64,000 bases of DNA from Maribacter ulvicola (GTDB lineage: Bacteria; Bacteroidota; Bacteroidia; Flavobacteriales; Flavobacteriaceae). The first letter of the stretch is position 1, and the number at the start of each line of letters is the position of its first letter. Under the pieces are notes generated by a model that saw nothing but the letters and a program-made list of their open reading frames with translations, was not told the DNA's origin and searched no databases. Location: NCBI RefSeq assembly GCF_900155985.1, contig NZ_FTMA01000010.1:1-64000 (forward strand), given 5' to 3'. The translations under genes and the position numbers were made by a program. Shown one piece after another: positions 1 through 64,000 of the stretch.

Positions 1-152
1 ATTTCGGACGTATTTTTAATAAGGTTGACATCTTCATTGCACCCACCGTCCAAATATTCAAAAGCAAATTTTGGTATTTTCTTTTTCGCTTTATTTCGTA
101 AATCGGTAACAGACGGGTAGCTATTATTAATGGCAAGTTTAGCTTTGCTCAT
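1..152 (-). CDS. FMN-dependent alpha-hydroxy acid dehydrogenase, N-terminal fragment (cut by window edge)
   Basis: Translating the minus strand from an ATG at 152 gives 50 residues, open to the window edge, starting MSKAKLAINNSYPSVTDLR and continuing through KFAFEYLDGG. The pattern 'Y-P-S-V-x-D-L-R ... A-F-E-Y-L-D-G-G' is the typical start of the lactate/glycolate/mandelate oxidase (LldD-like) family, TIM-barrel enzymes that oxidise 2-hydroxy acids with FMN. Catalytic residues lie outside the window, so substrate cannot be judged. The gene follows the region A operon but is separated from it by a strong terminator, so it probably has its own promoter between 153 and 262. A link to the upstream pathway is an inference from position only. 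Confidence 0.75.
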   Translation of the reverse strand, partial: MSKAKLAINNSYPSVTDLRNKAKKKIPKFAFEYLDGGCNEDVNLIKNTSE

Positions 153-380
153 AATTCAAATATTTTGTTCATTAATCGCCATTTTTCTCCTGGTAAAATA
201 CTATGATAACATTAAAAACATCGACATTTAATATCAGTATATTTACTTAAAAATGGTTCTCGAAAAAAAGACCTCTAACTAAAGAAGTCTTTTTATAAGT
301 AATAACATAAGGTTAGTGAAAAATACAATCTCAAAATCAGCTTATATAGGTGATTTAATTTAGTAGTACTTACAAGGTAT
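153..380. other. intergenic region with operon terminator
   Basis: No gene is seen. The stretch contains the hairpin at 265-294 that ends the region A operon; the remainder is A/T-rich and must hold the promoter of the hydroxy-acid dehydrogenase gene that starts at 152. I could not fix a Bacteroidota-type promoter (TTG / TAnnTTTG) here. Confidence 0.5.
263..295 (-). terminator. rho-independent terminator of the region A operon
   Basis: An 11-bp stem (265-275 with 284-294, one G-U wobble) closes an 8-nt loop and carries A-runs and T-runs on both sides. In the minus-strand transcript the stem is followed by a run of seven U. It lies 86 nt after the MFS stop codon and should also work in the other direction. 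Confidence 0.8.
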
Positions 381-1979
381 TTATTTTAGGACAATAGGTT
401 TATACCCGCCTTTTGTTCTAAAGTAGATTACTAAAATCAAATAACACACTAGCATAATTACCGGGAATATAATGACTTTTGCCAAGGCTCTTTGTGTTCC
501 TTTGTTTTTTAAATCTTCAACTAGTGCGTTTACCTCTTCAGAATTCTCCAAAACTTCAAAAGCATCATTAATTTTATTGGTATCCAGTGTTTGAAAATCT
601 ATAATAGAATAGATTTTTTCGTCTTTCAACGGCAATTCTATTTTTCCGTTATACAAATAACTCTGCGGAACCATCTGCACCAATTCATGAGAATCCTTTA
701 TTTGTTCTATTTGAGCATTTGATTGGAACGCCCCAATAATTGGTGCACCCAACATACCAACGGTTAGCATACCAATACCACTTACCGCGTTTAAGGTAAG
801 TGCTCCCCCTTTTGGGGTCTGTTCCGCAACCAAGCCCAAAGTAGTCGGCCAGAAAAAGGTTTTACCTAATCCATACAATGTTGCAGCCGCAAAAATGAAC
901 CACCCCGTAGATATGGATAGAAAATACAAGCCACCAATGGCCAGTACACAACTAACAATCAATAAAACCAAAGGTGATATTTTACTTAAAATTGAACCTG
1001 CAGATAGCCGTAATACAAGCATAATAGCCGAAGTGTATATTAGTACCCAACCCGCATCAAATCCTTTACTACGCGAAATGTCGTGCATGATGGACTGAAT
1101 CCAAGAATCTGTTCCCAGTTCAGTCGTAGCCAAAGGCATTATTATAAAACATAAAAATAATAATATAGGCCGTCCCAAAGTTTTTACATACCATCCAAAA
1201 GATGAGACCATTATTACTCCTATTCCAATAAATGCATATTTCATTACATGGTCTTCTGGTCCCGGATCAAAAAAATCATTCAACTGCAACACAACCAAAA
1301 AAGACACTAAAGAAGCTCCCCCAACACCAAATTCCTGCAACATTTCCTTATAGCTAACGCCTGCGGCCACACGTTCGTTAGGAGGAAATTTTTGCCTAAT
1401 AAGCAATGCATAATACATAAATGCCGGAACCACTGTAATTGCAATTTTTATCCACCATTCAACATTACCCATAGCAATTACAATAATACCCGCAAATACC
1501 AATCCTGCCGGCCATGCGGCATGCAATATATTTAGCCACTTGGTCTTGTTTTTGTTGTACATTGTAGCTACTACCGGATTTATAAAGGCTTCAACAGTTC
1601 CATTTCCAAGAGCAAAAACCAAACTACCCCAATACAGAAGGTTGTAAGCCATATCAAGATCCCCAAGTTGTAAGTATTGGTATGCAAAATAGCCCAAAAC
1701 ACCCCAAGTCAAATGTCCTATAAAAGCAAATATCATTGCCACCTTATAACCAATCTTATCTATTAATAGACTAAAAAATATTATGGCTACAAAAAATGGC
1801 CAGATACCAATACCCATTAATTTTCCTGCTTGTGCAGGGTTAAGACCAAAGGCCTCGCTCCAAGTATCTACAAGAAATACCCGGGTAATAAAACCAACGG
1901 CCGTGGTTAATAATGCCATAAAACAGCCTAAAAAAAGTATTCTTTTTCTTGACTTATCATCATTGGGGAAATGCTTCAT
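381..1979 (-). CDS. MFS transporter
   Basis: A 532-residue polytopic membrane protein of the major facilitator superfamily. About 12 hydrophobic segments are visible, beginning with one near residues 15-35; the family-like signature DKIGYK follows the second or third segment. It should move a small solute across the inner membrane, probably a sugar or sugar acid by symport. Unusual feature: between the last two membrane segments there is a hydrophilic, acidic stretch (about residues 420-500) absent from ordinary 400-450-residue sugar transporters. It is the last gene of the region A operon, 56 nt after the PEP-hydrolase-family gene, so it plausibly imports the compound made by the upstream periplasmic enzymes. 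Substrate unknown. Confidence 0.8.
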   Translation of the reverse strand: MKHFPNDDKSRKRILFLGCFMALLTTAVGFITRVFLVDTWSEAFGLNPAQAGKLMGIGIWPFFVAIIFFSLLIDKIGYKVAMIFAFIGHLTWGVLGYFAYQYLQLGDLDMAYNLLYWGSLVFALGNGTVEAFINPVVATMYNKNKTKWLNILHAAWPAGLVFAGIIVIAMGNVEWWIKIAITVVPAFMYYALLIRQKFPPNERVAAGVSYKEMLQEFGVGGASLVSFLVVLQLNDFFDPGPEDHVMKYAFIGIGVIMVSSFGWYVKTLGRPILLFLCFIIMPLATTELGTDSWIQSIMHDISRSKGFDAGWVLIYTSAIMLVLRLSAGSILSKISPLVLLIVSCVLAIGGLYFLSISTGWFIFAAATLYGLGKTFFWPTTLGLVAEQTPKGGALTLNAVSGIGMLTVGMLGAPIIGAFQSNAQIEQIKDSHELVQMVPQSYLYNGKIELPLKDEKIYSIIDFQTLDTNKINDAFEVLENSEEVNALVEDLKNKGTQRALAKVIIFPVIMLVCYLILVIYFRTKGGYKPIVLK

Positions 1980-2035
1980 TATATTATTTATTTTTTAAAT
2001 TAATCTCTAAAGTGTCTTTAAGAGTATTGTATGGG

Positions 2036-2893
2036 CTATAGTTCTAAAGACTTAAATTTCTTTGTTAACTCGGTCAATGACGATTCGACTGCCATTCGTT
2101 CTAATGATGAAGCCCCAACAAAGCCATGGACATCAGTTTTTTCTAAAATCACCTTAACATCCTCAGGGGTATTGATTGGTCCGCCATGGGCTAAGAAAAT
2201 AATATCTTTATTGACCGTTTTACCGGCATCAATTATTTCTTGAGTTCTTTTTATAGCAAAATCCATATCTACAGTGGCACCAACAACGCCAATGGACCCG
2301 CCAACAGTGGTACCCACATGCGCTATAATTGCATCTGCCCCAACTTTTGCCATTTGAACAGCCTCTTCAGGCGTAGCCACATATACACATGAAAAAAGAT
2401 CCATTTTAGAGGCTAAACGTACCATTTCCACTTCTTTATGAAATCCCATTCCGGTCTCTTCAAGAATATCTCTAAAGCTGCCGTCAACAATAGAGTGCGT
2501 TGGAAAATTGTTTATGCCAGAAAACCCCATATCTTTTACTTTTTGTAAAAAATGCCACATTCTTCTACGAGGGTCAGACCCATGAACACCACAGAATACC
2601 GGAATCTCCTCAACTACAGGTAATACTTCAAATTCTCCAATTTCCATAGCTACCGCATTTGCATCACCGTATGCCATTAACCCAGCTGTTGATCCATGCC
2701 CGGCCATTCTAAAACGACCAGAATTGTAGACAATTAAAAAATCGGCTCCACCTTTTTCTATAAATTTTGCACTTATTCCGGTTCCAGCTCCTGCTCCAAT
2801 AATTGCTTTTTTCTGCAACAAGGTTTTTTGTAATCGCTCTCTAATTTCTTCACGTGTATATGGGTTTCCTTTTCCCGTCCATTTATTTGGCAT
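2036..2893 (-). CDS. phosphoenolpyruvate hydrolase-family TIM-barrel protein
   Basis: A 285-residue soluble protein matching the PEP-hydrolase/PEP-mutase-like TIM-barrel family found beside, or fused to, Tm-1-like domains in plants and fungi. Visible hallmarks are GAGAGTGISAKF near residue 35, the stretch YNSGRFRMAG, the CGVHGSDP loop, INNFPT in mid-protein and FLAHGGP near the C-terminus. No signal peptide, so cytoplasmic. It sits 42 nt after the Tm-1-like gene with no terminator between them, so the pair is co-transcribed. Family members are annotated as PEP hydrolases or signal-transduction barrels, but the true reaction is not established. By fold it could cleave or form a C-C or P-C bond next to a carboxylate; this is inference. 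Confidence 0.85.
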   Translation of the reverse strand: MPNKWTGKGNPYTREEIRERLQKTLLQKKAIIGAGAGTGISAKFIEKGGADFLIVYNSGRFRMAGHGSTAGLMAYGDANAVAMEIGEFEVLPVVEEIPVFCGVHGSDPRRRMWHFLQKVKDMGFSGINNFPTHSIVDGSFRDILEETGMGFHKEVEMVRLASKMDLFSCVYVATPEEAVQMAKVGADAIIAHVGTTVGGSIGVVGATVDMDFAIKRTQEIIDAGKTVNKDIIFLAHGGPINTPEDVKVILEKTDVHGFVGASSLERMAVESSLTELTKKFKSLEL

Positions 2894-2935
2894 AAATTCT
2901 TTTTTTAATTATTTAATATTGTAAATCCTTAATTA

Positions 2936-4153
2936 TTATATTATTCTTAATAAGCGCTCTACTAGTAGGACCGCAAATTTTTCATCGTTGATATGAGCAT
3001 CTACCTTCTTTATATTTACATGCTCATTAGCATGTTGCTCAATGGAATCAAACAAAGCAGCATTTACTTCTGGATTATGAAAAATATCTTTAGCACTATC
3101 TAGCTGTGATATCCCTAAGTTTGGTATTACTATTTCAACCGCTGCAGTTGAATTCTTTAATTTATCTACCAATTGTTTTCCCAAAATTTTGTTTTCATCT
3201 GCGTTGGTTCGCATCAATGTTACATCTGGCGCCCAACTATACAGCTGTCTTGAACGATACTTTTCTGGAACTGTTTCCATTTGCGCAAAATTTACCATAT
3301 CTAAACATCCTGGTGCAACTATTTGGGGTACTCCTGTCTGCGATGCTGCAGTTAGCCTATCTGGTCCAGCGCTCAAAATACCACCACACAGTTCATCGGC
3401 GAGTTCTGTTGTGGTAATGTCCAAAACAGCATCAAAAACATTTTCACGAATCAAGGCTTCCATGCTAGCACCTCCAACTCCGGTTGCGTGAAAAGCCATC
3501 ACTTCAAAACCCTTTTCTTTTAATAATTCTGTGCATTTATCTACACATTTGGTTGTATTGCCAAACATACTTATAGCAATGGTTTTTTCAGCTGATTCGG
3601 CTAGGTCCACTTTTGTTTCCGCCATCGCAGATATAGCCGCTGCCGCTTGCTTGATCAAAAGCCTACTAATGCTATTTATACCAGCAATATCAACTACCGA
3701 TGACATTAGAGTGATATCTTTTACCCCTATCTGCCTAGATAATTCCTTAGCTACTACCGTACTTAAACAAAACTTTGGAATTCCCAAAGGCACCGTCTGC
3801 ATAGCTTCTAAAACGATATAGGTACCTCCTCCTCCTCCCATGCCTATAACGGCCTTAACCTGATTTTTTGAAATTAAATCTGCTAAAATGACAGCAGCTC
3901 CTTTTCCCATTAATTCTACTGCCCGTCCACGATCATTAGCTCCTCTGATACTATCTAACGAATGGCCCGAAGCTATAGCTACAGTGTTCTGGTCAACATC
4001 AATAGGAAAATCAACCTCCGTTTCCATTATTCCCGTATTTACGGTAATTATGTGTTCTTCATGTGCTTTTAAAGAGTTTAGGAGGTAAGCAAAATCTTCT
4101 CCTTTAGTATCAAAACACCCTAACATAACAATACTTTTATGTGCAGTTTGCAT
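2936..4153 (-). CDS. Tm-1-like ATP-binding domain protein (UPF0261)
   Basis: A 405-residue cytoplasmic protein of the UPF0261/Tm-1-like family, the bacterial counterpart of the N-terminal half of the tomato Tm-1 resistance protein. The sequence opens with IVMLGCFDTKGEDFAYL, typical of the family, and has a glycine-rich loop GMGGGGGT near residue 105 that fits nucleotide or phosphate binding. Length is normal for a stand-alone member. It is followed after 42 nt by the PEP-hydrolase-like barrel, recreating as two genes what plants carry as one protein, and is preceded after 14 nt by a Dabb protein. The biochemical role of the family in bacteria is unknown; operon context suggests catabolism rather than defence. 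Confidence 0.88.
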   Translation of the reverse strand: MQTAHKSIVMLGCFDTKGEDFAYLLNSLKAHEEHIITVNTGIMETEVDFPIDVDQNTVAIASGHSLDSIRGANDRGRAVELMGKGAAVILADLISKNQVKAVIGMGGGGGTYIVLEAMQTVPLGIPKFCLSTVVAKELSRQIGVKDITLMSSVVDIAGINSISRLLIKQAAAAISAMAETKVDLAESAEKTIAISMFGNTTKCVDKCTELLKEKGFEVMAFHATGVGGASMEALIRENVFDAVLDITTTELADELCGGILSAGPDRLTAASQTGVPQIVAPGCLDMVNFAQMETVPEKYRSRQLYSWAPDVTLMRTNADENKILGKQLVDKLKNSTAAVEIVIPNLGISQLDSAKDIFHNPEVNAALFDSIEQHANEHVNIKKVDAHINDEKFAVLLVERLLRII

Positions 4154-4167
4154 ATAAGTTTAATTAA

Positions 4168-4464
4168 TTACACATTAAAATCGAAAACCACAACGCGCTC
4201 TAATTGAGGTATAACGAGTTCCTTAACCTGCTCATGTATAGGGTGCGGCAAATAGGCATCACGAGATTCCGCACTATCAAAGGTCATGATAAATCCGTGT
4301 GTAAAACCATCGTTTAAACCTTCTGCGCTTTCATAAGGACCATGTTCCATATCTAACAAACCTGGTATTTTACCCACCATCTGTTTCATAACTGTAAAAC
4401 ATTCTTCTATTTGTTTATCACTTATTCCTTCCTTAAACTTAAACATTCCAAAATGTCGGATCAT
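4168..4464 (-). CDS. Dabb-family (stress-responsive A/B barrel) protein
   Basis: A 98-residue protein with the Dabb fold pattern: start MIRHFGMFKFKEG, then a helix with MKQMVGKIPGLLDMEHGP, then THGFIMTFDSAESRDAYLPH and HPIHEQV. Members are small dimeric alpha/beta barrels; some, such as olivetolic acid cyclase, are enzymes, others have unknown roles. It is cytoplasmic and lies between the VCBS gene (29 nt) and the Tm-1-like gene (14 nt), so it is part of the same transcript. A role as a small enzyme or binding partner in the pathway is an inference. Confidence 0.85.
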   Translation of the reverse strand: MIRHFGMFKFKEGISDKQIEECFTVMKQMVGKIPGLLDMEHGPYESAEGLNDGFTHGFIMTFDSAESRDAYLPHPIHEQVKELVIPQLERVVVFDFNV

Positions 4465-4493
4465 AATTATATATTTTGTTAATGAATTATTCT

Positions 4494-5762
4494 TTATTCT
4501 TGAAGAAAAGCAAAGACACCTTTCTTATTTGCTGTTACAATATCATTTTTACCATCTCCATTTAAATCTCCAACAGAAATTTGTCTTCCTACTCCTGAGT
4601 TATCATCAATTCTATAGGGTATAAGCTCTGTAGTACCATCTAAAAATCTATGTGTTTTAAACCAATAAAGCACCGGTGGCTCTGCTGAACCTGGATCCCT
4701 ACCATTATGTGCGTAATAACATTTACCCGTAACGATATCTAAAATACCATCGTTGTCAATATCAACTTTTGCTAATGAATGCAATTGGCTAAATGACACC
4801 GCATATGGGTTATCTAAAACACTACTGGTCATCACCTTATGCTCTTTAAAACCAATTTTACCATCAGAAACAACCTGTTGAAACCATGAAAGACCATATC
4901 CATGAGCATCTATAGCTGTCACAACATCATTATCACCATCTCCATCTACATCGAAAACCAAGATCTGAGCGCCTCCTTTTTCTATTGAAAACGAATAAGG
5001 ATGATAACGCCATGTGGTTTTACCGTTCCAATCTAAAGGCTGTTCCCACCAACCACTTTTTTCAACTACATCGTTTAAGCCGTCCCCGTTGATGTCCCCA
5101 ATACCTAGCCCATGGGAGTACACTGGAAAACGAGCTTTGTCTTCTTCAGAAATAGCTAGTATATCCCAATCTTTATTTGGTTTTTTCGATGGCATTCCAA
5201 GTATTAGCCTGCCTTGGCTAAAAGCCAATAATTCTTTCTTCTTGTCTCCTATTACATTGGCTAAAACCGGTGATTCATGACAGACGTTTTTTACAGCATT
5301 CTTAAATTCCGGTTCGGTTGTAAGATTAGTCATTGAACTTAAGTTTTTACCAGGATCTTTGACCCATTTACTGTCTGTGCCCGGAAGCCCAATTTGAAGA
5401 ATGTCTACCCAACGATTTTTATCGATATGCATTGGAAACGTAAAAAAATTAGTGGAATAACCCTCTATACCAGGACCCGATATAGGGAAATATCTTACTG
5501 GTCCATAGGCATATACTTCTTTAAAATCTGGTCCCTTCCACCATAAATTCCCCGCTACGACGTCTACTTGCCCATCATTATCCATATCAGCAATTGACGC
5601 CCCTTCTGAGATATATTTTTCTAACAAAACAACCTTTTTAAATGAGACGTTTGTAGGAGGTTTATTAACGATTTGGGCTTTTATGGCGTTTACATAACAA
5701 CACGCCATCATTACCCATAAAGCTTTTATAAAACAGAAAGAGGTCAATTTAGCTGAACTCAT
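4494..5762 (-). CDS. secreted FG-GAP/VCBS repeat protein
   Basis: A 422-residue secreted protein with a signal peptide (hydrophobic to about residue 29, ending NAIKAQ). At least four calcium-binding FG-GAP/VCBS-type motifs of the form D-x-D-x-D-G are seen: DMDNDGQVDVV, DINGDGLNDVV, DVDGDGDNDVV, DIDNDGILDIV and DLNGDGKNDIV. These predict a seven-bladed-type beta-propeller. Its ATG overlaps the stop codon of the cytochrome gene by one base, implying translational coupling. Proteins of this type often accompany PVC-type cytochrome/dehydrogenase proteins in Bacteroidota and Planctomycetota; function is unknown, possibly substrate binding or assembly in the periplasm or at the cell surface. Confidence 0.8.
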   Translation of the reverse strand: MSSAKLTSFCFIKALWVMMACCYVNAIKAQIVNKPPTNVSFKKVVLLEKYISEGASIADMDNDGQVDVVAGNLWWKGPDFKEVYAYGPVRYFPISGPGIEGYSTNFFTFPMHIDKNRWVDILQIGLPGTDSKWVKDPGKNLSSMTNLTTEPEFKNAVKNVCHESPVLANVIGDKKKELLAFSQGRLILGMPSKKPNKDWDILAISEEDKARFPVYSHGLGIGDINGDGLNDVVEKSGWWEQPLDWNGKTTWRYHPYSFSIEKGGAQILVFDVDGDGDNDVVTAIDAHGYGLSWFQQVVSDGKIGFKEHKVMTSSVLDNPYAVSFSQLHSLAKVDIDNDGILDIVTGKCYYAHNGRDPGSAEPPVLYWFKTHRFLDGTTELIPYRIDDNSGVGRQISVGDLNGDGKNDIVTANKKGVFAFLQE

Positions 5763-8700
5763 TATTTCAGTGTTTTTATGAATGCCAGTAAATCTGCAAT
5801 TTGATTATCTGTATAGTTATCTATAAGACCTTTAGGCATAAAAGATCTACCGCCCAAAAACCCTTGTGATTCAATTTCACTGGCCTGTATGAATTGATTA
5901 CTGCCGCCCATAAAACCTAAAGTTGTACCACGATCATTTTGTTTCACTAAAAAACCTTCTAAACTATTACCATCTTTTTTGGTAACCCTATAAATTGCAT
6001 AGCTGCTCTCTACAGCCGCATCTGGATTTAAAATGGCGGTCAACAACGCTTCATTCTCTCTTAATGATGAGCCGTCCAAGGCCGGTGCATAATCAAATCC
6101 TTTATCACCTACACTATGGCACATAAGGCATACTTGAAATAACTGTTCTCCTTTTTGTGGATCTCCTGAACCCTTCTCTGCAATTGCCATAAACCGGTTC
6201 AGTTTATCTGTAAATTCTTTTTTCTCCTCTTCAACCCTCCTCTTGACCTCGTCAAACAATTGCTTACCAACGCTATCTTCTTTATTGGCTTGGAATACCT
6301 TTTCTGCACTAGAAATGGTAAATTCATTTGAAGTAAGTTTATTTTGAACTAGAAGCTCTTTGAGAACATGACTACCTTCTTTATTATGCGATAGCACTGA
6401 AATTACCTTCTCCTTTTCAGTATCATCTAATTTTGGTAACCAAACCACCAATCTTTCTACTGCCAAGTCTGGCTCTGCCTTAGCTATGTTCTGTATTGCT
6501 CCTGCTCTTAGATTAAGATCCAAAGTATTTATTTGAGCTATTTTTTGAAAAGCGGAAATATTCTTCTTAGGCTCTTTTGACAAGGCTCTTAGAACCAGAC
6601 TGATAGTTTCTGAAGAAGAATCATCATTAATAAATGGTAAAACTAGCTTTCTAAGAGATGAAACATTGAGCTTACCTACGGCATCTAAGCCCAAGTGTTC
6701 CTTAGTTTTATCTCCACTTTGCAGTAAACTTTTTATAGGTTCCACCAAGGCGGACGTTAACTCATTAGATTGTACTTGTGATACATTCTTCAGTGTCATT
6801 GAAACATGGTAATCTGCCTTTTTAACATCTTTAAGCTGAGGAAGAACAGCTTCTCTAACCTTTGGATTATCTAGCATGCCAGCGGCTATGATAAATGTTG
6901 GTTCATCAAAAGTTTTGTTATCCGTTTGTTTCCATAGGCTAACAAAGACGTCTTCCCTTTCTTTCTCAGGAAGTGCCTGACTGGCCCAGATCAAATTAGA
7001 GGTATCAAACTTTTGTGAATCGCTGGATGCTATAAATTTAGATAGTGCTTCAGGATATCTTTCCAGTGCTTTACGTGCCAAATACCGTTCAAAATTTCGT
7101 TCATACGCTCCTCCCATTTCATTACCAGGTAACGGAGGTTTACAAGCGTTTACCAATATGGAGATAGATGCTTGGTTAGCTTTACCAACAGCTTCTAAAG
7201 TACGTAACACTTGTGAACGGATCATGGCATTTTCATCTGCCGCAATCTTGGTCAGTATTGACGCTAATTCTTTAATTGTAATATTGAATGATTGTAAAGA
7301 CCTAATGGTTTCTCTTCTAATTTCGTCAGACGAATCAGATAAAAGTGTATTAAAGGTATTTTTATCATAATGCCCAATGCCTTCTAAAGACCATATAGCC
7401 AAAATACGGGTTATTTCATCTTGCTTTTTATCAAGAACCAATGTAGTTAACTCATCTGCCAAAGCCACAGTTTCTGATTTTGGACGATCGCTAATTTGAT
7501 GCCATGCAGCTCGTTTTGCCCATATCGTAGGTTCTTTCAAATGCGTTACCAAGTCTTTTGTCTTTACCTCATAAAAGTTAGTTACTTTTTTAAGTTTTTG
7601 TGATTTATGACGTATTCTAAAAATTCTACCATGAGATTTATCCCTGTCAGGATGCGTGGTAGGCAACTCATTATGAGATACTATTTTATTGTACCAATCT
7701 ACAATATAAAGAGCACCATCTGGTCCAAACTCCATATTCACCGGTCTAAACCAATCATCCTTAGAGGTTAAAAAATCAGGTAAATGCTCTGCAGAAACAC
7801 TACCGTCTTTATTTCGTTTTATTTTAACTGCATTTATGGCACTTGTAATAGGATTGGCCAAAAACGCAACGTCTTTCCATACCTCTGGGAAGCCTTCACC
7901 AACATCATCGGAAAATGCCAATCCTGAAATACCTGTTCCACCTACACGGAACTTATGAAGTTCTGGCATAAACGGCTGATAGGGTCTTAAACGATCATTT
8001 CCTATACCTGGATATCCTGTGCCTACTTCCATAGGCACAACAGAATAACCCAGATCATTAGCTTCTGTACCATACCACTGTCCATTTCCCCTTAACTTGA
8101 AGCCCCAAATATTTTGTAGGCCCGCCGTTACGTTTTCCATTTTCTTTGCATCTAAAGAAAAACGACCAATTTTACTATAATCCATTCGCATGGTGGCATC
8201 GCTAAAATGAGATTTCACCAGTCCTTTGTTCAATGCACCATGGCTAAAATGAACCCAATCACCTGGTCCTCTAACCAATGTGTGGGTCATAGTGTGCGTA
8301 TCGGTAAATCCAAAACCTGTTAAAAGCGGCGTACGCTTATCGGCTTTACCATCATTGTCGGTATCTTCTAAAAAAAAGAGCTCTGAACCTTGCGCTACAT
8401 AACTTCCATTTTTATAAGGAAGAATACTTTGGGGAATTGCCAAACCATCTGCCCAGACATTGCTTTTTATTTCATCATCACCATACAAGCCCGATAGCAC
8501 TAATATTTTATCTTTTCCTTTTGTCTTTCCCCTATATAAGTCTAATACTCGTTTAAAGTTTGGATTCTTTTCTTGCTCTTCTGGGTTATTCATCAGATTC
8601 AATAATTCATGCCAAGCGATGTCAGAAACCGGATCCATTGGATACATTTCTGCAGTTTGGGTCCATAATTTTCCAGCATCATCAAACGCTATATGAATAG

Positions 8701-8944
8701 GATTCACTACTCCATTTTCTTCACTAGCCACCAGTTCTACAATAAAACCCTCAGGCACTGTAAAACCGGCAAGTTCTTCTTGAGGTGATAATATTTTGGT
8801 TCTAGAAGAATGTGTCTTATGATTATAATCTATCTCTTCCTCACTATCATTGGTTGTTACCGTTGAACCTTTCTTCTCTTTACAACCTACAAAAATTAGG
8901 GCCATAGTGAGTACACCTAAATATAGTAGTCTTTTTACTTTCAT
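5762..8944 (-). CDS. PVC-type heme-binding cytochrome c / membrane-bound dehydrogenase lipoprotein
   Basis: About 1060 residues. The longest frame starts with GTG at 8968; I prefer the ATG at 8944, which begins MKVKRLLYLGVLTMALIFVG followed by the lipobox cysteine. Order of parts: N-terminal lipoprotein signal; a beta-propeller dehydrogenase-like domain (roughly 50-430, including WTQTAEMYPMDP, GALYIVDWYN, FRIRHKSQ); a long HEAT-like helical repeat region (about 470-850); and a C-terminal cytochrome c domain with the heme motif CLMCH near residue 940 and a final YTDNQIADLLAFIKTLK helix. This architecture is the membrane-bound dehydrogenase/PVC heme-binding family (TIGR02604/TIGR02603 type). 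It probably oxidises a sugar or sugar derivative outside the inner membrane and passes electrons to heme. Substrate unknown; neighbours DUF1080 and SusCD support carbohydrate. Confidence 0.88.
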   Translation of the reverse strand: MKVKRLLYLGVLTMALIFVGCKEKKGSTVTTNDSEEEIDYNHKTHSSRTKILSPQEELAGFTVPEGFIVELVASEENGVVNPIHIAFDDAGKLWTQTAEMYPMDPVSDIAWHELLNLMNNPEEQEKNPNFKRVLDLYRGKTKGKDKILVLSGLYGDDEIKSNVWADGLAIPQSILPYKNGSYVAQGSELFFLEDTDNDGKADKRTPLLTGFGFTDTHTMTHTLVRGPGDWVHFSHGALNKGLVKSHFSDATMRMDYSKIGRFSLDAKKMENVTAGLQNIWGFKLRGNGQWYGTEANDLGYSVVPMEVGTGYPGIGNDRLRPYQPFMPELHKFRVGGTGISGLAFSDDVGEGFPEVWKDVAFLANPITSAINAVKIKRNKDGSVSAEHLPDFLTSKDDWFRPVNMEFGPDGALYIVDWYNKIVSHNELPTTHPDRDKSHGRIFRIRHKSQKLKKVTNFYEVKTKDLVTHLKEPTIWAKRAAWHQISDRPKSETVALADELTTLVLDKKQDEITRILAIWSLEGIGHYDKNTFNTLLSDSSDEIRRETIRSLQSFNITIKELASILTKIAADENAMIRSQVLRTLEAVGKANQASISILVNACKPPLPGNEMGGAYERNFERYLARKALERYPEALSKFIASSDSQKFDTSNLIWASQALPEKEREDVFVSLWKQTDNKTFDEPTFIIAAGMLDNPKVREAVLPQLKDVKKADYHVSMTLKNVSQVQSNELTSALVEPIKSLLQSGDKTKEHLGLDAVGKLNVSSLRKLVLPFINDDSSSETISLVLRALSKEPKKNISAFQKIAQINTLDLNLRAGAIQNIAKAEPDLAVERLVVWLPKLDDTEKEKVISVLSHNKEGSHVLKELLVQNKLTSNEFTISSAEKVFQANKEDSVGKQLFDEVKRRVEEEKKEFTDKLNRFMAIAEKGSGDPQKGEQLFQVCLMCHSVGDKGFDYAPALDGSSLRENEALLTAILNPDAAVESSYAIYRVTKKDGNSLEGFLVKQNDRGTTLGFMGGSNQFIQASEIESQGFLGGRSFMPKGLIDNYTDNQIADLLAFIKTLK

Positions 8945-8976
8945 ATATTTGAATTTATTTAAAAACACTTTTTTAA

Positions 8977-9711
8977 TTAGAGCGGGGTAACGGTTAAATG
9001 TTTAAACTCTACTTTTGCCTTACCACCGCTATGTAACTGAATACCAATAACTCCCTTAGATGGAATGTTAGCGTCGTTCTCCTTGTAATAAGCTGTTTTA
9101 ACACCGTTAATATACAGTTCATGCGTATTACCAATACACCTAACCAAATAGCTGTTCCAGCCATTCTCGTTTAAAATATTTTTTAATGTTTTTAAGTCTC
9201 CACTTACTAATTTACCTCTGCGATGTTCATCATAGATATCTCCCCAATATCCTTTGCCTATATCTGCTTGATATCCTATGATATGACCATCTTTAATGCT
9301 AGATCTATATTGAATTCCACTATTGATCAACCCTGTTTTGTGATCTCCAGTAATCTTAAATAGACCGCTAAATTCAAAATCTTCGTATTCATCTACCGTA
9401 TATAAATAGGTGTTTTCATGAATCTTAACTTTATTATCGCCACCAACTAAAGTGCTATCTAGAACTTTCCAGTATTTAGAATTGCTGTCTTTAAGAACCT
9501 TCCAACCATCCATAGATACACCATCAAACAATGAGATGGTCTCAACCTTAGATTGAGCACATAGATTGATAGTACCCAAAAAAACGAGTATGGGTAAACT
9601 AATTCTCAAATTGGCAAATACCCTATCACCCTTCATAATTGAGCTGTTCACCATATCTATAACTTGTAAAACACTCATTTTTTTAAACACTTTTTTCAAA
9701 ATCATATTCAT
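8977..9711 (-). CDS. DUF1080 (3-keto-disaccharide hydrolase-type) protein
   Basis: A 244-residue protein whose body (about residues 55-244) is a DUF1080/LamG-like beta-sandwich: SLFDGVSMDGWKVL, the TYLYTVDEYEDFEFSGLFKI strand pair, NSGIQYRS, and the C-terminal SKGVIGIQLHSGGKAKVEFKH. Members of this family hydrolyse or eliminate 3-keto-glycosides, or act as binding modules. The ATG at 9711 has an A/T-rich leader, but an in-frame ATG at 9636 would begin a cleaner signal peptide (MKGDRVFANLRIS then LPILVFLG, ending CAQ); the true start is open. Only 8 nt separate it from the longest reading of the cytochrome gene, so an oxidation-then-cleavage partnership is plausible. Confidence 0.85.
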   Translation of the reverse strand: MNMILKKVFKKMSVLQVIDMVNSSIMKGDRVFANLRISLPILVFLGTINLCAQSKVETISLFDGVSMDGWKVLKDSNSKYWKVLDSTLVGGDNKVKIHENTYLYTVDEYEDFEFSGLFKITGDHKTGLINSGIQYRSSIKDGHIIGYQADIGKGYWGDIYDEHRRGKLVSGDLKTLKNILNENGWNSYLVRCIGNTHELYINGVKTAYYKENDANIPSKGVIGIQLHSGGKAKVEFKHLTVTPL

Positions 9712-9777
9712 TTATATTTAATTAGCTTTAGTATCAACAATAACTATTTAGTGCTATGGCAACCAATCTATTAACAA

Positions 9778-9816
9778 ATTCTAGCAGAAATTTAAACACT
9801 TAACTTCTGCCAGAAT
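9778..9816 (-). terminator. stem-loop between susD and the DUF1080 gene
   Basis: Arms 9778-9789 and 9805-9816 pair over 12 bp with one G-U wobble in the minus transcript; loop of 15 nt. The 3' flank (TTGTTAAT...) is only mildly U-rich. It may be a partial terminator or a mRNA-stabilising structure that keeps susCD transcripts more abundant than the downstream enzyme genes. Confidence 0.5.
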
Positions 9817-9831
9817 TACTTTATATTACCG

Positions 9832-11544
9832 CTACCATCCAGGGTTCTGCTCAAGTTCGTCATTCAGTTGTAATTGCCTAAGAGGTAAAGGAAACAGGTA
9901 ATGTTTTTTAGGATCAAACCTTCGGTTAGAGGCCGGATCGACTATTATAAAACCTTCAGCATCTAAATTTGGGGTTAAAGAGGCCCAATTTTCATGAGTT
10001 TCCCATTCCGTACCTCCATATTTTATACCTAGCATTGGTTTAGGTAATTCTGTTTCTGCGGTTTTCCACCTTCTTAAATCGTCATACCTAAAACCTTCTG
10101 CAAAAAGCTCCACAGCTCTTTCTCTTCGTATCTCATTAAGCATATTTAGACCATTCTCAGCTACAAAAGCGTTGGTTAAACTTGGCAGCCCCACACGCTC
10201 GCGAAGTTGGTTTACTGACTTATCTAAATCTCCGTCTGAAATAGAACCATTGAGTTCATACGTTGCCTCTGCAAAATTTAGCAATACTTCTGCCAATCTA
10301 ATTACAGGATAATCGCTACCATTTGGTTGTTCATTTTCTAGCATAAATTTTAATGTTATATACCCCGTTGCAGTTCTACCGGGTATTTCCACCAAATTAA
10401 GTGTACCACGTGTAGGGTCATTCAAATCTGACCAATTACGGGTCCATGCTGCTTGTTGGGAATTATAATACACCGTTAAAGGCACAGACATCAACATTCT
10501 AGAATCTCTATTCTCATATTCTGAATCTATCTTAGATTTTCCTTTAAATAAAGGTGAAGATTCTACTGGCAAACCATCTGTACATAAAAACATATCTACC
10601 AGTTTTTTTGTTGGGTTTAAGCCATTAACCGGATCAGGTCTAGAATTATGAGGTTTTTCATCTAGATCTCTTCTTGCAGATAAGATAAACTCATTATTGT
10701 CTGATTTGGTTAAATTTGCCGGGTTAGCCTGCTTCTTATCCAATGTAAACAAATACTTATAATTATCATCACCAAGAACATCTCGTCTATCGAACAATTC
10801 ATACGTATCGTTCATTACTTGTTCCGACGCCGTAATAGCTTCTTGAAGTAAACGTTGAGAATCACTACCACCATGGTATTTTTGCCAAGTTCCCTCAAAA
10901 AGAGCAACACGACTTAAAAAAGCAAATGCAGCACCTTTTGTTACCCTTCCATTATCATCTCCTCCCAATTCATCTTTTAAAAGTAAATGATCAGTAGCTA
11001 ACTTTAATTCTGAAATAATAAAAGCAACTATTTCTTCCCTACTATTTCTAGGGGCATTAAGCTCTTGAGAATCTATACTCAACGTGTGATCAATTAAAGG
11101 AACCCCACCAAATTGCCTTAATAAGTTAAAATAAGCCATACCCCTAAAGAAATGAGATTCACCTTTATATTGTCCTATACTACTTCTTAATTCAGAATCT
11201 GCTTCCTCTATTTTCTCTATTAAGGTAGAAGTACTACGAATTAAGGCATATGAGTTGTCCCAAACACCACTATTAAAACCCGTAACATGCTCTCCCCTAC
11301 TAATTACATTACCATTAACACTGGTTGTTAAATCACTCCAGTCCTCTCTACCCCAAAGACCGTGGGCAGGCAATGACCCGTAATAATTATTAGAATATAA
11401 TTTAAAATCGTTTGAAGTTTTAAAAAATGTAGCTTCCGTTAATTCTGTCTGTGCAAAATTATCTCCTAAATCTTGTTCACAAGACGAACTTAATGCAAGA
11501 CCGATAAGTAGCAATGTCTTAAAAATTATAATTTTTGATTTCAT
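9832..11544 (-). CDS. susD-like: RagB/SusD-family outer-membrane lipoprotein
   Basis: A 570-residue SusD homologue. The signal peptide MKSKIIIFKTLLLIGLALSS precedes a lipobox cysteine (about residue 23). SusD hallmarks: TPR-like helices with KGESHFFRGMAYFNLLRQFGG, the RVTKGAAFAFLSRVALFEG motif, and the C-terminal EIRRERAVELFAEGFRYDDL followed by RRWK and the closing NPGW. SusD proteins sit on the cell surface as the lid of a SusC porin and bind the glycan. It begins 16 nt after susC. It defines region A as a polysaccharide-utilisation-like locus, but no canonical glycoside hydrolase follows it. Confidence 0.95.
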   Translation of the reverse strand: MKSKIIIFKTLLLIGLALSSSCEQDLGDNFAQTELTEATFFKTSNDFKLYSNNYYGSLPAHGLWGREDWSDLTTSVNGNVISRGEHVTGFNSGVWDNSYALIRSTSTLIEKIEEADSELRSSIGQYKGESHFFRGMAYFNLLRQFGGVPLIDHTLSIDSQELNAPRNSREEIVAFIISELKLATDHLLLKDELGGDDNGRVTKGAAFAFLSRVALFEGTWQKYHGGSDSQRLLQEAITASEQVMNDTYELFDRRDVLGDDNYKYLFTLDKKQANPANLTKSDNNEFILSARRDLDEKPHNSRPDPVNGLNPTKKLVDMFLCTDGLPVESSPLFKGKSKIDSEYENRDSRMLMSVPLTVYYNSQQAAWTRNWSDLNDPTRGTLNLVEIPGRTATGYITLKFMLENEQPNGSDYPVIRLAEVLLNFAEATYELNGSISDGDLDKSVNQLRERVGLPSLTNAFVAENGLNMLNEIRRERAVELFAEGFRYDDLRRWKTAETELPKPMLGIKYGGTEWETHENWASLTPNLDAEGFIIVDPASNRRFDPKKHYLFPLPLRQLQLNDELEQNPGW

Positions 11545-11560
11545 TTTAAATATTGTTTGG

Positions 11561-14500
11561 TTATAACGAAATATTAAGTCCTAGGGAATACGATTTATAA
11601 AGAGGTGTTACTACCCCCCTAGCTATTGGATATTCTGGATCTTGATTTCCTTCAAGATTGCTAAAGGTCAAAAGATTAGAACCACTGAAATATATTCTAA
11701 GATTTTCCATACCAATCTTTTCTGTTGTGACATTAGGGAATGTGTATCCAATTTGAACGTTTTTCAACCTTAAATACTTATTGTTTATCCATTTATAAGG
11801 AGCATTTGAATTTCTATAGTTATTCCCATCAATTGTTCCATTTGTGGTTAACCTAGGATGCAAGGCATCTGTATTTTCCGGTGTCCATGTTTTACCGTAT
11901 AAATGCGCCCATGATGGTGCCCACCATGCTGAATTTGTTGGTTTATCCGAATCTATAATGTTCCATTTTCCAATACCTTGAAAAAAGGTAGAAAAATCAA
12001 AACCTTTATAATTTAGACCCAAGGTAAATGAATAAGCCAAATGCTGCTCTGTATCACCGATCAAAGACATATCACCAGATTCTGCATCATTGGTCCCTGT
12101 ATATAATTTACCTGGCTCAATTTCCCCATCACCATCTAAATCTTTAAACTTGGCATCACCAATTCTAAGATTGTTGGGTGTACCTTCTAAGGCTATATAT
12201 TGATCTAAGTCCTCTTGATTTTCAATAATTCCATCGTATAATAAGCCGAATGCACTATTGGTATTATATCCTTCAACAAATGTATTTACGCCATCTGCCG
12301 GTATTTTATTATCCAAATTGGTAATTTCATTACTATCATCACTTAACGTTCCTGAAACCCGATATTTGAAATCATCACCAATGCTACCATTCCAATTCAA
12401 TGCCAGCTCCCAACCTTTTACCTTTAAAGACCCCCCATTAACCAAGGGTGTTGAAATACCGATTACACTTGGAAACTCTTCTGTTATTAGCAAATCACTG
12501 ATATCTTTTATGAAGTAATCAAATGTTCCGTTCAAGCGATAATCAAATAGCGAAAAATCTAGACCAACGTTGCTTATCTTAACTGTTTCCCATGTGGTTG
12601 CAGGACTAGACAATGAATTTATAAATGCAGAATTAGTTCTTACCGGTTCATCTGGATTTCCAAATAAATAAACGCCATCAAGAGCGACTCTTGGTAGAAA
12701 ATCAAAAAGACCTACATTATTCTGATTACCCAAGCTTCCGTTAGACAATCTTAATTTTAGGTTACTGATGAAACTGTCTTTTGAAGAGATAAAATTTTCT
12801 TCGGATAGTACCCAAGCTCCAGAAACTCCCCAAAAATTACCCCATCTATAATCTGCAGCAAAACGAGAAGATCCATCTCTTCTAAAGTTACCCTCCAATA
12901 AGTACTTTCTTTTATAATTATAGCCCAACGAAGCAAAATAGGAATTAATGACCCAGCCATTTTTTACCTCTGTTGGAAGACCGTCTTCATCACGTCCCTG
13001 AGCAAACGATGGTAGTTCTTCGGTAATCAAATTTTTTCTAGCTACACTAAAAGCCTCATATCTTAATTCTTCATGTGCACCACCTAATAACCCTGTTACA
13101 GAGTGATCACCAAAACTACCGGAATAATTGGCCGTTAAGTTAACCACATCATGTTCTGTTTGAGCATGACTTGCTCCTGCACTATTTACAGTACTTATTT
13201 TTTGCCTAGGTTCATCATCCCAATCATACAACTGAACAATATTTCGCTGATAAAACTTTTTATTACTATCCACATTCGTAGAGATATCACCATGTACGGT
13301 TAAGCCAGAAACTGGTTTCCAGTCAATTGCAGCTTGCAAATTTTGCCTATAGAATTCACTATTGTCATCGCCTAAAGCTTCTGCATGTGCAATAGGACTT
13401 TGAAAACCTCCAAAATTTGCATAGTTTCCATTTGGCGTACTGACTAAATGACTTGGCCAGACCGAAAAAGAATTGGCTACCGCGCTGTCATAACCTAATG
13501 GCAATATTATATTTTGTCTTTCAAAAGCCAAATTAGTGGACATACTCAACTTGTCCGTGATATCAAAACTATACTTAACCCTTGAGAAATACCGTTTATT
13601 CGTATTTTCGCCAAATCTAAAATTGCCTGGCTGATCAAGATAACCGATAGATGCATAGTAATTTGAGTTTTCTGATTTACCAGAGACATTTAATTGATGC
13701 TTGGTCATAATTGCCGTTTGGTACATATACCCTACCCAATCTGTTGAGTTCGTACTCATATAAGGAGTATCTGTAAACGGTCCGGGAATTATTGCCGGAG
13801 CAGTACCATTTTTAATTCCTTCTAAATACGGAGTTATATAAGAATAAAAGTGATTTTGTATACCGTCATTAGCATGAGCCTCAAGATGCATATCAAAATG
13901 CTGTCCTAGATTTACTCTATTAGGATGATCACCCACTACATTGACCGAGACATTTGAAGAATATTCAATAACAGGTTTACTTGATGTACCTCTTTTTGTA
14001 GTAACTAATAATACACCACCAGCTGCCCTAGCTCCATAAATTGCCGCCTGTGCATCTTTAAGTACCGTAATATTCTCTATATCGTCTGGGTTTATTTGAT
14101 TTAAAGCACCACCATCGTTTTCTGGCTGTACAATACCATCTATCACGACCAAAATACCTGCACCATCACCTGTAGTAGAACTAATTCCCCTTAGTCTAAT
14201 GAAAGGCACATCTGTACCGACTTTTCCTCCGCCACCATTTACAATTTGGAGCCCTGGTATAGCACCTTGCAATGATTCAAAAACATTTGTCTGAGGACGT
14301 GATGCCAATTGCTCGTTTTCCAATTTAAAAACAGAACCAGTCAATTCCCCTTTAGTTTTACTAGCATAACCAACCACGACCACCTCGTCAAGACCAGCAG
14401 CATTCTCTTCTAATACTATATTAAAACTTGCTTTATTTTCAACTGAAAATTCTTTGGCATTAAAACCTATATATGACACCACCAAAATAGCATCGGCATT

Positions 14501-14830
14501 ACTTACGTTTATACTAAAATTTCCATCGAAATCTGTTTGGGTACCATTGCTGGTTCCTTTCTCTACAATATTGGCTCCTGCCAAAGGCATTCCCTGCTCA
14601 TCTTTAACAACACCATTAATAACCTGCTGAGGCATTTTGGCACCATCAATACTATCTAATGAAGTTAGGTTAGAGCCATAAATAATAGAACTCTCTAACC
14701 CGTTATCATGAGCATTGGCGACATTAACATATAATCCTATACACAACAGACTAAGTTGAACTTTACTTACATAACGCAATTTTGCCAACAGCTTTAGAAC
14801 TTGAAGTCTATTCTTGCTTATTTGATTCAT
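11561..14830 (-). CDS. susC-like: SusC/RagA-family TonB-linked outer-membrane transporter
   Basis: 1089 residues. N-terminal signal (to about residue 40), then a carboxypeptidase-like regulatory domain (about 65-150: INGVVKDEQGMPLAGANI, GTQTDFDGNFSI), the linker LDEVVVVGYASKTKGELTGS, the TonB plug with LRGISS and VLVVIDGIVQPE, ILKDAQAAIYGARAAGGVLL, and a long barrel ending KSYSLGLNISL. These are all SusC signatures. It imports the ligand captured by SusD using TonB energy. It heads the region A operon; an inverted-repeat cluster lies about 220-245 nt upstream. Confidence 0.96.
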   Translation of the reverse strand: MNQISKNRLQVLKLLAKLRYVSKVQLSLLCIGLYVNVANAHDNGLESSIIYGSNLTSLDSIDGAKMPQQVINGVVKDEQGMPLAGANIVEKGTSNGTQTDFDGNFSINVSNADAILVVSYIGFNAKEFSVENKASFNIVLEENAAGLDEVVVVGYASKTKGELTGSVFKLENEQLASRPQTNVFESLQGAIPGLQIVNGGGGKVGTDVPFIRLRGISSTTGDGAGILVVIDGIVQPENDGGALNQINPDDIENITVLKDAQAAIYGARAAGGVLLVTTKRGTSSKPVIEYSSNVSVNVVGDHPNRVNLGQHFDMHLEAHANDGIQNHFYSYITPYLEGIKNGTAPAIIPGPFTDTPYMSTNSTDWVGYMYQTAIMTKHQLNVSGKSENSNYYASIGYLDQPGNFRFGENTNKRYFSRVKYSFDITDKLSMSTNLAFERQNIILPLGYDSAVANSFSVWPSHLVSTPNGNYANFGGFQSPIAHAEALGDDNSEFYRQNLQAAIDWKPVSGLTVHGDISTNVDSNKKFYQRNIVQLYDWDDEPRQKISTVNSAGASHAQTEHDVVNLTANYSGSFGDHSVTGLLGGAHEELRYEAFSVARKNLITEELPSFAQGRDEDGLPTEVKNGWVINSYFASLGYNYKRKYLLEGNFRRDGSSRFAADYRWGNFWGVSGAWVLSEENFISSKDSFISNLKLRLSNGSLGNQNNVGLFDFLPRVALDGVYLFGNPDEPVRTNSAFINSLSSPATTWETVKISNVGLDFSLFDYRLNGTFDYFIKDISDLLITEEFPSVIGISTPLVNGGSLKVKGWELALNWNGSIGDDFKYRVSGTLSDDSNEITNLDNKIPADGVNTFVEGYNTNSAFGLLYDGIIENQEDLDQYIALEGTPNNLRIGDAKFKDLDGDGEIEPGKLYTGTNDAESGDMSLIGDTEQHLAYSFTLGLNYKGFDFSTFFQGIGKWNIIDSDKPTNSAWWAPSWAHLYGKTWTPENTDALHPRLTTNGTIDGNNYRNSNAPYKWINNKYLRLKNVQIGYTFPNVTTEKIGMENLRIYFSGSNLLTFSNLEGNQDPEYPIARGVVTPLYKSYSLGLNISL

Positions 14831-15664
14831 AATAATAGTTTAAGTTTGGTTAAAACATCATTTAGCTACTGGCCAGTAGTTTTTTTGTTCGATTGACCGG
14901 GCGCTATATTTATAAAATTGCCCTCATGGTCAAATACAAATTCATCTCTAGAATAAAGGATCTTCTCCTCAACACAACTTTCAATAAATTTGATTTTTCT
15001 AAAGTAGTTCTGAGATAATAATTTTAGCACGTTTAAGCACCACAATATGTCCCAAAGCAGAACATGGGACGTCCCAATCACTGAAAACAAGCCAGTTAAA
15101 AAATGACAACAAATAAACTATTACTTCTTAAAATTTAAGATATTAATGATATTTATCTACTTTTTTAATCATTATATCATCTTAAATGTTAAAAAAAACA
15201 AATCATCAAAACACTTGTCCTCTAGTTTAAATTACTACTAATTACTGCAAATAGTTGGTTAAACTTTAAAGCTATTTTATTCACTTCTACATTCTTTTTG
15301 AAACTTTTTAATTGAGTTCATTAGTAGATCTATCCGGTAAATAGGATTGCATATAATGATGACTAAAAACTGAAAAAAAGATTATTCATATTTTGACCAA
15401 ACACTAATGAAAAACAACGTCTTTGTATCTACATTTTCCTAATACCATACATACCTTAGACTAGCATAGTACATAACATGGAGACAAGACAGCAAAGCAT
15501 TGAATTGAAAATTTTATTTAAATTTAGATGCAAGCGTAGAAGCATTTAAATCTCTATTATCGCGTAAAATTTTAGAATACAAAGTATGGTATCGCTTATC
15601 AAAAGATTTAAATAAGCTGAGGTTTAAAATTATTAAAATTAAGGGGTAGCTGTAACCAAAAGTA
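14831..15664. other. intergenic region upstream of susC (region A)
   Basis: 834 nt, very A/T-rich, holding the susC promoter and the 3' end of the regulator transcript. The only clear structure is the GTCCCA repeat cluster at 15049-15076. A 74-codon minus frame (14866-15090) is discussed under rejected items. I see no RNA gene. Confidence 0.4.
15049..15076. promoter_or_regulatory. candidate operator: three GTCCCA half-sites
   Basis: GTCCCA (15049-15054), TGGGAC (15065-15070) and GTCCCA (15071-15076) lie together; the last two form the perfect 12-base palindrome TGGGACGTCCCA in a region otherwise nearly free of G/C runs. Position, about 220-245 nt before the susC ATG, suits an activator site, possibly for the regulator encoded next door at 15665-17098. 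The link is inference. Confidence 0.4.
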
Positions 15665-17098
15665 CTAATTAAGACCCTTTTTATATTGTGAAGGTGTTTG
15701 ATCCGTTATGGATTTAAATACCCTATAAAATGAAGTTTTTGAATTGAAACCGCTTTTCTCGGCTAAATGCATCATCGTATAAGCATCATTACCCGGATCC
15801 TTTAAAAGCCTTTTAAACTCTTCTACACGTAAATAATTAAGGTAGGTAGTCAATGTGGTATTGTCCGCTTTTTCGAATAGAAAATTTATAGTTTCCTCGT
15901 CTTCGCCCGTACTCTTAACGATTTCTTTAAAATCTGGATTAAACTCCTTATAAATTTCAGAGGTCTTGAGTATCTTCTTTATATTTTCTATTCTTTCAAT
16001 TTCTTCAGCATTTACAACACCTAAATTCCGTTTGGTAAAGCGTAACTTTTTGGCCAATAAATAAGAAACTACTACAATAATAAGAATGAAAACCAAGAAT
16101 TTCCAAATATTAAAATTTACCGGCTTATTAAAGAATATAATATCGTCTACCATGATATGACCCCATCCACCTGAGTAGTTATCAACAATCTCAATTTTAG
16201 CTTTTTGTCCTTTAAAAGGTGTTACATCCCATTCATAATTTCTCATTTCACCGTCATTATTACCGACTTGAGAGAATACTATGCTATCATTTACTATTAG
16301 ATTGATACTGGTAAGTCCTTTATGCTCGCCACCGCCTACCAAAAATTTGATCGCATCATATTTTATTATGAAAGATTGTGATGTTAATTTCCCTTTCTTA
16401 CTATCATGTGTTTCTCCAAAGGAAAAAGCAAAATAATCCCCATTGAATCCATTAGGGGTTATTGGATAATACACATTTGTTCGATTTCGCGGTGTTACAA
16501 AAGCGTCACCTTCTACTTCCCAACCATTATAAGTTCCACTTTCGAAATCTTCAAAAATTTCCATCATGGGATATCCATAATCACTGAACACAAAATTATC
16601 AACTAATATATTTGGGAGCGAGTTGTATTCAAAATCAGAAACAATTGCATCTACAACTTCAATTACTGCCTCTTGACCTTCTAAATCTGAAACATCCCAT
16701 GTAATTTTTCTAAGGGTATAATCATTCGTTCCAGTAGCGGCTTTCACCACCTTGTTATTAACCGTCAAATTAACGCATTCTCTTGTTTCATGATTACCAC
16801 CAGCTATCCAAAAATGAATGTATTTTCTATGAATGATAAACGGTTTAGACACCAATTTGCCCTGGTTAGCACTTAAACCTGCCCCTTCAAAGTTTGAAAA
16901 CGCATAATAATGCCCCTGCACATTTTCTACCTTTTTTCTTAATGAATCTACATGAAAAGGCTTGTTGAAAGCAACACCTAGTCGGTTCCAATTCTGAAAT
17001 GTACCATCTTCAAAATTATCATAAACAATATCCACTCTTTCTGGCGAAGAGCAGGAAGCAATAACGAAAAATATTATAAAACCATAGCGACCTAACAT
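15665..17098 (-). CDS. membrane-anchored AraC-type regulator with two extracytoplasmic beta-sandwich modules
   Basis: 477 residues from the ATG at 17098 (the longest frame adds one TTG codon). Order: signal/lipobox (MLGRYGFIIFFVIASC), two repeated modules (about 22-172 and 180-342), one membrane helix (about 345-365, WKFLVFILIIVVVSYLLA), then a cytoplasmic AraC/XylS helix-turn-helix (about 400-477, HLAEKSGFNSKTSFYRVFK, TPSQYKKG). The modules align: FEDGTFQNW with FESGTYNGW, IHFWIAGGNHE with IKFLVGGGEHK, VNLTVNNKVV with INLIVNDSIV. From memory such modules are appended to GH32-type secreted glycosidases, suggesting a carbohydrate ligand. There is no kinase or receiver, so this is a one-component transmembrane regulator. 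It may control the PUL on either side. Confidence 0.82.
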   Translation of the reverse strand: MLGRYGFIIFFVIASCSSPERVDIVYDNFEDGTFQNWNRLGVAFNKPFHVDSLRKKVENVQGHYYAFSNFEGAGLSANQGKLVSKPFIIHRKYIHFWIAGGNHETRECVNLTVNNKVVKAATGTNDYTLRKITWDVSDLEGQEAVIEVVDAIVSDFEYNSLPNILVDNFVFSDYGYPMMEIFEDFESGTYNGWEVEGDAFVTPRNRTNVYYPITPNGFNGDYFAFSFGETHDSKKGKLTSQSFIIKYDAIKFLVGGGEHKGLTSINLIVNDSIVFSQVGNNDGEMRNYEWDVTPFKGQKAKIEIVDNYSGGWGHIMVDDIIFFNKPVNFNIWKFLVFILIIVVVSYLLAKKLRFTKRNLGVVNAEEIERIENIKKILKTSEIYKEFNPDFKEIVKSTGEDEETINFLFEKADNTTLTTYLNYLRVEEFKRLLKDPGNDAYTMMHLAEKSGFNSKTSFYRVFKSITDQTPSQYKKGLN

Positions 17099-17706
17099 CA
17101 AAAGTAGAAATGTTAATTAAATATTAAGTGATAAATATACATATGGTAATTACAAATGCAAAATATTGACAAAATATCAACAATGAACTTACGACAAAAA
17201 CATAGACTATTATATTAGTTTGTTTCAGAAAATTGTTTGTGACTTATCTTACTGTTATATCTTTTGTATCACTACACCTTGATAATCAACGTAATCTATA
17301 GTTAAAAAACCAAGTCTATACCTGTTTAAATAATGATAATTCTATTACAGAATTTAGCTTATGTTATTTTAGATACATGCATTAGGGCATTAGTTCTTAA
17401 AAAAGGTCCGCAATGACAAGGTCCTTACTATTTCTATCACAGCTCTTTTTTAACTGGTTAAAGCGTTTTGGTAAATTAAGATCGTAGGTGAAATTATGAC
17501 GAATACATTTTGAGTTCTTGTGAGGGTCGTATATATGAACTTTTTATAAGTTGTTCTATTTTACGGGTATCTGCCATAAAACATATGTCCTATAATTCCC
17601 TTTGAATACTCCATACCTATGATAAATGCTTTTGTCAAAATTAAGAACGGTATCAATAGTTAGAAGCCATCTTATTTTTTTCCAATAGGAAGTTAAATAA
17701 CTTAAT

Positions 17707-17762
17707 AGCAAAAATAAAAATACTTACGAAAATAAAGTGAGATACTATTATTTTCGTAAGTA
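17707..17762 (-). terminator. terminator of the region B susCD operon
   Basis: Perfect 14-bp inverted repeat (17721-17734 and 17749-17762, arm TACTTACGAAAATA) with a 14-nt loop. In the minus transcript the stem is followed by the U-rich stretch TATTTTTATTTTTGC. It lies about 130 nt after the DUF4998/discoidin stop codon. Confidence 0.7.
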
Positions 17763-17766
17763 AATA

Positions 17767-17790
17767 GCCTCGGAGGCAAGCCCACGAGGC
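17767..17790. repeat. GC-rich REP-like hairpin
   Basis: GCCTCG (17767-17772) pairs with CGAGGC (17785-17790); inside the loop GGC/GCC can pair too. About two thirds G/C in a region near 30 per cent, directly abutting the terminator hairpin. It resembles a REP/MITE-type palindrome, but no second copy was seen in the window. Confidence 0.35.
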
Positions 17791-17891
17791 ATTGATCTAA
17801 AAACATAATTAATTAACAGCTACTTTTTAAAGCTACTATTATCTCTACTATGATATCTCATTAAGATATTTGTTTGCTTTACATTCATACA

Positions 17892-19007
17892 TTATTGAAG
17901 TTTAACCATGACAAATACTTCTAATTCAAACATCCTAATGATTTCGTTAGGGTCTGCATCAAATGTTTCAAATACATAACGAATTTTAGTGGCATTAATG
18001 CCCGTATAGTCACCCGTAAATACTTTTTGATTATTACCGGTAACCTCTTCTAGAACATTCCATTCTCCATCTATTTCGTATTCTAAAACAAAATTGGAAA
18101 TTGGCGAATCGTCATGTACTCTGACCCTATTAATATCAACTTCACCTTCCAAGTCTATCTCGATCCAATGGCTACCTACTTCACGGGCATTGATCCAACG
18201 AGATTCGTTCACACCAATGATACCATCCACTGCCTTCTCCGCAACATAAGTATCATTTAGACTACTACTAGCTATTACAGGCTTGTTTAAAGCTACATTT
18301 TCTAATTTCTCTATTGCAGGAACAATCTCTTCTGCCTTAAATGTGTCTATACTATTATTTGGACGGTAAATTGTTGAATAGGAAATTGGTGTACTGAAAT
18401 CTGGATTGCTCAGAAAGATTTTTTCCACTAATTCATCTGCGCCAAAAGTTAATACAAAATTCTCTGATCCATTATTATAGGTTAATTCTATACCCTGATC
18501 ATCTTCGTTTAAAGCTGAACTGAATTCTAGATTAATTCCTTCATCGGTTACCTCAAAACCTGTTACCAATCTATTATTTAAAGATTTACGATAATTTTCA
18601 CCATAGACCTTACCAATAGTTTTAAACGGAATAGATTTTGTTCCGTTATCATCGTCGGTTACTAGTGTGAAGGTGTAATCATTTTCTAGAATACTTTCAT
18701 TCTCTCCAATAATGAAGCTAAATTTTTCTTCACTCTCTTGTTTTTCAATAGGCACTCTAACCTCACGGTCAACCCCTAACTCTAACCAATTAACAGTTAA
18801 GAACTTTGCACGCCGATCACTTAAATAATAATGAAACTCAATTCGTTCATCACCACCTAAGGCTATTAGAGAATCTACTTTACCAACATAATTGATTTCA
18901 CCATCTTTCAACCATTCTTCATGAAATTGATTCATATCTTGATTACATGATGACATCACTATCAATAACACAACCGCTATACTATATATATAATTTAATC
19001 TATTCAT
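17892..19007 (-). CDS. surface lipoprotein, DUF4998-like plus discoidin (F5/8C) domain
   Basis: 371 residues: lipoprotein signal MNRLNYIYSIAVVLLIVMSS then the lipobox Cys, a DUF4998-like N-terminal part (HEEWLKDGEINYVGKVDSL, about 25-230), and a C-terminal discoidin/F5-8C carbohydrate-binding domain (about 240-370: NVALNKPVIASSSLNDTYVA, KAVDGIIGVNESRWI, GSHWIEIDLEGEVDINRVRV). Last gene of the region B operon, 12 nt after the DUF5000-type gene. It most likely binds glycan at the cell surface alongside SusCD. Confidence 0.75.
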   Translation of the reverse strand: MNRLNYIYSIAVVLLIVMSSCNQDMNQFHEEWLKDGEINYVGKVDSLIALGGDERIEFHYYLSDRRAKFLTVNWLELGVDREVRVPIEKQESEEKFSFIIGENESILENDYTFTLVTDDDNGTKSIPFKTIGKVYGENYRKSLNNRLVTGFEVTDEGINLEFSSALNEDDQGIELTYNNGSENFVLTFGADELVEKIFLSNPDFSTPISYSTIYRPNNSIDTFKAEEIVPAIEKLENVALNKPVIASSSLNDTYVAEKAVDGIIGVNESRWINAREVGSHWIEIDLEGEVDINRVRVHDDSPISNFVLEYEIDGEWNVLEEVTGNNQKVFTGDYTGINATKIRYVFETFDADPNEIIRMFELEVFVMVKLQ

Positions 19008-19019
19008 TTTAACTGTCTT

Positions 19020-20207
19020 TTAATTAATACGTTGTCCCCAAAATCTCAATTCTGCCAACCACATACGATCTGTTTTTCCCCAACTTTCTAATGTTACAAA
19101 TCTTAAATATTGATAGGAACTAGCATTGATATCTACCTCAAAATCCATTCCTGCATTAAAATATGCGATATCTTCTTCAGTTGGTGCTATCTCTGCAGAA
19201 TTGCCCGAGGGCTTTTCATCATACCACTCTCCTATAGTTTCCCAACCATCTTCACTTGTTGGGTTATTAGCTATGGCTTGATCATTAGTCCCTAAAAGCA
19301 CAATGCGTCGTGGATGACTATGCCCATAGATAAAATCATTTCTAGACCACATTTTAAAACGACTTAGTTTAATTTCCTCGCCCAAGTTCATTGTAAAATA
19401 GACTTTATCTATTCCGCTACCGAAAATACTGTAACTTTCTTTTCCTGTTGAACCATTCCACAATACACCAAAACCGTCATTATATGATACCGCATTAAAA
19501 TCAGGATTATGCGGAAGTTCCCTAAAATTATCAGACTCAATTTGTTCTTCAAATAAAGGCGTAGCATTAAATTTCAACGTATCTGTACGTTGTCCGAATT
19601 CATCTCGTATTACCGCACCATATTCACTACTTATTGCTTCTAACCCACGTATTTTAACATCTATATCAGAAGCTGTAGAGTAAATACTCTTAAAATTCTC
19701 ATACGTTGCACTTTCAGAATTGAACGTCAAAAACTCAACAATGATGTCTTCCTCCGTTGCGTTTTGCCATGACAAACCTATACCTCCAAATATGGCATTA
19801 TAGGTCATAGATTCTAAAATATCGAACATGGGGTTGTCTAGCGGCTCTATTTCAACCTTGGTAACTTCAGAATAATTAAAGCTTTTATCTATCGCATATA
19901 CTTTAACAGGAACCTTTTTTGAATTTAAAAATCCATTTAGCTTCATTGTATTTGTAAAAGCCGATGCCCTTACTACTACTTCATTGCCTAATGAATTAAT
20001 ATATTCAGCTTCTACATAGAGTAGGTCCTCATCTGTTGGTTTAGTGTACGTTAGAACACTATACCCTTTTTCATTTTGCACTTTTATATCGGTAACTATC
20101 CCAGTAGGTGTACTGTCTATTGGAAATTGCCCTCGGTTATCATCTTCTTCGCATGACATTATACCTAAAGACATGCTGATAATGGAATAAAAAATTATTT
20201 TTTTCAT
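19020..20207 (-). CDS. surface lipoprotein of the DUF4959/DUF5126/DUF5000 type
   Basis: 395 residues, lipoprotein signal ending at a Cys near residue 19 (IMSCEEDDNRG). The N-terminal third (FPIDSTPTGIVTDIKVQNEK, YTKPTDEDLLYVEAEY) matches DUF4959; the middle (GGIGLSWQNATEEDIIVEFL) DUF5126; the C-terminal part (YNDGFGVLWNGSTGKE, RFKMWSRNDFIYGHSHPRR, WLAELRFWG) the DUF5000 discoidin-like fold. Such proteins follow SusD in many Bacteroidota PULs and act as surface glycan-binding proteins. Only 12 nt from susD. Confidence 0.78.
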   Translation of the reverse strand: MKKIIFYSIISMSLGIMSCEEDDNRGQFPIDSTPTGIVTDIKVQNEKGYSVLTYTKPTDEDLLYVEAEYINSLGNEVVVRASAFTNTMKLNGFLNSKKVPVKVYAIDKSFNYSEVTKVEIEPLDNPMFDILESMTYNAIFGGIGLSWQNATEEDIIVEFLTFNSESATYENFKSIYSTASDIDVKIRGLEAISSEYGAVIRDEFGQRTDTLKFNATPLFEEQIESDNFRELPHNPDFNAVSYNDGFGVLWNGSTGKESYSIFGSGIDKVYFTMNLGEEIKLSRFKMWSRNDFIYGHSHPRRIVLLGTNDQAIANNPTSEDGWETIGEWYDEKPSGNSAEIAPTEEDIAYFNAGMDFEVDINASSYQYLRFVTLESWGKTDRMWLAELRFWGQRIN

Positions 20208-20219
20208 CTTTTCATTTTT

Positions 20220-22124
20220 TTACCACAATGGATTCTGAACTAAATTTTTGTTGATACGTAAATTCTGTGTCGAAATAGGCAAAAAGTAATCTCGACTAAA
20301 GAATTGCTGTTGATCGATCTGTATAATCTGATTAAAGGTGCTTGTTTCTTCACCAATAACATTAAAACCTTCAATTGGTTTTGTCATGGCATTATCTGCT
20401 ATCTTCCATCTTCTGATATCAAAATACCGTTTACCTTCAAAGGCTAGTTCAGCGGTTCTTTCATGCTGAATGATTTCACGCATACCTTCCTTGCTCCCCA
20501 CTTTATCAGGAAATTTGCTAAACATGGTCCAGCTTTCTACTACACCTTGTAAACCTGCTACTTGTCTTACTGCATCAATTGCATTATATACTTCAGTATT
20601 AGGAGCATCCAAGCTCTCGTTCAATGCCTCTGCATAGAACAAATAGAGTTCTGCTAAGCGATAAATTGAAAAGGTACCGGTAACCGTTACGTTACTACCA
20701 GAATTTAAATAGGCAGAGTTGACATGAACTAGTTTACGACAATATAAACCTGTGGGCGAAAAACGAAGTGAACCATTTTTTCCTTGCTCTTCTCCTGCTT
20801 TCATATTAAATACATAACTCTCTTCACTTGGGCTTGCACCTTGATCAACATCCTTAAACCTACCATTACCAAACCAACGTGATCCATCAAACGCTAAATT
20901 AGAATAGTAACGCGGCTCACGTAAAATATTCAATTGCATGGTTTCATAATTTGGTTGTGCATAGTATTTTTCTGATTCTGGAACTTGAACTACATCATAC
21001 CTTTGTTCATACGGATAGGTTTTATCTTCATCTATTGGCACTCCGTTATTGGAATAGAAAAATTTGGTACTGGCTAAAGTAGGAGCTATATATGGGTTAT
21101 AAGGAGCCCATGTTTGTTGGGCCTGAGAAAAATATGGGGTTACTCGTCTTACATTACCTCCACTATATCTATTGGTAGCAAATATAATTTCAGAATTCCA
21201 TCGTTCCATCACACATTGCTTTCTATTTAATACCACGCGTGTTTCCTCTGATATGTCAGGATACTCTACCACTTGATAAAAAGAGTGTCCGGCAGCTAAA
21301 GCAAAATCAAGCGCTTCTTTACTTGCCTCAGCAGCAATAGTCCACTTATTTTGATCAAAACTATCACTATATAAAGAAGTTCCATCATTATTGGCCAACC
21401 CAACTAGGTCACTATTACCATTATATAGAGGACTAGCAGCTGTAATTAACATTTCAGCCTTTAAGGTAGCTGCAACCACTTTTGTTATATGACCGGCATC
21501 TGTACTAATATTCACAATTTGTTCTGGTAAAACTTCAATTGCCTCATCTAATATTCCTGTTAAATACTCAATAGATAAGTCATACGGTTCGCGACTAAGT
21601 CTTGTTTCTTCTATATCTACATCTACCGGTAAATTTTCTCGAATAACAGGTACTGCACCATAAAGCTTCATTAACTGAAAATGATAGAGCACCTTTAAAA
21701 ATTTAACTTCGGCGATCCATTGCTCTCTTTCGTTAACCGACAGATCGGCACTAACGTTTGGCACTTCTTCTAAAAAGGTATTACATACTCTAATACCATC
21801 GTACATCGTATTCCACTGATCAAAATATGGATTATCGGCCGTTTGAAGTCCTTTGCGCATTAAAATACCGCGTCTACCATATTCTGATCCATAAAATGGA
21901 TTTGGATCTATATAAAACTCATCACTACCACTCTGTGCAGGGTTATTTACAATATCTTGATAACTGGGTATATAACTATAACACGTAGCCAAGTATCTCA
22001 AGGTGGTTGTTCTGTCTTGAAAAGCGTGTTCTAACGTAGCCACGTTATCAGGTACAACATCTAAATAATCATCACAACTAAATGACAATAATGTGATGAA
22101 TGCTATTATTACATTCTTTTTCAT
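20220..22124 (-). CDS. susD-like: RagB/SusD-family outer-membrane lipoprotein
   Basis: 634 residues using the ATG at 22124 (MKKNVIIAFITLLSFSC lipoprotein signal); the longer frame opens with TTG at 22226 and adds 34 non-signal residues. SusD marks: REQWIAEVKFLKVLYHFQLM, KLYGAVPVIRENLPVD, KVVAATLKAEMLITAASPLY, ERTAELAFEGKRYFDIRRWK and a C-terminal NPLW. The gene begins 102 nt after susC; this spacer contains a CCGG-centred near-palindrome (22174-22186). It should present the region B glycan to SusC. Confidence 0.95.
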   Translation of the reverse strand: MKKNVIIAFITLLSFSCDDYLDVVPDNVATLEHAFQDRTTTLRYLATCYSYIPSYQDIVNNPAQSGSDEFYIDPNPFYGSEYGRRGILMRKGLQTADNPYFDQWNTMYDGIRVCNTFLEEVPNVSADLSVNEREQWIAEVKFLKVLYHFQLMKLYGAVPVIRENLPVDVDIEETRLSREPYDLSIEYLTGILDEAIEVLPEQIVNISTDAGHITKVVAATLKAEMLITAASPLYNGNSDLVGLANNDGTSLYSDSFDQNKWTIAAEASKEALDFALAAGHSFYQVVEYPDISEETRVVLNRKQCVMERWNSEIIFATNRYSGGNVRRVTPYFSQAQQTWAPYNPYIAPTLASTKFFYSNNGVPIDEDKTYPYEQRYDVVQVPESEKYYAQPNYETMQLNILREPRYYSNLAFDGSRWFGNGRFKDVDQGASPSEESYVFNMKAGEEQGKNGSLRFSPTGLYCRKLVHVNSAYLNSGSNVTVTGTFSIYRLAELYLFYAEALNESLDAPNTEVYNAIDAVRQVAGLQGVVESWTMFSKFPDKVGSKEGMREIIQHERTAELAFEGKRYFDIRRWKIADNAMTKPIEGFNVIGEETSTFNQIIQIDQQQFFSRDYFLPISTQNLRINKNLVQNPLW

Positions 22125-22226
22125 TTTGTTAATCTTTATAATTTTAACGTTCGTTTTATTTATTCGACTTTGACGATACCGGAACGTAAGTCCAAGGTCT
22201 AGTTTATGTTTTATAAGGAATCTCAA

Positions 22227-25200
22227 CTACAAACCAATTAAGATACCTGCATTGTATACCTTTTGTATAGGATACTTAAAACCATTACCCGCCATTTCTG
22301 GATCCCAAAGTTTAAATTTGCTAAAGGTCATTAGGTTATTACCTGATAAATATATTCTAGCACTTCTTAATCCAAATTTCTCGCTTAATTTGCTAGGAAT
22401 AGAGTATCCTACTTCTAAGGATTTCCATCTTAAAAATGCGCCATCTCTCATCCACCATGTACTTGTTTTTTGGTTATTCTCCAAAGACCTATCGGTTAAA
22501 CGAGGCCAAAAAGCTTTTGGATCAGGATTACTTTCAGACCAATGATCATCTGCAATGACTTTCAACAAAGCATTTTTTCCTCCATCATTTCTGACAAACG
22601 GCTGTATTGTAGATGATTGTATAAAAAAGCTTTCATTCGCCAAACCTTGGAAAAAACTAGATATATCAAAACCTTTGTAACCACCACTGAATCCAAATCC
22701 ATAAACAATTTCAGGACGGGTAGGATTACCTATAGCTACTTGATCATCAAAACTAATTTTACCGTCTAAATTGATATCACGATACTTAATATCACCAGGA
22801 CCGTAGGAACCAAAGGTCTGAATTGGGCTATTGTCCACATCTGCCTGATCAATAAATAATCTTTCTGCTACATAGCCCCAAGTTTGTGTAGTAGGGTAAC
22901 CGGTTCTATTTAACCAAGGTGTTTCTGATCTATCGACATCTTCGTAGTACTCAAACTCACTAACGGCATAGGTAAAGTTACCTCTTAAACTCAACCATAG
23001 TCCGTTGGTCCAACTTTCATTATAATCCAGCGATAAATCAAAACCATAGCCTTTTGCTTTACCCACGTTTGCTGTTGGTGTTTGCAATAGCCCCATAGAG
23101 ACGGGTACAGAGGCTCTTGTCATTAAGATATTTTCTCGGTTTTCAGTATAATAATCCGCTATGAAATTGAATTTCTCAAATATATTCGCCTCTAGACCTA
23201 GGTTTAACTTTTTTGAAGTTTCCCAAGTTATCTTATCATTCGGATATCGTATTGTAGATACCCCTGGGCTATACACGCTACCAAATTCTCCCCAAGAATA
23301 TCCCCTAGAGTCGTCAATTAAATTAATATTCGACAAATAAAAGAAACGATCATACTCGTTACCTATGGCGTCTGTACCCGATAAACCATATGTTGCCTTA
23401 AATTTCATGGATGTAAACACTTTGTCCAGTGCAGTCTTTTTCCAGAAATCTTCATTAGATATTACATAACCTAAACCTGTAGAAGGAAAAAAGCCCCAAC
23501 GATTCTTTTTTGCAAATCTTTCACTACCATTTAATCCAAAATTGAATTCTGCAAAATATTTATCCTTATAACCATAGGTAAAACGCCCGGCATAGCCTAA
23601 ATTTTTATGAGGTAAGGACGATGTTAAATCATCTCCTGGTTCTTCATAATTTCTACCGGTAGCAACAAGCATTCCCGTTACATCATGAGTATTAGAAATA
23701 TTCTTATTATAATTAAGAACCATTTCATAATAATTAGATGCATTTACTACTTTCTCCGATGGCAAATAATCTAAAAACTCAGTTCCCTGTTCCGGGTTTT
23801 TTGCGGTTAGAAAAAATGAATCTTCAGTAGAATTGTATGTACCAGGTGTTACATAATAATAGTATGGATTGTATTGTCTTTGTGCATCAAAAGATGATGT
23901 TCTGTCCGTTGATAATAAAAATTTAGCTTTAAGTCCTTCTGTAATAAAATCAAAATCCTGATTAACAACTACTTGGGTTTTCATTTGCGTGTAGGTAGAT
24001 TCTTTAAAACCTTTGACCATTTCAGCATACGGATTTAAATAATCTTCATCTGGGTCGTTACCAAACAAAAGGTGATTTCTTGGTGATAAGGAATGATCCG
24101 GTCTAAAAAAGGGTGAGAAAGCTACAGGATCCGCCCTTAAAACCATATTATAAGTATCATCACCACTAATAAGTGGTCCATTATAATCACGGAAATGACC
24201 ATTAAAACGAATAGTAACGTCTGTAGTTTTTGTAAGTTTTAAACCAACATTAGACCTTAATACAAATGATTTTACATTAATATTGTTATTAAAGTTATTT
24301 TGATCGTTCTCTTTTAGATTACCATTGTCTTCATTAAAAGTACCTGCCAAATAATAGGTAACCTTAGAAGAACCTCCACTGAGGTTAATATTTGTTCTAG
24401 AATTTATAACCTTATCCTTGAACAGAAAATCATACCAATCTGTTGCGGGATATACGTATGGGTTTGCTCCATTTTGTGTTTGCTCTATCTTTTCTAAACT
24501 ATAGAACCTATTAGCAAACGGGTCTCTAGCCAAGGTGGCCTCATTATGCAATTTCATATAAGAAATGGGATCGGCGAGATCTATTTCTTGGGTAGACATA
24601 CTTAGAGATTGTTCATGTCTTACATTAATTTTCAGCTTACCTTCCATACCGGTTTTTGTAGTTACATTGATAACTCCATTTCCACCTCTTGCACCATAGA
24701 CCGCAGTTGCAGCGGCATCCTTCATTATAGAAAAGGTATCAATATCATCTGGTTGCATAGCATTTAATTCACGTGTTGTAGATTCAACACCATCAATTAA
24801 AATAAGAGGACCAGAAGCATAACTAAATGAAGTAACACCACGAACAAAAAAATTGGCATCATCTGATCCCGGCTCACCAGAACGCTGATAAGAAATTAAA
24901 CCTGAGACCCTACCGGCCAATGCGGTAGATAAATTACTGGACGGAATTTTTAGTTCAGCTGGCTTTATCGTCTCAATAGAAGATACGACACTTGCTTTCT
25001 TTTGCTTTACACCAAATGCGGTCAGTACCACCTCTTTTAATTCTGCCGCATCTTCCTTTAATATTACATTAAGTACATTTTTACCATTTACTGCTAAGGT
25101 GACCGTCTTCATACCGACAAAACTGAACTGTAAAGAATCTGTTTCCGATACCTTACTGATCAAATAATCTCCGTCAAATCCGGTCATTGTGCCGTTGGTG

Positions 25201-25340
25201 CCGCCCTTTACCAAAACATTTACCCCCATAATAGGTTCATTAAATTCGTCGGTAACACGACCTGTTATTGATTTTTCCTGGGCTTGTAGTCCAAATATGG
25301 CACATATAAATAGCGCCATACTCATTATTTTTATTTCCAT
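22227..25340 (-). CDS. susC-like: SusC/RagA-family TonB-linked outer-membrane transporter
   Basis: 1037 residues from the ATG at 25340 (MEIKIMSMALFICAIFGLQA signal peptide); the longest frame adds 33 residues without signal character. Domains: regulatory beta-sandwich (ITGRVTDEFNEPIMGVNVLV, TMTGFDGDYLIS), linker LKEVVLTAFGVKQKKASVVS, TonB plug (FVRGVTSF, LILIDGVESTTRELN, IMKDAAATAVYGARGGNGVI) and a barrel ending KVYNAGILIGL. Partner of the SusD that follows. No glycoside hydrolase is in this operon, so its ligand must be processed by enzymes elsewhere, possibly the GH20 upstream. Confidence 0.95.
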   Translation of the reverse strand: MEIKIMSMALFICAIFGLQAQEKSITGRVTDEFNEPIMGVNVLVKGGTNGTMTGFDGDYLISKVSETDSLQFSFVGMKTVTLAVNGKNVLNVILKEDAAELKEVVLTAFGVKQKKASVVSSIETIKPAELKIPSSNLSTALAGRVSGLISYQRSGEPGSDDANFFVRGVTSFSYASGPLILIDGVESTTRELNAMQPDDIDTFSIMKDAAATAVYGARGGNGVINVTTKTGMEGKLKINVRHEQSLSMSTQEIDLADPISYMKLHNEATLARDPFANRFYSLEKIEQTQNGANPYVYPATDWYDFLFKDKVINSRTNINLSGGSSKVTYYLAGTFNEDNGNLKENDQNNFNNNINVKSFVLRSNVGLKLTKTTDVTIRFNGHFRDYNGPLISGDDTYNMVLRADPVAFSPFFRPDHSLSPRNHLLFGNDPDEDYLNPYAEMVKGFKESTYTQMKTQVVVNQDFDFITEGLKAKFLLSTDRTSSFDAQRQYNPYYYYVTPGTYNSTEDSFFLTAKNPEQGTEFLDYLPSEKVVNASNYYEMVLNYNKNISNTHDVTGMLVATGRNYEEPGDDLTSSLPHKNLGYAGRFTYGYKDKYFAEFNFGLNGSERFAKKNRWGFFPSTGLGYVISNEDFWKKTALDKVFTSMKFKATYGLSGTDAIGNEYDRFFYLSNINLIDDSRGYSWGEFGSVYSPGVSTIRYPNDKITWETSKKLNLGLEANIFEKFNFIADYYTENRENILMTRASVPVSMGLLQTPTANVGKAKGYGFDLSLDYNESWTNGLWLSLRGNFTYAVSEFEYYEDVDRSETPWLNRTGYPTTQTWGYVAERLFIDQADVDNSPIQTFGSYGPGDIKYRDINLDGKISFDDQVAIGNPTRPEIVYGFGFSGGYKGFDISSFFQGLANESFFIQSSTIQPFVRNDGGKNALLKVIADDHWSESNPDPKAFWPRLTDRSLENNQKTSTWWMRDGAFLRWKSLEVGYSIPSKLSEKFGLRSARIYLSGNNLMTFSKFKLWDPEMAGNGFKYPIQKVYNAGILIGL

Positions 25341-25773
25341 TGAGTTTGAATTAAGTTGTATTGTAGTTACTAAATGCTTGCTCTGATTTACTTTAATTAC
25401 TTCTCTTAAAATAACCTTATAGCCTATGAAACAAACCATTACACCGTAGTATTGTTAGTCACGTTTACTCTTTAAAAACTAAATGCCATACTTAATTTTA
25501 GACATAACAAAGCCATGAGCATATTGACATTTTTTATTTTTTTATGCCAACAGACTTATCATCATGCTGCAGTACTTCTTTAGTACTTATATTTTAAAAT
25601 AGCTATGAGGAGTAATTAATTCTATATGTTAAAATAGAAAAGCGATAGGTAAAGTTTACCCAGACAAAATTGTGATAATAATAACATTCATAATTTGGAT
25701 GGTTTAAGTTTATAATAAATTAACATTTAATTCATCTTATTCGCAATTTATTATACTTATTAATCCACGGTAG

Positions 25774-25806
25774 CGTTACCGGAAACGTTTTTATTTTACG
25801 GTACCG
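25774..25806. promoter_or_regulatory. candidate operator pair upstream of region B susC
   Basis: CGTTACCGGAAACG (25774-25787) is a near-palindrome centred on CCGG, and CGGTACCG (25799-25806) is a perfect 8-base palindrome 11 nt further. The first is LacI-family-like in form; a related CGATACCGGAACG lies at 22174-22186 before susD. They sit about 435-465 nt before the susC ATG. Assignment to a regulator is not possible here. Confidence 0.3.
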
Positions 25807-26827
25807 CTTTCGAAAACCCTAATGTATTGTTAAAACTGATTTCACTTTTAAGTCAGAACCTAAACTTTTCTTTAAAAAAAATCGCTTTTACATCAGTTAG
25901 AAGTAAGATGCTTATTTAATGTACCACAGGTTAATAGGTTTCAACCCTGTGCATTATTTGAAAAGTGTTTTTATTCAACTTGTCTTACCTAAACTTAATT
26001 ATGAAAAATGTATTTGGTAATAATCGCATCAAGATTCACCCAAGACATGTTTCTAATGAACCTATAAATATGCATGGGTTTGCTCTTAGAATAGGCAAAT
26101 AGGCTTCCCATTCTAAAGGCTAGACCCAAGGCATTTACCCTAAATATTTCAATAAAAAAAAGATTCATTAGATATAGTCTTATTGCGCAATATTATTCAA
26201 TCATTTTAGTTTAAAATCGTAGTTAATTCATATGTTTGGGTGGTATTACCGCCTAATAATGTTCTACAAATTCTGCAAAAATACTAGTGACATTTGACCC
26301 TAAAATCCTTTTACCAATCACTGCCGCCCTGTTAGTAGAAACCAGAGCCATCTAACACCTATGAGAATTTTATATTTAACCATAAATATTCTTTCTTTTA
26401 TTCATTCTGAGCCTTCATACGTATGTACTAACTATTACTTAATATAGTTTCTTAAAAACCCGTTATTAACTGATCAATGTGTACAACAACATCATATTGT
26501 TTATAAATTCATTTTTCTGTTCGCTGTTTTGCTTTAAGACACACTAGGCCCTTTACTATGCCTATTATTTTTTGTAACCCAGTAGGAACCATAAGGACAT
26601 TTTATATAATGTTGTAGATTCTTCTGTTTACTAACATTCACTAAATTTTTGTTTTGTTCTTGAAATCCATAAAAGACAACAAGTATTTAAAAGTACAATC
26701 ATACCAATATGGTTTTATATTCTTGACCCAAAAAAGTACAAACACTTACTTTAAATTTTAAGCTCAATTTATAGGTTGTGTTTAACTATAATATGAGGAT
26801 GCTATATTTCAGCCTTATTTTAAAAGT

Positions 26828-26863
26828 AAAAAGGAGAAAACCAATACTGGTCTCCTCCTTTTT
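26828..26863 (-). terminator. terminator of the GH20 gene
   Basis: Arms 26828-26842 and 26849-26863 pair over 15 bp in the minus transcript (two G-U wobbles), loop 6 nt, with U-runs within and after the 3' arm. About 97 nt after the GH20 stop codon. Confidence 0.75.
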
Positions 26864-26960
26864 AACATGATATACATTGTTCGTTTAATTGAACAATTTA
26901 GCATAATGTACGTCAACATTGTAGTTCACGTAACATTCCATATATAACTAATTGTTCTGA

Positions 26961-29177
26961 TTACTCTTTCTTTTTTATAAACACCACACCATTAGAATCA
27001 TTTCCTATATCTCCTCTAACCTTGGTCTTAATTTTAAATTCGGCTCCGGTTTCATAGGCATCGATCTTTAATAGATAGGTGTTCTCTTTAGAAGAAATAC
27101 CTGTTTCCCCTAAATGAATATCAGAAGTAATCAACTTTCTGTTCTTGTAAACAGACACCTCTTCTATCTCTAATTTATGCGCCCCACCAGTGTAGATAAA
27201 AGTAATTTCATAAGTTCCGTTAGAATCAATTTTACCGGTAGCATTAAATTCCAATTCTCCAAATTTTACCCCTTTAATCAGTGATGGTTTCCATTCGCCC
27301 AATAAAGCTCCATACTTCTTATATTGCTCATACTTTTCGGGAAAATACAATGGTAAAGAGAATTGATGACGGTTTACAACGGTGATGGCTTTAAAATCAG
27401 AAAGTTTGTCTACTGTAACAGGACCGGAATATACTGGATCAAAAGTAGTAGGTTTTAGCCCGTTGACCGTATAGGCAATATGTGCTCCCTTGACCACATT
27501 TTCTAATGTTATCTGTATACTTCCGTCTATTTCCTGTGTACTTATGAGTTTGGGCTGTGGCACACGGTAGCCATACCCCGCTTCATCATATCTATTATAA
27601 TGCCTCTGCATTCTATTTTCAAAACCGGACCAATCTTTATTCTTTTTTTCCGTCCAAGCTACTTCAGCAATAGCTGCCATCCTAGGAAAAGTAAGGTAAT
27701 CAAAATACTTCTCTGATCTATTTTCATTAATAGGTAATATCTCTTGTAAAATAGTACCATGGATGAACTGATCTGACCAAAGTGTTGCCTGAACACCCAA
27801 AACCTGCGACCTATATTCTTCTTTTAACCCTTCTACCATTGGGTCCATACTATAAACCTTCTCTAGACTGATCGGAGGCAACCAAGTCGCCGCCTTCACC
27901 TCACCAGGAATTTTACTTTCCGCAACATCAAAATAGGCATGGGTTGAAAGTGCCATAACCATATCATGCCCGGCCTCTGCACCCAAAGCAGCCTTTTTTT
28001 TGTTTCTCCAAACCATTCCAACAGCCTTATCGTCTAGTCCCCTTTCAATTATCTCATCCCAGCCAACAATAGTTTTTTCATGATTCTTTAGTACTTTTTG
28101 AATTCTATTGGTAAAATAGACCTGCAGATCAGATTCTTTATCCAGACCTAAAGTCTCTTTTCTTTTCTGACAATGAGCACATGCCGCCCATCGATCATAC
28201 TTTGCCTCATCACCACCTATATGTATGTATTTACTAGGAAAAAGCGCAACAACCTCGTCAAAAACATCTTCAAGAAAATCAAAGGTAGACTCCTTACCTA
28301 CGCAGTACAGCTCTCCGCTAATAGAATGCTGGGTCTGTACTACTTGTGGCTCACCGGTACATGACAAATGCGGGTAAGCGGCAAGGGCAGGTAACGTATG
28401 TGCCGGAATCTCAATTTCAGGAATTACTTCTATATTTCTCAAAGCCGCATATGCCACAATATCTTTTATTTCTTCTTGGGTATAATAGCCTCCGGTTCTT
28501 TCACTTCCTTCACCTCTAAACCCTCCGATAGCGGTAAGTTTTGGGTACTTTTTTATTTCTAACCTCCAACCGGCATCGTCTATTAAATGAAGATGTAAAA
28601 CGTTCATCTTATAAATAGCCATCATATCTACCAATTGTTTTACGTAAGACACCTCATAAAAGTACCTGCTTACATCTAACATCATACCACGCCAAGAATA
28701 TGCAGGAGCGTCTTCCACATAGGCGCCTTCTATGGCCCACTCCATACCTTTTTGTCTTCTAGAATTGAATATTTCTATAGGCAGCATTTGTCTAAGTGTC
28801 TGTATACCATTAAAAACACCTGCTTCGTTATTACCTATAACTTGAATATTTTTAGCAGTTACCAAGAGCCTGTACCCCTCTTTTTTATCCATCTGAGGAT
28901 CTACAGAAAGTTGAATACTGTTTTTCGTTGTTCTATTCGATGAGGATAGCTCAAAATCCCAACCGGTAGCTGGAGATAGTGTTTCTCCCAAGTATGCTGC
29001 TAAAGCCTCCAAGCCATGGCCATATTGTATTTTTGTTGATGGATGTAGTAGAAACACCTCTCCATTAGGCTCAAAACGCTCTGGTTTTGGAATAATATCG
29101 GCCGCCATTGATCGACCGTAAGAAATGAGAATAACAAAAACTAATAAACTCGTCTTTCCTAAAATAGTTTTTAACAT
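26961..29177 (-). CDS. secreted GH20 beta-N-acetylhexosaminidase
   Basis: 738 residues with a signal peptide (about 1-25, ending SMAAD). A GH20b-type N-terminal domain (about 27-155) precedes the catalytic barrel (about 160-500). The acid/base pair lies in HIGGDEAKYDRW (His319, Asp323, Glu324); other family marks are RGMMLDVSRYF, LHLHLIDDAGWRLEIKKYP and PEIEIPAH. A C-terminal beta domain (about 545-620, LKPTTFDPVYSG) and a further beta module follow. It removes terminal GlcNAc or GalNAc by substrate-assisted catalysis in the periplasm or outside. Monocistronic: 1.6 kb from region B susC and its own terminator, so participation in that PUL is a guess. Confidence 0.93.
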   Translation of the reverse strand: MLKTILGKTSLLVFVILISYGRSMAADIIPKPERFEPNGEVFLLHPSTKIQYGHGLEALAAYLGETLSPATGWDFELSSSNRTTKNSIQLSVDPQMDKKEGYRLLVTAKNIQVIGNNEAGVFNGIQTLRQMLPIEIFNSRRQKGMEWAIEGAYVEDAPAYSWRGMMLDVSRYFYEVSYVKQLVDMMAIYKMNVLHLHLIDDAGWRLEIKKYPKLTAIGGFRGEGSERTGGYYTQEEIKDIVAYAALRNIEVIPEIEIPAHTLPALAAYPHLSCTGEPQVVQTQHSISGELYCVGKESTFDFLEDVFDEVVALFPSKYIHIGGDEAKYDRWAACAHCQKRKETLGLDKESDLQVYFTNRIQKVLKNHEKTIVGWDEIIERGLDDKAVGMVWRNKKKAALGAEAGHDMVMALSTHAYFDVAESKIPGEVKAATWLPPISLEKVYSMDPMVEGLKEEYRSQVLGVQATLWSDQFIHGTILQEILPINENRSEKYFDYLTFPRMAAIAEVAWTEKKNKDWSGFENRMQRHYNRYDEAGYGYRVPQPKLISTQEIDGSIQITLENVVKGAHIAYTVNGLKPTTFDPVYSGPVTVDKLSDFKAITVVNRHQFSLPLYFPEKYEQYKKYGALLGEWKPSLIKGVKFGELEFNATGKIDSNGTYEITFIYTGGAHKLEIEEVSVYKNRKLITSDIHLGETGISSKENTYLLKIDAYETGAEFKIKTKVRGDIGNDSNGVVFIKKKE

Positions 29178-30003
29178 AAAAAATAATAATTAAATTAGTT
29201 ATAGCCTCAAATATAATTAAACACTTAATTTTTACACACCTTTAAAATACATTCCTCAATAAAATTAATGTTTCATATAATTTTTAAAATCACCATCTCT
29301 CATCAATAATAAAACCAGGCTATTTCTACATAAAACTTAAAAAAGTTGATTATCAAACACTTACAATAAAAACTAAAAAATCATAGCTTATAACTCTCAA
29401 TACAGAAACATATAAAATGTATAGGCTTTTTCTTTTCTCAAATATAATTCTCAGACATATGCCTATTAAATACCTTTTTTAGCACTTGATTTTTATGAAT
29501 TGAAACGAATGTTTCAGAAAATAATCATTTATAATCACAGAAATTAACGCCTAAATATCATACTTCTTGTTCTTACATAATTTCAGCTATAAGATTAGAA
29601 GAACACTACAAATTATAAGTACTTATAGACATATATTTTTAACTGCCTTTAGTACACCCTATTCCTGTTTAAGTAGATTTCTTAAAATAGCATTTGAATA
29701 GTTGTTTTTTAATTCTTGTCCTAAATTTCAATAATCATCTAACTATCTCCTTAAGCAAAGTTTTAGAACTTGTTTTCCGTTTTTAATTTCTAAAAATAAC
29801 CAATCATAAATTATTATATACCAATCACATATAGTGATTTTAATATTATTATTCTTACATTCACATCATATTTTCCTACTTTCACAACATTTTAATGCAA
29901 TAAAAACATTAATACCATAGTATTGCTTGTAAATCAAAAACTTATATACACCATAAGTTTAACTCATATTACTATTAACCTCCTATAACCTTAAAACTTA
30001 CTA
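29178..30003. other. divergent intergenic region
   Basis: 826 nt, extremely A/T-rich, between the divergently transcribed GH20 gene and the giant repeat protein gene; it must hold both promoters. I found no palindrome, RNA gene or credible short gene in it. Confidence 0.4.
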
Positions 30004-33000
30004 ATGAAAAAAATTATATTCATACATGTATTTTTGTTTCTTTTTATACCGCTAGCTTTTTCCCAGACCATACTAAATGTCGAAGATTTTGAAGGAACTG
30101 ATTTTGTTGGCTACGCCATAGGTAATGCAGATACAGGAACGGACTATTCTTCTCAAAATTTTATTGTTTCTGGTCCAGATCGAATTAGCAGAGGAACTGT
30201 TGGTAGCTTCACTTTTGATGGTAGTATTACTGGTAATGCTACTAATTTTATAGGAGGAGAAGATATCAACTTTACTACTGACGGAGGATTTTATAATGGT
30301 CATTCATATATTGAATTAGATCCTATTGACATTACAAGTAAATCAAACCTATCAATAGATATAGACGTTGCGTTTCCTAATACATCTCCCACTAGGTATG
30401 AAATTAATGATTTTTTTATTGTTGATTACAAAATTGACGGAGGTAGTTATACAACTGTCCTTGCTTTTTATGGAGATGGTGATACCCCCACCCCTACCTT
30501 AGGGCTAAGAAGGGATGACAATTTAAATGGCATCTTGGACATTGGTGAAGTTAGTATTGTGAATACTGCTATGACAAGCTTTAATTTAAACCTAGATGCC
30601 ATAACCGGTAGCGCAGTAAGTGGAAATTCAATTGAAATTAGAGTTCGTTTTAAAATGCCAGACTCTCAAGAAGAATTTGCTTTTGATAATATCATTTTAA
30701 AAGGTTCAATTGGAAATACAGCTCCTGTTATAGGAGGAATTTCAATAGGACAGTTAGTAGATGATAATAGTACAATTGCTCCATTTTCAGCTATTACAAC
30801 TACAGATGCCGATGGAGATAACTTATCTGCAACGATTACTTTAGATGATAATTTAAAAGGAACATTAACAGGAACCGGTCTTTCTGGCTCTGGTCCATAC
30901 ACCATTGCTAGTACAACCCCGGCTGATTTGCAAAGTAAATTAAGAGCTTTAACTTTTAACCCTACAGATAACAGAACAACTACTATTGAAACCACTACCT
31001 TTTCCGTAGTTATTAATGATGGTACCGATACCGATACAAACAACACAACTACCGTTATTTCAAATGCTGTTGCTCCAACCGTAACCAGTGTTGACGTACC
31101 TGCCAATGCCACCTATCTAGTTGGACAAGATTTAGATTTTACGATTAACTTTAGTGAAAACGTAACTGTTAATACTACAGTAGGCACACCTCAAATTGCC
31201 ATTACTATTGGTGCTACCGTACGGCAAGCAACATACGTTAGTGGTTCTGGCACAAACGCTCTGGTATATAGGTACACCATACAATTGGGCGATTTGGATA
31301 TTAATGGTATTACCGTTGGTATTCTGGTTGCAAACGGGGGAACCTTAAGAGATTCTGGAGGAGAAGACGCTATCCTTACATTACTTAATATTGGATTGAC
31401 AACAGCTGTTCTAGTTGACGCAAATATTCCTATCTTAACCAGTGTTAATGTTCCTGCAAACGCTACATACATTACCGGACAGAATTTAGATTTCACAGTA
31501 AATTTTAATGATAATATAATTGTAAATACTTCAGTAGGAACTCCACAATTAGCCATAATTATCGGTGCCACTACACGCCAGGCAACCTATATAAGCGGCA
31601 GCGGGACCAATGCCTTAGTTTTTAGGTACACTGTACAAACAGGCGATTTGGATACTAACGGCATTGCAGTTATTGCACTTTCTGCAAACGGAGGGACCTT
31701 AAAAAATGCAGGTAATAATGACGCCAATCTAACTTTAATCGGTGTTGGGTTAACAGGCGGTGTTCTGGTAGATGCCGTAGCACCTATCGTAACCAGTGTA
31801 ACAGTACCGGCCAACGCAACTTATATTACCGGTCAGAACCTAGACTTTACCGTAAACCTTAGTAAAAACACGATAGTAAATACCACTTTAGGAACTCCGC
31901 AATTAGCCATAACCGTAGGGGCCACTACACGCCAGGCATCCTATATAAGTGGCAGTGGAACATCTTCCCTGCTCTTCAGCTATACGGTGCAAGCAGGCGA
32001 TCTGGACACCGACGGTATCGCCGTTGGTACTCTTTCCGCAAATGGCGGTACCTTGTTGGACCTAGTCAATAATATCGTAGACCTGACCTTAAATAGTGTT
32101 GGGACAACGGTAGGCGTCCTGGTAGATGCCATAGCACCTATCGTAACCAGTGTGACCGTCCCGGCCAACGCAACTTATATTACCGGTCAGAACCTAGACT
32201 TTACCGTAAACCTTAGTGAAAACACGATAGTAAATACCACTTTAGGAACTCCGCAATTAGCCATAACCGTAGGGGCCACTACACGCCAGGCATCCTATAT
32301 AAGTGGCAGTGGAACAACTGCGTTGTTGTTTAGATATACGGTGCAAGCAGGCGATCTGGACACCGACGGTATCGCCGTTGGTACTCTTTCCGCAAATGGC
32401 GGTACCTTGTTGGACCTAGTCAATAATGTCGTGGACCTGACCTTGAACAGCGTTGGGACAACGGTAGGGGTCCTGGTAGATGCCATAGCACCTATCGTAA
32501 CCAGTGTAACAGTACCGGCCAACGCAACTTATATTACCGGTCAGAACCTAGACTTTACCGTAAACCTTAGTGAAAACACAATAGTAAATACCACTTTAGG
32601 AACTCCGCAATTAGCCATAACCGTAGGGGCCACTACACGCCAGGCATCCTATATAAGTGGCAGTGGAACAACTGCGTTGTTGTTTAGATATACCATACAG
32701 ACTGGAGAGTTAGATAGTGACGGAATAACGATAGCATCATTAAGCGCTAACGGCGGTACACTACAAGACAATGCTACAAACGACCTTAATACAGTATTGA
32801 ATAATGTAGGCAGTACCTCTTCTATTTTGGTAGATGCCCTTGCCCCAACAGGTTATTCCGTAGATTTAGATTATAATCCTATCAATGACACCAATGAAGA
32901 TGCTATAAGTTTTTCTTTCTCTGGAGCAGAAGTTGGGTCAACTTACAACTACACTATTAACAGTTCAGGAGGAGGAACCAACGTCACCGGATCAGGCACC

Positions 33001-34113
33001 ATTAACATGATGAATGATCAAATAACAGGAATCGATCTAAGCGCATTATCGGACGGAACCATTACACTCAGCTTCTCCTTAACAGATGCTTATAATAATA
33101 TTGGAAACACAGTCACAGATACCGCTATAAAAGGTACCGATTCTGATAATGACGGTATAGCAGATAGCTTGGATAATTGCCCATCAACTAGTAATACTGA
33201 TCAAATAGACACCGATAATGATGGTAAAGGCGACATGTGTGATACCGATGATGACAATGACGGTACTCTAGATTCCGAAGACGCATTCCCGCTAGACAAC
33301 ACCGAGAATACCGACACCGATGGTGATGGTACCGGAGATAATGCCGATACCGATGACGACAATGACGGCACTCTAGATTCCGAAGATGCATTCCCGCTAG
33401 ACAACACCGAGGATACCGACACCGATGGTGATGGTACCGGAGACAATGCCGATACCGATGACGACAATGACGGCACTCTAGATTCCGAAGATGCATTCCC
33501 GCTAGACAACACCGAGGATACCGACACCGATGGTGATGGTACCGGAGACAATGCCGATACCGATGATGACAATGACGGCACTCTAGATTCCGAAGACGCT
33601 TTCCCGCTAGACAACACCGAGGATACCGACACCGATGGTGATGGTACCGGAGACAATGCCGATACCGATGATGATAATGACGGCACTCTAGATTCCGAAG
33701 ACGCATTCCCGCTAGACAACACCGAGGATACCGACACCGATGGTGATGGTACCGGAGATAATGCCGATACCGATGACGACAATGACGGCACTCTAGATTC
33801 CGAAGACGCATTCCCGCTAGACAACGCCGAGGATACCGATACCGATGGTGATGGTACCGGAGACAATGCCGATACCGATGATGATAATGACGGCACTCTA
33901 GATTCCGAAGACGCTTTTCCTTTAGATCCTACTGAAGACAAGGATAGCGATAATGATGGTATAGGCGACAATTCTGATACTGATAGTGATAGTGATATTA
34001 AAGAAGGAAACCCCGAACCTGCACAGGCATTTACACCTAATGGCGACGGAATTAATGACACATGGTTAATTCCTGGTATAAACAAATACCCAAACAATTT
34101 GGTGAAAGTATAG
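30004..34113 (+). CDS. giant T9SS-type surface protein with Ig-like and TSP3 repeats, truncated in its sorting domain
   Basis: 1369 residues as read. Signal peptide MKKIIFIHVFLFLFIPLAFS; a jelly-roll-like domain to about residue 238; a cadherin/Ig-like domain (about 239-355); five tandem 118-residue Ig-like modules (about 357-946) beginning VTSVxVPANATYxxGQ; an extra beta module; then seven calcium-binding thrombospondin-type-3 repeats of 35 residues (DTDDDNDGTLDSEDAFPLD...); finally FTPNGDGINDTW, the start of a type-B (CHU_C/gliding-motility) T9SS sorting domain. The frame stops at TAG (34111-34113) after NNLVKV, where the family normally has an aromatic residue followed by NRxGxEVY. The rest of the domain follows in frame. 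Likely an adhesin; its export by T9SS is doubtful if the stop is real. Confidence 0.85.
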   Translation: MKKIIFIHVFLFLFIPLAFSQTILNVEDFEGTDFVGYAIGNADTGTDYSSQNFIVSGPDRISRGTVGSFTFDGSITGNATNFIGGEDINFTTDGGFYNGHSYIELDPIDITSKSNLSIDIDVAFPNTSPTRYEINDFFIVDYKIDGGSYTTVLAFYGDGDTPTPTLGLRRDDNLNGILDIGEVSIVNTAMTSFNLNLDAITGSAVSGNSIEIRVRFKMPDSQEEFAFDNIILKGSIGNTAPVIGGISIGQLVDDNSTIAPFSAITTTDADGDNLSATITLDDNLKGTLTGTGLSGSGPYTIASTTPADLQSKLRALTFNPTDNRTTTIETTTFSVVINDGTDTDTNNTTTVISNAVAPTVTSVDVPANATYLVGQDLDFTINFSENVTVNTTVGTPQIAITIGATVRQATYVSGSGTNALVYRYTIQLGDLDINGITVGILVANGGTLRDSGGEDAILTLLNIGLTTAVLVDANIPILTSVNVPANATYITGQNLDFTVNFNDNIIVNTSVGTPQLAIIIGATTRQATYISGSGTNALVFRYTVQTGDLDTNGIAVIALSANGGTLKNAGNNDANLTLIGVGLTGGVLVDAVAPIVTSVTVPANATYITGQNLDFTVNLSKNTIVNTTLGTPQLAITVGATTRQASYISGSGTSSLLFSYTVQAGDLDTDGIAVGTLSANGGTLLDLVNNIVDLTLNSVGTTVGVLVDAIAPIVTSVTVPANATYITGQNLDFTVNLSENTIVNTTLGTPQLAITVGATTRQASYISGSGTTALLFRYTVQAGDLDTDGIAVGTLSANGGTLLDLVNNVVDLTLNSVGTTVGVLVDAIAPIVTSVTVPANATYITGQNLDFTVNLSENTIVNTTLGTPQLAITVGATTRQASYISGSGTTALLFRYTIQTGELDSDGITIASLSANGGTLQDNATNDLNTVLNNVGSTSSILVDALAPTGYSVDLDYNPINDTNEDAISFSFSGAEVGSTYNYTINSSGGGTNVTGSGTINMMNDQITGIDLSALSDGTITLSFSLTDAYNNIGNTVTDTAIKGTDSDNDGIADSLDNCPSTSNTDQIDTDNDGKGDMCDTDDDNDGTLDSEDAFPLDNTENTDTDGDGTGDNADTDDDNDGTLDSEDAFPLDNTEDTDTDGDGTGDNADTDDDNDGTLDSEDAFPLDNTEDTDTDGDGTGDNADTDDDNDGTLDSEDAFPLDNTEDTDTDGDGTGDNADTDDDNDGTLDSEDAFPLDNTEDTDTDGDGTGDNADTDDDNDGTLDSEDAFPLDNAEDTDTDGDGTGDNADTDDDNDGTLDSEDAFPLDPTEDKDSDNDGIGDNSDTDSDSDIKEGNPEPAQAFTPNGDGINDTWLIPGINKYPNNLVKV
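31072..32841 (+). repeat. five tandem 354-bp repeats (118-residue Ig-like modules)
   Basis: Units begin at 31072, 31426, 31780, 32134 and 32488, exactly 354 bp apart. Units 3 to 5 are nearly identical at DNA level over long stretches, including third codon positions, while units 1 and 2 have drifted. This points to recent duplication or gene conversion of the central modules. Confidence 0.9.
33241..33975 (+). repeat. seven tandem 105-bp repeats (TSP3-type calcium-binding)
   Basis: Units begin at 33241, 33346, 33451, 33556, 33661, 33766 and 33871. The first six differ at only a few bases; the seventh diverges in its second half. Each encodes 35 residues dense in Asp and rich in D-x-D-x-D-G calcium sites. 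Copy number is likely to vary between strains by slippage or recombination. Confidence 0.92.
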
Positions 34114-34278
34114 AACAGGTACGGTCATGAAGTATATGCCAAACGTAATTACCAAAACGATTGGGGCGGTAGAAGAAAGACCGGGGCTTCACTTTTACCG
34201 GCTGGCTCTTACTTATACATCATAGACTTAGGAAATGGCAGTACACCATTCCAAGGTTGGATATTCATCAATTATTAA
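34114..34278 (+). pseudogene. orphaned end of the type-B T9SS sorting domain after an in-frame amber codon
   Basis: Reading on in the same frame after TAG gives NRYGHEVYAKRNYQNDWGGR, then LLPAGSYLYIIDLGNG and a terminal FQGWIFINY before TAA at 34276-34278. This is the complete, well-conserved second half of a CHU_C/type-B domain. One base change in the TAG (to TAT or TAC) would restore a 1424-residue protein with the usual VYNRxG motif. A real nonsense mutation, sequencing error or suppression cannot be told apart from the sequence. Confidence 0.88.
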
Positions 34279-34297
34279 TATAAATTAAAACGAATAA

Positions 34298-35185
34298 ATG
34301 GACCTTTTTCACAAAATATTAGTCGTATTGATCTTTTTCTCTTGTACGTTGACCAACGCGCAACAAGATCCCATCAATACCTTATACAGATATAACATGA
34401 ATCTGATCAACCCTGCATATGCAGGTGCCGATGGAAGAACAACTATAGGTGTTAACGTACGTAGCCAATGGTCTAATGTTCAAGGAGCTCCAGAAACCCA
34501 AAATTTAATATTCGATACAACTCTGGGCAAAAACCTTGGTATGGGAATTTCTGCGATAAGCGATAAAACGTTTATTGAAAATCAAACCTCTATAGCACTT
34601 GATTTTTCATACCAAGTAAAACTCGGTGAGAACCATGATCTATTTTTTGGTCTTAAAACCGGATTTAACTCTTATAACGCCAATACTGAAGGTCTGGTGA
34701 CGTATGGCATTCAAGAAGATCCTAGTCTAATGAACTTAGACGATAGACTTACCCCAAATTTTGGAGCAGGGTTATACTTAAAACATGACAATTACTTTCT
34801 GTCATTTTCAATTCCCAAAATTCTAACTAGGGACAGGCTAGAAGAAGAGAATGGTGTAGCTACATTGGGTGCCGATAAAAATCACTTCTACCTCGCTGGT
34901 GGCATGGAGCTGCCTTTAGGACAAAATATAACCCTTAAGCCCAGTTCCTTGCTGCGCTATGTGGAGGGAGCCCCCATATCTTTGGATATCACAACATTCC
35001 TAGACTTTAATAACTATTTTGACCTTGGAGCTGCGTATAGAGTTAATGAAAGTGTTAGTGGTATGGCTATTTTTAAAGTTTCCAGTGGTATGATGATCGG
35101 TTATGCATATGAAAGCCCTTTCGAAAATTCAATAAGAAACATTGACAATGGCACACATGAAATCATGCTCAATTTAAAATTATAA
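34298..35185 (+). CDS. PorP/SprF-family type IX secretion-associated outer-membrane protein
   Basis: 295 residues, signal peptide ending TNAQQ, then the family start DPINTLYRYNMNLINPAYAG, RSQWSNVQGAPETQ, GMGISAISDKTF and a C-terminal beta strand ending MLNLKL. PorP/SprF proteins form a small outer-membrane beta barrel and are the specific partners of T9SS substrates with type-B C-terminal domains (SprF/SprB being the known case). The gene follows the giant repeat protein at 20 nt beyond its original stop, forming the usual substrate-SprF pair, and looks intact. Confidence 0.93.
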   Translation: MDLFHKILVVLIFFSCTLTNAQQDPINTLYRYNMNLINPAYAGADGRTTIGVNVRSQWSNVQGAPETQNLIFDTTLGKNLGMGISAISDKTFIENQTSIALDFSYQVKLGENHDLFFGLKTGFNSYNANTEGLVTYGIQEDPSLMNLDDRLTPNFGAGLYLKHDNYFLSFSIPKILTRDRLEEENGVATLGADKNHFYLAGGMELPLGQNITLKPSSLLRYVEGAPISLDITTFLDFNNYFDLGAAYRVNESVSGMAIFKVSSGMMIGYAYESPFENSIRNIDNGTHEIMLNLKL

Positions 35186-35533
35186 TTACTAAACTCTTAG
35201 TCGTTAAAGCTGTCTAAAAAGGCAGCTTTTTTTTTACAACTTAACGGTACCTACATATGGGAGAAAGTTAGGGTGAAAAATATAAAGTACATTAAAATCC
35301 TAGCTGTTCTATTTATTTCTACTTCTATAATATCCTACCCTCTAAAGTGCAGATGTTAACTGTAAAAAGTGCTTATACTACGAAGGAAAAGAGCATGCTT
35401 GTTAACTATATTTATTTTTTCTGAAGAATACCCTTTACTCTATATCCTCTATTTAAATGCAAATTTTGTTACCATTTTGAGTATGAGAAACAATAATTAC
35501 AATCAAATATCTTTTCCAAATAAGACTTATTAT
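35186..35533. other. convergent intergenic region
   Basis: 348 nt between the plus-strand PorP/SprF gene and the minus-strand EEP gene. It contains the terminator at 35206-35235; nothing else recognisable is present. Confidence 0.4.
35206..35235 (+). terminator. terminator of the T9SS substrate/PorP operon
   Basis: Stem 35206-35214 with 35221-35229 (9 bp, AAAGCTGTC against GGCAGCTTT, one G-U), loop of 6 nt, followed by an unbroken T-run. It starts 21 nt after the stop codon. A textbook rho-independent terminator. Confidence 0.88.
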
Positions 35534-36334
35534 TTATTTTTTTAATAGTTCTAAAACACTTAAAATAGCCCTATGATCCGATGCTAATTTTTCATCAATG
35601 ACCTTAGTTTCCAAAACACGCCATCTATTAGCCGGTTTAAATAAAATATAATCAATTTTATCCCTTGGTTCTTGTGCAGGATAGGTTGGTACATTTTCTA
35701 AAAATGATTGTTTCCAATATTTATAAAAAACATGCATTGTCTCGCTACCTGGTAATGCATTTAAATCTCCTGCCAAAATGGTAGGCACCTCATCTATTGC
35801 AAACAAATCGTTAATTTGTTTGGCTTGATCAATTCTATCCGTTTCAATATTTGTATGGTCTAAATGCGTACCAATAAACTTAATAGTATCATTACTTTTA
35901 ATAATTACGTTCACTTCTAAAGCTGCACGTGGTTCATTACCTTCCCTAACAACCAAAGTATGATTCTTGGTACTTAAAAACGAATAATCAGAAAGCACAC
36001 CTTCCCCATATTCCCCACCATCAAAAGACATAGCTTTACCAAAAATAGCCTGCATTTTGGTTCGGAGACCTAATTCAGTTACTAAATCTTTTTTTAAAAC
36101 TCTATTAGTTTTAAAATCTACTTCTTGCAACGCTACCAAATCTGGTTTTTCATCGTTTATTATTCTTGCCAATTCGTCTAAATCAAATTGCTTATCCAGA
36201 CCAACCGTTTCTCCGTGATAAATATTATAGGATAACACACGCACAATTCTTGTAGAATCTATGTTAGTTTGCCCAAACGCCCATTGTAATGGAACCACCA
36301 ATAACCAAAGCCTTAAAAAACACCTTTTGTTCAT
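35534..36334 (-). CDS. secreted endonuclease/exonuclease/phosphatase-fold hydrolase
   Basis: 266 residues, signal peptide ending WAFGQ. EEP-superfamily catalytic motifs in order: LSYNIYHGE, LVALQEVD, GTHLDHT, LAGDLNALPGS, KIDYILFK and SDHRAI. These supply metal-binding Asp/Glu and the catalytic His pair for Mg-dependent phosphodiester or phosphomonoester hydrolysis. First (lowest-coordinate) member of a set of three EEP genes, separated from its neighbour by 231 nt, so probably transcribed alone. Substrate (nucleic acid, phospholipid, inositol phosphate or sugar phosphate) cannot be deduced. Confidence 0.88.
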   Translation of the reverse strand: MNKRCFLRLWLLVVPLQWAFGQTNIDSTRIVRVLSYNIYHGETVGLDKQFDLDELARIINDEKPDLVALQEVDFKTNRVLKKDLVTELGLRTKMQAIFGKAMSFDGGEYGEGVLSDYSFLSTKNHTLVVREGNEPRAALEVNVIIKSNDTIKFIGTHLDHTNIETDRIDQAKQINDLFAIDEVPTILAGDLNALPGSETMHVFYKYWKQSFLENVPTYPAQEPRDKIDYILFKPANRWRVLETKVIDEKLASDHRAILSVLELLKK

Positions 36335-36565
36335 ATAATAATATTTGTTTATAAAGTTATAATGTTAAGATCATCATCTCACCTCATCTTTTTGAGATCC
36401 ACTTAACCGAAACTGTTCAACTTCCGCAACCTTGTATGAAGCGGTATTTGAATCCTTAAAAAATTATGCTTTGTTTCCTTTTTAATTAGCCTTGCAACTA
36501 TCCTTAAATGCATTCACTTTTAGGCTTATTATTAGTTCTGTAGCATAAAATTACGTTCAAAATTA

Positions 36566-37588
36566 TTACCTACCCTTATTTTTAAATGTAAATTCATAAT
36601 CTGATATTTTTGACGAATAAACCATCCCTTCTACGCCCTTTATCATCCCCATATCATAAGGAGAAGGGGACATCCACTCACTCTTTACCCCCTCTATTTT
36701 CATAGTACCTGCAGGATCCAATGTAGCAAAAGCATACAAGGGGTCTTTATAGGCTCCAATATGAGGGAGGTTTCCGTATTGGTCATAAAATTCTTTTGGA
36801 AAACGTTCCGTACTTTTATAATTGCTCGATAACCATTGATATGACATACTATTAATTTCTACATAATCAATTCCGTTTTGATGATGATGAAAATCTAAAT
36901 GATTATGACCATTTAAACAGCAAATAATTTTGTCATTATAGGTTTCCATAATTTTTTGAAGCGTTAACCGGTTTTTAACACCCCATTGATAATGCCATAA
37001 ACTTTGGTGGGAAAACACAATTGTAGGAAGCTTTGTAGCCCTTAAATCGGCTTTAAACCATTCAATTTGTTCATTATCTATAAACGTTCTTATGCTATCG
37101 TCTACATAGAAATTAGCGTGTTTATAATCTATAAATTTACCATCTTGATATAAGAAATTCGCATCTAAAACAATAAAATGATAGCCACCAACGTCATAAG
37201 AATAGTACGTTTTAGGCATACCCCAAAAATCTAACATTTCTTCTTTAGAATTTTTATCCATGTCATGATTGCCCAGCACATGGTATTTGGCACCCTTAAA
37301 TTGATTCCAAATATTTAAAAATCCTCTGTTCTTTTCTTCTCCAAAACAGAAGTCGCCCATTTGAATTATAAAGTCTACTTCTTTATCAATAGCCTTGTGG
37401 ATAAAGGATTCTAAACGTTGATCGGCATCTGGTATCAAATCTTTATGCACATCGGATACAATCCCAAAATTTAATGATTTTCCAATTTTTTTAGCACCTA
37501 TTGATGGGGTAAAGGATAACAATGTTGGTGTCACCAATGACAAGGTTGCTCCTGCTCCTAATCCATTAATAAAATTACGTCGTCTCAT
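36566..37588 (-). CDS. Tat-exported calcineurin-like metallophosphoesterase
   Basis: 340 residues from the ATG at 37588; the longest frame starts at a TTG three codons earlier. The N-terminus MRRRNFINGLGAGATLSLV is a twin-arginine signal (RRxF), implying export of a folded, metal-loaded enzyme. Calcineurin-like motifs: FGIVSDVHKD (DxH), IQMGDFCFG, VLGNHDMDKN, VFSHQSLWH and NGHNHLDFHHH, giving a two-metal phosphoesterase site. Placed between two EEP genes, suggesting stepwise removal of phosphate from a shared substrate. This is inference. Confidence 0.88.
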   Translation of the reverse strand: MRRRNFINGLGAGATLSLVTPTLLSFTPSIGAKKIGKSLNFGIVSDVHKDLIPDADQRLESFIHKAIDKEVDFIIQMGDFCFGEEKNRGFLNIWNQFKGAKYHVLGNHDMDKNSKEEMLDFWGMPKTYYSYDVGGYHFIVLDANFLYQDGKFIDYKHANFYVDDSIRTFIDNEQIEWFKADLRATKLPTIVFSHQSLWHYQWGVKNRLTLQKIMETYNDKIICCLNGHNHLDFHHHQNGIDYVEINSMSYQWLSSNYKSTERFPKEFYDQYGNLPHIGAYKDPLYAFATLDPAGTMKIEGVKSEWMSPSPYDMGMIKGVEGMVYSSKISDYEFTFKNKGR

Positions 37589-37872
37589 ATAATTCAATTC
37601 ATTTTTGTTAGCCTATAGCTTTAGAATTTTACATTGAATTTAAGGTCGTATAGGCATTATTTAAATTTCAATTTCATCATGCTTTGACTCAATCGAACAC
37701 GTTTTTATTTGGCTGAAATATCAGAATTACTCTTCCTATTACTGATGGATACCAGTTATTAAAAATAGCCATCATTCATTTATAAAAAATTAATTTCAAT
37801 CATTTTTTAACCTTAACAACACACCGCCCCTGATACTTTAATTTTTTGATTAAAAAAGTTACGCTTATCTAT

Positions 37873-39468
37873 TTATTCAACTTCAAAAACCGTTAAAATT
37901 GCCGCATGGTCTGAAGGAAACATTATAGGATGATAATCAATAACCTTAGACCCTATAGGGTTTAAACCTCCTTTATAGTAGATAAAATCTATCCTATCCC
38001 TTAACCCATATTTTTTTGATGATGTCGCCGCTCTTGGGGTCCACGTAAAACCAGGATCTAATAAAGGGTCTATATGCATCTCCCTATAGCTATCAAAAAA
38101 TCCATTCTTTTGCATCGTTTTACTCACAGGCCACTCTACAATAAAGTCGTTATGAATTTGCCTTGTATCATCGGTCCAATCTAAATGTGAACCACTATTG
38201 AAATCACCTAGCATGATTACAGGAGTTTTATCGGTGTTTTTTAAAATAGGTTTTATCTCCTTTAATATTTGTTTCACCTCGGCATGTCTTGTTTCCGCTT
38301 CCGCTTTAATCAACTCATTAGCAGATTTCTCTTTATGAACAACGGCTGCGGCATAATCTGGCAAATAATGCAACCAAGTATTTAAAAACATCAATTCTTT
38401 ATTGTTACCCAGATCAACCTTCACTCCTCCAAAATTAAAAGGGCGAAAGGCCTTTATCGTCTCCTTTATAGGAAAACGGCTCATGATACTTAAATTTGAA
38501 CTGATCAAGTAAAAATGGTAACCCAAAGAATCGGCAATAATTTCTCCTGAACCATAGGTTTCGATCAATCCAATAATATCTGGCCGGGCTTCTTTGATAA
38601 TGTCTATGGTTCTTTTTACACCTACATGTTTACCATACCTTCTACCACCATGCCAAATATTCCAAACCATTGTTCTAATAGGTGCGTTAAGCTGCTTCTT
38701 TACCTTTGTGTGCCTAAATTTTACATATTCCGCTTCAATTTCCTTATCATCGCTATATACCGCATCAATTGATACCTCATCTAAAAACCCATTAAAGGCC
38801 GTCCATTGTCCTTGAGATCCATATTCCCAGTATTCATCCGTACCTCCAATGACCGTTCTATGTTCACTGTTAAAAGCACCAATGCCCGGTGTATTGTAAA
38901 TAGCAACATTTTCTCCATCCAAATAAAACCATATTTCCTCTTTTTCTCTATTTACACTAAAGGCTAGTTGATGCCAAACTCCATCATTTATTGCTTGCCT
39001 AGGTATAGTTGGTGTATATGTATACGTGTGCTTTCCATCTGAAATATTTGCGCCCCAGGCACCTGACGGCTGCGAAAAAATCATCCATCCTGCTGAATTG
39101 AGATCATTTTCTTTCTTATTACCAATAATTACGGTGCCTTGTTTTGCATTTTTAACCGTCTTTACCCAAATAGATACCGTTAAGGACTTGTCTTGTCCAT
39201 AATTTAAATTTTTAAGACTATCAATGGCCAAAGGCATTCTTAACACAGCATTCTCTGAAAGATCTAAAGCTTTACCCTTAACTCCTTCAATAAATTGTGG
39301 GCGTTGCAATTGTGTAATGTAAACGGCGTCATTTAAAGCTGTCTTTGAATAAAATGACTCCATATCTTCATCAAAACTTGTATAAAAATTGTTCTGTGCG
39401 TAACTAGAGACACTATTTAAAATCACATATAGTGCGAAAAAAATTCCCGTGACAATATTGCTTTTCAT
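37873..39468 (-). CDS. secreted LamG-EEP fusion hydrolase
   Basis: 531 residues: signal peptide ending SYAQN; a LamG/Laminin_G_3-type domain (about 28-250: AVLRMPLAIDSLKNL, WHQLAFSVNREKEEIWFYLD, FNGFLDEVSI); then an EEP domain (about 262-531) with MVWNIWHGGRR, IIGLIETYG, TWLHYLP, IMLGDFNSGSHLDW, DRIDFIYYKG and PSDHAAILTV. In the first EEP motif the usual Asn is present (WN) and the catalytic Glu is in LIET. LamG domains commonly bind glycans, so the enzyme may be targeted to a phosphorylated polysaccharide or glycolipid. Stands alone, with 275 and 183 nt on either side. Confidence 0.87.
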   Translation of the reverse strand: MKSNIVTGIFFALYVILNSVSSYAQNNFYTSFDEDMESFYSKTALNDAVYITQLQRPQFIEGVKGKALDLSENAVLRMPLAIDSLKNLNYGQDKSLTVSIWVKTVKNAKQGTVIIGNKKENDLNSAGWMIFSQPSGAWGANISDGKHTYTYTPTIPRQAINDGVWHQLAFSVNREKEEIWFYLDGENVAIYNTPGIGAFNSEHRTVIGGTDEYWEYGSQGQWTAFNGFLDEVSIDAVYSDDKEIEAEYVKFRHTKVKKQLNAPIRTMVWNIWHGGRRYGKHVGVKRTIDIIKEARPDIIGLIETYGSGEIIADSLGYHFYLISSNLSIMSRFPIKETIKAFRPFNFGGVKVDLGNNKELMFLNTWLHYLPDYAAAVVHKEKSANELIKAEAETRHAEVKQILKEIKPILKNTDKTPVIMLGDFNSGSHLDWTDDTRQIHNDFIVEWPVSKTMQKNGFFDSYREMHIDPLLDPGFTWTPRAATSSKKYGLRDRIDFIYYKGGLNPIGSKVIDYHPIMFPSDHAAILTVFEVE

Positions 39469-39651
39469 TTATCTTTAATTTTATTTTTCGGCTAACTTTT
39501 ATTCTCTTTTTTTACCATTACCAATGGTTACTAATCCTGATCTATCTTAAGTGATAATTCATCAATTACAATTGATATTATATGCGAGTATAATTAGAAC
39601 AGTGGGTTCCTTGTTACTATATCGACTTCTATTTATTATTTACGCTTAGTG

Positions 39652-40557
39652 CTACCATTTAAATTCAGCTAAAACAGGATAGTGATCAGATAGGTAAAAG
39701 GTTTCTTCTTTATTTAAAATGTTAGCTTTCACGCATCTTTTTGCTAAAAAAGGAGAACTTAATATATAATCTATTCGGGTAGCGTTTACAGGATATCCTG
39801 CTCCTTTTTTTGTTTCAAAAACTTGCGTTGGACAACTTAACCTTTCTTCCCATGTAGAAGTAAATTTTTGAACAACATCTATGAGAGGATAACCCAAAAG
39901 CGAGCCTATTACCCCATATTCCAATTCGCCATACATCAAATTTTTGACATGGTCATGTTCCATCTCCGTTGCTTTACTTTGCTCTAAAATTAAAGCTTTG
40001 TCCTTATACAAATGGGCATCAAAAGGTGATAAGGCATTAAAATCTCCTAACACCAAATATTTGTTCTGTTCTTCTGACAACTTAGATAGTTTATTCATTA
40101 TTACTGTTGCCTCTTCCCGTCTTTTTTTATAGCTAAAAGGAGAAAAATGAATAACAAAAATATCTATGTCAAAAACCTTACAATGTAAAGCACCATGGTG
40201 CATATTTTCTAGTATTTTTTCTTTTACTACAATGGGTTCCTTAGCTGTTATTCCCACAGAATAACCAGAAGTTTTTAAAATTTGAGCATAATTGTGTCCC
40301 CATTTTTTAGCATCTTCCAATAATTTTTCTTGAGTATAGCCGCACAATTCCTGTAACGCAAATACATCTGGATCTTGGATATTTACCCAATCTATAAATT
40401 TACTTTTTCGGTCAATATCCTTACCCCAATCAAAACCGTTCCAAATATTATAACTTAAAACCTGTAAAGATTTCTTTTCCTGTGCTTTTATCGAAAAAAA
40501 ACTTAAAAGTGACACCAGCGCTATCATGATAATAGTCCCTCTTTTCATAATTGTCAT
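39652..40557 (-). CDS. secreted endonuclease/exonuclease/phosphatase-fold hydrolase
   Basis: 301 residues; signal peptide ending FSIKAQE (start could also be the Met three codons in). EEP motifs: VLSYNIWNGFDWG, VFALQELCGY, VIHFSPFS, LVLGDFNALSPFD, ATRIDYILSS and LSDHYPVLAEF. In place of the usual T-H-x of many nucleases the sequence has IHFSP. Third EEP gene of the island and clearly divergent from the other two, so the set arose by old rather than recent duplication. Confidence 0.86.
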   Translation of the reverse strand: MTIMKRGTIIMIALVSLLSFFSIKAQEKKSLQVLSYNIWNGFDWGKDIDRKSKFIDWVNIQDPDVFALQELCGYTQEKLLEDAKKWGHNYAQILKTSGYSVGITAKEPIVVKEKILENMHHGALHCKVFDIDIFVIHFSPFSYKKRREEATVIMNKLSKLSEEQNKYLVLGDFNALSPFDAHLYKDKALILEQSKATEMEHDHVKNLMYGELEYGVIGSLLGYPLIDVVQKFTSTWEERLSCPTQVFETKKGAGYPVNATRIDYILSSPFLAKRCVKANILNKEETFYLSDHYPVLAEFKW

Positions 40558-40757
40558 CTATTTTAAAATTGATTTTTTGTTGCAATACACCCTTTTGCTA
40601 AATATAAAATAAATTAACTGACACCTTACTTATGACTTACCCTAAAAAATAGCTACCCTACCAGATTGTTAATTATAGATATTTTTATATACAGATTGTA
40701 TTCGGCTTTTCCCTAACCACTGCCCACTATATTGCTTTTTAAATTAGCCATTTAATG

Positions 40758-40782
40758 AACTGGTATGTTTGAAATACCAGTT
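40758..40782 (-). terminator. hairpin downstream of the sulfatase gene
   Basis: Perfect 9-bp inverted repeat AACTGGTAT (40758-40766) with its complement at 40774-40782, loop of 7 nt, 44 nt after the sulfatase stop. The 3' side in the minus transcript has no long U-run, so termination may be weak. Confidence 0.5.
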
Positions 40783-40825
40783 TAATATTAACTTTTGCTA
40801 CATGGAATATATTTAATCTACTTCA

Positions 40826-42352
40826 TTAAAGTGAATTATAAAGCCTATTTAAATCGAGTGGATCGTTCATTTTCTTTTGTAGCGACATTAAATCAGAAAA
40901 CAATCCTTTAACTTTTTTAATATTCTTTGGATCTTTTGCCAAATCGAATATTTCCATGGGATCCTCTTTCATATTGAACATTAAAATTTTATCAATTTTT
41001 GGATAGACAATAAGTTTATATCCATCCTTTCTTATCATTCTTTGCGATTCTTTTTCGAAGGCTCCATATACCCCATCTTGTAAATGGCCTTGGGTAGTCT
41101 CTCCTTTTGCCAAGGGAAGCAAGCTGTTGAATTCCACATGATCTGGTTTTTCCATTTTGGTCAACGCCAAACTGGTTGCCATAATATCTTGTAGATATAC
41201 TTCGGTCGCTACCCTTTTTCCTTTTGGAATATCTGGACCCACAATCATTAACGGCACACGAATACTATGGTCGTACATACTTTGTTTTCCCAATAAACCA
41301 TGATGACCTACAGAAAGTCCATGATCTCCTGTGAAGAATATATAGGTATTTTCCATTTCACCAGAAGCTTCCAAGGCATCTAGTATTTTTCCTATTTGCT
41401 CATCTAAATGTGTAATTATGGCGTAGTATTCCTTTAAATGAGTTTTAATAGCAAACGGAGTACGTGGATATGGGGCCAGTCTTTCATCTCTCATATGAAA
41501 TCCACTATTCATACCATCTGCATAAGGATACTCTGGCAACCAATTTTCAGGAAGGACAATATCATTAATATTATATTTATCTAAATATTCCTGCGGTGAT
41601 TGCCTAGGGTCATGTGGTGCATTAAATGCTAAATACATAAAAAATGGATTTTCCTTCTGAGTGGCATCGTCCAAAAATTCAAGTGCATCATCTCGTACTA
41701 CCTCGCTCCAGTGCTTGCCCCCTTCCCAAAAACCTTTAAACTTAGAACTAGCAGGATTCCAAAGGGTATCATTTTCATCAATGGGCCTATAGTAGGCAGA
41801 AGTGTTTTTTGCTCTCATTTCTTTTCCCGCTTTATAAGCTTCAAACATTTCTTTAGAATTGTTTTGATCGCCCATATCATTAGGCATACCTGGCTTAATA
41901 TTTTTAGCAGTACCAAACACCTCTTTTGCAGGAGCCTCAACGTGCCATTTTCCGGTCATATAAGTGTTATAACCTTCTGATTCCATTAGCTGGCCCCATG
42001 TGTTACTCATGGCCAAAGAATCTTTTTCCTTCCATTTAGGAACGGTATTATGGGCGTTCCAGAGGTATTTTCCTGATATTATCATTGATCGAGAAGCTAC
42101 ACAAATTGCTCCGTTCCATCCTCCCATATTATAGGCATGAGTAAATGTAGTACCCTGATTGACCAACCTATCTAAATTAGGAGTTTCAATAACATTATTC
42201 CCCAATGCGTGTATAGCCTCATAGGTATAGTCATCGGCAAAGAGAAACATAATATTAGGGTCTTTTTCCTTTTTATTCTTAGGCTTTTCCTGACATGCCA
42301 ACGTGAATAAAACAAGAAAAAAAATAGATGCTAATTTTTTAAAACAATTCAT
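40826..42352 (-). CDS. S1-family formylglycine sulfatase (lipoprotein)
   Basis: 508 residues; lipobox Cys20 (FTLAC). Metal-binding Asp40-Asp41 in FADDYT; formylglycine motif C-V-A-S-R (Cys84 to Arg88) followed by ISGKY; HGLSVGHHGLLGKQSMYDHS carries further active-site residues. It removes sulfate from a glycan or similar ester after conversion of Cys84 by an anaerobic or FGE-type maturase not present in this window. It is the most upstream gene of the secreted-hydrolase island and not adjacent to a SusCD pair. Specificity subfamily cannot be fixed by eye. Confidence 0.92.
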   Translation of the reverse strand: MNCFKKLASIFFLVLFTLACQEKPKNKKEKDPNIMFLFADDYTYEAIHALGNNVIETPNLDRLVNQGTTFTHAYNMGGWNGAICVASRSMIISGKYLWNAHNTVPKWKEKDSLAMSNTWGQLMESEGYNTYMTGKWHVEAPAKEVFGTAKNIKPGMPNDMGDQNNSKEMFEAYKAGKEMRAKNTSAYYRPIDENDTLWNPASSKFKGFWEGGKHWSEVVRDDALEFLDDATQKENPFFMYLAFNAPHDPRQSPQEYLDKYNINDIVLPENWLPEYPYADGMNSGFHMRDERLAPYPRTPFAIKTHLKEYYAIITHLDEQIGKILDALEASGEMENTYIFFTGDHGLSVGHHGLLGKQSMYDHSIRVPLMIVGPDIPKGKRVATEVYLQDIMATSLALTKMEKPDHVEFNSLLPLAKGETTQGHLQDGVYGAFEKESQRMIRKDGYKLIVYPKIDKILMFNMKEDPMEIFDLAKDPKNIKKVKGLFSDLMSLQKKMNDPLDLNRLYNSL

Positions 42353-42617
42353 ATCACTTTTATGTTTTTACCCGTAGTATTAATCACTTTCATTTTTTTA
42401 AACCTGTCTCTATTAGTTCGCAATCAAGCATGCCGTCAACGGGAAATTTACTTAGCATTAAATATATCATCAAATTGCTAAATCTTGCTGATTTACTAAT
42501 CTCTAGTATTTTAAGTTCCTTAAAAAAGTGATTTTATCAAAAATAGTAAAGTGATCAATTAGTAACTACTATTCTATATACCAATAGATATACTCATTTT
42601 GCATCAAAAAGGAATGA

Positions 42618-43670
42618 TTATGACAAAGTACTTATTATTTCTTTCGCTGTATGTTTAGCTGTTTTACCTACCCCATAAATGGTTGCAGACGCAAACCCTG
42701 TCCAATTACCATAACCTACTACCCATAAGTTAGGTTCTTTAATGGCTCGTGTATGGTTGGTTGCCACCTTGTTATTTTCAACAATATTTAAAGAATTTAA
42801 ATGATTTAAATGCGGTTTAAATCCTGTACACCATATAATTGCATCAAATACTTCTTTTTTTCCGTCTTGCCAAACTACACCATTTTCATAAAATGAGGTA
42901 AAGGGTCTATTATCTTTAAACACCCCACGGATCAACCCTTCCTTTACACTTTCTACTTGCACAATATCACTTAAAGAAACCTGTAATGGATCTGATGCAT
43001 TTGGTTGATTGAAATATTTTTTATTGGCTTGATTAAACAAGTAACGACCGTCAATTTCTTCTGGTAGAAATACAGGTTTTTCTAGTGTTACCCACTTTGT
43101 GTAAGCCACTTTAGATACTTCGGCTAAAATTTGTGCTCCTGAATTACCACCACCAACAACAAGAACCCTTTTATGCTCAAATTCACTATTATTTTTATAG
43201 GAGCTTGAATGAATTTGTACCCCTAAATAATGCTCAATGTAAGGGTAATCTGGAATAAAAGGGGAACGTGCTGTACCAGTAGCACTTACTACAGTTTTGC
43301 TAACAAAATCTCCTCTATTAGTTTTTAACTTAAATAACTCTTTTTCTTTAACAACTTCTTCAACAAATGTATTTCGTTGTATTGGGAAATTATATCGTTT
43401 TTCGTAATTCGACAAATAATTCAAATATTCATATTTTGTTGGATATTCTTGTTTCGTTGTAGGCATTTGCCAACCTGAAAGAGAACTATATTGAGAAGGT
43501 GAAAATAATTTTAAACTATCCCAGGTATGTAGCCAAGAGCCACCAGTATTACTTTCTACATCTAGAATTAAATAATTTAGTTTACTTCTTTTTAAAAAAT
43601 AAGCAACGGACAAGCCTGCTTGTCCGCCACCTATAATTATACAATCATATATATTTTCAGGTATTACCAT
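42618..43670 (-). CDS. arsO: flavin-dependent monooxygenase, ArsO-like
   Basis: 350 residues. FAD motif GGGQAGLSVAYFLKRS near residue 14, the typical GGSWLHTWDSLKLFSPSQYS stretch, NADPH motif VVGGGNSGAQI near residue 170 and CTGFKPHLNHL near the C-terminus. This pattern is that of the ArsO/CzcO-type monooxygenases found in arsenic islands. It follows an ArsP-type permease and thioredoxin-fold gene in the same direction, which supports a role in metalloid or organoarsenical oxidation. The gene symbol is by context; a general flavin monooxygenase is the alternative. Confidence 0.78.
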   Translation of the reverse strand: MVIPENIYDCIIIGGGQAGLSVAYFLKRSKLNYLILDVESNTGGSWLHTWDSLKLFSPSQYSSLSGWQMPTTKQEYPTKYEYLNYLSNYEKRYNFPIQRNTFVEEVVKEKELFKLKTNRGDFVSKTVVSATGTARSPFIPDYPYIEHYLGVQIHSSSYKNNSEFEHKRVLVVGGGNSGAQILAEVSKVAYTKWVTLEKPVFLPEEIDGRYLFNQANKKYFNQPNASDPLQVSLSDIVQVESVKEGLIRGVFKDNRPFTSFYENGVVWQDGKKEVFDAIIWCTGFKPHLNHLNSLNIVENNKVATNHTRAIKEPNLWVVGYGNWTGFASATIYGVGKTAKHTAKEIISTLS

Positions 43671-43696
43671 AATATGTTTTTACTTAATTTCTTTAA

Positions 43697-43849
43697 TCAC
43701 TTTATAAGGGGTTTTATTGTTGCTAGCCATACCAATTGAGAAACACTTGCTCCTAACATTCCTGCAAAAGCCATTAATGGACCAACACAACAAGTACAAG
43801 CCACTAATGCAACAAATACGGCACTTATAGATGATAAAATTGATTTCAT
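43697..43849 (-). CDS. 50-residue MerT-like membrane peptide with a CTCC motif
   Basis: Starts at ATG 43847-43849, 3 nt after the permease stop codon, and ends at TGA. Sequence begins MKSILSSISAVFVALVACTC and continues CVGPLMAFAGMLG; it ends near TIKPLIK. The C-C-x-G-P pattern within a membrane helix, followed by a second hydrophobic stretch, resembles the first helices of MerT/MerF mercury transporters, which use vicinal cysteines to receive the ion. A normal MerT has about 116 residues and three helices, so this is either a very small MerF-like protein or a truncated relic. Position inside the operon favours a real gene. Confidence 0.65.
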   Translation of the reverse strand: MKSILSSISAVFVALVACTCCVGPLMAFAGMLGASVSQLVWLATIKPLIK

Positions 43850-43852
43850 AAA

Positions 43853-44827
43853 TTAAAATATTAAATTAAAAACATAACCAGAAATAATCATTCCTACACC
43901 TATAACTGAAAAGAAAGCAATGATTAGTTTTTTTTGCATCACTTTTTTCAAGAGTAAAGCTTCAGGAAGTGATAAACCAATAGACCCCATCATAAAGGCA
44001 ATAGCCGTACCCAATGGTACTCCTTTATCCACCAAAGTCTCTACTACCGGTAAGACACCTACAGCATCTATATAAAGAGGAATACCCATAATTACTGCAA
44101 TAGGAACAGCAAATGGATTTGATTTGGAAATGTAAGTCTCAAAAAAGGATTGAGGCACATAACCGTGAATAAAAGAACCTATTCCAATACCTATAAAGAT
44201 GTATGGCACTAATTTTTTTAATGTACTTAATGCTTCTTTATGTATTTCTGGAAACTTCTGTTTTAAAGACCTTTTATCTTCAATAGTTTTTTCAGTTTTA
44301 GAATGCAATTGTTTTAACCATTCTGCTATATGAGCTGACATACCCATTTTATCAAGAATAATCCCACCTATAACACCTAAAACAATACCAGATAAAATAT
44401 AAATTAAAGTAACCTTCCAACCATAAGACACCCAAAATAACACAATAGCTATTTCGTTTACCAATGGTGAGGTGATTAAGAAAGATAATGCGATACCTAA
44501 CGGAATTCTAGCCTGCATCATCCCTACAAATAATGGAATGGATGAGCACGAACAAAAAGGGGTAATTGCTCCTAATAAAGAGGCAAATACATTGCCTAAA
44601 CCTGATTTCTTATTACGCTCTAAATAATCGCGTATTTTATCCATTGGTAAATAACTCGTAATAATTCCCATTACATAAGTTACAATTACAACTAAAAAAG
44701 CAATTAGAATAAACGTGGCAATAAAGTATTGAAGGGCTGTTGCAAACAGCCCTGATTGATTTAAACCAAGTAATTCAAAAACGATATAGTCTGAAAAACT
44801 ATATAATAATTCTGTCAACTTCTCCAT
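43853..44827 (-). CDS. ArsP/DUF318-type permease
   Basis: 324 residues, about eight to ten membrane helices, with the family motif AITPFCSCSSIPLF (Cys92, Cys94) and the second repeat VPIAVIMGIPLYIDAVGVLP. This is the ArsP_1/UPF0718 permease family; characterised members export organoarsenicals, and the cysteines bind trivalent arsenic. It follows the thioredoxin-fold gene with a single base between the coding regions. Substrate assignment to arsenic is supported by the ArsO-like neighbour but not proven. Confidence 0.85.
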   Translation of the reverse strand: MEKLTELLYSFSDYIVFELLGLNQSGLFATALQYFIATFILIAFLVVIVTYVMGIITSYLPMDKIRDYLERNKKSGLGNVFASLLGAITPFCSCSSIPLFVGMMQARIPLGIALSFLITSPLVNEIAIVLFWVSYGWKVTLIYILSGIVLGVIGGIILDKMGMSAHIAEWLKQLHSKTEKTIEDKRSLKQKFPEIHKEALSTLKKLVPYIFIGIGIGSFIHGYVPQSFFETYISKSNPFAVPIAVIMGIPLYIDAVGVLPVVETLVDKGVPLGTAIAFMMGSIGLSLPEALLLKKVMQKKLIIAFFSVIGVGMIISGYVFNLIF

Positions 44828-44828
44828 A

Positions 44829-45074
44829 TTATGCTGCTTTTAATGCTGCAAGAAGTTCTGCATCAGATGTAAATGATTTGTAAGTGTGAACTTTACCGTT
44901 GATCACTAATGAAGGAAAAGACATTGTACCATAGACCATAGTGTCTTGCATTTCCGAGAGTTCTTCTATAGAAATTGATAGATTGTTCTCTTGTGCCAAT
45001 TTTTCTAATTGTTCCTTAATGGGGGAACCTTTTGCACAACATGAAGAGTGTAAAATTTTAATTTCAGTATTCAT
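44829..45074 (-). CDS. small thioredoxin-fold protein with vicinal cysteines
   Basis: 81 residues of the short thioredoxin/glutaredoxin-like (TM0996/MTH895-like) family: TEIKILHSSCCAKGS at the start, SISIEELSEMQDTMVYGTMS in the middle and the cis-Pro region SFPSLVINGKVH. Instead of the usual C-x-x-C it has adjacent Cys12-Cys13, better suited to binding a metal or As(III) than to ordinary disulfide exchange. Often encoded next to ArsP-type permeases, as here; it may deliver the ion or reduce it before export. Confidence 0.85.
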   Translation of the reverse strand: MNTEIKILHSSCCAKGSPIKEQLEKLAQENNLSISIEELSEMQDTMVYGTMSFPSLVINGKVHTYKSFTSDAELLAALKAA

Positions 45075-45122
45075 AATAAATGTTTTTAATGATTAAACTT
45101 TATTACGAAGTCTGTAATTTTT

Positions 45123-45163
45123 AAAAAAAGACACATTTTTAGAAATAAAAAAAGTGTTTTTTT
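45123..45163 (-). terminator. weak hairpin between sigZ and the thioredoxin-fold gene
   Basis: A-rich and T-rich arms (45123-45134 and 45154-45163) with a three-G/C core and a 2-nt bulge, followed by U-rich sequence. It could partly end the chrA-sigZ transcript before the permease module. Confidence 0.4.
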
Positions 45164-45197
45164 GAGAAGTTACTTATAACCAACTATGTATCAATGG

Positions 45198-45800
45198 TTA
45201 ATTAGTTATTTTTTTTTCTATTTCTTGTAATGGTGTACAGTGAGGTTTTATTGTGCACGACGAAAATTTACCTGATTTGTCATATTGAATATCACAGCAT
45301 TCTATAAATAGGGTCTTTAATTTTTCTCTACCCCGCTGAACTCTCATTTTTGTTGCGGACACACCAAGGTTAAGTTGTATTGCAATCTCTTTTTGAGTAA
45401 TATTTTCAATATCGCTTAATCGTAGTGGATTAGCATATTTTTCTGGAAGTAATCCTATCATTGGAATGATAAAATCTGACTCTAAAATGGAAGAAATATC
45501 ATCACCAGAAATACTACTTTCCTTCCAATCTTCATCAAAATTAAATTCAATCTTGTTTTTATTGTAATAATCTGCAATGGTATTTCGAGTAACTTGAAAC
45601 AACCAAGCTTTAATATTATTAACTTCAATGGATTTTTTATGGGACTCTACCAATTTGAGCATCACCTCCTGAACAATGTCCTCTGCAAGGTTTATATCAT
45701 TTGTCTTTTTTATGATATAAGCTTTTAAGAATTCATAAAATTCCTGTACAACTTCGTTGATGTTACAACATTCTTTACTATTTCTTTTTTTGGAGCCCAT
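45198..45800 (-). CDS. sigZ: RNA polymerase sigma factor, SigZ/ECF type
   Basis: 200 residues. Region 2 is visible in DINLAEDIVQEVMLKLVES and IKAWLFQVTRNTIADYYNK; region 4 in LPEKYANPLRLSDIENITQK and LGVSATKMRVQRGREKLK. Both ends carry adjacent cysteines: ECC at residues 11-12, and CC 168-169 with C182 and C188 in the tail. A cysteine-rich C-terminal tail is typical of SigZ-type factors and may sense metal or redox state directly. Encoded between chrA (6 nt) and the permease module, with no anti-sigma gene, so direct sensing is plausible. Confidence 0.85.
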   Translation of the reverse strand: MGSKKRNSKECCNINEVVQEFYEFLKAYIIKKTNDINLAEDIVQEVMLKLVESHKKSIEVNNIKAWLFQVTRNTIADYYNKNKIEFNFDEDWKESSISGDDISSILESDFIIPMIGLLPEKYANPLRLSDIENITQKEIAIQLNLGVSATKMRVQRGREKLKTLFIECCDIQYDKSGKFSSCTIKPHCTPLQEIEKKITN

Positions 45801-45806
45801 ATAATT

Positions 45807-46922
45807 CTAGCACAAAGTTAATAGAAAACCTATAAATGATCCACCAATAACAATAAATGCACTGTTCATTTTCTTAAAGACAAATACAATTATTAAACTT
45901 AATACCGCAATTAAAATTGTACGCCAATCTGTCAACGTTTCTTTTCCCATCTCTACACAAACTGCTACGATAACAGCAACCGCTGCAATATTTACAGCAT
46001 CTAAAAAAGCTACTACAACTTTCGATTTTCTCATTTTTGGAATAAGCGGATTGAGTATAGCAACAAAAATGAAAGAAGGAAGAAAAATACCGATTGTTGC
46101 CGCTATGGCGCCCCAAAAACCGCCTAATTGCCACCCAATAAATGTAGCGGTTGATAAAACTGGACCAGGTGTAAATTGACCAACAGCCACAGCATCTATT
46201 AATTCTTGTCTGCTTAGTAAACCTGTAGCAACTAATTCCGCATCTAAAAAGGCAAATAACACATAACCACTACCATAAAGCAAAGCACCTACTTTAAAGA
46301 ACGTCCATAGAATCTTTAGAGTATTTGGTGTTATTACTACTTGTAAAAGAAGAAATGGAGTAAAACTATTTAATGCGTTTTTTGAGTTTTTAACAAAGTA
46401 TAGCATTAAACCTAAAAGACCACAAGCAAATAACGCTAAAATTTCATTTGCCCCTAGTAAACAAGCAATTAAGGTTAGAACACCTAATACACCGAGTTCA
46501 ATATTTTTTAATGCTTTTTTACCAAGTCGATATACCGCTCCTAGAATAATGGCGATTACCGCTGGTTTTATACCATAAAGGAATGGTTCAACTTTTGGTA
46601 GTTGTCCGTACTGTTGATATAACCAAGCAAAAATCATTGTAATGACAACAGCAGGAAAAACAAAACAGGCACCCGCAACAATCAATCCTTTCCAACCTGC
46701 TCTTTCGTGACCGCAATGCATTGTCATTTCGGTAGAATTTGGTCCTGGAATTAAATTAGTTGCACCTACTAGGTCAAGAAAATGTTGTTGACTCATCCAT
46801 TTTCTTTTTTTCACAACTTCATCTTCCATCATTGCAATATGAGCTGCAGGACCGCCAAAAGCAATGCTTCCTAATTTAAAAAAAAGTTTTGCAACTTCTT
46901 TTAAGTTTTTCTTACTATCCAT
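45807..46922 (-). CDS. chrA: chromate transporter ChrA (two-domain)
   Basis: 371 residues with two homologous CHR halves. First half: LGSIAFGGPAAHIAMMEDEV and LIPGPNSTEMTMHCGHE; second half: ALLYGSGYVLFAFLDAELV and VGQFTPGPVLSTATFIGWQ. About ten hydrophobic segments. Long-chain CHR proteins export chromate or related oxyanions driven by the membrane potential. The start overlaps the end of the upstream PAP2 gene by 22 nt, so expression is coupled. Confidence 0.92.
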   Translation of the reverse strand: MDSKKNLKEVAKLFFKLGSIAFGGPAAHIAMMEDEVVKKRKWMSQQHFLDLVGATNLIPGPNSTEMTMHCGHERAGWKGLIVAGACFVFPAVVITMIFAWLYQQYGQLPKVEPFLYGIKPAVIAIILGAVYRLGKKALKNIELGVLGVLTLIACLLGANEILALFACGLLGLMLYFVKNSKNALNSFTPFLLLQVVITPNTLKILWTFFKVGALLYGSGYVLFAFLDAELVATGLLSRQELIDAVAVGQFTPGPVLSTATFIGWQLGGFWGAIAATIGIFLPSFIFVAILNPLIPKMRKSKVVVAFLDAVNIAAVAVIVAVCVEMGKETLTDWRTILIAVLSLIIVFVFKKMNSAFIVIGGSFIGFLLTLC

Positions 46923-47446
46923 TCTTTTGAAATTGGTTTGATTAATAGACTAAACATAAAACCTATTAAAATTGAAGTTACTATATCAGAGATAAAATGA
47001 GCACCTAATACCATTCTAGAATAGGCTACTAAAAAAGCCCAAATAAAAACAAGTATCACATAGTATTTCTTTAATGAAAAGAGTACTAAGCTAAATGCTA
47101 AAGTAAAAGCAATTGCGGTGTGACCTGATGGAAAAGAAAAGGTACTTGTTTCATATAATTGAATGATGGTAGGGTGGGATACAAATGGGCGTGGTCTCTT
47201 AACAGCATATTTTAAAATTAAACTGAATGTTGAGGAAGCTATAAATATTAATAAAAGGCTGTAATACTTTATTTGGAATGGCTTTACTTTATTTTTAATA
47301 TAAAATAGACCAATAAAACCTAATAGCATAATTGAAATAATGAAGGTAGATGAAGAAATCCAATAAAATAAAGGATCTAAAAAAATGATTCTATTTGCTT
47401 GAATCCATTTTAAAAATTCATAATCGATTTGTAAAAAGAAATTCAT
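46901..47446 (-). CDS. PAP2-family membrane phosphatase
   Basis: 181 residues, five or six helices. Phosphatase motifs: KYAVKRPRP, FPSGHTAIAF and SRMVLGAHFISDIV, holding the catalytic His pair and Arg. Acts on a lipid pyrophosphate or phosphate at the periplasmic face. Its start overlaps the stop of doxX by 4 nt (ATGA type) and its end overlaps chrA. Confidence 0.9.
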   Translation of the reverse strand: MNFFLQIDYEFLKWIQANRIIFLDPLFYWISSSTFIISIMLLGFIGLFYIKNKVKPFQIKYYSLLLIFIASSTFSLILKYAVKRPRPFVSHPTIIQLYETSTFSFPSGHTAIAFTLAFSLVLFSLKKYYVILVFIWAFLVAYSRMVLGAHFISDIVTSILIGFMFSLLIKPISKEWIVRKT

Positions 47447-47910
47447 TTGATTTTGTACATATTTTTATCTAACGACCAAAAACCACCTCCTTTTATTATT
47501 AAGAAGAGGCTACCCATCCACATTGCTAAATCTGTGCGTACTTCGTGAGCAAAACTCCATACTCCATAGTTACTCAATTCTCGAAGATTGAATGGTCTAA
47601 AACTTTCACCAAAGGCAATCGGAATTTTTGTTATAATTATGGCTACTGTCATATTGATAAGCATTCCTAAAGCAGCTACACGAGTGAAAAGACCGAAAAG
47701 CAATAATAAACCACATAGAATTTCACAAACACCAACTAAATTGCCCCAAATGTCAGGATTTGAAAACCCCATTTTTTCAAATCTTCCTACACCCCTAATG
47801 GTAGGAAATAAGAATTTTTGAATACCTTCCGATAGAAAAACAGCACCAACCATTAAGCGAATAATGATGGTTGTTTTTGATATATCAGTACTAACTTTTT
47901 TTTTAAACAT
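47443..47910 (-). CDS. DoxX-family membrane protein
   Basis: 155 residues from the ATG at 47910 (the longest frame opens with TTG at 47919). Four helices with the family start IIIRLMVGAVFLSEGIQKFL and GVCEILCGLLLLFGLFTRVA. DoxX-type proteins are linked to thiosulfate:quinone oxidoreductase or redox stress. The start is one base after the stop of the upstream PAP2 gene. Role in metal stress is inferred from the operon. Confidence 0.85.
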   Translation of the reverse strand: MFKKKVSTDISKTTIIIRLMVGAVFLSEGIQKFLFPTIRGVGRFEKMGFSNPDIWGNLVGVCEILCGLLLLFGLFTRVAALGMLINMTVAIIITKIPIAFGESFRPFNLRELSNYGVWSFAHEVRTDLAMWMGSLFLIIKGGGFWSLDKNMYKIK

Positions 47911-47911
47911 T

Positions 47912-48490
47912 TTAAGCAATTTTTTTTATCAATATGGGATTATACGTTTTATAAATTCGAGCTACTATCCAAGCTATTGGTATACTTAAAATCGTTGGAA
48001 CTATTATGTCCGATGGATAATGAACACCAAGATAAACTCTACTAAGGCTTACAAAGATTGCCCAAGGAATAAGCACGTATGGTATCCATTTTAATTTCTC
48101 TTTAGCCACTAATGTCAAGTAAAATGCTAATGAAAATACATTGGCTGCGTGAGAAGAAATAAAACCGAACTTACCACCTCTATAATCATTTACTAAATGA
48201 AGTTTACCTGTCAAATAAGGACTATGGCTTGGCCGCAATCTTTCGAAAAATGGTTTAAATATGCCTGAAGCTAATTGGTCACTTATTGTTATCAGTAATG
48301 CTATTAACAGAATCATCAATATTGCGTCCCTTTTATATTTCCATATTAACAGAAATGACAATATCATATAAAATGGCAGCCAAGTGAATGTACCTGTTGC
48401 AAACCACATTACAGCATCCCAAAATAGATTGTGATTACCATTCAGCCATAATAGAATTTCAATGTCTATCTGATTAATAAATTCTATCAT
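47912..48490 (-). CDS. PAP2-family membrane phosphatase
   Basis: 192 residues, with motifs FKPFFERLRPSHSP, GFISSHAANVFSLAF and SRVYLGVHYPSDI. The central motif is SSHAAN, not the PSGH of the neighbouring paralogue, a form seen in lipid phosphate phosphatases such as lipid-A or undecaprenyl-pyrophosphate phosphatases. Its ATG overlaps the stop codon of the cytochrome gene by one base. Confidence 0.9.
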   Translation of the reverse strand: MIEFINQIDIEILLWLNGNHNLFWDAVMWFATGTFTWLPFYMILSFLLIWKYKRDAILMILLIALLITISDQLASGIFKPFFERLRPSHSPYLTGKLHLVNDYRGGKFGFISSHAANVFSLAFYLTLVAKEKLKWIPYVLIPWAIFVSLSRVYLGVHYPSDIIVPTILSIPIAWIVARIYKTYNPILIKKIA

Positions 48491-48966
48491 TATTTTCTAA
48501 TTGGTGATTGTCTATAAAGCGGTTTTTTTATAGTAAAGCTTGGCACTTTTTCCATTGCGTGGCAACTAATGCAGTTATTGGTGAAGATTTGGAAATTTTT
48601 GTTGAATACAAGGGTATCTCTTTTTTCGAGTGCTTTTTCCATTTCTGGAATTGCAACGGTTAAGAAATGTTCTGCGGATTTTGCACGTTTGGGTCTTCTT
48701 TTCAAGCCGTTCTCAATCGCTTTTCTGATTTTTTCAATTTGGTAATCAGCATATTCCCAATTTTCATCTTGTCCTGCCCAATACAGTTCTTGATAGCGAT
48801 ATCCTGTTTCTACCATTGCCATATCAAAACCCCTAAATTGGTTTTCGATGGTTTCAATTTTTTCTTGTTCCGTACCTTTTATCCATTTTCCCTCTACTAT
48901 TTGTTCTTGGTTTTCTGCATAAGAAGAAAGTAAAAGTACAGTGAGAATATATGTTAGCCATTTCAT
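48490..48966 (-). CDS. small periplasmic cytochrome c-like protein
   Basis: 158 residues from the ATG at 48966 (the longest frame begins with GTG). Signal peptide MKWLTYILTVLLLSSYA; helical body; a single heme motif CISCH near the C-terminus (NNCISCHAMEKVPSF). A distal Met is available in HAMEK. First gene of the cyt c-PAP2-DoxX-PAP2-chrA-sigZ operon. Probably an electron carrier or heme sensor in the periplasm; exact family not recognised. Confidence 0.78.
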   Translation of the reverse strand: MKWLTYILTVLLLSSYAENQEQIVEGKWIKGTEQEKIETIENQFRGFDMAMVETGYRYQELYWAGQDENWEYADYQIEKIRKAIENGLKRRPKRAKSAEHFLTVAIPEMEKALEKRDTLVFNKNFQIFTNNCISCHAMEKVPSFTIKKPLYRQSPIRK

Positions 48967-49004
48967 ATGTTGTGATTTTAACACGATGTAAAATTATACA
49001 ACAT

Positions 49005-49025
49005 ATAGACTACAGTGTGGTCTAT
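49005..49025. promoter_or_regulatory. candidate operator upstream of the cytochrome c gene
   Basis: Inverted repeat ATAGAC-N9-GTCTAT with an inner ACTACA/TGTGGT near-palindrome, similar in form to BlaI/CopY-type operators. It lies 39-59 nt upstream of the ATG at 48966 and 19 nt short of the regulator stop at 49044. No BlaI/CopY gene is in the window. Confidence 0.35.
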
Positions 49026-49043
49026 TTGAAAAACGTATGGTAC

Positions 49044-49862
49044 TTAATCATTTGACTTACGAAACTCAATTGGGGTATTCCCTACATTTCTTTTGAAGTA
49101 TTTAGAAAAATGAGAGTTATCTTTAAAATCAAGTTTATCTGCAATTTCACCAACCCTTAAATCAGTATAAAGCAAAAGACGTTTTGCCTCATTAATAATG
49201 TAATTAGAAATTACCGCTGCAGAAGATTTACCTGTTTCTTTTCTGCATACTGCATTTAAATTTTGTGGAGTAGTATTTAATAGTTTTGCATAATGGCTTA
49301 CCTTATTTGTAAGTTCATTTTCTTTACTTAAAAGTAAGTTTAATTTTTGATAGATAGAACTGCATTCTATTTTAGAATTATTTGGAGATACCGATTCTAG
49401 AAACTTTGCTAATAGTGCTTTTAATAAGCCCTCTATTATCTGACGATTTTTTACTTTCTTCTCTTCATTTTCCTGCAGTAAAATGTTAGAAATATCAACT
49501 ATGGTGGTGTCCGTAGGAAACAGACAAGTTAAGGCACTTAATTCTGCAACTAGCTTTTTGATGTCTTTATCTAAACAATTGTCAATAAATGCTTTCTTAA
49601 TAATAAAAACAAACCCCTCTGGTTTAGATTTTATATCCCAAAAGTGAATATGTTCTTTTCGTATATTGAAAATTACCGGTGCCTGAATTTTATATTCTGT
49701 AGTATCAATAGTATGTGACCCAGATCCTTTGGTTAGAAAAATAATTTCAAAATATCCATTATGTCTGTGTGGGGCTGTCTTTCTTATCTCTTGTTTAAAT
49801 CGAGAGACTTTTAACCCTGTATTCTGTTTTACCTTATCTTTTATTATAAGTTCTGTTTTCAT
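49044..49862 (-). CDS. AraC-family transcriptional regulator with cupin sensor
   Basis: 272 residues. N-terminal cupin (about 15-100: APHRHNGYFEIIFLTKGSGS, IRKEHIHFWDI) and two C-terminal helix-turn-helix motifs (YAKLLNTTPQNLNAVCRK and IADKLDFKDNSHFSKYFKRN, then TPIEFR). A soluble regulator responding to a small ligand. It lies directly upstream of the metal operon in the same direction, with a palindrome between, so it may control that operon; the ligand is unknown. Confidence 0.9.
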   Translation of the reverse strand: MKTELIIKDKVKQNTGLKVSRFKQEIRKTAPHRHNGYFEIIFLTKGSGSHTIDTTEYKIQAPVIFNIRKEHIHFWDIKSKPEGFVFIIKKAFIDNCLDKDIKKLVAELSALTCLFPTDTTIVDISNILLQENEEKKVKNRQIIEGLLKALLAKFLESVSPNNSKIECSSIYQKLNLLLSKENELTNKVSHYAKLLNTTPQNLNAVCRKETGKSSAAVISNYIINEAKRLLLYTDLRVGEIADKLDFKDNSHFSKYFKRNVGNTPIEFRKSND

Positions 49863-50277
49863 TTGTAAAATCTATCCATATAAATTGGTTACCTACCTTG
49901 CATTCAAATAATTCAATGAATACACCTAAGTTTCATATTATAGGTCTTCCTTAAAATAGGACAATTCATAACTCGAATTTACTAACTTTAAATGCAAACT
50001 GTTACAATGGAAAACAGCAAATTTAGCGAGAGAACGATGTCATTTAAAATAACTACGATGGATAAAAGCGGCTTTAATAAGCTTTTTTTATACCATATTG
50101 GCAACTGACAATGAATTTTGAATGTATTAGAGAAGTACTTTTCAAGAACTGGTGCACAATTGTAAAGCAGTCTTTACGATCTTGGCAATAAGGGTCTGAC
50201 CTTAAATAAAAGTCAAACCCTAGTTATTTTCAATTTACCTAGTTTGCGGGATAGTATTCTATTTCAATATCAAAACA
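49863..50277. other. intergenic region between the AraC gene and region F
   Basis: 415 nt containing the AraC promoter and a hairpin at 50191-50221. A 38-codon plus-strand frame (49992-50108) is present but has no support; see rejected items. Confidence 0.4.
50191..50221 (-). terminator. candidate terminator of the region F operon
   Basis: Arms 50191-50200 (AGGGTCTGAC) and 50211-50221 pair over about 10 bp with one wobble; 57 nt after the SASA-esterase stop. The U-run in the minus transcript is poor, so confidence is limited. Confidence 0.45.
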
Positions 50278-51072
50278 CTATTTATTTATTAGATTTTCAA
50301 ATTCTTGCGCATACCTTTTACCTAATAATATATAAGATTCCCTATCAAAATGTACCATATGATGGTCTATAGATTTACAATCACTACTTTCAGCAAAACC
50401 AGTATACTCAACTTTTGTTGGTAAATCTCTTAAAGCTTTTTTTACTTGGTCTATTTTTTTTAATCTTTCTTTAGAATTATGGTCTTTTCCCGTGCCATAA
50501 AATTCAGCTAAATTCCCTACAATAAAAGCAAGTTTAGGTTTATTTAAATCTGAACGTAGATCTATAATTAGCTGATGTAGTTTGTCTTCATAGGAATTGG
50601 CCAACTCCTCATTAACGGTATCCGATTCACCTTGATGCCACAAAACCCCTTTAATTATCCCTTCATTTTCGGCAAATAATGCTTTTTTAACAGCATCATT
50701 ATACGTCTTGGTTCCTTTGTTCAAATCATCTATAGCAGCTCCTCCCCATGCTACCGGAATTAATTTTATAGTAACATTAGGGTGGCTTTTTAAATATTCT
50801 TTAGCAAAGGGCAATCCTAATCCAAAGCGATCAGAGGACAAACGGTTATGTAAGGGATGTGACGCAGGTTGCCATGCATAGGGCTCTGTTGCTATTGTAG
50901 GAATCATAAATACTTTATTAACCAGAATCTTGTCTTTTGGTAAGAGCTCACCATAACCCGCCATATTAGACTGCCCCATTAAAATAAAAATATGCGTTTC
51001 CTCTGTTTCTTTTGAACAGCCTAGAAGAATACTGAGACTTACACTAAATATTATTAAAATTGAAAATTTCAT
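50278..51072 (-). CDS. SASA-domain carbohydrate esterase (sialate O-acetylesterase-type lipoprotein)
   Basis: 264 residues; lipobox Cys19 (ILLGC). Catalytic Ser35 in MGQSNMAGYGE, the oxyanion region VLWHQGESD, and the Asp/His pair near DHHMVHFDRESY. This is the SGNH-like SASA/CE6-type fold, which removes acetyl groups from sugars. The ATG lies 29 nt inside the end of the GH29-like gene, a coupled overlap. Last gene of the region F operon. Confidence 0.88.
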   Translation of the reverse strand: MKFSILIIFSVSLSILLGCSKETEETHIFILMGQSNMAGYGELLPKDKILVNKVFMIPTIATEPYAWQPASHPLHNRLSSDRFGLGLPFAKEYLKSHPNVTIKLIPVAWGGAAIDDLNKGTKTYNDAVKKALFAENEGIIKGVLWHQGESDTVNEELANSYEDKLHQLIIDLRSDLNKPKLAFIVGNLAEFYGTGKDHNSKERLKKIDQVKKALRDLPTKVEYTGFAESSDCKSIDHHMVHFDRESYILLGKRYAQEFENLINK

Positions 51073-52546
51073 AAGTTTTTGTTTTCGTTTTTAATTCCCA
51101 GCACATCTCCCACATATACTTCCCAGATTTTTTTACACCTTTTAAGGTATGTCTACCCGGCATTAAATGATGATTTTCATAAATGATTTCTTGTACCTGC
51201 CTTTTATATTTATCATAAGTAGAAAATATTCCGAGTGATTTATTATCTAAGAACAACTCAATATTACCTTGGTCACGCGCTTTTGAAGTTGCAAATACAA
51301 TACTGGTCCCTGTGAAGGAATAACTAAAGGAGTCCCCGTTATTTTCAGTATAATGCACATCTTGTTCAAAAGCTCCTGTTTTTCTATCTTCCGAATATTG
51401 CCAATTACCAGTGTAAATTATTTCTTTATTAGCATTATTTACAAGCTGTAAACTTGAATACGTAGTATCTGTTGTTGTATTCATTGTTTTGCCAATAACT
51501 TGTACTTGTTTCATTTTTGCCAAGGGCCAATTTCCACTAGGGTTTATAGCAACATCCCAAGTAGAGACACCTCCATTTTCCCTAGCTTTTACGGTATGCT
51601 TTGCTACTTCTATGTCTTTAAACCTTAAATTTCTATCAACCTCTCCCCATCCGGCAAAAACGGGATCTTGTTCAGATAGAAAGGACCAACCAACGTATTG
51701 TACAAATTTTTCTCCTTTTCCTTTAGAAGATCTCGTAGTTGGCAGGGGTGGTAGTTCATTGGATTCACCCGCCGAATATTGACTATATTTATCCGGACTC
51801 GTAAATACTTCACTACCTAGTCCCGTATTTAATGCTATTATCGCATTTGGATTTCCCCGCCTAACAGCATTCCAAATTTTTGTTGCAATGGGGTAATCAT
51901 TTCCTTGTTCGTCTTTACTAATATTCCAATAACCATCAAACCACCAACCGGCAACAGTATCTCCCCATTTATTGGACAACTCTCCAATAAAATCATTGAT
52001 CCACCAATCTGGATATTTCGGAGGTGAAATTTGCTGTCCTGTCCAGCGATCGCCTACATGAGATGGTAGATAGGCTATAACTTTAATTCCCTTTTTAGTT
52101 AAAGCCTTTGCTAAATGTGTAAGTAAGTCTCTATTGGGGGTATAATCTGCCCGTAAAACACCTTCTTGATTTTCACAGCCGGGAATATTTACTGGGCAAG
52201 GTGGCGAATTAAAATCATAAACCTTACTTGTTGTTGCAAGGTATCCCCTATTTTGGGTTATTGTAAATATAACATAACCAACTCCTAGCTTCTTTACCAA
52301 ATTGGCATAGGCATTTACATCAAAATTAGCGATATAATAATCCCATTCCTCAAAACTTCGTATATCAAAATATGCTTTATCTAGCTCCCCTCCCGCTAAG
52401 TAGTGATGACTAATGCCCCATTGTGCTTCATCGTACATCCATTTAACTTCTTCAGGTAGCTTATTTCCATTATTGATTTGACCTATACAGGTACTAGTTA
52501 CCCAAAATAACGCTAAAAAAAGGGGCATCATTGTTATTCTTTTCAT
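51044..52546 (-). CDS. GH29-like (alpha-L-fucosidase superfamily) secreted protein
   Basis: 500 residues from the ATG at 52546; the longest frame opens with TTG at 52570. Signal peptide ending STCIGQ. Barrel strands KLGVGYVIFTITQNRGYL and KKGIKVIAYLPSHVG, and GWWFDGYWN, where the Asp aligns with the GH29 nucleophile. The usual GH29 N-terminal HxxG pattern is absent, and the family call rests on barrel layout. The C-terminal third (SYSFTGTSIVFATSKARDQG, IELFLDNKSLG) is a CE2-N/CBM-like beta-sandwich. It may act on fucose or a related deoxy-sugar. Confidence 0.6.
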   Translation of the reverse strand: MKRITMMPLFLALFWVTSTCIGQINNGNKLPEEVKWMYDEAQWGISHHYLAGGELDKAYFDIRSFEEWDYYIANFDVNAYANLVKKLGVGYVIFTITQNRGYLATTSKVYDFNSPPCPVNIPGCENQEGVLRADYTPNRDLLTHLAKALTKKGIKVIAYLPSHVGDRWTGQQISPPKYPDWWINDFIGELSNKWGDTVAGWWFDGYWNISKDEQGNDYPIATKIWNAVRRGNPNAIIALNTGLGSEVFTSPDKYSQYSAGESNELPPLPTTRSSKGKGEKFVQYVGWSFLSEQDPVFAGWGEVDRNLRFKDIEVAKHTVKARENGGVSTWDVAINPSGNWPLAKMKQVQVIGKTMNTTTDTTYSSLQLVNNANKEIIYTGNWQYSEDRKTGAFEQDVHYTENNGDSFSYSFTGTSIVFATSKARDQGNIELFLDNKSLGIFSTYDKYKRQVQEIIYENHHLMPGRHTLKGVKKSGKYMWEMCWELKTKTKTYEIFNFNNI

Positions 52547-52562
52547 CCCTACTGTTTTATCA

Positions 52563-55379
52563 TTATTCAATTACAAACCACGTATTACCGTTAGCTGGCA
52601 CTTCAATTTCCATTGTTATGTTATATCCTCTATCTAGTATGTATTCCTTGGATTTCCCTTCTTGTTCCCTAACCTTTGCGGTGGTTTTCAGTCCGGTATA
52701 ATACAAAGGAATCTTCACTATTTTTTTAATGGATGTAGCTGTTGGGTTAAAAAATTGAACAAAGCCTTTTTCTTTCAATTCTGGATTTACATGCATAATA
52801 CCATCAATCTCTCTTCCATTGGCTCTTTTAAGGTGTACAATGGGTGAGTTCAATATATTTCTATAGGTCTTATACCACTCAACTATATCTATTACGGCTT
52901 CTTTGGTTCTTTCGGTATCATATAACCTTGGTCCCCTATAGCACGCTTGAACACCAGAGCCATAATTTTGCACCATATGCGCTTCATAAGCATCTAAATG
53001 ATCATTTAAAGGTTCTATTGTTGCGGCCGCACCTCCTCCATGATATTGTGTCAACGGTACAAAAGTCCAACTCATACTAGGAGTTCTGTCCCAAGTACCA
53101 TCATAAATATTTTGACGTCCTAGAACCAATTGTCGTTCTCTAGGTAGAGACCAGTTAACTTCTCTATAACCTATGCCATTTTTTGTGCTTCCGCTTAGAT
53201 AATACCAATCGGGAATATTTAATGATATTCCTTTTTCGTTGCACCATTTATAAAAGTTTGAAATTCTTTTCCAAGCCTTCCACTGCGAATCCTCTACATT
53301 TTTATGTGCTACGTGTGTAGTTGATGCACATAATTGACCGGGATAAGAGCCATCATGCTCTAATAGATCAAAACCAGTTTTTTCAAAGAAGGTTTTTAAT
53401 TTTTGAAAATAATCTATGCCCCATTGACTATTTAAGCATGGCGAGCTTCCGTGAATGACTCCTCCTCTTTTTCCGGTTTCTGGATTAATTACATCTACCT
53501 CGTCACTTATCCACCTGCTTGATAATAACGAATAACCTCCTAATTCAATTCCTTTAGAATGTGCGTAATCTGCCAATCCTTTAAACTTTGCAATATTTTT
53601 ATCGGAAATATCTTCCATATTAAGACCACTACCAAAACTGAGAATTACCATTTCATAACCGGTATCTACACATTGATCTATAGCAGCTTTAACCTTGTTT
53701 TCATCTGTAGTTGTCAAATGCAAAAACAGTGGATTTTCACTTGTCCAAGGCGCTACAAGATTATAAAATCTGTTGGTTGCCAAACCTTTTCTTTGCTTAT
53801 CATAGCTATCAAAGGGCATTTCCCAAACTCTAAATGACTCAAAATTGCTTCCTTTATCTATTGTTTCATTTGGACCTATAGGAAGTTTACACTCTAGCAA
53901 GCAAGGCATTAAACGCGGATAATTGGTTTGCGAGGTATAACGGGGATCCTTTTCCCAATTTACTACTTGATTGGATCCTTTAAAGGACATTGCATGAAAA
54001 GCAAAATCGCTTTCAACATGAATGTTTGGCAATTCCCAACCAGTCTCGCCTCTTTCAACAGCACTTTCAGGCTCAACAGTCGCTAATATTTCACTCTTGA
54101 AATTATTTAAAATTACTTCTTTGGAACTATTATTTTCTATGGTAATCCATTTACTGATCAATGGAATACCATCATAAATTTCATAATGCACTTCTATTTT
54201 TACGTTTTGTAAATCTGAATGTGCATATTCAAAAATTAATTCCTTTCCCTTTAAATCATCTTTTTCTTCTAATGCCCATCTTTTATTTTTCCAATCTAAA
54301 CGTGGCTTTATATTTTCAATTCTAAAATTTTCTATTTGAAATGAATTCTTAGGACTCCACATCTGTTCTAGCCATTCTTTTTTTAGATAGCCATATTCTA
54401 CCTGACCGTCTAACCCGCCAACTTGATATTCAATATCATCTATTTGTACCATTGCTTCAGGACTTACCCCTCTTAAAAGAGATTCTCCATTCACTAAATT
54501 TTTAAAATCAACTGTAGCGCAATTAGGCGTTATTCTAAAAGTTCTACTAACCAAACCGTTAGAGATTGTAATTTCCTTATTGTTCTTACTCCTAAAAACT
54601 TTAGATGCCAGAGAAATATTATCTATAAGCCAATCTTTTTTAATACCGTCTACGTATTGGGGCGTAGGTTCCGGTAATTTTTTGATCAGTGGTTCTAGTT
54701 TCGAATTAAACGCACGATCTGCAACTTTCATTCTGTTCAAATAATTACCATCAACAATTTGAGGTTTATATCCATTGAACATTAATTTTGCATTTGCCCA
54801 AATAGCATGGTCTCCAGATACGCCGTCTCCAGTATCCTCAACTATAAGTTCTAGAACATTTATTCCTTTTACTGAAATATTTAGAGAAACAGCTTGTTCT
54901 CCCCCCTTTATTTTTTTGCTTTTCCACAGGATTTTATCATCTCCTTTAATTATAAATATAACAGAACCTTTTTCTATGGAAGTTTCTGTATTGGCAATAC
55001 CAACAAATGTTTTACCCTTACTGTTTTCTTCGTAGAACAACTTAGTACCGTCGCCTAATGCATTGAACTTAAAAGGTCCGTTTTTGACTTCAGAATCTTG
55101 TATTCCGACCTCAGTAGTAAATGTTTTTGATTTTCCATCTAAGAATATAAAAAGTTTACTTCTAGAAATGGTCCCTATACCATGCGTAAATTCTTTTCCA
55201 GAAATACTTATTTTTTCCCCGGTAATTGCTCTATTTTTTTGTGCTGTCCACCAAGGTTGTTCAATTTTACTCATATCTAAATCAGATACATTTAATTGAT
55301 CTAAAGTACCTTGTTGACCATACGATAGAGTTACTAGCAAACTGAAGAAAAGATAAATTGTTTTTTTTGATATGTTCAT
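52563..55379 (-). CDS. NPCBM-domain protein with clan GH-D-like (alpha-galactosidase-type) catalytic region
   Basis: 938 residues. Signal peptide ending TLSYGQQ; NPCBM/NEW2 galactose-binding-like domain (about 25-210: EFTHGIGTISRSKLFIFLDG, VLELIVEDTGDGVSGDHAIW); beta-supersandwich (about 265-500); barrel (about 530-830) with GYEMVILSFGSG, KGIELGGYSLLSS and FDLLEHDGSYPGQ, where the Asp fits a GH36/GH27 nucleophile; and a C-terminal beta domain. Probably a retaining alpha-glycosidase acting on exported or surface oligosaccharide. The exact family is uncertain; alpha-N-acetylgalactosaminidase-like activity is also possible. 16 nt upstream of the GH29-like gene. Confidence 0.68.
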   Translation of the reverse strand: MNISKKTIYLFFSLLVTLSYGQQGTLDQLNVSDLDMSKIEQPWWTAQKNRAITGEKISISGKEFTHGIGTISRSKLFIFLDGKSKTFTTEVGIQDSEVKNGPFKFNALGDGTKLFYEENSKGKTFVGIANTETSIEKGSVIFIIKGDDKILWKSKKIKGGEQAVSLNISVKGINVLELIVEDTGDGVSGDHAIWANAKLMFNGYKPQIVDGNYLNRMKVADRAFNSKLEPLIKKLPEPTPQYVDGIKKDWLIDNISLASKVFRSKNNKEITISNGLVSRTFRITPNCATVDFKNLVNGESLLRGVSPEAMVQIDDIEYQVGGLDGQVEYGYLKKEWLEQMWSPKNSFQIENFRIENIKPRLDWKNKRWALEEKDDLKGKELIFEYAHSDLQNVKIEVHYEIYDGIPLISKWITIENNSSKEVILNNFKSEILATVEPESAVERGETGWELPNIHVESDFAFHAMSFKGSNQVVNWEKDPRYTSQTNYPRLMPCLLECKLPIGPNETIDKGSNFESFRVWEMPFDSYDKQRKGLATNRFYNLVAPWTSENPLFLHLTTTDENKVKAAIDQCVDTGYEMVILSFGSGLNMEDISDKNIAKFKGLADYAHSKGIELGGYSLLSSRWISDEVDVINPETGKRGGVIHGSSPCLNSQWGIDYFQKLKTFFEKTGFDLLEHDGSYPGQLCASTTHVAHKNVEDSQWKAWKRISNFYKWCNEKGISLNIPDWYYLSGSTKNGIGYREVNWSLPRERQLVLGRQNIYDGTWDRTPSMSWTFVPLTQYHGGGAAATIEPLNDHLDAYEAHMVQNYGSGVQACYRGPRLYDTERTKEAVIDIVEWYKTYRNILNSPIVHLKRANGREIDGIMHVNPELKEKGFVQFFNPTATSIKKIVKIPLYYTGLKTTAKVREQEGKSKEYILDRGYNITMEIEVPANGNTWFVIE

Positions 55380-55741
55380 TTTTTATAAAATATATAATTA
55401 GAATTTTTATTGAATTGTAAGATTGTTGACAATTTATATTTTTACATCATAAGATTATTATTTCTTATGCATCTCATTTCTAAAAAAACTGTTAAAAGCA
55501 TACTGACTAGAATTGTTAGCGTATTTGACTGTTTAAGTTGTAAAGTAGTCGTCATTAGTGTTATTGAAATTTAATATTATTCATATAAATGGTATACTTT
55601 GACACCATATAAAAGTTGTGAAAATTTAATAAAATGGTGGAGTTTTAGATATTCTATATTTAAAAATAAAAAATAGGGTCATGTACTATTTCACATAACC
55701 CATTTTAAAACAAACTAAACTAACAACTTAATTTTTAAACT
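55380..55741. other. intergenic region between susD and the NPCBM gene
   Basis: 362 nt, A/T-rich, containing the hairpin at 55676-55701 close to the susD stop. The rest is the leader of the enzyme genes and may carry a second promoter. Confidence 0.4.
55665..55701 (-). terminator. terminator/attenuator after region F susD
   Basis: GGGTCATGT (55676-55684) pairs with 55693-55701 over 9 bp with one G-U, loop of 8 nt, followed in the minus transcript by TATTTTTTATTTTT. It starts 41 nt after the susD stop codon and separates susCD from the enzyme genes. Confidence 0.7.
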
Positions 55742-57553
55742 TTATTGCAATGGATCAAAGGTTCCACCATCCCATCCCAAAGTCTGTTCCAGCTTAGGAT
55801 TTTTGTCCAATGCGGATTGTGGAAGATCAAAAAAGTAATATTTTTCGTCATAATTGATTGGTAATCCATCATCGGTTAAATTTCCATCCCTTTCTAAACT
55901 ACGTATAGCTGTTGTAAAAAAAGTATTATAAACTATGGGGTTGTTCAAATCTATACTTCCATCTAAAACCCCAGCCTCTAATTCTTTTCTATCATCCAAA
56001 ATTTCATCTGAAGAATGTAAGGCATCAAACGCAGCAGTTCTTTCTATAACATAACCTCTTCTGATAGATCCATTAATTGTGGCATACATTCTACGTCTTC
56101 TTAAATCAGAAGACCTTTTTCCTTCAAAAGCTAGTTCAATTCTTCTCTCCAGCATTATGGCATCTCTCATCTGATCTTTATTCATTGCTGGTTCTAAACC
56201 ATATAAACCATCACCTCCCGCATCTATACCTGCACGCTCACGAATTTGTTGCAAAGCAGTATATGCTTCGGCAGTATTGCCTATTTCATTAGCAGATTCT
56301 GCAAGAAACAATAGGATTTCAGCAAACCTGAGTTCTATCCAGTCAGTAGAACTATTAAGTGCCGGGTTACCACCTTCAATTCTACCATCAATCGCTTTTC
56401 TACAAAGAAGAGCAGATGGTGTTACCCTACTATTTGCCTCCGCTTCAATTTGACTATCTTGAAAAGTCCAAACTAAATCGCTGGTCGTTTGGGGTTCAGG
56501 ATCATTTAATGGATAGTTTACACCATTAAAAGCAATGTTTGCCATAAACCTTGGGTCTCTATTTAACCAAAACACATCACTATCATAAGCGTAAGCCGAC
56601 GTTACATCCATTATGGTTTTACCATCTTTCATTGGGTAAGCATTTGCATGATCAATAGTTGGTTTATCCCAAGCTTCTCCATTAGTTCCGGTCACAAATG
56701 GACGACAACCGGCATCTCTATTATGTGTTTTATCAATATTGTATTTTTTGATAATAATTGCTTCGGGGTTAGATATAGATTCATCAAACCATAAATCTGC
56801 ATAACTAGCATGTAAACCCTTACCATTGGCTTCTAGATTATCCTTTGCTTCAGAAACTGCGTCATAAGCATCTTGCCAACGTGCTGTTGCACTTTGAGAG
56901 GGGTCAAATTGTTCACTTGCAAAGAACAGGAGAACTTTGGCTTTAAATGCCATAGCTGCACCTTTCGTAATTCTTCCATAATCTGCATCATCTTCATATT
57001 CATCAGGTAAATTAGTAATGGCCTCATCTAAATCTAAGACTATCTGGGCAATACAATCCGTTGTACTGTTTCTTGGCAATTCTAGCTCATCTACACCTTG
57101 AACGGGCACACTTAAAACCAATGGAACTCCCCCATAGGCAGTAACCAATTCGAAATAAATTTTAGCCCTAAAAAACAAAGCTTGTGATTTTAATAGAGAT
57201 TGAAAACTAGCATCTAAGCTACCAGTTTCTACTTTCTCTAAAAGCAAGTTAATATCCTTAATATTCCGGTATTTGCCCCCATACTGTCTAATACTATTTG
57301 AGGTTAATTCTCCATAAATTATACCTCCAGAACCTTGTGCATCATCGCTTGTTCCTGATGCAGCTATAGGCCATCCGGATAATCCACGCTCATAAATTTC
57401 ATTTAAAAAACCTTTTGCCAAAGTTTCATCACTCCATACATCTTTCTCATTGATCGCTGATAAGTCTGACTTATCCAATACATCACTACAAGATGCAATC
57501 GACAAAATTATTAGGAATAAAAAGTTACTCCATCTATATAAATATTTTTTCAT
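55742..57553 (-). CDS. susD-like: RagB/SusD-family outer-membrane lipoprotein
   Basis: 603 residues. Lipoprotein signal MKKYLYRWSNFLFLIILSIA then the lipobox Cys. SusD marks: QSLLKSQALFFRAKIYFELV, TAYGGVPLVLSVPV, RITKGAAMAFKAKVLLFFAS, ELRFAEILLFLAESANEIGN, MLERRIELAFEGKRSSDLRR and a C-terminal GWDGG. Follows susC after 10 nt. Confidence 0.95.
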   Translation of the reverse strand: MKKYLYRWSNFLFLIILSIASCSDVLDKSDLSAINEKDVWSDETLAKGFLNEIYERGLSGWPIAASGTSDDAQGSGGIIYGELTSNSIRQYGGKYRNIKDINLLLEKVETGSLDASFQSLLKSQALFFRAKIYFELVTAYGGVPLVLSVPVQGVDELELPRNSTTDCIAQIVLDLDEAITNLPDEYEDDADYGRITKGAAMAFKAKVLLFFASEQFDPSQSATARWQDAYDAVSEAKDNLEANGKGLHASYADLWFDESISNPEAIIIKKYNIDKTHNRDAGCRPFVTGTNGEAWDKPTIDHANAYPMKDGKTIMDVTSAYAYDSDVFWLNRDPRFMANIAFNGVNYPLNDPEPQTTSDLVWTFQDSQIEAEANSRVTPSALLCRKAIDGRIEGGNPALNSSTDWIELRFAEILLFLAESANEIGNTAEAYTALQQIRERAGIDAGGDGLYGLEPAMNKDQMRDAIMLERRIELAFEGKRSSDLRRRRMYATINGSIRRGYVIERTAAFDALHSSDEILDDRKELEAGVLDGSIDLNNPIVYNTFFTTAIRSLERDGNLTDDGLPINYDEKYYFFDLPQSALDKNPKLEQTLGWDGGTFDPLQ

Positions 57554-57563
57554 TTTTATTTTT

Positions 57564-60500
57564 TTAAAGGGTTATATTAAGACCTAGACTATAGGTTTTA
57601 TTTACAGGAATACCACGGCCGCTTGTTTCAGGATCAAAGCTTTTTATTTTACTATAAATCATAAACAAATTGGTAGTATTAATAAACAAACTTAAATTAC
57701 TCACGCCTATTTTATTTAAAACATCCTTGGATAGGTCGTAAGAGACATTCAAGTTTTTCATTCTTAAAAAATCAGCATCATTTAAGAAAAACGTTGATTC
57801 TCGTTGTTGCCAACCACTATCACCACCAAATACAGGAAATGAAGCATTTTCATTTTCTGGTGTCCAGGAATCATTCCAGTGTGTCCATGAAGATTGCCCA
57901 ATTCCACTTAAAGTAAACCTACCCGACTGAGGAATAAATCTTTGGTAATTTGCAAAACCCTGAGCAAATGCCTGAACACGAAAGTTTTTATATTTTATGC
58001 TAAAACGTATTCCGTAATTAATGGGCGCAGAAGAATGTGACCCCTTAATATATTCTAGATCATTACCATCCACTATGCCGTCTGGGGTATTTTGATTGGG
58101 ATCTTCTGTCCTATTTCCTCTAACATCTCTCATTAGTAGTTCTCCTATTTTTGGAGCTCTACCAAATTGGGTAAACCCTGTTGCAATAAGTGCATCTAAC
58201 TGCTCTTGATTTCTTATGATTCCATCAGAAACATAAGTTCTAATTCTATCTAATCTATTCCCTTTTCTAATAAAACGTGGTAGCGTAGATTCTGGATCAT
58301 CTATCTCTGCATAGATAGCTTTTGAATATCCCATATTAAACCCTGCTTCAACATCAAAATCTTTATTTATTCTAGTATTATACGATGTCAACACTTCAAA
58401 CCCAGAAATATCTATCCCTCCATAATTTTCAGGATTTAGTGACAGTCCTGACGATTCTGGAATAAATAATTGCCTAGAACCAAAAAGGTCTCGTTTTTTG
58501 TTTTTAAATATATCTATAGACGTTGCTAATTTATTTTTTAACGTTTTAAAGTCGAGTCCAAAATTATAGGAAGTTTGCTTCTCCCATGTAATAAATGGTT
58601 GAGGTTGAGCTCCAATATTCACGGAACTAGATGCAATATCCTCTCCAAAAACTGCACCTGTTCCTAAATTATATTTTTGTACATATGGGAAACCTACACC
58701 TACATTGTCATTACCCGTTTGACCAATGGAATACCTTATTTTAAAGAAATCTAAAAAACCTAAGTTATTTTTAAAAAAGTTTTCTTGAGATACTATCCAC
58801 CCTAGTGAAACAGAGGGAAAAAAACCAAAACGACGCCCTTCTGCAAATCTTACAGAACCATCATACCTGAAGGTAGAAGAAAGCAAATACTTCTCTTTAT
58901 AGCTATAATTTAATCCACCAATTACAGACTGCCTACCGTCTTCACCTTTACTCCCAAATGCCCTTTCATCATCTGAAGCAGTAGCATTTAATGTTGGTAC
59001 CAGCTCTGTAGGCACTTGACGTCCTGTAGCGCCAAACCCTTTATATTTACTTTCAAACTGTTCATAAATAGCAAATAAACTTAAATCATGGTTGCCAAAA
59101 GTATTACTATAATTTAACTGTAAATTAAACTGATTACTGTCTACTTCATTTGTTGACTCATAAACACTATTAGAATCAGCACCAGAATCGTTACGTACTC
59201 TTGTTCCTACAATTTCATCCGTCAATAAAAACCTATTATTGGGATCTGTAGCAAAAGTATAATCTACTAAAGGTTTTCTAAAAAGAAAATCCTGATCACG
59301 CTTAATATTACTATTATAAGACATACCGGCGGACAACCCTTCTATGGCTGTAATGTTATAGTCTATTTTTAAACGCGTATTTAAGATTTTGTTATCTCTA
59401 GTTTGATACCCCGCCCCATTATTAATTAGATTTCCTGCGTTCCATCCATTGTAGTTAGCAACATATAAACCATTCTTTGTTGATGGTCCCCAATATCCTG
59501 ATCTAGCCACAGTTCTATAAAAATCACCATAATCCTCGTCACCATAATTATAACTCCAATAAAAACCATAATCATCATTTCTAGACGTATTTATATTCAT
59601 AGAGACATTTAAGTTATCTGTAACATCAACACCCACTTTGGCTCTAAAATTTGTGCGATCATACGTTAAATTATCAAATGCTGCTGATTCATCTATTTTA
59701 GACCCTGATAGGAAATAGCTTACGCGATCAGTACTTCCTGAAATAGATGCCGTGTAACGCTTTAATATTGGTGTTTTTTCAAAATCCTTTAGAAAACCTT
59801 CATTCGATGAAGCTTTTAAATAATCTAGTTCTGAAGTTGTAATATATCCTGCGTCTGACGGGTCTACTTTATTCCACCTTAAACCTGAATTGGTCAATAA
59901 GGCATGATTATAAGCTGAATTAAATTCTGGAACTTTAGTTGGTTCTGTGGTGCCTATAGTACTCGTGAAATTAATTTTAGGCTTTCCTTTTCCGGTTTTA
60001 GTCGTCACCAAAATTACACCGTTTGAGGCTCTGGCTCCGTAGGCAGAAGTAGAAGCTGCATCCTTCAATACAGATATTGATTGTACTTCATTCACATCTA
60101 AAGCATCAAACTGCTCTTTATTTAATACAATTCCATCTATAACATATAATGGGGCCGTACCGCCACCAAAAGCCCCTGTTGTGGCACCTCTAACATTTAT
60201 GTTTGCCGACCTACCCGGTCTGCCCCCTGAGGAACTTATATTTACACCTGCTAAGCGACCTGCAATAGCTCCTCCTAATGTTGTTGCGGGAATTTCATTA
60301 AGTTCTTCTGTTTTTATTGTAGCTACAGAACCTGTTATTTTTTTCTTAATGATTGAATTATATCCAACAACGACTACCTCTTCTAAAGAATTTATGTCTT
60401 CTTGCAAGGTTACATTAATTATATTGACTATACCTACTTCTATATCTGAGGTTTTTAATCCTAAATAAGAAAATCGAAGTATATCCCCATTAGTTGCCGT

Positions 60501-60761
60501 TATGCTATAATTTCCATCAAAATCTGACTGAACACCTCTATTTGTACCTACGACCAGTACATTTACCCCTGGTAGCGGTGCACCTGCATCATCTGTTATT
60601 GTTCCGGTAATTGTTTGTTGCACTGTCTTCATGGTCCTATGATTAGTTGAGGTGGGGGTACCTCTCATGGAAAATGATGTAAATGCAAGAAGAACAAGGC
60701 TGAACACCTTTAAGCTAGCAATACAAACCGCATTGTGCCATTCTAAGTTTTTTAATTTCAT
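57564..60761 (-). CDS. susC-like: SusC/RagA-family TonB-linked outer-membrane transporter
   Basis: 1065 residues. Signal (to about residue 35), regulatory domain (ITGTITDDAGAPLPGVNVLV, GVQSDFDGNYSI), linker SLEEVVVVGYNSIIKKKITG, TonB plug (INVRGATTGAFGGGTAPLYV, VLKDAASTSAYGARASNGVI) and a barrel ending KTYSLGLNITL. Imports the glycan of region F. Confidence 0.96.
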   Translation of the reverse strand: MKLKNLEWHNAVCIASLKVFSLVLLAFTSFSMRGTPTSTNHRTMKTVQQTITGTITDDAGAPLPGVNVLVVGTNRGVQSDFDGNYSITATNGDILRFSYLGLKTSDIEVGIVNIINVTLQEDINSLEEVVVVGYNSIIKKKITGSVATIKTEELNEIPATTLGGAIAGRLAGVNISSSGGRPGRSANINVRGATTGAFGGGTAPLYVIDGIVLNKEQFDALDVNEVQSISVLKDAASTSAYGARASNGVILVTTKTGKGKPKINFTSTIGTTEPTKVPEFNSAYNHALLTNSGLRWNKVDPSDAGYITTSELDYLKASSNEGFLKDFEKTPILKRYTASISGSTDRVSYFLSGSKIDESAAFDNLTYDRTNFRAKVGVDVTDNLNVSMNINTSRNDDYGFYWSYNYGDEDYGDFYRTVARSGYWGPSTKNGLYVANYNGWNAGNLINNGAGYQTRDNKILNTRLKIDYNITAIEGLSAGMSYNSNIKRDQDFLFRKPLVDYTFATDPNNRFLLTDEIVGTRVRNDSGADSNSVYESTNEVDSNQFNLQLNYSNTFGNHDLSLFAIYEQFESKYKGFGATGRQVPTELVPTLNATASDDERAFGSKGEDGRQSVIGGLNYSYKEKYLLSSTFRYDGSVRFAEGRRFGFFPSVSLGWIVSQENFFKNNLGFLDFFKIRYSIGQTGNDNVGVGFPYVQKYNLGTGAVFGEDIASSSVNIGAQPQPFITWEKQTSYNFGLDFKTLKNKLATSIDIFKNKKRDLFGSRQLFIPESSGLSLNPENYGGIDISGFEVLTSYNTRINKDFDVEAGFNMGYSKAIYAEIDDPESTLPRFIRKGNRLDRIRTYVSDGIIRNQEQLDALIATGFTQFGRAPKIGELLMRDVRGNRTEDPNQNTPDGIVDGNDLEYIKGSHSSAPINYGIRFSIKYKNFRVQAFAQGFANYQRFIPQSGRFTLSGIGQSSWTHWNDSWTPENENASFPVFGGDSGWQQRESTFFLNDADFLRMKNLNVSYDLSKDVLNKIGVSNLSLFINTTNLFMIYSKIKSFDPETSGRGIPVNKTYSLGLNITL

Positions 60762-61229
60762 TTTTTTGGTTTTGGTTGTTATTATATTCTATTAATAAAG
60801 GCATCTGTTTTTGTAAACCTTGAATCAATTATTCTGACTAAACCCTATACATTAAAAAAGTAGCCCTCAGTTTACTTTATAAGTAGTGTAGTTTTTTGGA
60901 ATCGTTGATCAGACTAGAATACTATGTTTAGAATACCCACCGCTATGTTAACATAAAGTTAAGTTTGAATCGACCTATAGGGGTTAATGAGACAAACAAC
61001 TCCTCAGAGAATAGTCTTAATGAGCATTAGGACATGGAATAACATCAATGAAATCAATACTATGGCGACTTTTGCAGTCCATTAGTAGCATACTAGGTTT
61101 TATGACCACAAGTTTTAGAAAGAAATGAAATATACTTAACAAAACTCTTTTTAAAATTAAAAAACAGGTCTAACCATACATCGTCAGACCTGCTTAAATT
61201 ATACTTTCCCTAAACTCTAGAGCGGTTGA
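60762..61229. other. intergenic region upstream of region F susC
   Basis: 468 nt holding the susC promoter and, near 61161-61195, the terminator of the regulator. No other element is recognisable. Confidence 0.4.
61155..61195 (-). terminator. terminator of the propeller-AraC regulator gene
   Basis: CAGGTCT (61165-61171) pairs with AGACCTG (61186-61192), loop of 14 nt; in the minus transcript a run of six U follows. It lies 38 nt after the regulator stop. Confidence 0.7.
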
Positions 61230-64000
61230 TTAATGCTCTTTTTTTTGATATTGGCTAGGGGTCATTCCTGCTAAGTTTTTGAAAATTCTATTAAAAGCAG
61301 ATTTGGAATTAAAACCACAGTCCCCACCTATAGAAGAAATGGTATGATTTTGATATCTTGGGTCTTTAAGTCTCCTTTTAACTTCTTCTACTCTAAAATG
61401 ATTTATGTAATCATAGAAGTTCTTACCTATATAATCATTAAGCAACACAGATAAATGGTTAGTACTTACACCTATTTTCTTTGCCAAATGTCCCAGTCCT
61501 AATTCTGAATTTAAATAAATTTTGTCCTCTTCCATCAAAAGATTCAATTCTTTTATTTTTTCTTTATTTTCAGCCTCTACCTTAGGATCAACTTGTTTGT
61601 GCAACTTTTTTAACTTGGGAACATCTTTATACATTAAACGATTATTTCTAAATCTTTTAAAATATACAATCGCTAAAGCTAGGGTTATAAATAATAAAAC
61701 ACCGATAACTACTTTAATCTTATTGGTATTCATGAAATTGGTCCTTACGACTATATCTAAATAAATAGGATCCTCGTTCCAAATACCATCATTATTAGAA
61801 GCTTTCAAATAAAAGCGATAATTTCCTGGCTTTAAATTAGAATACCTTGTACTAGGATTTTTACCTGTAGCATACCTCCAGTCTTTATCAAAACCTATCA
61901 ACTTAAAAGCATATTGATTTCGAAGTGGTGATGCAAAGGACAAAGAAGCAAATTCAATTTCAAATCTATTATCATCTTCTGGCAATGTTACTATAGAACC
62001 AGAATAAAGGGGTGCTTCTAAAATTGCAGTATCATCATACAAATGTCCAGCTTCAACAACCTTACCGTCAATCAATAAATCTAAAAAAATAGGTTTAGGT
62101 GGTATTTTATTTAGTGTAAAATCATCAGGATTAAAATAATTTACACCGGCCGTACCTCCAAAAAAAAGAGTACCGTCTTTAGTTTTCCATTTTGCATTCT
62201 TTCTAAACTTTCCTTTTAAAACCCCGTCATAGGTAGAATAATTGGTAAAGGTTTCTGTAGCAATATTAAATTCTGAAAAGCCAGTATTTGTAGCAATCCA
62301 TAAATCTCCTTCATCATCTTCTAATATGGCATTTATTTCGTTATCGGACAAGCCATCTGTTTCAGTGTAATTCTGAAAATAATACCCCCCCTTAATATCT
62401 TTATTTCCGTCTTCTTTCAAAAGGTTTAACCCGGCAGCAGAGGTACCAAACCAAACACGTTGTTTAGCATCCTCATAGATAACAAAAACCTCGTCATTAC
62501 TAATTGATCCAAAATCAGAAGGATCGTGTTTAAACCTAAGAAAACGCTTACTGGATCCATTTTCTTTCAATAATGCCAATCCTCCTTCATTTGTACCGAT
62601 CCATATTCTATTCTTGCTGTCTTCAAACACTGATTGAATATCATTTGAAGGCAATGAGTTGGTATTTAATTTAGAGTAACTAAAATTTTCAAATGTATTT
62701 TCTTCATCATTTTGTTCATCCAATAACGACAATCCTCTTCCTGTACCAAACCACATTCTTCCCAAATGATCTTCTAATATACTACGTACCGATGAAGAGG
62801 CTATACTTGTTTCTTGGTTTTCTTCTTGTAGAAAATGAGTGAAAACCTTCTCTCCTTTTTTTATAACAAAAAGGCCATTGCTCATGGTCGCTATCCATAG
62901 CCTCTCTTTTGAATCTCGATACACGCTTGTGATATAATCTGAATTAAGGCTCTGAGAACCATTCTTACCCATATCTATATGGGTGATTTTTGGATCGGAG
63001 TATCCTTCTTCAAATTTAACATGATCAATACCCTCTCGGGTTCCAATCCAAAAGATATTATTAATATCCTGAAATAAGGTCTGTACAAAATTACTTCGCA
63101 AGCTGTTTTTATTACCAGGCAGGTGAATTAAACTTTTGAATCTATGCCGCGTAAAGTCATAAAAGTCCAATCCTTCTTGGGTACCTACCCAAACGATACC
63201 TTCATTATCTACATAAACATCATAAACATCATTACTACTTATAGACTGATGGCTCTCAGGGTTAGATTGATAAGACTTAAATTCACCTGTTGTTCTTGAG
63301 TACTTTAGCAGACCGTCACCATAGCTACCAAAGAAAATATCTCCGTCATTATTTTGAGACATGCTGTTTAATGATTTGGCACGATAAATTTCAATAAACC
63401 TATCTCTCTCTGATTGGTACCTATAAATTACCGATCCAATAGTAATCCACACTTCACCATAGGTATTGGTTAAAATTTCATCTAACCCATAAGAATCAAA
63501 TGCACCTAAGCCATAAGTTTTTATAATAAGCGAATTTTCAAAATCATAAAGCAACAATCCTTTATCTGTTCCTATCCAATAAGTGTTGTCATAACCTTTT
63601 GCTATAGCGGCTATTTTATAATCTTCCAATACTTGGGTAATTTCTAAAGAAAGGTTATCAATTATAAAATTTTTCTTCTCCGTAGAGACCCAAACAAGAT
63701 TTGAACCATCACAGTATAGCTGTTGTATACTATTAGTACCTATAAGCTCAAAAATATCTGGTGTCTGAACAACCTCAAGTGTAGCCGTATTAATTACGCT
63801 TAGCCCTGTGACAGTACCCACCCATAATTTATCTTTAGAAGTAGCAAGAGTGTATATTTTATCCCCAATAATAGACGTTTCATCGTCTGGTAAATTTTTA
63901 AATATTTTGAATCTATAACCATCATAACGGCTTAGTCCGTTCTGTGTTCCAAACCAGAGAAAACCTTTGTCATCTTTAACGATTTTCCTAACTTCATTAT
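61230..64000 (-). CDS. propeller-sensor transmembrane AraC regulator (N-terminus beyond the window)
   Basis: At least 920 residues. The frame stays open from 63821 to the window edge and reads NEVRKIVKDDKGFLWFGTQN there, so the real start lies beyond 64000; GTG at 63821 is not the start. Parts: two-component-regulator-type beta-propeller repeats (many W-x-G-T motifs), a Y_Y_Y domain (about 700-750 of the visible part, YRFYLKASNNDGIWNEDP), one membrane helix (KVVIGVLLFITLALAIVYF), a linker, then an AraC helix-turn-helix (HLAKKIGVSTNHLSVLLND, CGFNSKSAFNRIFKN, TPSQYQKK). No histidine kinase or receiver domain is present. It should sense a glycan outside the cytoplasm and switch on the region F susC operon that follows. 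Confidence 0.9.
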   Translation of the reverse strand, partial: NEVRKIVKDDKGFLWFGTQNGLSRYDGYRFKIFKNLPDDETSIIGDKIYTLATSKDKLWVGTVTGLSVINTATLEVVQTPDIFELIGTNSIQQLYCDGSNLVWVSTEKKNFIIDNLSLEITQVLEDYKIAAIAKGYDNTYWIGTDKGLLLYDFENSLIIKTYGLGAFDSYGLDEILTNTYGEVWITIGSVIYRYQSERDRFIEIYRAKSLNSMSQNNDGDIFFGSYGDGLLKYSRTTGEFKSYQSNPESHQSISSNDVYDVYVDNEGIVWVGTQEGLDFYDFTRHRFKSLIHLPGNKNSLRSNFVQTLFQDINNIFWIGTREGIDHVKFEEGYSDPKITHIDMGKNGSQSLNSDYITSVYRDSKERLWIATMSNGLFVIKKGEKVFTHFLQEENQETSIASSSVRSILEDHLGRMWFGTGRGLSLLDEQNDEENTFENFSYSKLNTNSLPSNDIQSVFEDSKNRIWIGTNEGGLALLKENGSSKRFLRFKHDPSDFGSISNDEVFVIYEDAKQRVWFGTSAAGLNLLKEDGNKDIKGGYYFQNYTETDGLSDNEINAILEDDEGDLWIATNTGFSEFNIATETFTNYSTYDGVLKGKFRKNAKWKTKDGTLFFGGTAGVNYFNPDDFTLNKIPPKPIFLDLLIDGKVVEAGHLYDDTAILEAPLYSGSIVTLPEDDNRFEIEFASLSFASPLRNQYAFKLIGFDKDWRYATGKNPSTRYSNLKPGNYRFYLKASNNDGIWNEDPIYLDIVVRTNFMNTNKIKVVIGVLLFITLALAIVYFKRFRNNRLMYKDVPKLKKLHKQVDPKVEAENKEKIKELNLLMEEDKIYLNSELGLGHLAKKIGVSTNHLSVLLNDYIGKNFYDYINHFRVEEVKRRLKDPRYQNHTISSIGGDCGFNSKSAFNRIFKNLAGMTPSQYQKKEH

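Follow-up and report, generated by a model that had tools for sequence, protein, structure and literature searches.

A TAG codon interrupts the sorting domain of a large surface protein

The window, meaning the whole stretch of 64,000 nucleotides of Maribacter ulvicola DNA that we analysed, contains a gene for an adhesin-like surface protein whose reading frame ends at a TAG codon within a CHU_C domain. The rest of the domain continues in the same frame beyond the stop and is followed by a PorP/SprF family gene.

30004..34113, plus strand: adhesin-like large surface protein of 1369 codons, starting at ATG 30004 and terminating at TAG 34111-34113
33208..33914, plus strand: TSP3-coding tandem array with a period of 105 bases and 6.7 copies (repeat search; Pfam TSP3)
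34111..34113, plus strand: in-frame TAG where relatives have a conserved aromatic residue, Tyr or Phe (sequence and alignment)
34114..34278, plus strand: 54 in-frame codons and TAA, the rest of the CHU_C domain, untranslated unless the stop is read through
34298..35185, plus strand: intact PorP/SprF family gene of 295 aa, presumably encoding the shuttle cognate to the sorting domain

The 1369-residue product begins with an N-terminal hydrophobic signal, judged by eye from the translation, and continues with a repeated domain whose coding units are 354 bases long, then with TSP3 repeats and finally with the opening 29 residues of the CHU_C domain. The 105-base array is nearly uniform (95% matches) with its units in frame, and it likely changes in length without a change of frame. 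While the first-pass annotation had called the protein giant, it is better described as large, considering that this genome has two CHU_C proteins whose open frames exceed 4000 residues. The annotation had correctly placed the in-frame TAG at 34111-34113, and it had also described correctly what comes after the stop, namely 54 codons, a normal TAA and then an undamaged PorP/SprF gene.

Both parts of the split domain are recognisable

The CHU_C domain was recognised on each side of the stop. In the product itself, positions 5-33 of the Pfam CHU_C model (PF13585) matched residues 1341-1369 with 26.3 bits (E 8e-6), just below the cut-off of 27 bits, and the 54 residues after the stop matched positions 35-86 with 51 bits (E 1.6e-13), in the same frame and in the right model order. 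Both pieces also matched the NCBIfam model of the T9SS type B sorting domain, TIGR04131, with scores of 22.7 and 16.1, each of which alone is below the cut-off of 35. When the stop was read through, the domain scored 93.8 bits, the third best among the 16 CHU_C domains of the genome. Considering the two-sided match to both models and the score of the joined domain, chance resemblance is excluded and, on the sequence evidence, the two pieces are one split domain.

With both pieces taken together, the DNA therefore holds a type B sorting domain by family model, and it adjoins a PorP/SprF gene, as is usual but not universal for T9SS type B substrates (34298-35185; PF11751, PorP_SprF, E 2.7e-71; TIGR03519, E 1.3e-71). 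The shuttle encoded there would be cognate to the split domain. Under the standard code, however, the whole sorting domain is absent from the translated product. Since translation ends at 34113 after 29 domain residues, the product lacks the latter two thirds of the sorting domain and is a broken type B member rather than a working one.

In a predicted model of the domain of the nearest relative, locus L074 of Arenibacter aquaticus (mean pLDDT 76.7), the TAG position corresponds to the last residue of strand 2 of 5. The alignment behind this model held 27 of the 35 rows of relatives and paralogues, omitting L082, L104, L105, L106, two of L107, L108 and L109. As judged from the model, the stop would remove three of the five strands of the sorting domain.

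The stop is unique among the related domains compared

The domain interrupted at 34111 is the only one with an internal stop among the 16 of its genome. Across the genus, the per-genome table for 36 genomes sums to 632 CHU_C matches by hand count; the best 150 were inspected along with all rows of the own genome, and one of these 150 carried a stop, again the one at 34111. No stop was present in the domain in 35 aligned rows of relatives and paralogues, which represent 33 distinct domains, as L105 duplicates L086 and L082 is the same as L085. L102 and L103 did not pass the E-value limit set for comparing codons; their aligned domains contain no stop either. The position of the TAG is occupied by Tyr in 27 and by Phe in six of the 33 distinct domains, in agreement with the claim that the stop falls on the conserved aromatic residue of the motif. 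The 54 codons behind it had been described as fully conserved, which is too strong: conservation is good but incomplete, with the domain about 80% identical to that of L074.

The comparison with close strains suggested in the first-pass annotation was run as a genus and a family search, both of which included the own genome. A near-identical copy was found neither in the 36 genomes of the genus nor in the 397 genomes of the family, where five matched at E 1e-30, the own one included. At L074, at L075-L101 (27 of the other 29 loci) and in G012, a PorP/SprF gene from the same subfamily is likewise immediately preceded by a similar sorting domain, and in contrast to the window none of these domains contains a stop. 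The shuttle of L074 is 79% identical to that of the window and those of L075-L101 are 45 to 68% identical, while a related pair on another contig of the own genome has a shuttle of 50% identity. L074 also shares the repeated domain, which is reached there at the contig end. The N-terminal 360 residues of the substrate had a match in none of the loci searched, and orthology of the whole substrate was shown for none.

In eight of the 30 related loci (L074, L075, L077, L084, L089, L091, L100 and L102), a contig end lies no more than about 2.9 kb away on the upstream side of the shuttle gene, a pattern that would arise if assemblies break in a repeat-rich substrate gene. Internal stops were seen in two PorP/SprF-like genes of the same genus, G005:C8:6479-7336 with one TAG and G013:C1:2480470-2481288 with three TGA; genome G013 is only 81% complete.

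The absence of a stop from the 33 distinct related domains, together with the intact frame of the shuttle gene, supports the reading that the TAG is a recent nonsense mutation in the gene for a T9SS type B substrate of this isolate, and we consider this probable. What counts against it is the purifying selection in the tail described below, which would also be expected if the tail were still translated. Alternatively, the assembly may contain a base error here, in which case the organism has an intact gene and the stop is not real. The undamaged surroundings (frame, natural stop and shuttle gene), its singularity among the 16 CHU_C domains of the genome and a tail divergence in line with that of intact relatives are all compatible with an error. 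However, the assembly is good overall (24 contigs, 4.51 Mb, completeness 99.96, contamination 0.03), all 59 of its Plug domains are free of stops, and the TAG is outside the tandem array. We regard a base error as possible, albeit rather unlikely.

The tail after the stop has been under selection

When the window was compared with L074, dS and dN were 0.65 and 0.119 in the codons after the stop and 1.12 and 0.128 in those before it. With dS well above dN, purifying selection has thus acted on the tail during most of its history. If half of dS is assigned to the window branch, a tail neutral over the whole branch should have accumulated about 40 amino-acid changes, whereas about nine were observed. 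A Poisson estimate gave p 0.001 for a tail neutral over half of the branch and p 0.16 for one quarter; by this estimate, neutrality over half of the branch is unlikely and over a quarter possible.

The stop could also belong to an older, decaying pseudogene, in which it would have been present for a sizeable share of the lineage while the tail drifted. This would agree with the polarised differences between the window and L074, of which, with 11 outgroups, nine fall on the window side and one on the side of the relative in the tail (binomial p 0.02). By the same polarisation the codons before the stop gave 4:2 and the shuttle gene 27:27 with nine undecided, so that the tail differs from the shuttle with a Fisher p of 0.034. 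With 33 outgroup rows the ratio in the tail was 8:2, and with four close ones 6:1 with three undecided. These counts are small, were made after the fact and assume that the window and L074 are sisters in the sorting-domain stretch too. An excess on the window side (8:2 or 9:1, shuttle 27:27) is also unexpected of a base error, against which it argues weakly.

Other features of the tail speak against long decay. Neither a second stop nor a frameshift occurs in 34114-34278. Of 28 positions that are strongly conserved, two differ in the window, inside the range of 0 to 4 among 34 relatives. Among 34 rows including the window, most relatives vary more in the tail than in the rest of the domain; the window ranks 29th in mean distance after the stop and 27th in the ratio of mean distances after and before it. 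Relaxed selection after the stop was hinted at by the sister comparison, but a ratio ranking 27th is no outlier. Considering also the Poisson estimate, under which neutrality over half of the branch is unlikely, an older pseudogene is very improbable. Purifying selection, the Poisson estimate and the absence of an outlier together indicate that the TAG is recent; the tail may or may not have begun to drift since then.

Neither read-through nor a switch is supported

Of the three explanations offered in the first-pass annotation, a recent nonsense change and a base error stand. The tests gave no support to the third, in which the stop is switched or read through. Under this third explanation, a leaky or hypermutable stop would set the share of the protein that reaches the surface, so that display would be low or mixed, with a fraction carried by the PorP/SprF partner and most of the protein staying periplasmic. 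The intact tail and shuttle and the purifying selection on the tail over its history fit such a stop, yet a programmed read-through should come with a suppressor tRNA or a recoding signal and with conservation of the stop among relatives, and we found none of these. A genome search for tRNA genes yielded 373 first-look candidates; of the 150 that were scored, 36 passed, and the anticodon, inspected at all 36, was CUA in none. The fold of the 120 bases from the stop on was unremarkable against 200 shuffles (z -1.23), with 26 of them at least as good. The tail has no in-frame ATG, GTG, TTG, CTG or ATT at which translation might start again, and ATC and ATA occur at four places. The stop itself, as noted, is shared by none of the 33 distinct relatives. 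Reassignment of TAG was likewise rejected: 15 of the 16 CHU_C domains are as free of stops as the Plug domains, and TAG is an ordinary terminator of nine of 36 ORFs in the window, this one included (the 36 were chosen from 43, the seven others being overlapping and omitted).

A phase-variable stop, on the other hand, would be expected to have a repeat tract, an invertible segment or a donor cassette at the site, and none that we checked fits the position of the stop. Matches to the stop region in the genome were, at the sensitivity used, the region itself and the TSP3 repeats of the same gene, leaving no donor copy. Inverted repeats between 29000 and 35600 were short and none was perfect, as judged from 25 of the 26 pairs. 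The repeats of the gene had been taken to make an on/off state credible, but the TAG lies outside both tandem arrays, about 200 bases past the end of the 105-base array. Moreover, 105 and 354 are both divisible by three; adding or losing a unit of either length keeps the frame and leaves the TAG codon untouched. With these results a read-through or switchable stop is extremely unlikely. Ordinary low-level misreading of TAG, which would require none of a suppressor tRNA, a fold or a donor copy, may still take place. The stop most likely reflects a recent knock-out mutation of the ordinary kind, or otherwise an error in sequencing, and not a genetic switch.

Predicted loss of display and comparison with known systems

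In the reading as a recent nonsense allele, one newly acquired nonsense change would interrupt the sorting domain of the substrate in the sequenced isolate. The truncated protein would still be made and reach the periplasm via its Sec signal. Without its last 55 residues it would no longer be recognised by the shuttle and would not be displayed, and the substrate gene would therefore be functionally off in this isolate. Our prediction of non-secretion follows a mutagenesis study of the type B signal of Flavobacterium johnsoniae SprB, in which mutation of any single motif among five is reported to abolish secretion, and in which the two type B substrates tested are reported to require their cognate PorP/SprF shuttles (PMC12618676). 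SprB has also been reported bound to SprF (PMC9143113).

The arrangement in the window resembles that of SprB and SprF as described for F. johnsoniae, with a large repetitive surface protein, a C-terminal type B signal and a PorP/SprF gene directly after it. As described there too, the gene after the shuttle is not PorE-like; here it encodes an Exo_endo_phos protein on the other strand (35534-36334). Unlike that of SprB, the signal here is cut by the stop after 29 domain residues. The C-terminal end of the grappling hook protein GhpA of Aureispira (PDB 9flp) matches the 54 residues after the stop (E 1.2e-5), but GhpA has 5898 residues compared with 1369 here, and the comparison covers the sorting domain. 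A nonsense mutation reported in gldB of Flavobacterium psychrophilum (PMC8400371) is similarly a premature stop in a gliding/T9SS gene of a single isolate; it affects another gene, and in contrast to the stop studied here it was linked to a phenotype. A literature search on Maribacter, type IX secretion and pseudogenes found no report.

If real, this would be a naturally occurring allele that abolishes display of a type B T9SS substrate while the neighbouring shuttle is intact, the signal being naturally truncated. The split CHU_C domain opens no new mechanism. It also calls for caution in annotation, where the gene would be labelled a pseudogene or its product described as lacking a sorting domain, and the T9SS substrate would go unnoticed.

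Beyond the shuttle gene, three Exo_endo_phos family proteins are clustered on the minus strand, the one already mentioned and those at 37873-39468 and 39652-40557. One of the three contains a Laminin_G_3 domain, and a 343-aa ORF without a Pfam match sits among them. A glycoside hydrolase of family 20 (26961-29177), a sulfatase (40826-42352) and a TonB-dependent receptor (22227-25439) are encoded near the substrate and shuttle pair, which suggests a setting of polysaccharide use.
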